64,000 nt of DNA from Shinisaurus crocodilurus (taxonomy: Eukaryota > Chordata > Lepidosauria > Squamata > Shinisauridae). Shown one piece after another: positions 1-64,000 of the stretch. A program made the translations under genes and the position numbers. Position 1 is the first letter of the stretch, and every line of letters begins with the position of its first letter. The DNA lies in assembly GCA_021292165.1 (NCBI GenBank), contig CM037877.1:30640197-30704196 (forward strand), in the 5' to 3' direction. A model generated the notes under the pieces. That model did not search any database and was not told where the DNA came from. It saw only the letters and a list, made by a program, of their open reading frames with translations.

Positions 1-14591: not shown

Positions 14592-14715
14592 CAGATTTCC
14601 CCAACCTTGTGCCCTCGAGATGTTTTAGACTTCAACTCCCGTCAGCTCAGCCAGCATAGGCAATGGTCAGGAATGCTGGGAGTTGAAGTCCAAAACACCA
14701 GGTTGTGGAAGTCTG
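14592..14715. mobile_element. hAT-type palindromic MITE
   Basis: CAGATTTCCCCAACCTTG ... GTTGTGGAAGTCTG with mirrored ACTTCAACTCCC/GGGAGTTGAAGT arms. Flanks ATCTAGAC (14584-14591) and TTCTAGAC (14716-14723) match at 7 of 8 bases. Confidence 0.8.
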
Positions 14716-15439
14716 TTCTAGACAAAAAGTCACATCCTGAACCTTTGCTGTGAAACATTGGCTTATTCCAGCCTTCCCCAATCTGGTGTCCTCATCAGTT
14801 TTATCCTTTCAACAGAACAGCAAGTTGGAGGACCAAATTACTTAGTCTATCCTTTTGCATTGCAACCGCAGGCAAATTCTCTATACTATAGAGACCATAT
14901 CCTCAGAGACCTTGTCTATTATCCAGAGGAGGATGGGATGGTGGGGGGATATTTCTGTTTCCCAGAGCTGGAAGCATTAATTGGTCAAAGCATATTCTCT
15001 GAGCAATTTCAGATTTAAAAATAGTGCCTCTGGATGTAGTTTAAAAGGTTATTTTGTAATGGGTAATCTGTAATGAGAGCTCTATTTTTGAACTTCCCTC
15101 CTCCTTCCTTCCTTCCTTCCTTTTCTCTATTTCCCCAGATGGGATTCTAAGCTCCAGATGAAAGGAAACAAGACGCTGGGGTGGCTTTTACATTCCTTTG
15201 CTTAAGTACATGAACAAGGCTTTACACTGGCAAGAGGAGGAGCTCCCACATTATCCACCAACACGCTAAGGGTGTTAACATGCATCCCATCCTTTCAAGG
15301 GCCCTTCTAAATTACATTAGTAGTGTTGGAGTTACTGGACCGCTAGTGCTATTTACTTTTCTGCTAGTGGAAGCTAACTCCTGTGCAACGTCAAGAGCAC
15401 TTGTTAGCGTCATGGCTTTCCCTAGCAAGCACTCTCGAC
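14716..15439. other. Intergenic, nothing recognised
   Basis: Contains an 86-codon open stretch (14758-15018, +) with no recognisable similarity and a short CTTC repeat near 15108. I do not call a gene. Confidence 0.4.
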
Positions 15440-15742
15440 AAGATGTAATGATGGCCTTTAACCAACTTGGAGGGCTTTAAAACTGGATTGGACAAACAAA
15501 TTTGTGGAGGAGAAGGCTTTTAATGGCCACCAGTCCTGATTGGCTATAATATCCTACCTCCAGTATCAGAGGCAGTATGCCTATGTACACCATTGGCTAG
15601 GGAACACGGGCGGGAAGGTGCTGCTGCACTCACGTCCTGCTTGTGGGTTTCCTGTGGGCAGCCGGTCGGCTGCTGTGTGAACAGAATGCTGGACTAGATG
15701 GACCTTTGACCTGATCCAGCATGGCTCGTCTTATGTTCTTAT
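15440..15742 (+). mobile_element. CR1-type LINE 3' end
   Basis: Reads through typical CR1 3' sequence: 'aaaactggattggacaaaca', then 'gctggactagatggacctt' and the end 'tgatccagcatggctcgtct' 'tatgttcttatga'. The region carries the last codons and 3' UTR of the reverse-transcriptase ORF; 5'-truncated. Confidence 0.75.
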
Positions 15743-16176
15743 GACATTGCGCAAACATTGGTTTCCATTAGCGCAACATAAATAACACTAGTGGCCAGAC
15801 ACCGTTGGACCCTTCCCTCTGCTTTGTATATCATTCTCACAATGCTTGAGTAATGCCAAAAGCTCCACATGACATGGGAGAAGCCCACAGGGCTACTCCT
15901 CTCTCCACAACACCATTGCCTCATGTTCCAGAAGATGCATAGATGGAGTAGGAAAGGGCCTTGTTGGTGCTTGTTCAACCTGATCTCTGAATTTCTGGAG
16001 GGGTGTGGGAAGGATGCACACTGCAGAAAGGGCCACATTAGTAGGACAAAAGAAGGCAGAAGGGCCCTTTAGTTAGAACAGCAGCCTTTACAGGCAAGGT
16101 TTTTCAGAGCAGCGGGTGAAACCCCTTCCTCCCAACCCCTGGCAGCTTCTTTGGAATTCTGCTCAGCAACCAAAGC
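15743..16176. other. Intergenic, nothing recognised
   Basis: No repeat or gene recognised; only short chance ORFs. Confidence 0.4.
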
Positions 16177-16442
16177 TATTATTATTATTATTTATTTATT
16201 ATATTTATACCCCACCTTTTTTCCTGCAAGGAACCCAAGGCAGCTTACATAATCCTCCTCCTCTCCGTTTTATCCTCACAACAACCCTGTGAGGTAGGTT
16301 AGGCTGAAAGTCAGTGACTGGCCCAAAGTCACCCAGTGAGCTTCATGGCCGAGCAGGGACTAGACCCCGGATCTCTCTAGTCCCAGTCCAATCTGATGTA
16401 TTCTCTGCCCATTTTGAACTCCATCACGCTACCACTACAGCC
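16177..16442 (-). mobile_element. Sauria-type tRNA-derived SINE
   Basis: Read on the minus strand it has a degraded promoter region, then 'tgaagctcactgggtgactt', 'aacctacctcacagggttgt', 'aggataaaacggagagg' and a TATAAATATAATAAATAAA-type tail at 16177. This is the order of squamate Sauria SINEs. Confidence 0.8.
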
Positions 16443-16559
16443 TAAATCTCTCTGCTCAAACTTGTTGTGAGGCCCCAAACTCCCTCCTTGGCATCTGGAC
16501 TACTGCTAAAGTAGAGTCCCAGACACCCAGGGAAATGTAAGTTCCCCAGGTGACTTGAC

Positions 16560-16646
16560 CTATACCACCAACGATCGGCTGCCGGGCCGGATAAAAAGAC
16601 AATGTGGGCCGCATGTGGCCCGCGGGCCGTAGTTTGAGGACCCCTG
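16560..16646. mobile_element. hAT element terminus
   Basis: GGGCCGCATGTGGCCCGCGG followed by GCCGTAGTTTGAGGACCCCTG, which is the inverted CAGGGGTCCTCAAACTACGG end typical of vertebrate hAT elements. The opposite terminus is not visible. Confidence 0.5.
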
Positions 16647-17439
16647 TATTAGGAACATTAGGCGCCCTAGAAATTTCCCCCAGGATCTCTGGTGCTTGGG
16701 TTGCTGCCATAGCACCACTCTAAGTGTCTGGGAGGAGGGCGCAAACCCCTCCCCATTGCCACAGCCAGGTAACTGTGTGGGTGCAGGGGTGGAGTTCTTC
16801 TCCATCTCGGATTATACTCCAAGCTGAGAAGAACTATGGAGGGAATGGCACCCAGTTCGTAATACAGCAGCACATTAGAAGCATCTTGGAAGAAAGGGAG
16901 GAAACATCCAGGTTGGTAGCCGTGTGCAAATACTAGCTTGAAATGTATTGCTCACGAGTGCTCCTGAGCAAGGACTCTGTTCAAAATGCATTGGGCTTTA
17001 ATAATAATTTTAAAAAACCCAACAGTGTTCTTGTGTACCGAGAGGTTTCCTCCCTCCCTTTGCCTGCGATTGGCAGCTTCCCACTCCCCCCCCCAGCACA
17101 TTTCTATGAGAATGCCAAAGCCTGTATTCTGATAATTACAATTTTCTATGCCAAAGGAAAAAAAGGCACGTCTCCTGATCTGAAGAGCTTGCAATGCTAA
17201 TTTCAGCAGTGGGGGAGATGACCAGGAGAGGGAAAGGAAAGGAAAGGCTCACAAACAATGGGAAGCAGAGGAACAAGAGAAAAGATGAGAAACAATATAA
17301 GCAGATGTTCACTGATTTCTCCCATTTGTGTTGTTCTGGTTGTAGAGTTTTTGAGTTTCACTGACAAAAAAAAGTTAGATCTTGTGTCTGTCGATATGTG
17401 CACCTGATCTACACAGCCCATCCACAGGCTATGCCATCA
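16647..17439. other. Intergenic, nothing recognised
   Basis: Short chance ORFs on both strands and a GGAAA repeat near 17228. No known gene or repeat identified. Confidence 0.4.
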
Positions 17440-17830
17440 CAATCTGCTGTTCTCAGGCAGCACGGTCCAACGTGGCTGCCGTAACCCTCTGAACTCAGAG
17501 GACATGGGGCATCCTATTGAGCACGGGAGGAGTGTGGAGGTGAAGGTGGCCTCTGCGCTTCCTCCTGCCCTGCAGAAGACTTAGATGGCCAATTTCGGCT
17601 CTCTAAGTCTTTTGCCCCTGCTTGTGAAGAGGACAGGCTGAGGCACCGCCTCATCGTATCCCGGCAGAGCCTCACTCCTCCCCTCTGCGCCCCCTGGAGT
17701 GCCTACCCATGCTGGCTCCGAGGTCGGTCTTCCGCACCCGCACCCGCTGTGAGGGGGACGGAGGGCGCTCCGAATTTGGCATCCCAGCTCCGGAGCGTTT
17801 TCTGAGGTCGGAGCTGGAACTCCAACTTCT
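17440..17830 (+). repeat. GC-rich dispersed repeat shared with 52545-52815
   Basis: Blocks matching 52545-52815 in order: 'gtccaacgtggctgccgtaa', 'gacatggggcatcctat', 'ccctgcagaagactta', 'tcttttgcccctgcttgtga', 'gagcctcactcctcccct', 'gctggctccgaggtcggtctt'. Diverged, without stable ORF. Family unknown. Confidence 0.6.
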
Positions 17831-17861
17831 CCTATACTGTATCTGTGTAGACTCTATCAAT

Positions 17862-17924
17862 TGCATCCAACTGGCCCAGGACATTTTGTTGCCTGAGGCA
17901 GAGTAGCAAATGGCGCGCGCACGC

Positions 17925-17958
<34 letters not shown>

Positions 17959-18163
17959 TCGAGGTACATATTGTCCTAGGCCAGTCAAGTCATTTCAGCC
18001 CTTTGAAGCAGAAAATCTCACAAGTGCCTCTCTACCTTCCTGGCAACAAAACCACAAACTTAATAAATTAAATACCAGACAATTTGTTGCCCTTCCATGA
18101 CAGCCAAAATCTGATGCCTGAGGCAGCTGCCTCACAGTGCCTAATGGTAGGGCCAGCCCTCTG
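17862..18163. mobile_element. hAT-type MITE related to 43283-43581
   Basis: Left end ACTGGCCCAGGAC..TTGCCTGAGGCAGA, right end TGCCTAATGGTAGGGCCAGCCCT. These are the two subterminal blocks of the CAGGRCYGGCCC family seen at 43283. A CG/CA tract (17911-17958) has expanded inside it. Ends are approximate. Confidence 0.55.
17911..17958. repeat. (CG/CA)n alternating purine-pyrimidine tract
   Basis: About 48 bases of alternating GCGCGCGCACGCGCGCACGC passing to CACACA. Such tracts can adopt Z-DNA. Confidence 0.95.
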
Positions 18164-18219
18164 TCAGTCACCTCTGCATTTCCTTACTTGTACCCTCTTC
18201 TACTGCATGCATGACTCAC

Positions 18220-18344
18220 CTTGAACCAGGCCCTTCTGATGTTGTTGGACTCCCATCGGCCCCAGCCAGCCTGGCTAGTGGTCAGGGATGATGGAACTGT
18301 AGTCCAAGAACAGTTGGAGGGCCACAGGTTTCTCACCCCTACAT
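18220..18344. mobile_element. hAT-type palindromic MITE, diverged
   Basis: CAGGCCCTTCTGATGTTGTTGGACTCCCATC-type left arm (18226 on) mirrored by ACTGTAGTCCAAGAACAGTT and GGAGGGCCACAGGTTTCTCA. Same family as 10465-10597. No target duplication recognised. Confidence 0.6.
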
Positions 18345-18854
18345 TAAATCACCCTACTGCATTATAACTGCCTTTTGTGCATCTCCTGCTTAGCTGCCTG
18401 AGCTAGGGTTCTGCTGCCAACGACTGAGAATTGGGATTTCTTCATTGGGCAGCACATTTGTTTTGCTGTCCTAGGGCTACGCTACACCCACCCTGCTGCA
18501 GAACACAGCAACTGGCGGTGGCACACCCGAGTTTGCTCAACATCCATTATACTTTGTGAGCAGCCATTGCAGAAGTGAAGTTTGAGAAGATGATCACGGT
18601 GACTCATCAAGGATTGCAGATTTCAGCTGGTTTTACTGTATGTGCAGGGCAAGGGTCAGTAGTAACATTGCTCACAAGCAGAACTCAGTTTATGCTGTGA
18701 TTTTGCATGAAGGCAAAAACCTGTTCAATGTACTATTGGGCACACAATCTTTATGTTTCTAGTCCTTATTATTTGCAACAATATGCTTAAATGTGTATGG
18801 CCAACGCCTGCTGTAGAAGTATCAAAAAACAGAGGAGGACTGAGTAAGATTTAA

Positions 18855-20245
18855 TAGGGATGGGGAAACTTTTTTGCCCTGAGGGCCAGAACCACTTCCA
18901 GGAAGTACATTGAGGGCTGCGTGCCAGCAGTGGGTGTGAACAGTGTCCAAGATGAGTGGGGCCACACATCGCGCACCCACTCTCACTCACACACATCATA
19001 GTGTGTGCAGGCACACACACACTTGTCTCAGCCCACCCCTCTCCGCTGATCTCTGCAGATCAACTGAGCAATCTGCAGAGCTGATTGCTCAGATCAGCTC
19101 TGAGTGATCTCTGCAGATCAGCTGAGGAGTAGGGGAATTCTTTTCAGCCCCGCCATGGTGTGCTGCACAGGGAGCTTTAACCCTCTCCCTCTAGCATGCT
19201 GGGAATCAGGGAATTAAAATTGGGCCCAGGGAGAGGGAGTGGCCTGGGTACAGTGCCAGGAGCGGGGCATCAAGAGGAAGCGAAACCCAGCTGGTCCTTC
19301 CCTGGCCATGCACCGCTGCTCCAAGTCCCAAGTGGGGGTTGAGTGGGCAGCACGCGGCAGACCCTGGCGGCTTCCCCAGCACTCCTGCTGATGCCAGGCG
19401 AGCAGGATCGCTCGTGAGCAATCCCGCTCATCCGGCATCGGCAGGGGGAACCGATGACAGCCACGTCAAGTGCTGCTTGGGCACTTTGGCAGCTATCATC
19501 GCTTTTTGCCACTCTGGCGAAGGGGCTCTATAGCATTTTGGCTTGCCCGTGGCTTAGCATGCTGTCTGGGTTTGGACGACACGCTAAGCCATGGAGAGTT
19601 TGATAAACCCTAGGGTTTCATAGATTTCATAGATCATAGAGTTGGAAGGAGCCTACAAGTCCATCGAGTCCAACCCCTTGCTCAATGCAGGAAACTAGAG
19701 GAGGGGTCTCCCATCCAAGTAATAACCAGACTTGACCCTGCTTAGCTTTCCACGCTCAGACAAGCTGAGCCAGCGTGAGCCACAGGCCTGTATTAAGCCA
19801 TGGCTTCACAGGGTGGTTAAGAAACCACCCCAGGGGGTCTTCTAAACCACCACACGGGAAGAGCGCTAGGTTTGGACGACACAGTAAGTCACCGTGGCTT
19901 CAAAGCCACGGTGGCTTCGCGTGTCATGTGAACCCAGTCACTGTGTGCATGAGGGGAGAGATGAGTGGATGCGTACGTGGGTGGGGTTAATTTGTGTATG
20001 AATGGGGGTATATAGGGGAATCCCAGCACCTGGCAGAGTATTCCCAAGGGAATGCAGCACAAGTTGATCACCCATCTTAATCTGATGGGCTTTAAATATT
20101 AGAATAATGTATATAAGCGCAGAGTGAATGAGTGGTGTGTGTGAGTTGTATATGTGCGTGTATGCCTAGATGCACGTGGGTGGACCCTGGCACCCCAGCA
20201 GACACTCAGTGCGGCCCTCAGGGCTGAAAACCTTGTGCACCCCTG
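18855..20245. mobile_element. Composite hAT-like element with nested repeats
   Basis: Left end TAGGGATGGGGAAACTTTTT and GCCCTGAGGGCC; right end GGCCCTCAGGGCTGAAAACC and GTGCACCCCTG: an inverted pair of the hAT CAGGGGTGCACAA type. Inside are a 5S-derived SINE (19618-19790) and palindromic MITE material (19430-19610, 19790-19945, with GTTTGGACGACAC). No target duplication was found, so pairing of the two ends is an inference. Confidence 0.45.
19618..19790 (-). mobile_element. 5S rRNA-derived SINE
   Basis: Minus-strand reading gives GGCCTGTGGCTCACGCTGGC, GAAAGCTAAGCAGGGTCAAG, TTACTTGGATGGGAGACC (5S internal control region), and then a CR1-like tail ending CCTTCCAACTCTATGATCTA. Nearly full length. 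Confidence 0.85.
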
Positions 20246-20753
20246 GTCTAATGCATGACATGAGCAATACTTCTAAATGGGGCTATTTTGAGACTGCAGG
20301 AAAATAATGTATTGCGGGTGTCAGAACACTGACAGTACATTATTAGAACATACTGTCCTTGTAAAGTATTAAATTATTAACTTGTAACGTATTAAATTAT
20401 TCTTATTAACTTGAAAAGGACCAATATATTTAATACTAAATAATGAACAGGCGGCAAGCTTACAGGAGAGTCTCAAACCATGAAAGGCTTTAAAAAGGCC
20501 AAACCCAGTTTCTTGAAACGGACCCGAAGATGCTAACTTGGGGCTACTGCAATTGAATCATCTCTGGCTGTAGCAAAAGCTTGTTGTGAGCTTCGGGGGA
20601 CGAATGCGAGGCAGATGAAGGTCCAGAACACTTGGAGAATTCCCAGATTATTTTGTGTGAACATGTGGGGAATATCCACATAGATGCAGAGGGTTTGAGC
20701 AGCATGCAAGGCAGTGGTGGACATGGGCAGACTTCGGGCTTGAGGGATCTACT

Positions 20754-20792
<39 letters not shown>

Positions 20793-21663
20793 TACTAGAA
20801 CTCTGAGATACACCAACTGGAATCTGGTGCAAAAGACATACATTCAGAATGAAAGGAGTCTGAGCCCAGGAATTTGTTTTAAGTACCAGAACTGAGAGGA
20901 ACTCATAGTCCATCCACAAAAAAATCTACACCTGGTTATTCCAAGTATTCTTCATTTCAGCAGTATAATTTAGGGCCGTGGTGAGAGGGAGGAGAGACAT
21001 TTTGCCTCTGTTATTGTTAAACAATTGGGAGCCTGAAATCTTTTCCAATCTACTGCAAATCACCCCAGGGATCTACCAGCAGATCCAGATCTACCTTCTC
21101 CCCACTCCTGATGCAGGCCACTTCTCAACGCCCCCTGTAGAATTGGCTAGGACTGCCCAGCTCTGTTCATATGAATGTAGGATAAATGCAAGAATCAAAG
21201 CAAGGGTGGGTGACAATTTTGGGTTGGGGGCTGGCCTTTCGTGGGCCGGATTACATCAGGGGTGGACACCAGTGGGTCCTCCGCAATGGGAGAAGGTGCA
21301 GCACATGCAAAGGTGACTGAGGCAGCTGGAGGACTCCAGTCCCACCTTGGCTGGGGCCCTTCCGCCATGCCATGTCCTCCCCAATGGGGAAAGGTGCAGT
21401 GCGGGCAAGTTCCCCAGCTTTGCACAACACACGGCACCCCCATGGGAGCAGCACGCAGTACGTGAACAGACTCAGCTGGCTGAGTCCCCCACCAGCCGCA
21501 TCCCGGGCGGTTAGATCCAATCTGTGATTGGAGGTAACAGCTGCGATTCCCCTGCACCTTGCGTTGGGGCTCCGGTCCTGCAATCATGCATTCCAGCACT
21601 CTGACAGCAGAGACTCCAAGTCAGTGAGATCCTTTTATTACAGCAAATCCCACGGCATAAGCT
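20246..21663. other. Intergenic; LINE-like fragment and (TTG)n
   Basis: 20440-20615 has LINE-3'-like wording ('accatgaaaggctttaaaaa') but is too diverged to assign. 20754-20792 is a (TTG)n microsatellite. 21240-21500 is GC-rich, with no clear gene despite open frames on both strands. Confidence 0.4.
20754..20792. repeat. (TTG)n microsatellite
   Basis: About 13 TTG units. It produces apparent poly-Gln and poly-Cys ORFs that are not genes. Confidence 0.95.
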
Positions 21664-22290
21664 TAATGGTTATTTATTTATTTATTTATTTGCTGCATTT
21701 TTACCCCGCACTTCAGCCAGAAAAGGCTCCCAGAGTGGCTTACAAATATTAATATTAGACAGTCCCTGCTTACAATCTAAAACAGTGATGGCGAACCTAT
21801 GGCACGCGTGCCACAGCTGGCACGCAGGGACCTCTCTGTGGGCACTTGAGCCATTGGTCGTCAGATCGCGAAAAGACCGTCCCCGTCTGCATTCAGCATC
21901 AGGTTTCCATAGTAACTCCTGTCCACTCATTCCTCGCTGGCCTCCACAGGCAGGGACACTCCAACATCTCCACCCCCAGAAGCGGACTGCGCAGGCATCA
22001 AGCCCTCCTTCTAACTGAACAGACAGCTCAGAAGCACAGCGCACGTGCGCCCGAATCTTTGCACGCCCGGTGAAGAGCCATACCCTGAGACAGAGCGGGG
22101 CGCGATTAGCTAGTGCCCCTCCTCCTTCCTGCCAAATTTAAGGCACTTTGAAATAAATAAGTTGGTTTTGTGTTGCAGTTTTGCACTCGGGCTCAAAAAG
22201 GTTCGCCATCACTGATCTAAAAGATATGACACAAAAGGAAAAGGGACTGGGAGGGAGGAGGAAGAAAGCAGTTCTTAGTTACAAGGTTGT
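21664..22290 (-). mobile_element. LINE 3' fragment split by a hAT element
   Basis: TTATTTATTTATTTATTTA tail, then 'aggctcccagagtggcttac', 'agtccctgcttacaatcta', which resumes after the hAT insertion as 'agatatgacacaaaaggaaa'. The two parts join cleanly when 21783-22214 plus one TSD copy is removed. A LINE tail with similar wording is at 40002-40140. Confidence 0.65.
21783..22214. mobile_element. Non-autonomous hAT element, 432 bp, exact TSD
   Basis: Termini CAGTGATGGCGAACCTATGG and GGTTCGCCATCACTG. Exact 8-bp duplication ATCTAAAA at 21775-21782 and 22215-22222. Related to 13086-14046, in opposite orientation. Inserted in a LINE fragment. The GC-richer interior has no transposase ORF. Confidence 0.9.
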
Positions 22291-23934
22291 TATAGATGTT
22301 TTTTTCTTTTTCTTTCTTTATTTTCTGGCAGGGAAAGGCAAAACAAGCTCCCTGCAGCTGTTCCTTCTTTGGCCAATGTATGGGGCCAGGCTGGTCTCCC
22401 CCTTGCCATGGTGTTAATCCTGGGAGGCAGGGGGTGCAGCCTCCCAGTGGCCCTTGGTTCTCTGGCCGATGGATGAGGCCAGAGTCTGCTGCCCCAGGGA
22501 ACTGTCAGTTGGTTTCAGTCTTCAGAAATCATATAGCTGATGGCATTTTGCTACAGGCTCTTGAAATTGTTCCACATCAAGGGTGGGGACTGGAATGTCT
22601 CTTAAGGACCAAATTCCCTGACACCTTGCTCACTCAAGCAGCAGGCAGGAGAATCCCTGCTGTTATCTCTGCTCGGAGATATCAAGGATTCTTCAAGGGG
22701 CAGGGCTAGGATGCCAAGCCCCACCCCCTGGAGGTATCCAAGGAGGCTACCCAGGTCAGAAAGGGAACATCCATGGGCTGTTTTAGACCCATGGGCTGGA
22801 GGTTTTGCATCCCTGGATTAAAGTGAGGTTATACTCCTTTCTAGAGTCCATTTGCCTACTCCTAAACAACCATTGGTAAGTCTGAATATTACCAAGATAG
22901 GGCACTCACCATTCCTCTGTCTACCTCTCTCAGAAATAGAGCTGAGGAGAACTCTAGGATAGCCTCCCAGGTTTTTGATGATCTACCCCATGGTGATGAG
23001 AATGAAGTTTTTACCATCAGGTACAGATGTGTTATAGAATGCAAGATAAAGCATGGTTGTCTGTATCTTCCTGAGTGCACGTGAGAAAATTATGGAAGGA
23101 AAATTATTCCTGGTTAACATGGACCCGTCTTTCTTAGTCATGACATGTTTCTTGCTTTTTTATTTATTTTATCTGTGTGTTTGTTTTTGTGGAATTTCTA
23201 CCTTGCTTTTCTGTATGACAATCAAAGCTGCTCACAAAGACAGTTTGCAGAACACATGGAAGGTTTTCTTGGATGAATTGTTTGGCTGTCAAACAAAAAG
23301 CTCCTCTGGTTTTTAAGGCATTTGTAATATTGGTGTGTTTTTTTTAGTTTATGTAGTATTCTATACAAGTACCTCTGAAATCTAGTCAGAGTGGGATGAA
23401 ATATTTATGTTGCAGTCATGCATTCTTATAAATGAATCAAAGCAACAACAAAAGAAAGCATTTCATGAAATTGATACAAGCATGTTTGCTGTTTGTTTTC
23501 TTTTTTCAGATGTTGCTTTACATATTCTGTGTTTTATGCTTCTTATTACACAAAAGGGTTGCTGTTCTAAATTGTCTCTCTTTGTTGTCATTGTCATGCT
23601 GCCAGTCAGGTTTGGTTATGTGATAATGTTATTAGCCCTTTGCTTGCAACATGTGAGGGCTAAAGTGCGGAGGGGACATTGGCATGCATGCAAGCCCTGA
23701 CCCCAATCTCCCCACATATCCGCTTGCGCTCAGAGATCTTTGTGCATTCAGCTTACAGAGCTCCTCACATTCAGGAACCCTGCCTTAAGAGGGCTCCCTG
23801 CCACGGGTAGGGTTGTAAGCATGTTTAGTTGAATGTGCTTACAACCCCCTTTCAGATCTTTGTGTTAAATGTGGAAAGATCTCTTAAACGTGAGAGCTCT
23901 TAAAAGACCTCTTAAATGTCTCCTCCTGCATGTA
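22291..23934. other. Intergenic; hAT-like terminus at 22815
   Basis: GGAGGTTTTGCATCCCTG ends at 22815 and is an inverted CAGGGATGCAAAACC hAT-type end; the partner is unclear. From 22900 to 23930 I recognise no gene. Open frames at 23053-23316 and 23407-23700 are hydrophobic, low-complexity translations of T-rich DNA. Confidence 0.4.
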
Positions 23935-24540
23935 CCTGCTCAAGACCTTAGGTCATCTTCAGAGGCCCTCCTCCGGGTGTCCTCCCAAAGGAAACTAGGT
24001 GGTGGCTACAAGAGAGAGGGTCTTCTCAGTGGTGGCATCCCACTCATGGAATAAACTCCCCAAAGAGGTTCACCTGGCTTCTACATTGTCATCTTTTTGG
24101 CGCCAGGCAAAGACCTTTCTTTTCTCCCAGGCATTTTAGAGACCTAGTTCTAGGTTATTGTGGCTGTTTTATAGATTCCTGCGCTGCAGGACCGGTGCAA
24201 GGCAGTTTGGCGCCCTAGGCAAGATCAGATATTTAGCGCCTCCCTTCCCACTTGAGAGCGCTGTATTTTTCCCCCAAGGCATTTCTGGTGCCCCCTTTAG
24301 CCCTGCGCCCTAGGCAGCTGCCTAGTTGGCCTAATGGTAGCATCGGCCCTGCTGCGCTGTGTACTGTTTTACATTATATTGTATTTATTCATTTAAATAT
24401 TTGTATTGTATTTTATATTTTTAACTGTGTTTTAAAATGACATTTTAGTTTTTTAACTGGTTGTAATCTGCCCAGAGAATGTTATTAGGCAGATAAGAAA
24501 TGTACAAAATAATAATCATCACGATGATGACGATAATGCC
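23935..24540 (+). mobile_element. L2-like LINE 3' region split by a hAT MITE
   Basis: 'aggccctcctccgggtgtcc', 'gagagggtcttctcagtggt', 'tggaataaactccccaaag', 'gccaggcaaagacctttctt' and the AT-rich 3' UTR ending 'gttgtaatctgcccagagaa' are the ordered landmarks of vertebrate L2-type LINEs. Continuous after removing 24187-24351. Similar copies: 35963-36308 and 55200-55770. Confidence 0.75.
24187..24351. mobile_element. hAT MITE, 165 bp, exact TSD (short form of the PRKACB-carrying element)
   Basis: Termini CAGGACCGGTGC and GCATCGGCCCTG. Exact 8-bp duplication CTGCGCTG (24179-24186, 24352-24359). Subterminal blocks GCAGTTTGGCGCCCTAGGCA and CTAGGCAGCTGCCTAGTTGG are shared with 43583-44344. This is the plain element without cargo. 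Confidence 0.9.
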
Positions 24541-24544
24541 AGAG

Positions 24545-24904
24545 CAGGGAACCTCAGGCCTGTGGACCAAATCCACCCCTCCTGAGGTCCCAGTCTGGTC
24601 CTCATCTGGTTTCCCAGATGACCATGCCCCCTTCCCCCTGAAGCACCAATGGTTTGGTGGTTTCTCAGCTTTGGTGCAGTTTCCCCCCCATTCCCAAAGG
24701 CTGAAATGCCTCTCCTGAAGGCTTAGTCACCAGCAGGAAGTGCTTTAAGCTAAAATACCCTGGTATTTTTGGCTCCACCCATTTTGCTTTTTGGCCCCAC
24801 CCCTGTGGCCTTCAGCCACTGCCCACCAGTGGAATGTGGGCCCCGACAACTTCTCTGAAATGAAATTCACCCCCCCCCCCGCTGAAAGAGGTTCAACTCC
24901 CCTC
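24545..24904. mobile_element. Non-autonomous hAT element (1089 family)
   Basis: CAGGGAACCTCAGGCC at the left, AGAGGTTCAACTCCCCTC at the right, with interior blocks shared with 1089-1430 ('tcccagatgaccatgccccc', 'ccattcccaaaggctgaaat'). The TSD is not obvious. Confidence 0.65.
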
Positions 24905-25770
24905 CTTAAGAGCAACTGGGATGTGGGCATGTTAGGGGCGTGCCCATGTGTCATCCCCCCCCCCCCTAGTTTGGCCTTCACATGTTGTGGGCAAACATCT
25001 GCAGAAGCCTACTGAGGGCAAACAAAGCCAGCTCAGAGCGACAACCACACTTCCTTAACAGGCATGATGACCCTCACAGTTGAGCCCTATTCAGGCATTC
25101 CCCTCAGGCAAGTATCCATTGCATGGAACGGGAAAGCAGGATTGTGCTGTGGCCTCCCCCCCCTTTTTTTACACCCTCATTGTCTCCACCCCCTCCCTGC
25201 TGCCTACATATTCCGGGGAAACATATATAGAGGGGACTTCAGGCGGGCTCCATTTCCCCTCAGTTATGTCATCCTTTATGCAGGTCTGATCGGTTATACA
25301 ACAGTGATAATGTTATGGGGAAGAGCTGTGAATAAGGACAAACAAACATTGACACCAAAGCAGCAGCTGATCAGTGCTGTGACCACCAACGAACACATGT
25401 TTTTTTTTTTAAAAAGGTACATTTTTAGGGTATGGGGGAACCCCCTTTAAACCCCCCTTTCACACAGAAGATATGAAGTGAAGAACATTCCATTCCACCC
25501 TATTTGAAACTAATTTGGCCATGAGCGGAGTGATTAATGGTGGGAGACCCATGTCTTTAAATCAGTGTTCTCCAACCTTGGGTCCCAAGGTTGGAGAACA
25601 TTGCTTTAAATGAAGGGGTAAAAGGGATGGAGGGTGATTTAGGGTACAGTCTCATACACACTTCCCTGGGAAGCTAAGCCCCATTGAGTTCCTGTTGAAC
25701 TCAACGGGGCTTGCCTCTGAGTAGACAGAGGGTTGCACTGTTAAAAGAGCCAAAGGGTGCTGAACACTGC
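24905..25770. other. Intergenic, small palindromes only
   Basis: 25568-25605 holds a minimal inverted repeat, TTCTCCAACCTTGGG facing CCCAAGGTTGGAGAA: a deletion remnant of the 918-type MITE. 25655-25735 has the 'ccccattgagttcctgttga' wording of the squamate AATCCTATGC repeat. No gene. Confidence 0.45.
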
Positions 25771-26098
25771 CCAGAGGCAGTGTTAGGGGGTGGCCCACTA
25801 GGGCTGGAGCCCTGAATCTTTCATTTGGTGCCCCGAATCTCTGGGAGGCCACCTGCCCCACCACCCTGCTGTCCGTGGGTGAAATAAAGCTACAGGGGCC
25901 CTGATGACCTCTGTTGCACTTGCACCTGATCCCCCTGGGTTAGCTGGCTTTTTGCCCACATGTGCTGCACCTCCTGCTGCCCCCCCCCCTTGAATCTTTC
26001 TCCCTGAAGCTTCTTCCTGAAATTGAATGCCCTCTTTTCCCCTGTCTATACATCCTTTTAAACAATAGGGGTGTCCTTAGGAGGCAGGGTCCTTTAAA

Positions 26099-26099
<1 letters not shown>

Positions 26100-26141
<42 letters not shown>

Positions 26142-26157
26142 GGAGAGAGAGAGAGAG
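26100..26157. repeat. (AC)n(GA)n microsatellite
   Basis: About 20 AC units followed by GGGG and a GA run. Confidence 0.95.
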
Positions 26158-26166
26158 ACTTTCAGG

Positions 26167-26302
26167 CAGGGCCCTCCAACCTTGGGTCCCCAGATGTTGC
26201 TGGCCTACAGCTCCCAGCATACCCAGCCAGCATGGCTAATGGCAAGGGATCCTGGGAGCTGTAGTCCAGCAACATCTGGGGGCCCAAGGTTAGAGAGCCC
26301 TG
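26167..26302. mobile_element. hAT-type palindromic MITE
   Basis: CAGGGCCCTCCAACCTTGGG ... CCAAGGTTAGAGAGCCCTG. Flanks CTTTCAGG and CTTTAGGG. The unoccupied site in the inverted repeat copy (near 56878-56885, CTCTAAAG, i.e. CTTTAGAG) confirms the insertion point. Confidence 0.85.
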
Positions 26303-26395
26303 CTTTAGGGCATACAGTATTTAAATTAGCATATGCAAATTTGTGCATTTTTTTTTGTCCTGTGGGCCTGAGCCCCGGATCTTTTCGGTACCTAG

Positions 26396-27012
26396 CAGCT
26401 CCTCTGACCCTGCCTGCCAGCCTGCTTGCAACTTTTCCTCCTCCCTTGCTCCCTCCCCCTACCCTCCTGGGCACTATTCTTCATCAGCAAGGGGGAAAGC
26501 CGTGAGCGTCAGGGAGACCCACAACAACCCATCATCCGCCAGCTCCTTTGGCCCCTTCACTTGTAGTCCCCGCTCCGCCATCCTCGGTGCTCCCTCCTTG
26601 CATGGTACCACCTCTCCCCCCGCCCCTGTCAGCTTCTTCCAGACCTACCTTCAGGTGTATAAAGGATGAGGTCAGACTAGCCTGCGTGCATGGAAAATGT
26701 CTTTTTGCATACATTCAGGTTCTAATTCAGGACTGCACAATGTGATGCTCCCCCCCCCCAGCCTTTACTGCCGCCTCCCACGGGTGCCCTAACCACATCA
26801 CTGCTGCTGACTCACTGCCACCTGTTCTCTCCACCTAGTCCCTCAGAGATCCTCCTACAAATCCCTCTTTCTCTGCCACTGCTAGCAGCGAGGAAAGAGC
26901 CATCTGTATCAGGATCATTGGGGTGTGTGTGTGTATGCATGCATGCATGTGCGCGCCCCCCCGACCCAGTTCCATTTATGGTCCTCGGGGCCGAAGAGGT
27001 TGTGCACCCCTG
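26396..27012. other. Intergenic; hAT terminus at 27012
   Basis: CGGGGCCGAAGAGGTTGTGC and ACCCCTG end at 27012: an inverted CAGGGGTGCACAACCTCTTC hAT terminus. The start of this element is not certain. A TGCATGCATGCATG patch lies near 26936. Confidence 0.4.
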
Positions 27013-27478
27013 TCCTAACTGAATGGTCACCACCTGAAGGTTTTGTGTTTCATTTCACTCTGATCTCACTGCTTACAGTTCCACACCCACCCATTTGCAA
27101 ATATCCTCCTTGCAACCGAGGGATAACCCTTCACGCATCTGAAGTGGACGCTAATCCATGAAAGCTTAGGCCATAATAAATTCATTAGACTCTTTAAGGT
27201 GCCACCCACAGTGCTCTTGGCTGTTTTAATTTCTATCAGTTCCTCTTCCTCCCCTTCAGTTTCTGTTCTCATTTTTTATTATTTTATTTTCTAAAAAGAC
27301 ACCCCAAATTTTGCAGTCCCAACAATTCTGTCTAAAATGAGTACAGGGTAAATTTGTATGTAATTTATTCTAGGCAAAGGATAAGACTTTTGCCTTCTTA
27401 ACCCTCCCCTCTCTTTTTTTATGCAAAGAGTTATGGATTCCCTGGCTATTATCCTTATGCTAAGCAGCCATCACATTT

Positions 27479-27479
<1 letters not shown>
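27013..27479. other. Intergenic, nothing recognised
   Basis: Includes 'catctgaagtggacgctaat' 'ccatgaaagct', wording also found at 32055-32100 and so a dispersed repeat of unknown class. No gene. Confidence 0.4.

Positions 27480-27524
<45 letters not shown>
27480..27524. repeat. (AC)n microsatellite
   Basis: About 22 AC units. Confidence 0.95.
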
Positions 27525-27525
<1 letters not shown>

Positions 27526-27621
27526 CACAACCACTAAAAACTTCTCCAGTCAGCAAGCAGTAGCTGCAGCCTCCAGGGTGAGATGCTAATTGGCTCTCTG
27601 GCGCACTAAATGTACACTATT

Positions 27622-28102
27622 CTTCTGCGGAGGCTATTGAAGTATAATATGCCAGAAGAAGCTTCTAACTGCTGATCTGGCGACTGAAATTAGTCTGTAG
27701 TTACCCCATTGCTGTTCCATGGTGGGGTGGTGGTGGGTAGTGGTGTTGTAATTGGGGCAGTCCTTGTCATAAGGAATGAAAGAGAAAATGCTAAAGATCC
27801 CCCCACACACACACACACAAGGAGTAGTAGATTTTGTTTGTTAAATTGTAAGCTACCTTAAACTTCTGCGGAGGCTATTGAAGTATAATATGCCAGAAGA
27901 AGCTTCTAACTGCTGATCTGGCGACTGAAATTAGTCTGTAGTTACCCCATTGCTGTTGCATGGTGGGGTGGTGGTGGGTAGTGGTGTTGTAATTGGGGCA
28001 GTCCTTGTCATAAGGAATGAAAAAGAAAATGCTAAAGATCCCCCCCACACACACAAGGAGTAGTAGATTTTGTTTGTTAAATTGTAAGCTACCTTAAACT
28101 TC
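27622..28102 (+). repeat. Tandem duplication, about 241-bp unit, two copies
   Basis: Copy 1 starts CTTCTGCGGAGGCTATTGAA at 27622; copy 2 starts with the same words at 27863 and ends near 28102. The copies differ by a few substitutions (for example GTTCCATGG versus GTTGCATGG) and by the length of a C/CA tract near 27800 and 28041. A recent local duplication; no coding content. Confidence 0.95.
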
Positions 28103-28244
28103 TTTCAATATCTCAAAAAGGCACCCTCACCCCACAAATAAATAAATAATTTTAAAAAATGGTTTGGGGTAGCATGCAAAAGTAATAGTTTGGTTAACAG
28201 CACTCGGTAAACCTAACCAATGAGAAAGCTAGCCTTTAGAACGG

Positions 28245-28380
28245 GGGTTGGGAACCTTTTCTCTGCCAAGGGTAGCATTCTCTCCTGGTAATCTGTCGGG
28301 GGCTGAATGTCAGCAGTGGACGGGGCCAGAGCCAAAAGTGGCCATGGCCACCCTTCTCTCTCTTTCTGCCAGCCCCTTCT

Positions 28381-28430
<50 letters not shown>

Positions 28431-28702
28431 GCCACCCTCTTTCTTCCAGCCCCTTCTCTCTCCCCCTTCCTCACCTCCCTCTTTCTCCCTCCCTCCCTCT
28501 TTCTCTCTCCCCTCTCCCTCCCTCTTTCTGCCAGCCCCTTCTCTCTCCCCCTCTCTCCCCCTCCCTCCTTCTTTCTTCACCCTCTTTCTTCCAGCCCCTT
28601 CTATCTCTCTCCCCCTCTCCCTCCCTCTTTCTGCCAACCCCTCTCTGCCCTCCCCCTCTCTCCCCCTCCCTCCTTCTTTCTGCCACCCTCTTTCTTCCAG
28701 CC

Positions 28703-28743
<41 letters not shown>

Positions 28744-28905
28744 AGCCCGCCCTCTCCCATGCTCATTCAGGCCACCCCTTCGCCCTTCCCCTCCACCCAG
28801 CAGGCTGCCAACAGAGGGAGAGCTCATTCTTGCCAGAGGTCTGAGCTGATCACGTGCAGAGGGCTGCATTAGGCCCATGGACCACAGACTGTGTACCTTG
28901 GCTTT
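28245..28905. mobile_element. hAT-like element expanded by a CT-rich minisatellite
   Basis: Left part GGGGTTGGGAACCTTTTCTC with CAGCAGTGGACGGGGCCA wording; right part CAGAGGGCTGCATTAGGCCC, which fits vertebrate hAT MITEs of the CAGGGGTTGGGAACC type. Between them is a 385-bp pyrimidine tract. Boundaries are approximate. Confidence 0.45.
28357..28741. repeat. Polypyrimidine CT-rich minisatellite
   Basis: Irregular repeats of a unit containing TTTCTGCCAGCCCCTTCTCT and CTCTCCCCCTCCCTC, with runs of (CT)n. One strand is almost free of purines, so it may form triplex DNA. Long apparent ORFs over it (Ser/Leu/Pro or Arg/Glu/Gly) are translation artefacts. Confidence 0.9.
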
Positions 28906-28989
28906 ACAGCAGTGTTCTTTTGCCTCTTCCTCTGGCTTTGTCTTTTTCAGAATATATAACACTGCCTTAAAGTAAGTCGGGTCCCTGGT

Positions 28990-29650
28990 CTGTTTAGCCC
29001 CGGGCTGCTCGGTGTGGTGCCCGTGGGCACCAATGTGCCTGTGTGGACATCTCCTTTGGTGCCTGCCAGGCTCCCTGCCCCGCCTGACTTCTTTTACTTT
29101 TTAAAAGAGTGTTAAAAATATTTTTTAAAACCCCGGGAGGCTAGCATGCTGCAAAATGCTGCACCAGCCTCCAGCACTATCTATATTTCCAAGAATGCTT
29201 CTGGGCCCTAAGTGGGCTCCATTCTCTGAGCAACACCAGTTTGCCTGCTGTGAGATGGGTGCTTTGTTGTGCTTTGTAGAGGTGACTAAGTGATTTGGCA
29301 TTTGGGACTCAGACAGACCCAATCTGCGCCTTGTTTCTCAGTTTCTTGGCCAAATTACTTCTCTCTGAGCCTCATCAGCTTGCCTTCTGTGAAATGGGTG
29401 CTGGAGCAGGAAAATGTGAGTTCAACAGAGTGTTGTTTTGTTTGTTTGTTTTGGACCTCAGATGCGACCTCTTTCTTGTATTCAGGTGCTTGGGCATGTC
29501 ACTTTCCTTTTAGCCTCATCAGCCTGCTGTGAAATGGGTGTCTCGTGGCTTACCACGCCCACCACAGCAGTCATTTTGTGAGAGCACCCATGATGCTCGA
29601 CATTTGAGATGAGCCCACCGGCCCAAAAAGGTTGGGAATTCCTGATTTAG
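28990..29650. mobile_element. Probable hAT-like dispersed element
   Basis: GGTGTGGTGCCCGTGGGCAC at the left (also TGGTGCCCCACGGGCACCAG at 34938) and CAAAAAGGTTGGGAATTCCTG at the right. The interior repeats a 'tctgagcaacaccagttt' / 'tctgagcctcatcagctt' motif with 'ctgtgaaatgggtg' about three times. Family unknown. Confidence 0.45.
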
Positions 29651-30072
29651 CCCAGCACTCTCTTATCGGCCTGGCAGTATCTTTCCCAGCCCTGCTATCT
29701 GAAATCCTTTCCATTTCTGAAGATGCCATGCATGGAAAATGGGACTTCATGGGTGGGTTGGGGCTGGCGGCTGTATTTGCTGTGTTGATTCTTGTTTGTT
29801 TGTTTGTTTGTTTTGAAGTATTTGGCTGGCTTAGAATTGCCACATGAAGCGTATGAGAGCCCTTTGTTCTTCTGTGTGGTACTTAGAAAGACTTCTCTAA
29901 AACAGCAACAACAAATAATTGAATCTGTTGCATGTTGGTGCTATATGTTTACAACTTGAGTTAGCAAATATTAAAAAAACAGAGGCCTTTAATATAAGGA
30001 TGACACATCTTTTAAATATGCTGATGAGAATGGGACATAGCAATAATGAATCCCACTGAGGAGATATGTATG

Positions 30073-30103
<31 letters not shown>

Positions 30104-30401
30104 GCGTGCGTTGTTTCGGTAGAAAGATAGATTGACTTTCACCTCCAATGAAGTGTGTCACTTCAGTTCTTCATGCCATTTTAGTCTTCTGTGGTCTATA
30201 AGTGTCCCTCTCTGTGTACTACTAACACGCTGCTGAAAGTGCCAATGTATAGCAGGGTAATGATTTAGGATAAAAAATAGTGTGTGGTTCTTCCCACTTC
30301 CTGGCACGGCATGAGATTCCATGAGTAAGCCTTTTGCAGGGTCAGTTTCAATGCATGGAGAGAGTGATGGAATCTTAGTGCAATATATATTTATTTGCAA
30401 A
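29651..30401. other. Intergenic, nothing recognised
   Basis: Contains a (GTTT)n patch near 29795 and the (CTAT)n tract at 30073; otherwise no recognised gene or repeat. Confidence 0.4.
30073..30104. repeat. (CTAT)n microsatellite
   Basis: About eight CTAT units. Confidence 0.95.
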
Positions 30402-30863
30402 TGTACTGGAAAGGGTTCAGAGGAGGGGAACAAAGATTATTAGGGGACTGGAAACAAAGCCCTATGAGGAGAGACTGAAAGAACTGGGCATATTTAGCCT
30501 CCAAAAGAGAAGACTGAGGGGAGATATGATAGCACTCTTCAAGTACTTGAAAGGTTGTCACACAGAGGAGGGCCAGGATCTCTTCTCGATCTTCCCAGAT
30601 TGCAGGACACAGAATAATGGGCTCAAGTTACAGGAAGCCAGATTCCACCTGGACATCAGGAAAAATTTTCCGACTGTTAGAGCAATACGACAATGGAACC
30701 AACTACCTAGGGAGGTGGTGGGCTCTCCCACTCTGGAGGCATTCAAGGTGCAGCTGGACAGCCATCTGTCAGGGATGCTTTGACTTGGATTCCTGCATTG
30801 AGCAGGGGGTTGGACTCGATGGTCTTATAGGTCCCTTCCAACTCTAGATTCTATGATTCTATA
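30402..30863 (+). mobile_element. CR1 LINE 3' end
   Basis: Textbook amniote CR1 3' region: 'ctatgaggagagactgaaag', 'cttcaagtacttgaaaggtt', 'cacctggacatcaggaaaaa', 'gaggtggtgggctctcccac', 'gagcagggggttggactcga', ending in the octamer-like ATTCTATGATTCTAT. It carries the end of the reverse-transcriptase ORF, with near-continuous codons (30526-30783) for 'FRLDIRKNFxTVR'-type residues, then the 3' UTR. 5'-truncated. Confidence 0.95.
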
Positions 30864-31798
30864 AGTGGGGATGGGTGAATTGGTCTGCTTCTGGTCTGTG
30901 TTCATGTTTGCATGTGTTCGCCTATAAGTCTGTTCCATCCCATTTCTGAATTAATCTGCAAATCATTATTACTTTTAAATCTTCACAGAAAATGGCATTT
31001 AAATACATACATTTTAAAAATGTATTCCCTCTTAAATGACACATTTTAATGCATTTTAATACTTTTTCTTCTTTTTTGGAGCAAAGAACTGCATTGGAAC
31101 ATCTGAGAAGTGCAAAAGCTGGAGTATCACTGCATGCAGATCTATACATTCTTCCAGGAGGTTCAGATCAGGTCAGCTTGTATCGGAATTCGCAAAGTTT
31201 GAATTCTTCATTTACAAGTAGGCAGAAGGGAGCAGGAAGGAAGGCACACAGACAGTGCTAGCCTTAGTTTGCCTCCAAAGTAAGCAGCATGCCTTGGACC
31301 CCAGGCTCTTCTTTGCTAACTAGCTGGAAAAACTGAGATTTCAATCCCATTTGCTGGCTATGTTTGAACTGTCAAACTGTTCTCTCCAGCCTCCCACTGC
31401 AGTAGGTTTGGCAGCCACAGAATAAAAAGTCAACGCTTATCTAAGTACACATTTTCTAGCCAGCAATGCACACTGAGGAAGCATCTCCCAGCTCTTGAGT
31501 AAACAAAAACCTAGAGAAAGGATGGATCACCCTTCTCATTTAATGGCTACAACACAAGTTTCCCACCCATTTTAATGGCCTAGTTAAAAACATAGTACAC
31601 ATGATGATGATGATGATAATGATGATGATGATCCGCTCACATTGCAATGATGTCTGCATTATTATGTTAATCGGCTCACATTGCAATGATGTCTGTATTA
31701 TCACCCAACAGTGTTTTGTGAATGGCAACTGTTAAGGTGATATCACTGTCTATACTTTTTGCATTTCAGTTCCCTCTAGCAACACAGTTTTTTAAACA
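30864..31798. other. Intergenic; small tandem repeats
   Basis: A (GAT)n tract at 31602-31632 is followed by a 39-bp unit present twice (GCTCACATTGCAATGATGTC at 31635 and 31674). No gene. Confidence 0.5.
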
Positions 31799-32015
31799 AA
31801 AATATTATATTTATACCCCGCCTTTTTTCCTGCAAGGAACCCAAAGTGGCTTATATCCTCCTCCTCCTCTCCATTTTATCATCACAACAACCCTGTGAGG
31901 TAGGTTAGGCCCAAAGTCACCCAGTGAGCTTCATGGCCGAGTGGGGACTAGAACCCAGATTCCCCAAGTCCTGGTCCAACACTCTAGTCTAACCACTACA
32001 CCTCTTCCTGCCCCT
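31799..32015 (-). mobile_element. Sauria-type SINE
   Basis: Same order as 16177-16442 in the same orientation, with a small central deletion. The TAACCACTACACCTCTTCC end is the inverted tRNA-like promoter start. Confidence 0.85.
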
Positions 32016-32379
32016 GCATGTGTATATAAATCTGCCAATTTGAGGTTAACACTTCATGCATCTGATGAAGTGGACAATGTCCATGAAAGCTTATGCCAGA
32101 ATATTTTTTTGTCCTTAAGGTGCCACAAGACTCTCTGTAGTTAACAATGGAAAGATCACAGATGACCTGTCCCAGATGTGCTTTTGTATAGCCTGCAAAT
32201 GCTTCCTACAAGTCTTAGAGATGGATTAGAGACTTGTAATGGTGCTAAAACTTGAAGGCAAACCAGCAGAATTCTGCAGGTTGTCTATTTTCAGATTCCA
32301 TTGCCTTTTACCAAAAAGGATAGGTGGCATCCCGACTGAGCAACGTAGGGATGGGGGAGAAATTCATTCAGATCATATC

Positions 32380-33180
32380 TTAATGCATCATCATCATCAT
32401 CAGGCGATCACTCGTGACCGAGTAAGATTGTCTTCCGGGATAAAAGGAGGAAATTCTAAAGAAGATTGTGTAGACTCTAGCGATGGGTCCGTAAGTGACT
32501 GTGGAGGCCAATTTTAGATCCACACAGCTTCCCACAGTGAGGACACAGGTTACCAGATAGAAGATGGTCCTGTAAAGGATTCGGTAGACTATGTTTAGGG
32601 CACCTTTTCTAGCCCCCTCCCCATACGGGGTGAGCAGAGTGGATCCTAAATAGGGCTGCTCAGTCATGGATACAGCTGCCGAGCTGCTCGACTACCTCGT
32701 TCCTTGAACAGGGCGACTGAGTCTGCATCCACCGCCCATGTGCTGGTCCATGACTAGGGGCTTCCAGATTCACAGTCCTGCCCCCGTTGCCATTCGCCAG
32801 TCGCCATGGGACTTTTTTGTTTGTTTGTTTGTTTGGGTTGGGTTGGGTTGGATGGGTTGGGTTGGAAGACGCCTGTGCGTGAAACTGTTTTATGTGGGGA
32901 GATCGGTGCACAACGAATCACCACACAAACTTGACAGAGTATGGCAGAGATCCAATGGCACGGTTACCCTGACGATTGGAAAACCATTCTCTGCTGCAGC
33001 CTTCATCCGCCTTCACAGCCGTTGTAATTTAGGTTTAATTATCTTCCGCCTGTTCTGCCGTTGAGGACTTTATGTTTTGGATCGTTCTTTGTCTGGTTCC
33101 TCTCCCCGGACCTTACCGCCATGGGTGACCCTACTGGGAGTACATAGCTCCCGACGGCATTGCTCACAGGATGAACCAAA
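32380..33180. repeat. Probable retroelement fragment of unknown class
   Basis: Opens with (ATC)n, then GGCGATCACTCGTGACCGAG and continues without known gene content to about 33180 ('tcctctccccggacc', 'atgggtgaccctactgggag'). These phrases feel familiar as a vertebrate dispersed repeat with an (ATC)n end, but I cannot name it. A GTTT/GGGTTG simple repeat (32817-32866) interrupts it. Confidence 0.4.
32834..32866 (+). repeat. (GGGTT)n tract, potential G-quadruplex
   Basis: Five GGG runs separated by short T-rich spacers. Not a telomere repeat (unit is GGGTT, not GGGTTA). Confidence 0.85.
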
Positions 33181-33476
33181 ACTCAGTTATCCTTTGAAGT
33201 GCACACAAAAACGCATATATTCATGAAAATAATGTTAAAAATTGAATTAAAAAGTGTCTGTTAGACAAAATTGCATACAGAAATGCATGTATTAGGAGAA
33301 ATGTGCCCCAACATGGGTACACATTTTCATGCAAAACTTTTTTTTTTTTAAATCTCAATGTTCAAGACCAATCAAATTTTAGATTGTGAAAATTGTCAAC
33401 ATTTGGGATGAGCTGAATATAAGATTGGAAAAATGAGAAACTGAAATTGACAGATCCATCCATTCCTAAACCAGAG

Positions 33477-33640
33477 CCTCTGTGATGTAGTGCTTAGGGT
33501 GTCCAAATAGGACTGACAGGGTTGTTGTGAGGATAAAATGGAGGGGAGGAGGAAGAGGATTATGTAAGCCGCCTTGGGTTCCTTGCAGGAAAAAAGGCGG
33601 AGTATAAATATAATAAATAAATAAATAAATAAAGCTTACT
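33477..33640 (+). mobile_element. Sauria-type SINE with internal deletion
   Basis: Starts CTCTGTGATGTAGTGCTTAG, skips the middle, then CAGGGTTGTTGTGAGGATAA, TAAGCCGCCTTGGGTTCCTT and the TATAAATATAATAAATAAAT tail. Confidence 0.85.
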
Positions 33641-34045
33641 GGATGACCTTGGGCCAATCACTGGCTAGGTTCAGAGAACATGATAACCCACACTCAAGGG
33701 TTGAATATGGGTTGAGTGTGGGTTGTCATTGAACCATGGGTTGTTGTTGAAACATAGGTTATCATGTTTTCTGAACCCAGCTGTGCTAACAAGCCATGGC
33801 TAGTTAACCATGAACAACCTGTGAAGAGAATCCATGGTTTGTTCTTGGGTTGTGAACTGTGGGATGTTCACCATGATTTGTTATCTTGGCTGGGTTTAGA
33901 CAACACGATAACCCTCATTTCAACAACAACCTACAGTTCAAGGGCAACCCACACTCGACTCAACCCTTGAGTGTGGGTTATCATGTTGTCGGAACCCAGT
34001 CAATATATCTAAACCTAAGTTGTTGTGAGGATAAAATGAATGAGA
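33641..34045 (+). mobile_element. Second Sauria SINE fragment split by a palindromic MITE
   Basis: GGATGACCTTGGGCCAATCA (33642 on) and GTTGTTGTGAGGATAAAATG (34019 on) are consecutive parts of the SINE. The intervening 33667-34006 is an inserted palindrome-rich element. Confidence 0.7.
33667..34006. mobile_element. Palindrome-rich MITE in a SINE
   Basis: Ends GGTTCAGAGAACATGATAAC and its complement GTTATCATGTTGTCGGAACC. Internally it has GAGTGTGGGTTGTCATTGAA and mirrored CAACCCACACTCGACTCAAC. Same style as 12525-12965 and 1-415. Confidence 0.7.
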
Positions 34046-34924
34046 TCACATTGCTGATATCTAGAATAGGAAATGTCATAATTTTATTGTATTGAAATAT
34101 TTATATACTACCTTTCAGTCAACAGATGGATCATTTGAGCTCTGACAGGGGTCAGATACACTATGGATCTGAACCCAGAGTGGCCACCTCCAGTTTTGGG
34201 TGTGGTAAGGCCTTGGGAGACATTGGGTGTGGTAAGGCCTTGGGAGGGCTCTGGTTGAAAAGGAAAAAATCTTAGCTCATGTTGTTGTTGGATCTCCACA
34301 CCCAACATGCCCAATGATGTCAATGGGAAATGACTGCCCTTTAGGGAGAAAAGTCTGACAGGTCCATTGAGCTCATAAGCATGTAGGGTTGCTGTTGCCT
34401 GATGGAACATGGGGCATTTGTAAATGGGGGAGAGCGACAGAGGAAAAAGCAGCATAGATCTCACACAATCCCTGTGGCTTGTGTCTCAGGCGTAGACCCT
34501 TAGCAACTCTAAATAGCAACAATATTTCTCAAGCACCTAAAAATCAGGCACTGCACTAAGCCTGCTCACAGGCTCACCATGTGAATAAACTGGTACATAA
34601 AGAAGACGAAAGGAAAGGAAAGGAAAGGAAAGGAAGAGAGAGACTAAAAGAAGGCCTGGGGAAACATATATGTCTTGAGGCACATTGTAATGCATGGAAG
34701 GGACTGAATCATTTGAATATCTGGAGACAATATGATCGAAAGAGATGGTGATGCTAATGAAAATGTATGGAGGCATGAAAGGAGAGATGTAGTCTTTGAT
34801 CTAACTAAGAGATTGGTGCCCTTAACTGGTAATGGGCCAAGGGAATACATCTTAAATAATGGCACTGGCTCCCCCATCTGTTTTGGGGCATAACCCACAG
34901 TGCTAGCACTTACCTTGAAACTGT
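34046..34924. other. Intergenic, nothing recognised
   Basis: A 29-bp direct repeat around GGGTGTGGTAAGGCCTTGGG (34198, 34226) and an (AAAGG)n tract at 34609-34635. No gene. Confidence 0.45.
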
Positions 34925-35293
34925 GATAGGGAACATGGTGCCCCACGGGCACCAGTGCTCCCTCAGACACCTTTATGGGAGCCCGCCAAGGTGCCACACC
35001 CATCCCACATTTCCCCCCCTTCTTTTTTTAATTTAACAAATTTTCTTACTAGCAGCTGGGATCGCTTCAAAGCAAAGTGAAGACCTCCAGCCACTGCCAT
35101 CTTCATTTTCCATGAATGCCTCTGGGCCACATGTGGGGCTCAGAAATATTCTGAGGAAATTAAGATGGTGGGAGGCTGTAGGCCGATGCTTTCCCCTGCA
35201 GCGCATCCAGCCACCAAGAAGGTGCTGCTGCCCAGGATGGTTTCTCAAATTGCCAAATGTGCCCAGCAGCCCCAAAAGGTTGCCTTCCTCTGC
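34925..35293. mobile_element. Probable hAT-like dispersed element
   Basis: GGGAACATGGTGCCCCACGG left part, shared with the 28990-29650 element; right part CCCCAAAAGGTTGCCTTCCT. Non-coding. Confidence 0.45.
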
Positions 35294-35366
35294 TTTAAGC
35301 ACTAGCCTGGGGCCTAGGTATTTGAAGGGTCACCTGCTTGGACATGAGCCCATCTGTATCCTCAGA

Positions 35367-35691
35367 TAGGGTGGCCACTTACACATCACCAAAAAAAGAG
35401 GAAATGCATCACCAAAAGAGGACAAAAGAGGACACTGGTTTGGATAAAATTTGCAATTGCTTATATATAAAACTACATCACACCAGAATGGGGAAGACTG
35501 TGACCAGGTGACCTGTGTACCTACCCTGTCTGCTGTCCAGGTGCAAACTGTGGATGGGCAACTTCAAGGTCCCTATTGCTCTCCCTTCTTATGGGTCGTT
35601 ACCTTTAAACTAGACTTGGACATCCGTTCAAACAGAGAACACTTTCAGATAGAGGACTATCTTCTGTAAGGTAGGACACATGACCACTCTA
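35367..35691. mobile_element. MITE of the TAGGGTGGCCAC family
   Basis: Left end TAGGGTGGCCACTTACACAT, right end inverted (ATGACCACTCTA). It matches 47588-47974 along its length ('ctgctgtccagg', 'gatgggcaacttcaaggt', 'agaggacta'). Confidence 0.7.
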
Positions 35692-35962
35692 CACTTAGCT
35701 AATGTTCAGAGGCCTTCTATCTAAGTGCAGCACCCACTCCCCAAAATTTGGAAAGACCCCCCTTTTTAATTTTTTTTAAAAAAGTTTTAATTTCCCCCCA
35801 AACAAAATGGCATCCGTAGCTGCTATGGAACACCAAAAGGGTCAAATTTAGCTTGTTTTAAACCCCACCCCTGTTTTGACACCTGTGTGTTGGGTGGGTG
35901 GCCTGTGGGAAGGGTCTGGGGGGCAAAAATTGCCCCCGGACCTCCTGAAGTTCCCCACCCCT
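35692..35962. other. Intergenic; hAT-like terminus near 35962
   Basis: CTGAAGTTCCCCACCCCTG is an inverted CAGGGGTGGGGAACTTC hAT-type end. The left end is unclear. Confidence 0.4.
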
Positions 35963-36308
35963 GATCTAAGGTGAGGTGGTTCAGCAACTGGAGGGGGAGC
36001 TTTCTCATTTGTGGTGCCCCATTTATGGAATACACGCCCCAGGGAAGCTCAACAAGCATGCACTCTAATGTCTTTTTGGTGCCAGGCAAACACCATTTTA
36101 TCTTTTTGGGAGTGGAACTTTTCAGTTTTTTAAAAAAGAATGTGGTGGAATAGTTTTAACCACTGCTTTAGTTCTATTTGTCTACTGTTGTGTTTTTCTT
36201 TTTTACCTGTGGATTTTACTTGGTTGTTAGTGTGATTCTCCCCCTCACCCCCCTTTTTGAGGGGTAAGCCACCTGGAAAAAATTTTACTCTGAAGGGTGT
36301 GATATCTA
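35963..36308 (+). mobile_element. L2-like LINE 3' region, interrupted by the Helitron
   Basis: 'ctcatttgtggtgccccatt', 'cgccccagggaagctcaaca', 'tttttggtgccaggcaaaca' and an AT-rich UTR. The LINE tail ends at the Helitron insertion point (36308/36945). Confidence 0.65.
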
Positions 36309-36944
36309 TCTATATAAAAGAAGAAGTCCTGACTGACTGACTGACTCATCAACGCCCAGCTCAAACCGTTTAATCTAGGAACATGAAATTTTGAAGGGAC
36401 ATTGTTTTTATGACGTAGACTCCCACTAAGGAAGGATTTTGGGAAATTCCGTCTCTAAGGGGGTGAAAAAAGGGGGGAAATCGCCGCTCTCTCATATCTC
36501 CTGTGGGCAAAACAGCAGGGGAGCAGTTATGCAAATCGGCCTCACCTCATAATTGCTGCAGGAGCCAATAGGAGCAGTTATGCAAATAGCCCATACGACA
36601 CTTAGAATGTTCGTATGAATTCCTGCAGGGGCCAATAGGGGTGGGTATGCAAATCTCCCCTAGGCCATTTAGAATGTTCTCTAAGGGGGTGAAAAGGGAG
36701 GGGAACTTTTTAAATGACTGACTGACTGAATTACTGTTGTGTGTGGGGCGTTGTTGCATCGGCTTCATCATGTTTTGATGGATCTACCCCAAACTTGGCA
36801 CGGTCACTCTTCATCACCTGTAGACTATCAGGATTAACCTGATTTTTATTTAACATCAGATATTTCTGTCAGAAAATATTTCTGCTGCCAGCACCAATTG
36901 TACCAAATCCTAAACACGTGAGCGAAGCCGCGGGCAACAGCTAG
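36309..36944 (+). mobile_element. Non-autonomous Helitron-like element, copy 2
   Basis: Starts TCTATATAAAAGAAGAAGTC with (CTGA)n, ends GAAGCCGCGGGCAACAGCTAG. Flanked by A (36308) and T (36945). 636 bp, no ORF for Rep/helicase. Lacks the SINE found in copy 1. The segment after 36825 (to about 36915) differs between copies. Confidence 0.8.
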
Positions 36945-37763
36945 TAAATTAATAACAACAAACAAGGCCTGCTTACTGTGGACTTGTGGTATGATTGTAG
37001 CAGGAAAAGGAAACCATTTAGGTGCTTTTCCATGTGGGGAGATGTTTGTATGAAGCATTACCTATGGCGGTTCAGAACTGTTTTAGTAATTATGCAGTCA
37101 ATAGATGGATCTTATGTTATTTTGTTATGCAGTGCCATAGAATGCATGTTTCCTCAGAAGCAAGTCCCACTGTGTACAATTGGGATCATTCGCAGGTAAC
37201 TGGGCATAGGAGTTTGACCTTATCCACACCAAAGGCCCCATTTGAATTGGGGCCAGTCATACACTCAAAGCATGAAACTTTGATGTCTGGCAATAACTGA
37301 TGTGAAGATTAATCAGTAGTCAGCTTAAGAGAGGGCAAGGTACCTCAAATGAATCAATCTTTCAGGATATATTGCTCTGGAAATAATCAGGATGAAGGTT
37401 TAGATTGCTCTGGCATTAGGAAAATTGTCTCGCTGGCCTTCCATGCTTCAGGTGCATCACCTCTGCGGATAGGATGCAATCTTTCAAGTGGGAATTCTGC
37501 TCTCAGGGGATCTTGTCTTGAAGCAGCCATACGTATAATGATGCCCCCAGGTAAAGTTATTGAAAAATGGCAATATAGTTGGAAATCAATTGGCCAATTC
37601 ATTAAATGGACTAGATTTTTTGGATAAAGTATTCATTGCGAATAATTCTTAACTGGGCTTCCATCAGCAGTTTTGCAGTGCTGTCTTCTGCTCCTAGGTT
37701 CAAGTTAAGCTGTGGGAGTGTAAATATGAACTCGCTCCTTCAGAACGGTAATGGACACATGGG
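36945..37763. other. Intergenic; small MITE-like fragment
   Basis: 37120-37205 has the 'aatgcatgtttcctcagaag' 'caagtcccactg' wording of the squamate AATCCTATGC repeat. Remainder unassigned; an open frame at 37349-37627 has no recognisable similarity. Confidence 0.4.
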
Positions 37764-37974
37764 CAGGGGAGGCGGGTGACGCCCTGTGTCAGTGGGGCTC
37801 CTCATCCATCACAGCCTTCATTCTGAGCTTTATAGGAGCTATCTAGGGTGCTGAACTCCACCCCCAAAATAGGTTCACCACCATGGAGCACCATGGATGG
37901 CTCCTATAAAGCTCAGAATAAAATCTGCAATGGATAAGGAGCCCCACTGACATAGGAGTCACCAGCCTCCCTTG
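37764..37974. mobile_element. Foldback element (CAGGGGAGGC family)
   Basis: Left CAGGGGAGGCGGGTGACGCC, right inverted GGAGTCACCAGCCTCCCTTG. Long mirrored arms contain GTCAGTGGGGCTCCTCATCC and ATTCTGAGCTTTATAGGAGC. A shorter relative is at 54302-54436. Confidence 0.75.
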
Positions 37975-38233
37975 CCCTTGGGCTGATCCTATGGTCCCTC
38001 TACTCTGACAGCTTCTATGCCAGGGCTAATGCTGACAAAATATAAGCATGATCCTATCCTATGCACTTCCAGAAGCAAAGGGGAAAGCACAAGGATGCCT
38101 GTAGAAACAAGTGCTAGTCTTGCAATTAGTGCTAGCGTTGCAATAACTACAGCGACAGCTGGAGGAACTTCACCAGCTCTCACAAATCATGGTGTTGCAC
38201 ACTGAAAGCACCCCCGTATGACTCAGGCATTGA
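37975..38233. other. Intergenic, nothing recognised
   Basis: A 62-codon open stretch (38017-38205, +) rich in Ala/Thr, with no known similarity. Confidence 0.4.
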
Positions 38234-38341
38234 ATGTTGCTGGCCTACAGCTCCCAGCATACCCAGCCAGCATGGCTAATGGCAAGGGATTCTAGGAGCT
38301 GTAGTCCAGCAACATCTGGGGACCCAAGGTTGGGAGCCCTG
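38234..38341. mobile_element. hAT-type palindromic MITE, left end truncated
   Basis: ATGTTGCTGGCCTACAGCTC ... AACATCTGGGGACCCAAGGT and GGGAGCCCTG. It lacks the first 28 or so bases present in 918-1053. Confidence 0.8.
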
Positions 38342-38763
38342 GCCTAGGGAGATTGGCTGATTGCTCTCAATAGCTGGTCTTCTGAATTGCTAGGAAATGC
38401 CTCAAAGGGGGATACTTTCCCCCTAGCCCAGCTGAGGATGATGTGATCTAGGTGTCTGCGTACGAAGAGAAATGATTCATGTGTGCATGTTCATGATGAC
38501 CCATTTGTCATCACTCAACACTTGATGACTTGCAGCCAAGACCTGTTGATGGCTTATTCACACATGCAAGTCTGCACTTGATGCTGCAGTGAGGAGCATG
38601 CCTGTGTGAACCGTACCACAATCCTAGGAGTACTTAACTGGAAGGAAATCCCACTGAAACCAATGAGACTTACATCAAAGAAAGCAAAGATCAGGATGAA
38701 AAGCTGAAGACAGATGTGAACTCTAATGAGGGTGCTTCAGAGCATGGACTTCAGACATAGATT
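38342..38763. other. Intergenic, nothing recognised
   Basis: 38615-38670 has 'aatcccactgaaaccaatg' wording of the AATCCTATGC repeat. No gene. Confidence 0.4.
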
Positions 38764-38980
38764 TCATAGATTATAGAGTTGGAAGGGGCCTACAAGGCCA
38801 TCGAGTTCAACCCCCTGCTTAATGCAGGAAACTATCTGGTTGCCGGCCAGATGGGCGATTAATAAATGTAAATAATAAATAAACAAACTAGAGGAGGGGT
38901 CTCCCATCCAAGTAATAACCAGGCCTGACCCTGCTTAGCTTTCCACACTCAGACAAGCTGAGCCAGCATGATCCAGGCCT
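38764..38980 (-). mobile_element. 5S rRNA-derived SINE with nested micro-insertion
   Basis: Minus-strand reading shows CTTGTCTGAGTGTGGAAAGC, TAAGCAGGGTCAGGCCTGGT and GGATGGGAGACCCCTCCTCT, then the CR1-like tail. A 50-bp piece at 38835-38884 interrupts it, flanked by a 6-bp duplication AAACTA. Confidence 0.85.
38835..38884 (+). mobile_element. 50-bp LINE-tail insertion with 6-bp TSD
   Basis: CAGATGGGCGATTAATAAAT and an AATAAATAAAC end look like the last bases of a LINE 3' UTR. AAACTA is duplicated at 38829-38834 and 38885-38890. An extreme 5' truncation. Confidence 0.65.
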
Positions 38981-40001
38981 ACCTACAAACCTGAATTGTC
39001 AGTCATACCACAAATCAAAAGTAGGCTGAAGTCCTTCTTGTCCTTCTTCCCTGGCCGTATTACTCGCTCCCCCTGCCACTGTCACGATTGCCTCTTCCTC
39101 CTCATCTGATTGGAAAAAGCAAACAGAGCATCCTGTAGCCAGAGGAGGAGGAGGAGGCGGCATTAGGGGTAGCAGACAGCAACAGTGGGATCAAGCAACA
39201 GAGCCAGCTCCATCTGACAGGTCAGGTTTGGAGGTGAGCTCTTTGTACCTTATACATCTATCTCCAGCCTTGGACCATTTCCCAAGCCATCATGGGTTTC
39301 TGTATCCAAGCCAATGTCTCCGTCTCCGATGCCTCGATAATGACAGTGCTCTGACTGGTGTACAAAGCTTTAGTTATATATTGCAGAGAGGTTATTTATT
39401 ATTATTTAGTGTGTGTTTTCCCCTCCCTAATAATGAAACCCATCATACATTATTGAGTTTCCTTGTGTTTCCTCCCCCCCCCTTTCTTTCTTGCATTAGA
39501 ATTGCATTTCAGAGAAGGCAGAGGAAGACTTGGTTACATTTTTTTCCTGTCATAGATGGGTAAGCGTTGCCTTTTCCCTGAGAGATCTTGCTATTAACAC
39601 CTGGTTTCTCATCTATGCAAATAGTTCCCCAACCGACTTGGATCTGATTATTAACTTGTCTCAAAGTGCCATGTAAAATGTATAAGCACAGAGAGAGTAA
39701 GTGCCTTATTTTTGGGAGAACTGAGGAGCGTGAGCTCAAGATATGTGGTAGAGCAGGGCAAGGAGTACAACTGCATCCCATAGCAATGAGTTTCATCAGT
39801 ACTGAAGGGTCACTAGCAATTTCAGCACTCCCCACCCCTCCCACAACACAGTGGTATATACAAGAATCATGTTAATGAGTTTAAATCCTTTCATTTCCTG
39901 TGCAATAGATACTGGACCGGACTGTGTGTTTATGATTTGATATTCTTTACACATGTGGCACTCTTACAACAAGCACACCAAGAGCAGTATTGGGTTGTTT
40001 G
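38981..40001. other. Intergenic, nothing recognised
   Basis: Open frames at 39228-39563 (+) and 39509-39844 (-), each 111 codons, overlap on opposite strands and have no known similarity. No gene called. Confidence 0.4.
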
Positions 40002-40140
40002 TTTGTTTGTTTACTGCGCTAGAGGCTGTACATTAGAAGAAAATGATAAACCCCTATATGGTTTACAGTCTAACACACTAGTCAGAAGAGGATAGGAAAT
40101 AGGAGCAAGGGATGGATAAATAATTAAACAAAACCATTTT
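40002..40140 (-). mobile_element. LINE 3' tail fragment
   Basis: (GTTT)n then 'atggtttacagtctaacaca' and a purine-rich end, the same order as 21664-22290. Confidence 0.5.
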
Positions 40141-40211
40141 AAAAGTGCTATGTTCTGGGCAGTGCTAGAAATGAAGCCATTTTCTGCCTTACAGGCGTCG
40201 ACAACACTAAA

Positions 40212-40212
<1 letters not shown>

Positions 40213-40252
<40 letters not shown>
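40213..40252. repeat. (ATCT)n microsatellite
   Basis: About ten ATCT units. Confidence 0.95.
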
Positions 40253-40570
40253 AAATTACCATGAGAATTGTCTGCATCATAAGAGCCTCCAGAGAAGTCT
40301 GGTGGTCATTAGCCATGGACATCATTGCCCAACCCTGTTTGAAACCACTTAAAGATCTCCAGGCTGGATTCTGGTCACCCCCTCTGCTGTCTGGCAATAC
40401 CTACAATGTAAGCACAGCATTACAGCTGCATCAGCCTGGATGTGATTCGGTCATTAGAATGTGTGTTGTGTTGCACTTAAACCATTGAGTTGCAACCTCA
40501 GGCCAGGCAAATGTCGTACTGTTCCTGCACACAAGAATAGCCACATGGCTAATGGCAGGCTTTTGTTTTA

Positions 40571-40803
40571 AATATTATTATTACATTGATATCCCACTGT
40601 TTCACCTCTCGCAAGGGACCCAAGGAGGCTTACATGGTCCTCCTCCTCTCCATTTTATCCTCACAGTAACCCTGTGAGGTAGGTTAGGCTGAGAGTCAAT
40701 GACTGGCCCAAAGACAATGAGCTTCATGGTCGAGCAGGGACTAGAACCCGAATCTCCCGAGTGCCAGTCCAATCCTCCAACCACTACACCACACTGGCTC
40801 TCA
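40571..40803 (-). mobile_element. Sauria-type SINE
   Basis: Minus strand: GAGAGCCAGTGTGGTGTAGT, GGTTGGAGGATTGGACTGGC (tRNA-like A box region), GGGCCAGTCATTGACTCTCA, CCTCACAGGGTTACTGTGAG, then a tail of ATA/TTA repeats. Confidence 0.9.
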
Positions 40804-41460
40804 ATACAGAATGCAGAAACAGATCTACCTAATACAGTCTCGGCAGTAGCAATACAGCTCTTTCTGCCATAAAACATAACATTCTTCCTTAGATCGCTCT
40901 CTGTGTATTATTAAGCATACACAAAAAAGGGGGGATCTTGTGAAAAGTATGCTGGATCCAATTACATTTTGGGGGGGTTCCCTTATGAATTATTATTATT
41001 GCTGATGACAGATGCTGATGCTGTAAAAGCTCAACTGCAACGCCCATCGTCTCCAGTCTGCATGACCAATGGCCTCACTGGTCGGGGATGATGGGAGATA
41101 TTTGGAGAACGCCAGGTTGGGGAAGGCTGAAGGGTTCCCTGGCTTTCTCTGCACCAGCATGTGAAAGTGATGCTCGGTTCTTCCCTTTTAAAATAGTTTA
41201 TTGTCATGGTGCGGGTTGAAAGGGAGAGCTGAAGCCGATGGAAGAACTGTTCAATATTATAAATGGTTAAAATTCTGTTGAAATTTAAATGATAAAACGG
41301 CACTGTAAAACCAAGATGGAAACTGTTGATGATTTCCTGATGTAGAGATTTCTGCTTGATTTGTTGTAATTGCGTTATGAATTTTTTATCTTGTTATCCA
41401 CCTTCAGAGCATACCAATACAAAGGTGGAATATAAATAATGGAAATAAATAAATAAAATT
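40804..41460. mobile_element. Half MITE and L2-like LINE tail
   Basis: 41030-41130 has GATGGGAGATATTTGGAGAA and GCCAGGTTGGGGAAGGCTG, the right half of the 14592-type MITE. 41330-41460 is a LINE 3' end on the + strand (TTATCCACCTTCAGAGCATA, ATATAAATAATGGAAATAAA). Confidence 0.5.
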
Positions 41461-42542
41461 GTTCCGAGACTGCCGTGTAAGAGCTGAGGAAAGAGTGAAA
41501 GGTACTTCTGGGCAGCAGCATCCCATAAGATGCAGCAGGGAGTCTTAAAACAAGGCCCCAGCAGCAGTCAGGCTCTGGTACCTCTGGCCCACCTGTGCTC
41601 TATCTCCACTGCAATCCTGGCAGTCTGAGCTCTGTGCTTGGAGGGCGCCACCTAGACTGCAGTACCAGTCTGCCTGGCCAATCTGTCCAGGCAACAGACC
41701 CCAAGAGCCAGTTCCTCTCCATCTGGAGCTCTAAAGTTCTATCCTCAGAATTTGCTTCTAAATCTGAGCAACTTGTCTCTGATGTGAGGGCACTGCCTAA
41801 GTGACTGCCCGACATATATGGCTCCAGGTTTGAGGGACTTTTGACAAAATGCCCCCTCTTGTGCTGGTGTGCCCTAGAGGGCTTACCTGGCAATGGGCAA
41901 CAGCAGCGCTCCAATCAGAGCTGGGTGGTTGGGAGCCACCATTTTAATTTGTCACACAACGTCCTCAATGTCGCATTGCTCCGGGGCATTGCGGGGGGAA
42001 TTAAAATGGCCTGGTGCTCACAATGGCCTGGTGCTGATTGGAGCACTGGGATTTTTGTTTTAAAGGGACCGACCCCCCCCCCCCCCCCATGGCAGGCATC
42101 AGTATTGGGTCCTGCTGGGGCCCAGCAGTTTCTCAGAGCTGCCTTTTCCTGAAGTCGGGCCTGATGATCCTGGTCGCAACGCCTGCCTTCGATCTTGAAC
42201 CCTGCCTGGGTTTTGACCTCACATCAGCTTGTCGCCTTTCTAGGTCTGCAACTCACCTCCTGCCTTATTTTGACTATGCACGGCACCTGCCTCTGGCCCC
42301 CTTTGATTCTTGTTTGCTTCCCTGGGACTCAACCTTTACCTGGTTCTTGCCTGCTTAGTCTGACAGCCCAAGTCCTGGAGCTAGGTACAAAATTAGCCCA
42401 CAGCTGTAGTGCTTGACATAGCAAGGATTCTCCACCTTTAGATATGACACAATTCTGCAGCTTCCCTCACTGTTCAAACATCTAAAGTTGCAGCCTGACT
42501 CTGGCTAGCCCTGGAACAAATCTCTGTTCCTTCATCTCCTGG
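41461..42542. other. Intergenic, nothing recognised
   Basis: Moderately GC-rich; poly-C run at 42070-42088. Overlapping open frames on both strands lack known similarity. Confidence 0.4.
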
Positions 42543-42600
42543 TAGGGTGGTCACTTATGAATCACTAAAGAAAGTGGAAATACATCACCAAAACATAGGA
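42543..42600 (+). mobile_element. Fragment of TAGGGTGGCCAC MITE
   Basis: TAGGGTGGTCACTTATGAAT and AAATACATCACCAAAA match the left end of 35367 and 47588; the rest is missing. Confidence 0.6.
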
Positions 42601-43107
42601 TTGGGGCAGATTGGAAACTTAAATAATATCCTGTCAGTTCTTCTCTTGCTACCTTTGTCTCCTCACTCTTAACCAACTTTAATTCACTTCCAACTCTCTG
42701 GCTGCCTTTAGCAACTTCACCTATTCTCCCTTGGTGCCTTTTTATAACTGCAACTTTCCCCCAGAACACTCACGTTGTCTCACATTCTTCTCACCTTTCC
42801 AATCACTCTGTTTAACTCTACTTTGTCATAAAGCTTCTTTCCTGACGCTGTTATCTTGCTGCTTGATTTGTTTACAATGTCAGTGTGTTTAGCCTTGTAT
42901 CCCCTTCCCTTTGTCTAGGTGGATTATTATAACCTCCTTTGAAACTTCTCACAAAAGCACCTATTCACAAGTGGTTAGGGTTCCTGCGATTTTAGGGTTG
43001 TTTTAGGATTTGTCTTTGCCTTTTTAAAAAATGCCGAAAGAAAGAAAGAGGTGGGTTTCTTTCCTCTGCCTTTACAGTGACTGGCAGCCAGTGTTAGCTG
43101 TCAGTAC
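42601..43107. other. Intergenic, nothing recognised
   Basis: Pyrimidine-rich sequence; no gene or repeat identified. Confidence 0.4.
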
Positions 43108-43270
43108 AGGCCTGTGGCTCACGCTGGCTCAGCTTGTCTGAGCGTGGAAAGCTAAGCAGGGTCAGGCCTGGTTATTACTTGGATGGGAGACCCCTCCTCT
43201 AGTTTCCTGCATTGAGCAGGGGGTTGGACTCGATGGACTTGTAGGCCCCTTCCAACTCTATGATCTATGA
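43108..43270 (+). mobile_element. 5S rRNA-derived SINE, near full length
   Basis: GGCCTGTGGCTCACGCTGGC, then GTCTGAGCGTGGAAAGCTAA, GCAGGGTCAGGCCTGGTTAT, TACTTGGATGGGAGACC: all three parts of the 5S internal promoter (A box, intermediate element, C box). The tail GAGCAGGGGGTTGGACTCGA to CCAACTCTATGATCTATGA is CR1-like. The best copy in the window. Confidence 0.9.
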
Positions 43271-43282
43271 ATTTATGAGTGT

Positions 43283-43581
43283 CAGGGCCAGCCCTATCAT
43301 TAGGCAGAGTGAGGTAGCTGCCTAAGGCAGTAGATGCTGGGTGGGGAGGAGTGGTGGCAAAGTGTTGGAGAACAGAGTTGGACATGCCACACACGGCCTG
43401 GCCTGCACCCCTAAGCTAGCCAGTTAGTCTCAGATGTGGTGGAGGACTTGGCCCATCACCAGTGTTGAAATAAGGTTCAACCACTAGTCCAGCTGGCTTC
43501 TGTACATGGAATGGAATGGGGGTGGTGGTGGTGGCATCTTGTCCTTTGCCTCAGGCAGCACAATAACTTGGGCCAGTCCTG
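43283..43581. mobile_element. hAT-type MITE (CAGGRCYGGCCC family)
   Basis: Left CAGGGCCAGCCCTATCATTA with TAGCTGCCTAAGGCAG, right TTGCCTCAGGCAGCACAATA with GGGCCAGTCCTG. 17862-18163 is a relative. Another hAT element (43583-44344) inserted at its right end, using AGTCCTGG as target. Confidence 0.75.
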
Positions 43582-43582
43582 G

Positions 43583-44344
43583 CAGGGCCAGTGCAAGGCA
43601 GTTTGGTGCCCTAGGCAAGATCAGATATTTAGCACCCCCCCTTCCCACTTGAGCCGGCTACTGGGCCAAGGAGAAGGAGGGGGGCTGTCAGTGCAGCGCA
43701 GCCCGCCAAACTAGGCTTTAGGGCCTGCCATTGGCCATCCTGGTGCACCATGTTAAGGGGGAGAAGGGAAAGCGAGCTGGCGGGCAGGCTTCCCTCCCTC
43801 CCACCCTGGAGCCAAAGGGTTGCCTTCGCACTCGCTGGCTGGCTCACTCACCGCTCTCGATCTCGTTGCCCTTCTTGGCGGTAGCAGTGTTCCCCATGGC
43901 CAGGCCGGGGCGAGCAGCGGGAGGTCGGGTTGCTCCATTCATCCAGTGGGGAAGGGCAGGAATCCTGTCTGCGTGTCAAGCCTGGCTGGGTGATGCGGGT
44001 GGGTGGACTGGCGCCTTCCCTCCCCTCAGCACTCGGCGTCACTCTATCTTCTTTCTCCCCGCTCTGGGGTCTCCGGGAGACCGGCGGCGGCGAGCACACT
44101 TTCTTGCTTACTTGCCTGCCTGTCCTCCTCCCTCCGCAACTCACACATGGCGGAAATGACGGCCGCCGAAGCACCTCCTTCTCCTGAGTTGCCTCCTTGC
44201 TGCTGCCGAAGGCTCGCCAAAACCTCAGTATTTTAGCCTGTTTTTTCCCCCAAGGCGTTTCTGGCGCCCCCTTTAGCCCGGCGCCCCCTTTAGCCCGGTG
44301 CCCTAGGCAGCTGCCTAGTTCGCCTAATGGTAGCACCGGCCCTG
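43583..44344. mobile_element. hAT-type element carrying a captured promoter and first exon
   Basis: 762 bp. Termini CAGGGCCAGTGC and GCACCGGCCCTG; target duplication AGTCCTGG (43575-43582) / AGCCCTGG (44345-44352), 7 of 8. Both subterminal blocks match the 165-bp element at 24187: GCCCTAGGCAAGATCAGATA on the left up to CCCACTTGAG (43653), and from about TTTTTTCCCC (44241) to the right end. The 587 bp in between (43654-44240) has no counterpart in the short element, is GC- and CpG-rich, and contains a PRKACB-like first exon on the minus strand. Pack-type gene capture is the simplest reading. Confidence 0.85.
43852..43897 (-). pseudogene. PRKACB: Captured PRKACB-like coding exon 1
   Basis: Minus strand, ATG at 43897: 15 codons reading MGNTATAKKGNEIES plus one base, then donor G|GTGAGT (intron from 43851). 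Exon 1 of the cAMP-dependent kinase catalytic subunits has this layout: N-terminal Gly for myristoylation, the AKKG(S/N)E..ES motif, and a splice after the first base of the next codon. The ATAKKG wording favours the beta gene (PRKACB) over alpha (AAAAKKG). CpG-rich sequence upstream of the ATG (43898 to about 44240) probably represents its 5' UTR and promoter. No further kinase exons follow, so this cannot make a kinase by itself. It might act as a start exon for downstream sequence, but I see no evidence of that. Confidence 0.82.
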
Positions 44345-44547
44345 AGCCCTGGTCTGAGTAATCTGCATTATATGTGAGTTCAAAGGGCATACATAGTCAT
44401 GAAGTTTAGATCCAAAAAGTCTGTCCTCAGAGTCAGATTGGGCAGATGCACTGAAGTCTTAACAGAACAGCTTAACAGAACAGCCGCCTTTATCCTAATG
44501 CAACCTAGAGCATGGCTGTTTAAGGGCCAAACTGCATGTTATGTCAT

Positions 44548-44682
44548 CAGCCTTCCCCAGCCTGGGGCCCTCCTGATGCTCTGGACTTCAGCTCCCATCA
44601 GTCCAGCCAAAATGGTTGATGGTCAGGGATTCTGGGAGTTGTAGTCCAAAACATCTGGAATGCACCAGGTTGAGGAAAGCTG
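44548..44682. mobile_element. hAT-type palindromic MITE
   Basis: CAGCCTTCCCCAGCCTGGGG ... CCAGGTTGAGGAAAGCTG with mirrored ACTTCAGCTCCCATCA and TGGGAGTTGTAGTCC arms. Confidence 0.8.
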
Positions 44683-45639
44683 TGTTCTGTTAAACACATT
44701 TTAAAAAAAAGAAGAAGAAAAAAAGAAATAGGAGCCACGGTGGTGGTGGCAGGAATATACATTGGGCTATCTTGGAGTATGTGGATGAAAAAAATCCTAA
44801 CAATTTGGAAGCATGGCACTAGTAAACTGATAACTTTTGCTGAAGGTTTATTTAATTTTGAACATTCCTTGGCCAACTCAGTTGTATGTTTCTTGTAGAA
44901 TCTAGGCTAGGCTAGGGCAATAGTATGACTTGCATAGGATTGCACCCTACATTTTCAAAATGTCTGTCACTTCCATTGTGTTTGTGCCAAAAAGACTCTC
45001 AGAAGGTAGAGGTGCATGCCTATATGCATGCCCGTGCCTGCACACACAAGCCAGCATCACTTGCTTCAGTTCCTTGGCAAAACCTCCAGTAGTCATTCCC
45101 CCCTCCCACACCACCACCTTTTCTGCCGCATGAAAACACTGCAGAAAACACAGGAGAATTATAGCCTAAATAAGCATGTTCAGTCTCCATTTGCAGCCAG
45201 CTGCCCAGAATCTGTCTGTTACTGCATGACTGTGCTAGTTGCTTATTGTGGGTCAGGGCCAGTTTGCAGCATCTATTTAACATCACCCAACCTAGATCAC
45301 CTTCCTAGGTTGACCAACCTAGAGCACAACAGAATATGCGAAGGCAAGGCTAAACATAGTACAAGTTTAGCCAAACGGTATCAATTCAGCCAGGGGCAAA
45401 ATTCTCTGTTTTACCTTACTGCAATTTTGACACGAATCTCACAATGTGGAAAATCCTATTCACACAAACTTTGTTCCTTCCATAGATGTAGAAACGTCTC
45501 TTCAGCACACTCAGAAAATGTGTAGGAAGTTGCTTTACCAGCTCAGAATATTTGTTAATCTAGGCTGCATCAGTTGAATTGTTTATGGTCATCCTTGATG
45601 TTTCAGTTGTTTTATGGGGTGGTTGTATTTGAATGGATA
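44683..45639. other. Intergenic, nothing recognised
   Basis: A 169-codon open frame (45016-45525, +) opens with an alternative start and shows no known domain; codon content is unremarkable. I do not call it. Confidence 0.4.
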
Positions 45640-46290
45640 ATTGCAGAGGGAGAAGGAGGGCAGGAATAAAGACACAGATGTGATGCTATGATATTGTGTG
45701 TAAATTAATATGTGCATATATGGTAAGTATAGTAATGTGTTTCTGTTATGAGTCTATGGCTATAGGTAGGTATTCCTGTTGCATCTCTGTCTTTTATGGC
45801 AGGTAAGTTATGGTGAGTGGGAAATGATGGGCAGGAAAGAATGGTGGATTTGCATATGTGAGCTGATTGGCTGAGAGAGTGAAGGGGGAGTGAAGTGTGT
45901 GTGCTGTGGGAGGCAGGTTAAGTTAGAAGTTAGAGAGTCAGATTGATCAGAGACAGTAGTCAGAGTTAGTGAGTGCAGGGATCATTAATGTGAACAGATG
46001 GGGAGGGTGAATTTAGAAATAGAATAGGATAGGAGATTAAATAGTGTTCACTGAAACTTAGGTATTGAACTTATTTCAAGAAACTTTTGTACTTTAATTA
46101 AATTTACTTTGTTTGTTAAAGCAGCCTGTGTGAGAAGCAGTGCTTTACACATTGCCAGAGAAAATGTGAAGGTGTTCATTAACATAAGGTGGGGATAATA
46201 TAAACCCCAGGGACAGCGCGAGAGTTGTAAGGGTGAGGGTTATAGAGAGAAAAACCCCAAACCTTACAAAAACATACCCACAGCTCCAAA
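45640..46290 (+). repeat. Possible solo LTR-like sequence
   Basis: A G/A-rich stretch with GAGCTGATTGGCTGAGAGAG (CCAAT-like), then CTTTAATTAAATTTACTTTG and 'aaagcagcctgtgtgagaag' resembles the promoter and R/U5 part of a retroviral or gypsy LTR. I could not find a convincing TG...CA pair with target duplication. Weak. Confidence 0.25.
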
Positions 46291-46530
46291 AGGAGGGCAA
46301 AAAAGATGGCCCTGTGAGGGGAGGGGGTGGGTGTGACAATGGATATCAAAGCCTGGGTAGAACTAGGGTCTCTTTATTTAACAAGGGTAATTGACCCCCA
46401 CCCCAGGATCTACAAGTGTAAAGTGTGGGGATATAACAATATTTTCCTGCAGGCAGCTAGCCTGATTTCTGGATGAGCCACTCCTCCCAGGCAAGGAGGC
46501 GGGCTGAATTCCTGCTCCCTTAGTCTAGGC

Positions 46531-46611
46531 CAGTGTTCTCCAACCTTGGGTCCCCAGATGTTTTTGGCCTACAACTCCCAGCATCTGGGGACCCAAGGTT
46601 GGAGAACACTG
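46531..46611. mobile_element. Short hAT palindromic MITE with exact TSD
   Basis: 81 bp: CAGTGTTCTCCAACCTTGGG and its perfect inverse at the right. Exact duplication GTCTAGGC (46523-46530, 46612-46619). An internal deletion derivative of the 918-type element. Confidence 0.9.
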
Positions 46612-47587
46612 GTCTAGGCTACACATGAGTGTAAGGGCCCCGCTCCTGAGACAGGTTGGTCCGTCCCAAAGGCAAACGTATCCTGGCTCACGGGCTGCCC
46701 AGCCCCCGAGTATTGGGCCTCTGGACTTGCCTGTCACCATAAAGGTGCCTGTGTGGGTGCCCACCGAGACCTATTCCCTGGCAATTCCCTCACATCCTTG
46801 CCAAATTCCCATCCCCCCCCAATTAACCAGCCCCACTTCTAAAGCTGAATTGCACCCAGTGCAGAGTAAAAAAAAAAAAAAAAAAAAAATCTGTACACGA
46901 TGCCAGTGCGTGACCAGGCAAAAATTCCTACTCAGCCCTCCTAAAAGGAGCGACTGACTAACTAATCCCGCACTGGACATGGGGAGGGTGGGTGGGAGCT
47001 GGAAGAAAAGAGGCCCGCCCGGTGCTGGGAGGGGCAGAGCCAGCTTTTAAGCCCTTTGGCTCCTCTGCATCACACCACAGGCATGCTTCCCGCCTCCCTC
47101 CCAGCCACCCAGCCACCCACAAATGCCATTCCCTGCCCTTTAGCCGTTCCGGCAGGGTGAGGGACGGGGGAGCAGCGAGCAGGCTTGTTGTGGCTGTTTT
47201 AAATTTTGTATGTTTGAAATCTATTGTAAGTTCCCTGGAGCCTCCCCGCCCTTTCCCCTAATTGAGGAGCAATGCGACCTTGTCCCCTTCTTCCTTCTCC
47301 CCAGGCTTTCGTCTCTACTTGAGTGCAATTCCCTCCCCTCAGCACATTTTCCTGCTCCATGTACCAGCCTATTGGATCCAGTTTCTGTACCACTGAGGGT
47401 GGGATTATGGGAGGTGGGGGGTGCAGCAAAAGTAATCTGCAGACAGCAAGAGACGGGTGAGGAAGCCAGACCTGGAAGCCTTTATAGAGGCCAGGGAGCA
47501 CCAGCCGTCCCACTCTGGCCTATCAGGGCAAGGAAGCTTCTTTTGACAGATGTGTCTACTAGTTTCCCTGCATTTCTGGTCCGGAGG
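46612..47587. other. Intergenic, nothing recognised
   Basis: A poly-A run at 46868-46889 and a GC-rich part at 46990-47180. Open frames exist but none is recognisable. Confidence 0.4.
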
Positions 47588-47974
47588 TAGGGTGGCCACT
47601 TATACATCACCAGAAAATGAGGAACTGCATCACCCAAAAAGAGGACAATGGGGGACTTGGATGTGCATTTATGCGTATAGATACAATTTAGAACTACTAT
47701 AATTTAAATAGAAATACAGTTAGTATGTCTCACTATAGTGGGGAAGACCAGGACTAGGTGACCTGTGTGTCTGGTCAGTCTGCTGTCCAGGAGTTAACTA
47801 TTGATGGGCAACTTCAAGGCCCCTGCTCTCCCTTCTTATGCTTCTTTATCTTTAAATCGGACTTGGACTGGACAGTCCTTCACATAGAGGACACTTTCAA
47901 AGAGAGGACTGTCCTCTGACAGCCCTTCAAATAGAGGAAATGTGCTCTGTAAAGTAGGAATCATGACTACCCTA
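47588..47974. mobile_element. MITE of the TAGGGTGGCCAC family, full copy
   Basis: Ends TAGGGTGGCCACTTATACAT and inverted (TCATGACTACCCTA). Contains GAGGACTGTCCTCTGACAGC and three AGAGGA repeats near the right end. Same order as 35367-35691. Confidence 0.75.
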
Positions 47975-48387
47975 TCCAGAGCTGGATGGTAGAACATAGG
48001 CTAATTCCTCACTGCCATCCTCAAGCCTGTATTCAAGACCTGGGTTCAATTTCCGACACAGCCACTGGAAACAGTCAGGTCCCCAATTTTCTGAGTTCCA
48101 CCAACACACAAGATACATGCCCTCTGATCTTCAAGGTGCACAATATTTGCCACTATTGGTCATATGTGCCATTTTCCTGGACATAGTTTGTGTTGTCTGT
48201 GCTTTTTTCTGTTGTGTGTAGTGATGGAAGCCCAACCCCTGCAAGATAAACCCTTCCTGGCCTTCAAGGAAAAAACAGTGGCAGAAGGAAAACTCATAAG
48301 AGATACTGGGAAAACACATTACTCTGGTAATCCCAATGTGCTTCAAGGATGAAGCCGTTCTTCACAAGCAACTCTTCATATATATAT
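47975..48387. other. Intergenic, nothing recognised
   Basis: Includes the inverted CTTCATATATATATGAAG at 48375-48392. No gene. Confidence 0.4.
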
Positions 48388-48575
48388 GAAGAGGAGAAGC
48401 CCAGGCTGGGGAGTTTGTGCCATCGGCTCCTGAAGGTACCATCAACAGCCTGGCGGGACTGTTCGGGAAGCCCCTCCACCACCTTCCTGGGGCTGCTTAA
48501 GACCTGTGTACCCTGAGGGAAGACCAAAGAGGAGAAGCCCAGGCCAGAGAGCTTGTGCCATCAGCTCCTAAGAGC
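48388..48575 (+). repeat. Partial tandem duplication, about 140-bp period
   Basis: GAGGAGAAGCCCAGGC followed by a TTGTGCCATC(G/A)GCTCCT block occurs at 48388-48432 and again at 48528-48572. Confidence 0.75.
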
Positions 48576-49769
48576 CCTTCAATTGGCCTAGCAGAACTAT
48601 ATTCTGGTGTTTATTTGGAATTTTTTGGGTAACATTTGTTTGTTTCAATATTTAAAAATTATAAACCACTTTGGGTGCCCTGACTCCCCCCCCCCAGAGA
48701 GTTGTGCTGTCTTGAGCTGTCTCCAATCTCAGTGAAAGGCATCCCGCTCCCATTTTTTGCCTTTTGATGCCACCCCACCCATTGCCAACCCTCCACCATG
48801 GTGTGCCCACTGTTTTGAGGGCAACAGCCCAATGACTCTCATACCTCCACCTACGTAATCTCCTTCCTTTCCTTTGCTATCCATATTTAATTTGTCATCA
48901 GGTCATGTGGCTTCTTCCTGTACAATATTGTGAAAATCTGGTCTTCCTTTCCATTTTCCCAACCAACACTCTGATTCATGGTTTGGTCATCTCCTGAGTT
49001 GATTACTGTAACCTTCTTCTTCTCTGGTCTTCTGCTGTACCACCTCAGACCTCTGGGTTATTGGCAAGTGCCAAAGCATGAGATCTCTTCTCCTGAAAAT
49101 GAGACAGGGTGATGCTAGCAGTACTGAAAACATCTTGTCCTGGAAGATGTTGACGGGAAGACAGCACAGCACCTTCCTAATGAACACCCACACACACAAG
49201 AGAGAAAAAGAAAAGCACTATGTGGTGTTTACCATCATCCATTGGATTGGTTTTGTTTCTTGAGAGAGGGGGGGAGAGAGAGAGAGAGAGACTTGGCAGT
49301 GTTTATTATTGATAGTGTGTCATTTGTCGTTGAGGAAAAGGGATGCCCCCTGACATCTCTAAAGAAGTTCATGATTTATTGGAAGCACTGAGAGAAATAT
49401 AAAGCCAAACAGCAACGTAACCCCCCAAGGAAGTTTTACACTTCTCTCTGCAAACAGTTGGACTTAGATAAAATACACACCGAGGCAAATGTTGAACCTG
49501 ATTCTTGTTTTAAAAATGGTATTCTTTGTGGTTTGATGTCAAGAGAGTGCAGTCATATTCAGTCCTCAACTGCAGAAAACCTATGTCCATTTTTAAATTA
49601 TAAATACCAAGGTACATAGAAGCTTAACATGCAGAGACAAAGGAGCATCAGTATCATTTTTAAACGGGGTGGGGATAATAATAAACAATCTCTGCATTCC
49701 ACTGACCTATACTATTCATGTATACACATTGGGCAGTATCCAACGGGGCTGCTGCGCTCCTGCTGATGC
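48576..49769. other. Intergenic; LINE-tail-like patch
   Basis: 48610-48680 resembles a LINE 3' end ('ttataaaccactttgggtg'). 49268-49292 is a GA repeat. No gene. Confidence 0.4.
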
Positions 49770-51106
49770 AGAAAAGCATTTTGAGGAGCATATTGCTGAC
49801 AACATCAAGGTCAACAATAAAGAATTTTTTTAATATATCAGAAGCAGAAACGAGCTAGGGAAGCAATTGGACTGTTGGATGAAAATGGAGTTAAAGGAGT
49901 ATAAAGGAGCATAAGGAGATTGTGGAGAAGCTGAATTAATTCTTTTCATCTGTTTTCACTGCAGAAGATATAGGACAGACACCTGTGCCTGAACTGATGT
50001 TTTCAGGAAGGGAGTCTGAGGAACTGAGGCAAATAGTGGTGGCAAAAGTTGAAGATCTCAACCTTATTGACAAAGTGAAAGTTAATAAATCACCAGGCCC
50101 AGATGGTATCCATCTTATAGTTCTTAAAGAACTCAAATATGAAATTGCTGATCTTCTAACAAGAATATGTAACATATCCCTAAGATCAGCCTCTGTACCA
50201 GAGGACCGGAGAATGGCCAATGTAACCAGGGCCGGTGCTACCGCTAGGCAGACCCAGGTGGCTGCCTAGGGCACGTGGCGGAACAGGGCGCAGCGTTTCT
50301 GCGCCCCTTCCTAGCCTCCGGCGCGCTCCTGCCCCGCCTGCCGCCTCCGCCGCGCCTCCCCGCCCGCCTGCCAGCCTCTGCCACCGCCGCCGCTGCACCT
50401 CCCCCCCGCCCGCGCCCGCCCGCCAGCCACCTACCTACCTTCCCGTCGTTTCTGGAGCCCCGCCGGCGTTGTTTTGGCGGGAGGAGGAACAGGGGAACAG
50501 GGCTTAAACAGCCCTGTTGCCCTGGTTTCCCCGGCAAAAAAAAAAAAGCGTGGGGGTCCCGTCGCGTTGGAGGAGGCGGTGGCAGCAGCAGCCAGCAGCA
50601 GGGGCGGGGGGAAGGTAGGTGGTGGTGGGGCGGCGGCGGGGCAGTGCGGGGGGGTTGCAGAGCAGGGCTGCTTTGCTCCAGAGCCCCCCCCACGGCACGA
50701 GAGGGGGGGACGCTAAATATAATTTGGCCTAGGGCGCCAAACAGCCCTGCACCGTTCCTGAATGTAACACCAATTTTTAAAAAGGGATCCAGGGAGGATC
50801 CGGGAAATTACAGGCCAGTTAGCTTAACATCTGTTCTGGGTAAACTGGTTGAAGGCATTATTAAAGATAAAATTACTAAGCATATTGAAGGACAAGCCCT
50901 GCTGAAAAAGCATCAACATGGCTTCTTCAAAGGTAAGCCCTGTCTCACTAACCTTTTAGAGTTCATTGAGAGTGTCAATAAACATGTGGACAGGGGTGAT
51001 CCAGTGGACATTGTTTACTTGGACTTGCAAAAGGCTTTTTGACAAAGTGCCTTACCAAAGACTCTTGAGCAAACTTAGCAGTCATGGAATAGGAATAACC
51101 TTAACA
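49770..51106 (+). pseudogene. CR1 LINE reverse-transcriptase fragment, split by a hAT element
   Basis: Frame 49985-50226 includes the RT start motif KSPGPDGIH and LKELKYEIADLLTRICN. After the insertion the frame resumes at 50761 with PIFKKGSREDPGNYRPVSLT, KHQHGFFKGKPCLTN and VYLDLQKAF. These are ordered CR1 reverse-transcriptase motifs. An extra T near 51040 breaks the frame before DKVPYQRLLSKL, and the catalytic YADD region is absent. A dead 5'- and 3'-truncated fragment; its endonuclease domain is missing. Confidence 0.92.
50227..50760. mobile_element. hAT-type element, 534 bp, exact TSD
   Basis: Termini CAGGGCCGGTGCTACC and GCACCGTTCCTG. Exact 8-bp duplication AATGTAAC (50219-50226, 50761-50768). 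Subterminal GTGGCTGCCTAGGGC and TTTGGCCTAGGGCGCC resemble 24187 and 43583. The interior is very GC-rich (CCGCC and GGCGG repeats) without a recognisable gene. It splits the CR1 reverse transcriptase, and the ORFs that cross it are artefacts. Confidence 0.92.
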
Positions 51107-51427
51107 CTTTCTATTTTGTTATTGAATATTGCTGCAGTATTGAAGATCTAATCCTGAGATCAGTTGTTAAATTCCACTTTGATTTTGCATGTAAAATTCC
51201 TTAAATCCTTATCCCAGTTGTTTTCAGAGGCTACAATATACCCAGTTCAGGTTTCCTTTCAAGATCTGTCCTCTAGCTGAGAAAGCCAAATATGTGGTGG
51301 AACAGTTTGTCAATCAAGGTCTTGGAGTTCGGCTTTGCAAACCAAGCACGGCAAATGAGAGAGCAAGTCCAAGTGAATGACTAATAGTGAGCTGTCCAAT
51401 AAGCTGGCATGCTGAGCAGGCACTGGG
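51107..51427. other. Intergenic, nothing recognised
   Basis: AT-rich, no repeat or gene identified. Confidence 0.4.
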
Positions 51428-51506
51428 TTGGATCCAGACTTAGTCATACTTAGAGTAGACCCATCGAAATCAGTGGGACTAACTAAAGTCTGGATCCAAG
51501 CCAATA
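51428..51506. mobile_element. Small inverted-repeat element
   Basis: TTGGATCCAGACTTAGTCAT faces AACTAAAGTCTGGATCCAA around a centre with 'agtagacccatcgaaatcag', the shared wording of the AATCCTATGC-type squamate repeat. Confidence 0.6.
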
Positions 51507-52094
51507 TTTATAGCAAATCTGTCACAATCTCTTGAGTTGCTCACACTGTCAAGAAAGAGGAAGGCACACTGAGTTGTGATTCACGATAAATGGGCTAGCA
51601 AGCAACAGCAGCTACCGAAGGTTCCTGGGGGCACCATTGCTGGCAAAGAATATCCCTCCATAGAACAGGAAATTTCCAATGAGAATTATAGAAACACCTG
51701 TTAGAGGAGTACACTGGGACCCCCAACAAGAAGCGTCTTGCTATGTGGATCAGATAATATGTCTATCAACCATGTTGATCAGGTGTAAACTGCCCTGCAG
51801 GCTGAAATGGAGTAGCTTCCATTTCCTGGCCTGTCTCAGAGGGGACTATTGCATTAGATGTAGTAGGTCCCTCATCCAGCCTTGAATGGATAGAGTAATT
51901 GTAAGGCTCCTTAGATTCTTCTGCAGAGACCGGGGTTCAAGACCTGTGGCATCTGGCACCCCTTTTCTTAATTAGTTTTTTTTAAAGGTCACATACGTAC
52001 TTGCATTTCTTGCAAGTTCTTCAGCAGATTTTTAGGAAACAGGCAAGATTGCCCCAATTCTGCTAAGCTGTTTGTTTACTGGGATCCACAGGGA
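51507..52094. other. Intergenic, nothing recognised
   Basis: No gene or repeat identified. Confidence 0.4.
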
Positions 52095-52305
52095 GTGATT
52101 AGATGCCTGATTTTGAATGCTGCTAGTTCTATTTTTGCTGGGGTTTGTATCTATTGCAATTATGGCTTTATGATTTGTTTTATTGCATTTAAATGATCAC
52201 TTTTAATTGTCTTTATGTATTTTATTATTAGCTGCCTTGGGGGCTCCCAGTGAGCCAAAAGGTAGGATAGAAATGGAGAAAAGGAATAAAAAACAACAAC
52301 CCTCC
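52095..52305 (+). mobile_element. L2-like LINE 3' tail
   Basis: 'gctgccttgggggctcccag' and 'aggtaggatagaaatgg' with an A-rich end AATAAAAAACAACAAC. Confidence 0.65.
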
Positions 52306-52544
52306 TTCTGGAAAATGCGGCAAGATGCAAATATATTATTTTCACTGGTGATCTTTGATTTATAACATGGCAATTTCTTCTTTGGAGGGATGCCAACACC
52401 ATGTGTCCAGTTTCACTCTGGTGAATTTAGGGTCTGTGAAATACGGGCCTGCTCCAATCATTATCCCTTTGTGTTGGTATCTGAATGGTCAAGACATCTC
52501 TGCTATTTTGTTGAAAGGCAGTGATAAATTAATATGCATTAACA
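52306..52544. other. Intergenic, nothing recognised
   Basis: No gene or repeat identified. Confidence 0.4.
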
Positions 52545-52815
52545 GCGTGATCCAATGTGGCTGCCCATAACCTTCCGAACTCGGATTATGGACATCCTAT
52601 GGAGGAAGGAAGGAGTGCAGCAGAGGCAAAGGTCGCCTTTGTGCTTCTCCCACCCTGCAAAAGACTTGGAATGCCAATCCGGCCGTCTCAGCCTTTTGCG
52701 CCCGCTCACGAGGAGGACAGCTGAGGCGCGGTGGAGCCTCACCCCTCCCCTCCCCACCCCTTGGGACGCCTGCCCAGCACCGGCTCCGAAGCTGGTCTTG
52801 TGACTTGAGAGCCGC
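52545..52815 (+). repeat. GC-rich dispersed repeat shared with 17440-17830
   Basis: Same block order as 17440-17830, starting GTGATCCAATGTGGCTGCCC. Family unknown. Confidence 0.6.
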
Positions 52816-52859
52816 AGCCAGCACAGAAAGAACCATGCCGGTTGCAAGGGCAGTGCCCC

Positions 52860-53450
52860 GTCCCGTCCCGTCCCCGTCCCCCATAGAGAAGGCAGTCGGT
52901 CTCAGAGACAGTCTTTTATTGGTGCAATCCACTTGACAAGTGAATTGCTGTCTTAGAGGCAATCGGTGCCCAGCAATACAAAATCACCGCCCGGTTGTGT
53001 TGTACAAAGTCCGCCCACCAAAGCCCAGCAAACGTGCCAGAAATCCAAGGATGTGGGAAGTAGTTCAGAATGATGGAGGGCCGTCTCCTACAATGGGCCT
53101 GTGGAACTACCTGAGTTTATATACAGTGAGAGGAGGCACTACTAGGAGTCACTGTCTGAGACTGGATCCTGACAGGGAAACTGGCCCCTCAACCTATGAC
53201 TCCTCCACACAGGGCGTTTCTGTCCTGCCCTCTGTTGCTGACGCCTTGCCAATGGGCCCACCTCAGAGACCCCCTCCCCTGGAGAGTCTGCCTCCTGTTG
53301 CTCAGTTGCCATGGACGAAGTCCCTGACTGAGAAGGGGAAGCTCCGTCCCAAGGCCGAGTCTCCCAGCTGAGCAGAGTTGACTGATTCTGCCTTCATCAC
53401 TGCTCGCTCCCGCTGTTCACTGGGCAGTGGCACCCGGTTGGGGAAGGCTG
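52860..53450 (-). repeat. Possible LTR-like retroelement end
   Basis: Minus-strand reading has CACTGTATATAAACTCAGG (TATA box, near 53120) and, about 200 bases on, CACCAATAAAAGACTGTCTC (polyadenylation signal, near 52915). Upstream are short coding-like pieces ending in Ser/Asp-rich residues. This layout fits an LTR-bearing retroelement end. No flanking duplication or second LTR seen. Confidence 0.35.
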
Positions 53451-53475
53451 CTCTGAATGACCCCCCCTCCCCAAC

Positions 53476-53499
53476 ACACACACACACACACACACACAC
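53476..53499. repeat. (AC)n microsatellite
   Basis: About twelve AC units. Confidence 0.9.
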
Positions 53500-53735
53500 C
53501 TCCCCCCAAACCAATCAGGGAGAGGAAAAAAGAGAGAGTTCTCCCGCACCCCCATGTCTTCAAAATTTCCAGAAATTTTACATCTCTAGGACTCCCAAGT
53601 TCAATCCCCAACAACTGCAGCACTCAATTTGGGAAAGACTCCTGGCTTGAAATCCTAGAGAGCACCTGCCAGTCAGCATAGACAATATCGAGCTAGACCT
53701 GGCATGGAATAAGGAAGCTTCCTGTGTATCTGTAA

Positions 53736-53868
53736 CAGGGGTGGACTAACTTATGGCCCTCCAGATCTTTTGGCCTACAACTCCCATGATCCCTCACCAT
53801 CAGCTGTGCTAGCAGGGCTGATGGGAGTTGTAGGCCAAAGCACCTGGAGAGCCACAAGATGCCATTAC
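53736..53868. mobile_element. hAT-type palindromic MITE
   Basis: CAGGGGTGGACTAACTTATG left; mirrored TTTGGCCTACAACTCCCATG and GATGGGAGTTGTAGGCCAAA arms; diverged right end. Confidence 0.75.
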
Positions 53869-53924
53869 ACAATGCCGGCTCTCAGGTTCTCTATAGCTAC
53901 CAGCGGTCAATAGACATTTTGACT

Positions 53925-53993
53925 GCAATCTTCTGCACACTTACCTGGAAGTAAGCTGCATTGAACACGGCGGGTCATACATCTGAGTCGTCG

Positions 53994-54045
<52 letters not shown>

Positions 54046-54291
54046 TTATATCCTGCCTTTCTTCCTCTTGTATGGAGCCCAAGGCGGCTTACATGGTCCT
54101 CCTTCTCCCCATTTCATCTTCACAACAACCCTGTGAGGTAGGTTAGGCTGAGAGTCAGTGACTGGCCCAAAGTCCCCCAGTGAGCTTCTTGGCTGAGTGG
54201 GGACTAGAACCTGGATCTCCTGAGTCGCAGTCCAGCGCTCTAACCACTAAGCCGCACTGGCTCTCATGCGTAGGATTGCAGTGTTCCTCTT
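53925..54291. mobile_element. Squamate repeat split by a Sauria SINE
   Basis: GACTGCAATCTTCTGCACAC and TTACCTGGAAGTAAGCTGCA at the left, GCGTAGGATTGCAGTG at 54268 at the right: both ends of the AATCCTATGC family, separated by the SINE at 53991-54266. Confidence 0.6.
53991..54266 (-). mobile_element. Sauria-type SINE with (ATC)n tail
   Basis: Minus strand: GAGAGCCAGTGCGGCTTAGT, GGTTAGAGCGCTGGACTGCG, GGAGATCCAGGTTCTAGTCC (A and B box regions of a tRNA-like head), then CACTGGGGGACTTTGGGCCA, GGGTTGTTGTGAAGATGAAA and TTGGGCTCCATACAAGAGGA, ending in about 18 ATG units. The best preserved copy. Confidence 0.92.
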
Positions 54292-54301
54292 TGTATTTGT
54301 C

Positions 54302-54436
54302 CAGGGGAGGCTGGTGACTCCTATGTCAGTGGGGCTCTTCATCCATTGCACTTTTTATTCTGAGCTGTATAGGAGCTATCCATGGTGCTGTACTCCACCC
54401 CCAAAATAGGTTCACCACCATGGAGCACCTTCCCTG
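54302..54436. mobile_element. Short foldback element (37764 family)
   Basis: CAGGGGAGGCTGGTGACTCC at the left, ACCTTCCCTG at the right; the left arm matches 37764-37900. Confidence 0.65.
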
Positions 54437-55199
54437 TTTTTTTTTGTATAATTCTTTAAAGAGCCATCTCAGCCAGTGAGCATCATGCAGTAGCAGGTGA
54501 ACAGAAAGAGTTAACAATGCACACACTATTACCTTGGAAGCCTCCTCTCTTCCAGGCCCCTTATAGCCCAGTTTGCAGCGTACGCTTTCTTTCAATTATC
54601 TGTGTATAGTTGCTGCGCTTTCTGGAACAGCGCTGAATTAGAAATGTTCCCAGTGCCCTGTGTGAAATAGGATATATACATGGAACCGTAAAACAAGCAT
54701 TGAAAGCTTTCTCTTGATCCCATTGAAATAAACATTTACAGCATTTCTGACCTTTTCCCATGGATCATGTGTAGCCTTTCATTAGGTTTGGTATGATTTG
54801 AAATTTCAAGCAACATTCCCTTTAGGCTGTGTACATTTAAGTCCTGGATGGGAAGGAACCTTCAAACTCAATTTGAAATTTTCCACCAACTTCCAAATTT
54901 ATTACCTGTAGGCAATCATGACAGGATTAGCTCCGCTACCTTTTTGCTGTACTTTTTTTTTTGGGGGGGGGGTATGAAATATGTCATTTTTCCATTACAG
55001 CATTGGAAATGGATTGACCACAATCCCACACAAAGTTAAGCATGCCAAAGCCATTGCAATCAATGTGCTTAACTCTGTGTTGGATTCTGGCCAGCGTTTA
55101 CTATTGCATCTTTCTAGGAAAGTGAGTATTTAACATTTCTTTGCTTCATCTTGCAAAGTATTTTACCTTTATTTTCATATTTCTGAAATTCATACAAGG
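54437..55199. other. Intergenic, nothing recognised
   Basis: AT-rich; poly-T/poly-G run near 54953-54970. No gene. Confidence 0.4.
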
Positions 55200-55606
55200 A
55201 CACCGATTCTGGCACGCTTGCATTGGCTGCCTGTATGCTTCTGAGCCCAATTCAAGAGTCTGGTTTTGACCTATAAAGCCTTACACCATTACACGGCTTG
55301 AGACTGCAATACCTGATGGAGTGCCTGCCTCTCCCAGCATGAACCTACCTGTACACCACGGTCATCATCTAAGGCCCTCCTCCAGGTGCCTCCTTTGAGG
55401 GAGGCTCGGAAGGCAGCAATGAGGGAGAGGGCCTTCTTGGTGGTGGCCGCCCCAATTGTAGTATGATCTCCCAGACAAGGTCCACCTGGCCTGGTGCCAA
55501 CATTGTTATCTTGTCAGAGCCAGGTTAAACCCTTCTTTTCTCAGGTATTTGGCAGCATATGATGAGGTTTTAATCAGGTCTTGATTTTTTTTCTTGGTGA
55601 TTGTTT

Positions 55607-55654
<48 letters not shown>

Positions 55655-55770
55655 GTGTTGTATGTTTATATGTTTGTATAATGTATTTTAAATCTTTTAA
55701 TCTTTCTAAGCCACCCAGAGAGCTTCAGCTATTGGGCAGTATAGACATGTAATAAATGAAATTAAATGAA
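55200..55770 (+). mobile_element. L2-like LINE 3' end
   Basis: Frame reading LHWLPVC and LVLTYKALHH near 55215-55290 is the last part of an L2-type reverse-transcriptase ORF. Then follow 'ctcctccaggtgcctccttt', 'agggagagggccttcttggt' and an AT-rich UTR, with a (TA)n expansion at 55611-55653. Truncated and frame-broken. Confidence 0.85.
55611..55653. repeat. (TA)n microsatellite in a LINE
   Basis: About 21 TA units. Confidence 0.95.
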
Positions 55771-55771
55771 A

Positions 55772-55990
55772 GGATAGCACAGTGTAGTGGTTAGAGTGTC
55801 CAACTCGGACTGGGGAGTCCCAGGTTCAAATCTCCCCTCATCCAGGAAGTGCACAGGGTGGCTTTGGCTCAGTCATTGTTTCTCGGCCGAAACTTACATA
55901 TCTCACAGGGTTGTTGGATAAAATGGAAGGGAGAACCACATAAGCTGCCTTGTGGTATTTGAAGGAAAGGTAGAATGTATGGCAAATTCA
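55772..55990 (+). mobile_element. Sauria-type SINE, diverged
   Basis: AGCACAGTGTAGTGGTTAGA, GTGTCCAACTCGGACTGGGG, CCCAGGTTCAAATCTCCCCT (tRNA-like boxes) followed by CTCACAGGGTTGTTGGATAA and AAGCTGCCTTGTGGTATTTG. It sits directly after the L2 tail. Confidence 0.85.
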
Positions 55991-56487
55991 ATAAAACCAA
56001 CAATATTTAGATATTGTACCTTTCCTCCCCACACAGCTATAGCCTCGTTCACCTTCCTGGATTAGTCAAATGAATAATCCTACCTAGATAGTGATCGTGA
56101 AGGCAATGTGATTTCATCACTGAATGCAAAGAGATAATGTGAATGAATGAGTGAATATTTTAACAAGGAGTTCTGCCCCCTCCCATCATCAAAGAAGAGA
56201 GGCATTTTTCAGCCTTGCCAAAAGTGTTTGCAAAAACTGCTTTGACCGAGACTGCTCAGTTTTCACCAGATAATTGGAATCTAGGGATGAAGGCAGACGT
56301 ATGTTCTACATGTGGTGAAAGTGGGTGCGGCAGAGGGAGAGAAAGAAGAAGAAGTAAACATCGCCGTTGGATGGAAATGAAAAGCAAACACAGAGTCTGT
56401 GACTGCATCAGTTAGCCACGCCCTGACATTGGCCTTTTGGCCATGCCTCCCATCCATGCATTCAGTTGAACATGTCAATGTCTAGAC
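55991..56487. other. Intergenic, nothing recognised
   Basis: No gene or repeat identified. Confidence 0.4.
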
Positions 56488-56622
56488 CAGGGCTCTCCAA
56501 CCTTGGGTCCCCAGATGTTTTTGGCCTACAACTCCGAGCATGCCCCAGCCAGCTATGCTGGCTGGGGCATGCTGGGAGTTGTAGGCCAAAAACATCTGGG
56601 GACCCAAGGTTGGAGAGCCCTG
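56488..56622. mobile_element. hAT palindromic MITE, near-perfect hairpin
   Basis: CAGGGCTCTCCAACCTTGGG to its exact inverse. The two arms of about 64 bases match almost completely (one G/A difference in the CTCC(G)AGCATG block) around a TATGCTGG centre. Flank TCTAGAC at the left. Confidence 0.9.
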
Positions 56623-56789
56623 GCATAGGGCATGGCCACATGGGCATATGATTACCTGGCACTGTCCTGCTAGCTCCTCACACATTCACAAAGTGGGTGG
56701 GTGTCTTTTTCTGAAGTGTCCTTCTCTCTTCACCATAGCTTTATAGCACTGGAGTCTGTGACCAGCACCAATCAATCAGGGACAGTGCT

Positions 56790-57246
56790 AGGTACTGAAA
56801 AGATCAGGGCTCAGGTCCAGGACCAAAAAAAAAAAAAAAAAAAAAAGCACAAATTTACATATGGTAATTTACATATGCTCTAAAGTCTCTCTCTCTGTGT
56901 GTGTCTTTAAAGGACCCTGTCTCCTAAGGACACCCCTATTTGTCAAAAGGGATGTATGGACAGGGGAGAGGGGGGCATTTGATTTCAGAAGAAAACAACA
57001 ACAACACCTCATGCAGAAAGATTTGGAGGTGGGTGGGCAGCAAGAGGTGAAGCACATGTGAGCAAAAAGCCAGCTCGTCCAGGGGGATCAGATGCAACAG
57101 AGATCTTCAGGGCCCCTGTACCTTTATTTTAGCAAGTGCCCATGGACAGCGGGGTGGTGGGGCAGAGGGCCTCCCAGAGATTTGGGGTTCCAGATGAACG
57201 ATTTGGGGCTCCAGCCCTAGTGGGCTGCCCCCTAACACCACCTCTG
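56790..57246 (-). repeat. Inverted copy of the 25771-26395 repeat, without its MITE
   Basis: CTAGGTACTGAAAAGATCAG, a poly-A run (56825-56846), ATTTACATATGCTCTAAAGT, CTGTCTCCTAAGGACACCCC and the end CCCCTAACACCACCTCTG mirror 25771-26395. It preserves the empty insertion site of MITE 26167. Confidence 0.7.
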
Positions 57247-57356
57247 GCACCAGTGCTCAGCCCAGGGTCAGACACATGATAGACTGGGCCTGGTATTTAT
57301 TCCCTGACCTCTCTTCCATTCTGCCATTGATGGCGCTTACTCACTTGTTGCAAGTA

Positions 57357-57606
57357 CAGACATGCCTTGGATTGAGAGCATAATTCGTTCCGGAAACGTG
57401 CTTGTAATCCAAAACACTCTTATATCAAAACGAAATCCCCCCAAAAAAATTTGTACAGAGATTTTTAATTTAAGCCGTACTACAGTACTTGTATTGCAAG
57501 ACGTCGCTTGTATATCAAGTAAAAAATAAATAAATAAATATTTAAACATTTGTTTGTCTTGCAAAACGCTCTCAAACCAAGTTACTTGCAATCCAAGGTA
57601 TTACTG
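57357..57606 (-). mobile_element. Tigger/pogo-type MITE
   Basis: CAGACATGCCTTGGATTG ... CAATCCAAGGTATTACTG, 250 bp. TA precedes the left end; CA instead of TA follows the right end. The inverted orientation of 60475-60727, to which it is very similar. Confidence 0.8.
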
Positions 57607-58870
57607 CATATGATTTCTAGGTATATGGTATCCTCAGAGCAAGCTGGGCCGACCACTCGTGACAACACTCAGTTTCCAACTGTTGAGTGTTTTCATTTTG
57701 TGTTCTCTGTTTCTTAGCTTTTCTTCATTGTTGTTTGGACACCAACAGTGCAGTCTGAAGCATGTTTACTCAGAAGTAAGTCTCTCTGTTTCAATGGGAT
57801 TTATTCCCAGGTAACTGATAGGATTGTAACCTAACAGGGCAATCCTTTACGTGTCTACTTAGACATAAGTCACACCGAGTGGGTGAATGACTTCTGAGTA
57901 GGTATTAAGATTGCAGCCTAAAATAATTATTTCTTTGGATCTTCTGTCTCCATGCCTTTATCTCTCCCCCCCCCCCTTTAACCCAACACACTTCCCTAAA
58001 AGCTGACTGCCTTAAGATCTTAAAGGCTTCTTTTTATTTTTCAGTGTAAACCTGCTAATTTCCATTTCATAAGAGATCTGCTGGTGTCTTGGCTGAAGCA
58101 AGTGCCAGGGTACAACATGTACTTGCAATTACTGTGAGGATGTACACCAACAAGAGATGTGATAATGGTGCTTATTTCTTTCTTAAACCATCTGTTATCA
58201 AACACTTTTTAGCCTAATCACATCTTAAGAACATTTCTAGAAGTTCGAACATCTACGCAGTGACCTTTTAAAAAAGCAAAACACGTTAGGGAAAGAAAAG
58301 CAGGGGCAGCAAAGAAATTCACTTCCACTATTTAACAAACAGTAGATTGTGAGTCAGGGCCAAACTAGTCATTACTTGGCAGATGCATGTAATCGTCTCC
58401 CAACATATTCTCCCCCCCTTTTTTTAAATGAAAAGCCACTGTGGAAAGTTGTGAGTTGGAGAAAAGAAATGGGAGCGGGGAGAGGTGCTTAGTTCTTACC
58501 CATCTGGCCATCTCTTTCCCCCTGCAGGTAGAAAAACAGCTTGGGGAGGGGGTTTTGAGTGGGGGAAAAAATAGCTGGTGGGGGAAAGGTTAAGCAAACC
58601 CTTCCCATCACCATTCCTCAAATTCCCAGCCACCAAAAGCTGCTTTTCACTTTCAGTGGCACTATCAGGGCAGGACTACGGGGCAGAGGTCCGGGTCCCC
58701 ACTTATTAAGATGAATAGGATGCCCACAAATGCATAGTCTCCAACTGCCCCGAAAATGCCGGGACTGTCACGAAAACCCTTAAGCTGTCCCAGCTTCTCA
58801 CTTTGTCCTGCAGAGTCCCAAATTCCCTTGCCTCCGCAACTGCAAGCTACTTTAAACTTTTAAAACTTTT
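57607..58870. other. Intergenic; AATCCTATGC-type fragments
   Basis: 57750-57915 has two tandem pieces of the squamate repeat ('gtttactcagaagtaagtct', 'aatgggatttattcccaggt', 'acttctgagtaggtat'). The remainder holds no recognised gene. Confidence 0.5.
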
Positions 58871-58873
58871 TTT

Positions 58874-58960
58874 TAAAGGGGCCATGCTATGAGCAACATT
58901 GCAGCTAAGCTAAAACTGCAAGCTTAGCTGCAATTTTGCCCATGGCATGGCCCCTTTAAG
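58874..58960. repeat. Imperfect hairpin, 87 bases
   Basis: AAAGGGGCCATGCTATGAGC faces GCCCATGGCATGGCCCCTTT, with TGCAGCTAAGCT/AAGCTTAGCTGCA closing the loop. The size is like a microRNA precursor, but a MITE remnant is more likely. Confidence 0.75.
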
Positions 58961-59048
58961 TGTAGCTCTTTTTAGGCTCGAACAGCTCCACAGAGAGACA
59001 GATGTTGGGAGGATGTGTGCATGCGCACACACATGCTCTACCTGCTGA

Positions 59049-60045
59049 CAGGGATGGGGACTCGGACTCGAGGACTCGACTCGTGAGTCGGACTGAGTCC
59101 CCCCTCTGACTCGACTCGGACTCGAGTCCCAATATTTTTAATGGGACTCGAGACTCGACTCAGGACTTGAGACCAAGGACTCTTCAACATCCCTGGGCTG
59201 TGCCAGAAGGAGTGGAGAGGAGCGTGATTGCCGGCGAAGAGCACAGGGAAGCGAGGTGTGCCGCTGCTTGGCCACTATGGACGGCTACCAGGAGTGCAGC
59301 CCCAACAGTGTTTCAAGATTTATTTTGATTGATGTGTTGCGTACTTGGGAGAGGCAGAAGAATGACCTGAGATTACTCTGTGTGGCTGCTCTGAGTGTGT
59401 TTCTGGTTCCAGCAAGTTCATCACCAGTGGAGCGGGTGTTCAGTGAGGGTGGAATTGTGATGAGATCTCACCGTTCCAGAATGGGGGCCAAACATTTAGA
59501 AAAAATCATGTTCCTCAAATGCAACATGGATAAGTTTTAGGAAGTACAGCAAGTTTATTTTTTAAAATCATTTTTCTAAAATGCAACCTTTCAGACATTT
59601 TGGGTTTGGCTGCCTCTGCCTGCCTGTCTGGGGTTCCCAGCCTCCTCTGCCTGCCTGGTCTCTTCTTGACCAGTTCAGCAGTTGAATTGTCCAAGACAAA
59701 GGCCTCTGCCTGCCTGCTTTGGGGTTCCCTGCCTCCTCTGCCTGCCTGGTTATTTTGGGTTTTTCTGCCTGGTCTGTTCTTGCCAAAATCAGTTGCAGAG
59801 TTTTGAAATAAAAAGGCACACTTGTGCCTAGAATTTATTTAAGCCACACATCTGAAGTAGCCTTATTTTGTTGGGAAAAACCCCCATTGATTTTAATAGG
59901 GACTCGTGGAGTCAGCTTTGGGAGTGACTCGTGACTCATGACTCGTGAGTCACCATTTTGGACCAAGGACTCGGACTCGTGACTCGGGTCCAAAGACTCG
60001 TGACTCGACTCGTGACTCGAGACCAAGGACTCTTCAACATCCCTG
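59049..60045 (+). mobile_element. hAT element with transposase remnant, exact TSD
   Basis: 997 bp. Termini CAGGGATGGGGACTCGG and inverted CAACATCCCTG. Exact 8-bp duplication CCTGCTGA (59041-59048, 60046-60053). Both subterminal regions (59060-59175 and 59900-60022) are packed with GACTCG/CGAGTC. A copy of the right-end block GACCAAGGACTCTTCAACAT with CCCTG also lies internally at 59171-59195. It carries the hATC-domain ORF below; the catalytic core is deleted. Confidence 0.92.
59277..59540 (+). pseudogene. hAT transposase C-terminal dimerisation domain (remnant)
   Basis: 87 codons from ATG 59277 to a stop at 59538-59540. The core VPASSSPVERVFSEGG is the hATC signature, followed by RSHRSRMGAKHLEKIMFLKC, the usual end of hAT transposases. 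The zinc-finger BED domain and the DDE catalytic residues are missing, so the product could not transpose DNA. The upstream frame is open to a GTG at 59256. The domain normally mediates transposase oligomerisation. Confidence 0.9.
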
Positions 60046-60474
60046 CCTGCTGAAAAGGAGGCTGTACCCAGTGGCTTGGACAGAGAGAGGGAGAGGTGAA
60101 TGAGGGAATTTATCACATGATTTATATCTTTATATTGCCAAAGATTTTATTTCCTAACAGAGCTGACTCGGTGCCTCTAACAGGTGAGATACAGTGTCAG
60201 AAGGAAATGCAAGAAACTTCCCCTTCTATCTGAACCTCCATGTTTGGGGGTGTGGGGTGGGTGGGTAAGCTTCACCTGTTGAATTTGTGCCAATCCTGAC
60301 CATTTTAAAACAAAAAGAAAGAGATTGCCCTGCAAGCACTGACCCCCCCGCCCCATGAAAAACACCAGATATCAACAATTAAGGGTTTAAGTAAGGTAAA
60401 TTTTTTTTTACAAAAGCCACTTATAAAATATTATAAAATAATATATCATATAATAATGTAATAATTATGATATA
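60046..60474. other. Intergenic, nothing recognised
   Basis: AT-rich, no gene. Confidence 0.4.
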
Positions 60475-60727
60475 CAGTAATACCTTGGATTGCAAGTAAC
60501 TTGGTTTGAGAGCGTTTTGCAAGACAAGCAAATTTTAAAATATTTATTTAATATTTTTTTTACTTGATATATACAAGCGATGTCTTGCAATACAAGTACT
60601 GTAGCACGACTTAAATTAAAAATCTCTGTACAAATTTTTTTGGGGGGATTTCGTTTTGATATAAGAGTGTTTTGGATTACAAGCACGTTTCCGGAACGAA
60701 TTATGCTCTCAATCCAAGGCATGACTG
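60475..60727 (+). mobile_element. Tigger/pogo-type MITE with TA duplication
   Basis: CAGTAATACCTTGGATTGCA ... CAATCCAAGGCATGACTG, flanked by TA on both sides (60473-60474, 60728-60729). 253 bp, with no transposase. Confidence 0.85.
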
Positions 60728-60752
60728 TATAAGATTTTGTGTTTCCTCTAAT

Positions 60753-60977
60753 AGCTATAAGGGAATCTAGCAAATTTGGTGCGTTGCAAACTCACTGGTA
60801 TGATGGGATAACTAAATAATCACCACCACCAACAACAAGCATGTTGGAAAATCAACAAATGGAAGCATGGGGGACGGGGGGCGGGGATTGATTCCTAAAG
60901 CTGCTCCTTTTCTAGCTTTCCCCCCAAGTTTTTTCTATGGCTGATTGTACAAGGTTTTGCTATGTTGGGACTCTGCA
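60753..60977 (+). repeat. 225-bp direct repeat, copy 1
   Basis: AGCTATAAGGGAATCTAGCA ... GTTGGGACTCTGCA. Almost identical to 61874-62098, offset 1121 bases; a handful of substitutions (for example GATGGGATAA versus GATGTGATAA). Confidence 0.95.
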
Positions 60978-61873
60978 AGATTTTGTACTTGACCATGCTC
61001 TTTGGTTGCCTGGCCATACCCTTGGCCACGCCCTCATGTTGCCAGGCCACACCCTCTTGGTCACACCTTCATGTTGCTTAACCATACCTCTTACAAATTC
61101 ACATGTGTGTCCCTATTTTCATCTGTGAAATGTCGGAGAACTGACCCCAGACCATCTCAGCTGGCGCAGAGAGAACCACACCAACCACCTCTCCAAGGTC
61201 TGAAAATCAACCTTGGAGACGGGGGGGAAAAGGGGGCGTTCTAGTGGGCAGGGAGCGGAGGAGACTGGAAAGGCCAGGATACAATGTATCCTGAGCCTCT
61301 TCCAGCCTCCTTCCCTCCCACTCCAAAGCACCCTCACTGAAAGGCCTTCTAGCAAAAATATAGGAGATCAAAGGACGGAGAGGCAAAGATCGCCTGCGCC
61401 ACTCCTGCAGCCTTGCTTCAGCCCAGCAGGGCATAAGAATCTCAGAAGCCTCTGAGTTTAGGGGCTTCTGAGCAGCAGGGGTCCCGTCCATACGATTGCA
61501 CCCTAAACTGTCTGTCTCCACCTTTGCTCATCTGTATAATTGTAAATGAACTCAAATATTACAAAACACTTCAAGTTTCTAGTAATCCCTCTTTCCAAAG
61601 GGATCCAAGCCTGGATAATATGAATGAGTGAAGCGGACCTCCCATTGTAATCCAGAAAAAGTGTCTGGGCAGGGGGGGGGGAATTGAGAAAGGCTGTTCT
61701 GGACCAACTGACTTGTTGACACAGCCTCAAGCTTTTTCTCTTTACAGTGTACTTTTGAGCAGAAAATGGCTTTTTCTAGGAAATAGGATATAGTTCATTG
61801 CTGTTGTTGCCGCCTGAGAGTGGCTGAAAATTATTTGTTACTAAAAGACTCATTTCCTAGACATCTTGCCCAG
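60978..61873. other. Spacer between direct repeats; small minisatellite
   Basis: 61003-61095 has about three copies of a 33-bp unit (GGCCA(T/C)ACCCTCTTGG..CATGTTGC). The rest has no recognised gene. Confidence 0.5.
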
Positions 61874-62098
61874 AGCTATAAGGGAATCTAGCAAATTTGG
61901 TGCGTTGCAAACTCACTGGTATGATGTGATAACTAAATAATCACCACCACCAACAACAACCATGTTGGAAAATCAACAAATGGAAGCATGGGGGGCAGGG
62001 GGCGGGGATCGATTCCTAAAGCTGCTCCTTTTCTAGCTTTCCCCCCAAGTTTTTTCTATGGCTGATTGTACAAGGTTTTGCTATGTTGGGACTCTGCA
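61874..62098 (+). repeat. 225-bp direct repeat, copy 2
   Basis: See copy 1 at 60753. The flanks of the two copies are unrelated on both sides. Confidence 0.95.
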
Positions 62099-62233
62099 TG
62101 CCACTGGCAAGTGCCTCTGTGTGGTCTGAGAGGTAGTTTCACTTGGGGAGATGGGGAGATGCATTTATTAGGGTCAAAGAAATGGATTGACAGCAAATGC
62201 ATTGCTTTTAGATGCAATTATCAACATTTCACA

Positions 62234-62269
<36 letters not shown>

Positions 62270-63149
62270 CAAAGTGAGACATTTATCATGCAAACATAAA
62301 GATATTTAAATGTAATGTGAACAGAAAATAATTTAATGAAAATAAATATTATAGAAGTAAATACATTATAACCCAGCAAGATGAGGTGACATCTCTTTAG
62401 CACATACAAGTCTGTGGCAAAAGCCCTGCTTGTTCAGTTCAGTTCAAGTCTAATGCCCACACCTGCGTGTGGTTTTGGTCACTTGATGGATGAGAGAACT
62501 AGTCTAGATATCACACCAGGAACCCTTCCAGATGGAGGGTTCCTAGTGCTGCCAATCATTGTTCTTCCGCTGTAAGCAAAAACCAGAATACCCACTGACT
62601 GTCCACACTTTAGGGGGTCTCGTGCTCTTATGCTGTGTGCATCTCGTTCTGTTCTGTCCCCACAATGGGCACAAACAACATCACCAAGCACAGGCAATGT
62701 TGTCCTCTCCCCTTTCATGACCCATTATGGTCACCGCCGCTAGGGATCAATGGATTGGTCAGTTTCGCTTTCTCCCACATTCAATTTTTTTTTAAAAAAT
62801 CTCAAATTCTTTGCATCCTGTATATGAGGACACTTGCAAGTTTCGGTGATTTCTTATCAAAGCACGAACCAAAGAAAATGCTCATCTGCCAAATTCACCA
62901 GCCAAATTCAATAGGTACAGCTATCCCCAGCAGGCATCTTTAGACTTTGGGCTAAATCCAACATTGCATGCAGACATCTGTGGAGGAGGGTGGGGGGGGG
63001 AGAGCAAATTTGGGAACTGGATTCTTACTTGCAATGTTCAGCAGGTCATGGAGATGAATCTAAACATGGTGGAAGGCCTGCTTCTTCCTCTTCTTCTGAT
63101 GGCCTCATCGGTGGCAGTTGGTAGCAGTAGGTGGGGTGGGGCCCATCTG
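62099..63149. other. Intergenic, nothing recognised
   Basis: (AC)n at 62238-62269. The remainder, including the sequence around 62480-62720, is not recognised. Confidence 0.45.
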
Positions 63150-63455
63150 GAGCACTATTCAGGCAGGATGGAGGGGTCCCTGACTGATGCTTTCCTAATG
63201 ATCTCTAGCATGGAAGTCTCCTTTTTCGTAGCTGCTGCACACTGGACTGGCATTTTCACTGAGTAATCCACCATGATCCCAAGATCCCTTTCCTGGCCAG
63301 CCACTGCAAACTTAGACTCTGTCAGTATATTTGTGAAGTTAGGGTTTTTTGTCCCAATGTGCATTCTTTGACACTTACCGGTACTTATATTGAACTACAT
63401 TTGCCATTTTATTGTACATTCCATTTTGGGGAGGCCTTCTGCCATGGACAAGATA
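63150..63455 (-). pseudogene. CR1-type LINE reverse-transcriptase C-terminal fragment
   Basis: Minus strand 63364-63155 encodes GQERDLGIMVDYSVKMPVQC followed by AAATKKETSMLEIIRKA. This is the conserved (E)KDLGVxVD.S.K...QC..A..KA..ML region after the catalytic core of CR1 reverse transcriptases. The + strand wording TTGAACTACATTTGCCATTT upstream is also a CR1 landmark. Fragmentary. Confidence 0.85.
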
Positions 63456-63616
63456 ATCTGGTGCATTGTCCCACACGTGACCCTTGAAATAGAATGGAAT
63501 GTGGGTTGAATGCTGCGTGATTGGTGTTTGGACACAAACACTGAGCTCCCAGATTTTGATTGTCACCTGGCACCTTGATGCTCTCTTGTGCCATCCTAAT
63601 AACTCTCAAGAAAAGG
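63456..63616. other. Part of an unidentified repeat
   Basis: Continuous in style with the next ORF; not assigned. Confidence 0.3.
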
Positions 63617-64000
63617 TCAATAAGGACATGGCAGACCTAACTCTGCATACCGCTGTGGGGCAGTGCCATATATAATATGGGTCCTGTAATGTGCTATGCA
63701 TGTGGCAAAGTGATTACACAACCACATCATTGAAGCTTGCGTGGATACACAGCCGCTCTGGGGATGTTTACCTTCACCCATGTGATGTGAAAGGTGTTCC
63801 CCAGCATCCTTTGCAACTTTGCAAGGGATCTGTGTGTGCACGTGCCCCATTTGGATCATAAGTAGCTTCACAGATGCATCAAAGAATACTGCCATCACAA
63901 TTGACTTCTTGGCATGCTTGCGCAGCTGGGCTTGCCCAGCCTGGATCCATTCAAGCCACATTTTCCATGTGGTTCTGTGAATAGCTCCAGAGTGTGACAT
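63617..64000 (-). CDS. Unidentified open frame running off the window
   Basis: 127 codons on the minus strand, open from the window edge (64000) to the stop at 63617. His/Met/Gln-rich, with phrases VFFDASVKLLMIQMGHVHTQ and NHFATCIAHYRTHIIYG. I recognise no domain. Given its setting next to LINE debris it may be a transposon ORF fragment. The 5' end is outside the window. Confidence 0.3.
   Translation of the reverse strand: MSHSGAIHRTTWKMWLEWIQAGQAQLRKHAKKSIVMAVFFDASVKLLMIQMGHVHTQIPCKVAKDAGEHLSHHMGEGKHPQSGCVSTQASMMWLCNHFATCIAHYRTHIIYGTAPQRYAELGLPCPY

Follow-up and report, generated by a model that had tools for sequence, protein, structure and literature searches.

We are close to certain that a Pack-hAT bearing the 5′ end of PRKACB arose by a single capture in the genome of Shinisaurus crocodilurus, was amplified and gave rise to a chimeric offshoot, with a cargo that is most likely passive. 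One copy of this family, here called type 1, is a non-autonomous hAT element with PRKACB DNA at 43583-44344 (plus strand) of the window, by which we mean the whole stretch of 64,000 nucleotides analysed (C2:30640197-30704196 of the 2.19-Gb assembly). The parent, both junctions, the copy number and the offshoot can all be read in one assembly, which makes this rare and well-preserved example a clean case for hAT capture and re-shuffling.

Short terminal inverted repeats beginning with CAG are a defining motif of hATs, and the window element has them: its termini, CAGGGCCAGTGC and reversed CAGGGCCGGTGC, agree at 11 of 12 positions. It is bounded by the target-site duplications AGTCCTGG (43575-43582) and AGCCCTGG (44345-44352), which share 7 of 8 bases, and duplications of 8 bp, likewise expected of hATs, are found among the type-1 copies. 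The window also contains a short sister element of 165 bp without cargo (24187-24351, plus strand), flanked by a perfect 8-bp duplication, CTGCGCTG. The earlier note had claimed that the termini of both elements match, and had named this as a point on which its reading could fail; the match stands on both sides at E 9.4e-23 (left, 71 columns with 91.5% identity; right, 108 columns with 78.7% identity) and recurs in many copies with target duplications. The hAT left end (43583-43653, plus strand) is common to 24187-24256, and the hAT right side and right end occupy 44226-44344 (plus strand), including a conserved right end of 64 bp (44281-44344).

Between these ends lies the captured DNA, in minus orientation (43654-44225), of which 43654-44210 is covered by the BLAST alignment to the parent and 44211-44225 was assigned from the reading of the junction. 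The cargo had earlier been placed at 43654-44240; the alignments, read by eye, bear this out from 43654 to approximately 44225 and assign the last ca. 15 bases to the hAT side. The interior 43654-44240 has 63% GC and an observed/expected CpG ratio of 0.56, versus 0.28 over the whole window. On its minus strand we read, as originally described, ATG plus 15 codons (MGNTATAKKGNEIES) and a G at 43897-43852, the coding part of PRKACB exon 1, followed by the 5′ splice site GTGAGT (43851-43846). Downstream of the exon is the start of intron 1 (43654-43851, about 200 bp, containing the splice site), and upstream are about 328 bp of CpG-rich upstream or 5′ untranslated DNA, a candidate promoter (43898-44225). 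At codon 4 (43886-43888) the window copy reads MGNTATAKKG; in the parent and all 13 remaining full copies this position is Ala.

In a genome search with the whole element, among the best 40 scored of 3137 first-look candidates, one locus (C2:167778863-167779430) matches only element positions 72-628 and has no detectable hAT ends. The alignment of the cargo with this locus spans 576 columns, with 513 identities (89%) and 27 gap columns, and the minus strand of the locus reads MGNAATAKKGNEIES plus G, then GTGAGT. Within the 220 kb fetched around it, a PKA catalytic subunit is encoded on the minus strand in 10 coding pieces that follow in order over 77 kb. Exon 1 lies at 167779099, about 55 kb from exon 2, and the final piece ends at 167702044. 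The protein joined from these 10 pieces is 100% identical, over its full length, to PRKACB from Crotalus adamanteus (the name "beta" is the source record's own label). Its identity to alpha subunits is 94%, both from Pogona (100% of the query covered) and Anolis (96% covered), and three matches scoring higher than the Crotalus adamanteus protein are other proteins with 74–87% identity. The parent of the cargo is therefore PRKACB. The origin of the cargo proposed in the earlier note was thus correct, as was its content, since the alignment with the parent includes upstream CpG-rich DNA as well as part of intron 1. The other point on which that reading could have failed, a cargo matching no PRKACB upstream, exon-1 or intron-1 sequence, is thereby answered within this genome. 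The two features that define a Pack-TIR are therefore present: host sequence between both ends of one TIR element, and a parental copy elsewhere, at C2:167778863-167779430, without the element.

Other hAT copies with the same cargo, for which a genome search had been suggested, do exist. When only the cargo was used as query, we obtained 19 candidates and scored every one of them: 14 full-length copies, three partial copies, the parent and, in the exon region, one weak match of 94 bp at 80% identity, possibly a paralog. The parent and the 13 other full copies match the window cargo at E ≤ 2e-180, far beyond chance. Two of the full copies, L013 and L014, show 98.6% identity across 1249 bases, flanks included, with one duplication in common; because of these near-identical flanks and the common duplication they represent one insertion, probably through a duplicate contig. 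This leaves 13 separate full-length insertions that are alike in their chimeric structure and differ in their target duplications, as in a multicopy Pack-TIR. The duplications of 15 type-1 rows (14 full, one partial) agree at 8/8 bases in 12 and at 7/8 in three, two of the latter being a single insertion. Both junctions are common to the 14 aligned full copies, barring point changes, with local deletions beside the left junction in L015 and L016. Compared with the parent, a majority consensus built from 13 copies shows 11 differences in 549 ungapped columns, or 5 in 427 once CpG columns are set aside. Beside the right junction, 11 bp present in the copies are absent from the parent. Summed over the 13 copies, 100 of 5621 non-CpG sites (1.8%) differ from their own consensus; at a lizard neutral rate that we take to be about 0.8e-9 per site per year, this divergence would correspond to roughly 20 million years.

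These copies allow an evaluation of whether the carried exon does anything. In principle, the family could consist of functional mobile first exons, with element-driven transcription and exon 1 spliced onto downstream exons at some sites, a reading that we consider improbable. Several features agree with it: the donor GT is kept in all 14 full copies and the ATG in 12 of 13 distinct copies; exon columns vary somewhat less (14/585) than those on the intron side (82/2528) or upstream (207/4113); CpG stays above the level of the DNA around the window copy; a scan with a few motifs found TGACG half-sites and an ETS-like site inside the cargo; and chimeric transcripts are reported for some Pack-TIRs (Tan 2021, PMC8277862). 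Against it, the codon changes amount to seven replacement and six silent ones (13 copies, few sites), and the share of replacements expected under a simple mutation model is 58–74%, according to how strongly CpG is weighted; 7/13 is therefore compatible with no constraint. Under this simple model, and for these 15 codons, the proportion neither shows nor excludes constraint, and the exon changes fit neutral drift. Moreover, one copy (L004) lacks the ATG and another (L007) lacks Gly2, the residue needed for myristoylation, and the GC boxes (-486, -473) and CCAAT (-585) of the parent, located by scanning for a few motifs, lie outside the cargo. A query of 23 residues around exon 1, too short for this purpose, had no match among solved structures. 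Chimeric transcripts from the putative mobile promoter are possible, and passive carriage is a simpler reading than either promoter activity or such transcripts; the cargo is thus most likely passive. Working mobile first exons, in the sense that at one or more insertions transcription starts in the CpG-rich cargo and the myristoylation exon is joined by splicing to a host gene, appear decidedly improbable. If they existed, new N-myristoylated chimeric proteins would have arisen in this lineage; transcription of any copy would mean that a start codon has been dispersed together with a myristoylation signal and a splice donor.

Passive or not, the cargo was acquired in one capture followed by repeated transposition, because the copies have both junctions in common. 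It might be argued that the same CpG island was captured several times independently, without amplification, and the nearly star-shaped tree of the copies would agree with this. The junctions are nevertheless identical on both sides, and the copies have common differences from the parent, such as a C at the fifth cargo base, for which we rejected independent captures as very improbable. Nine of the 12 inner branches of the tree are open and, because of this poor resolution, the single founder rests on the common junctions and not on the tree. A processed retrocopy or a gene duplication of PRKACB, with hATs nearby by accident, would explain the shared exon and nothing further; the cargo includes intron 1 and upstream sequence, the match ends within intron 1, and the copies combine the same junctions with independent 8-bp duplications, which leaves this explanation with practically no probability. 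A retrocopy is excluded by the intron sequence, and the capture at the DNA level that had been deduced from it, together with the upstream sequence, holds. Hardly credible, too, is the reversed direction, in which a hAT insertion would have given PRKACB its first exon, and we rejected it because the parent locus is without hAT ends in the 220 kb fetched, where BLAST with the short hAT element found no match, the similarity to the parent extends no further than the cargo, and the rattlesnake PRKACB record has the same exon-1 peptide.

Among the best 40 of the 3137 candidates of the whole-element search, we found further elements that match the window element at positions 1 to ca. 115 and 699-762 and differ in the middle. 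Nine of these elements, designated type 2, were aligned; they have the same hAT/PRKACB junction and ca. 44 bp of PRKACB intron, and past this intron fragment they switch to the sequence of a third, GC-rich hAT family (L049, L050 and L051). This family has internally repeated and inverted blocks, and its right part continues the chimeric type 2. The target duplications of the nine type-2 rows agree at 8/8 bases in seven cases, at 7/8 in one and at 5/8 in another.

To count fused left junctions we scanned the genome with a 44-bp pattern across the junction, allowing up to three mismatches, which retrieved 61 places (not all of them proven to be separate insertions) and none with the reversed control. 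Thirteen of the 61 are type 1 (10 full, three partial copies), the other four full type-1 copies having more changes or indels at the junction pattern. From the remaining 48 places we checked 38, and all belong to the second, chimeric hAT family: for 28, a match to the type-2 interior (among the best 40 of 322 first-look candidates) is found no more than 700 bp away, four were read directly (L022, L024, L025 and L028) and six more were read separately.

The relationship between both types can be partly deduced from shared and fixed differences. The C at the fifth cargo base, a difference of type 1 from the parent, is also found in type 2, in 14 of 15 copies read, and in 12 of 13 type-1 copies, the thirteenth (L015) being deleted there. 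At one left-end site, 13 type-1 rows have T versus C in the nine type-2 rows and the short element of the window; at a second site, type-2 rows have G versus A in type-1 rows and the short element. Because of these fixed differences, type 2 probably branched off earlier than the spread of the type-1 copies sampled, as judged from these two sites, and the order of events between type 1 and type 2 is uncertain.

Our reconstruction of the origin of the family is that a short non-autonomous hAT acquired ca. 570 bp of PRKACB 5′-end sequence, comprising the upstream region, coding exon 1, the splice donor and the start of intron 1, with genomic DNA copied into the interior of the element. The most likely route is a switch of template at short homologies, either in replication or in gap repair; for multicopy Pack-TIRs, Tan 2021 (PMC8277862) likewise proposes replicative template switching and subsequent transposition. 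A possible homology for the switch is seen on the left side of the captured DNA, where the parent reads CACTGAGCC and the short element reads CACTTGAG, and TGAG at the left capture junction (43650-43653, plus strand) may be microhomology. The 11-bp difference at the right junction may have arisen later, when the parent lost bases between GCC repeats. The Pack-hAT then moved to 13 or more sites, with a separate 8-bp duplication at each, using hAT transposase presumably supplied in trans from elsewhere. In addition, the left ca. 115 bp of a PRKACB-bearing element, including ca. 44 bp of intron, joined the right part of the GC-rich hAT family, and the resulting type-2 chimera was amplified to dozens of places. 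The order of capture, spread and chimera formation given here is itself inferred.

The window family is a multicopy Pack-hAT, a kind already described in Tan 2021 (PMC8277862), which surveyed 100 animal genomes and counted 370 Pack-TIRs, including 208 hATs and only four multicopy cases, with a preference of multicopy Pack-TIRs for GC-rich DNA. On these figures, Pack-hATs are not so rare in animals (208/370) as had been supposed; rarity does apply to multicopy cases (four), and gene-capturing DNA transposons with multiple copies are rare among the animal reference genomes surveyed so far. Among the examples in that paper, the frog hAT-N8_XT with the CAPSL 5′ UTR resembles the present family in being a hAT with host DNA between its ends, an identifiable parent and several copies with different target duplications. 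Its cargo is 291 bp of 5′ UTR found on three chromosomes, whereas here there are 14 full copies with upstream DNA, a coding exon, a donor and intron, as well as a chimeric offshoot at dozens of places; one frog multicopy case is said to number five copies (PMC8277862). In Drosophila, Ssk-FB4 (Tan 2021, PMC8277862) likewise involved capture of upstream and genic DNA at the DNA level and repeated transposition, although it holds a nearly whole gene, is transcribed and has reported signatures of positive selection, and the coding part of the PRKACB cargo is limited to its first 15 codons. The Pack-TYPE elements of plants, Pack-hAT among them (PMC8903248), are also non-autonomous DNA transposons with gene fragments, in plants instead of a vertebrate, and form clusters of more than 100 elements in maize. 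With respect to the Pack-TIRs presented in the passages cited, the family is set apart by its unusually high copy number, its coding first exon with donor and its chimeric offshoot. We found no earlier description of a PRKACB-carrying hAT among the matches listed in a search of titles and abstract beginnings of the open-licence PMC literature.

Related elements occur in and beyond the window. A third hAT with related ends (50227-50760, minus strand) has a perfect duplication, GTTACATT, and a fragment of a LINE reverse transcriptase as its neighbour; the family of its GC-rich interior numbers 3692 first-look candidates (best 40 scored). The neighbour element in L005 (L005:297-982, minus strand) is a further hAT whose ends are the same and whose GC-rich interior contains, by eye, signal-peptide-like reading frames. 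This interior could be another captured gene start, and a parent was not found among the best 40 scored of 1494 first-look candidates; because both families are high-copy, the parents of their cargoes are not separable by search. An Rfam scan of the window had no match at gathering scores, and Pfam analysis of five chosen window ORFs identified one ZSWIM4-8 C-terminal domain and one reverse transcriptase, with three ORFs lacking a match. The former corresponds to a C-terminal coding stretch of a ZSWIM4-8 family gene at 5562-6467 (plus strand; Pfam E 2e-77). Finally, 18115-18160 is a lone fragment resembling the hAT right end, with 79% identity over 48 columns.
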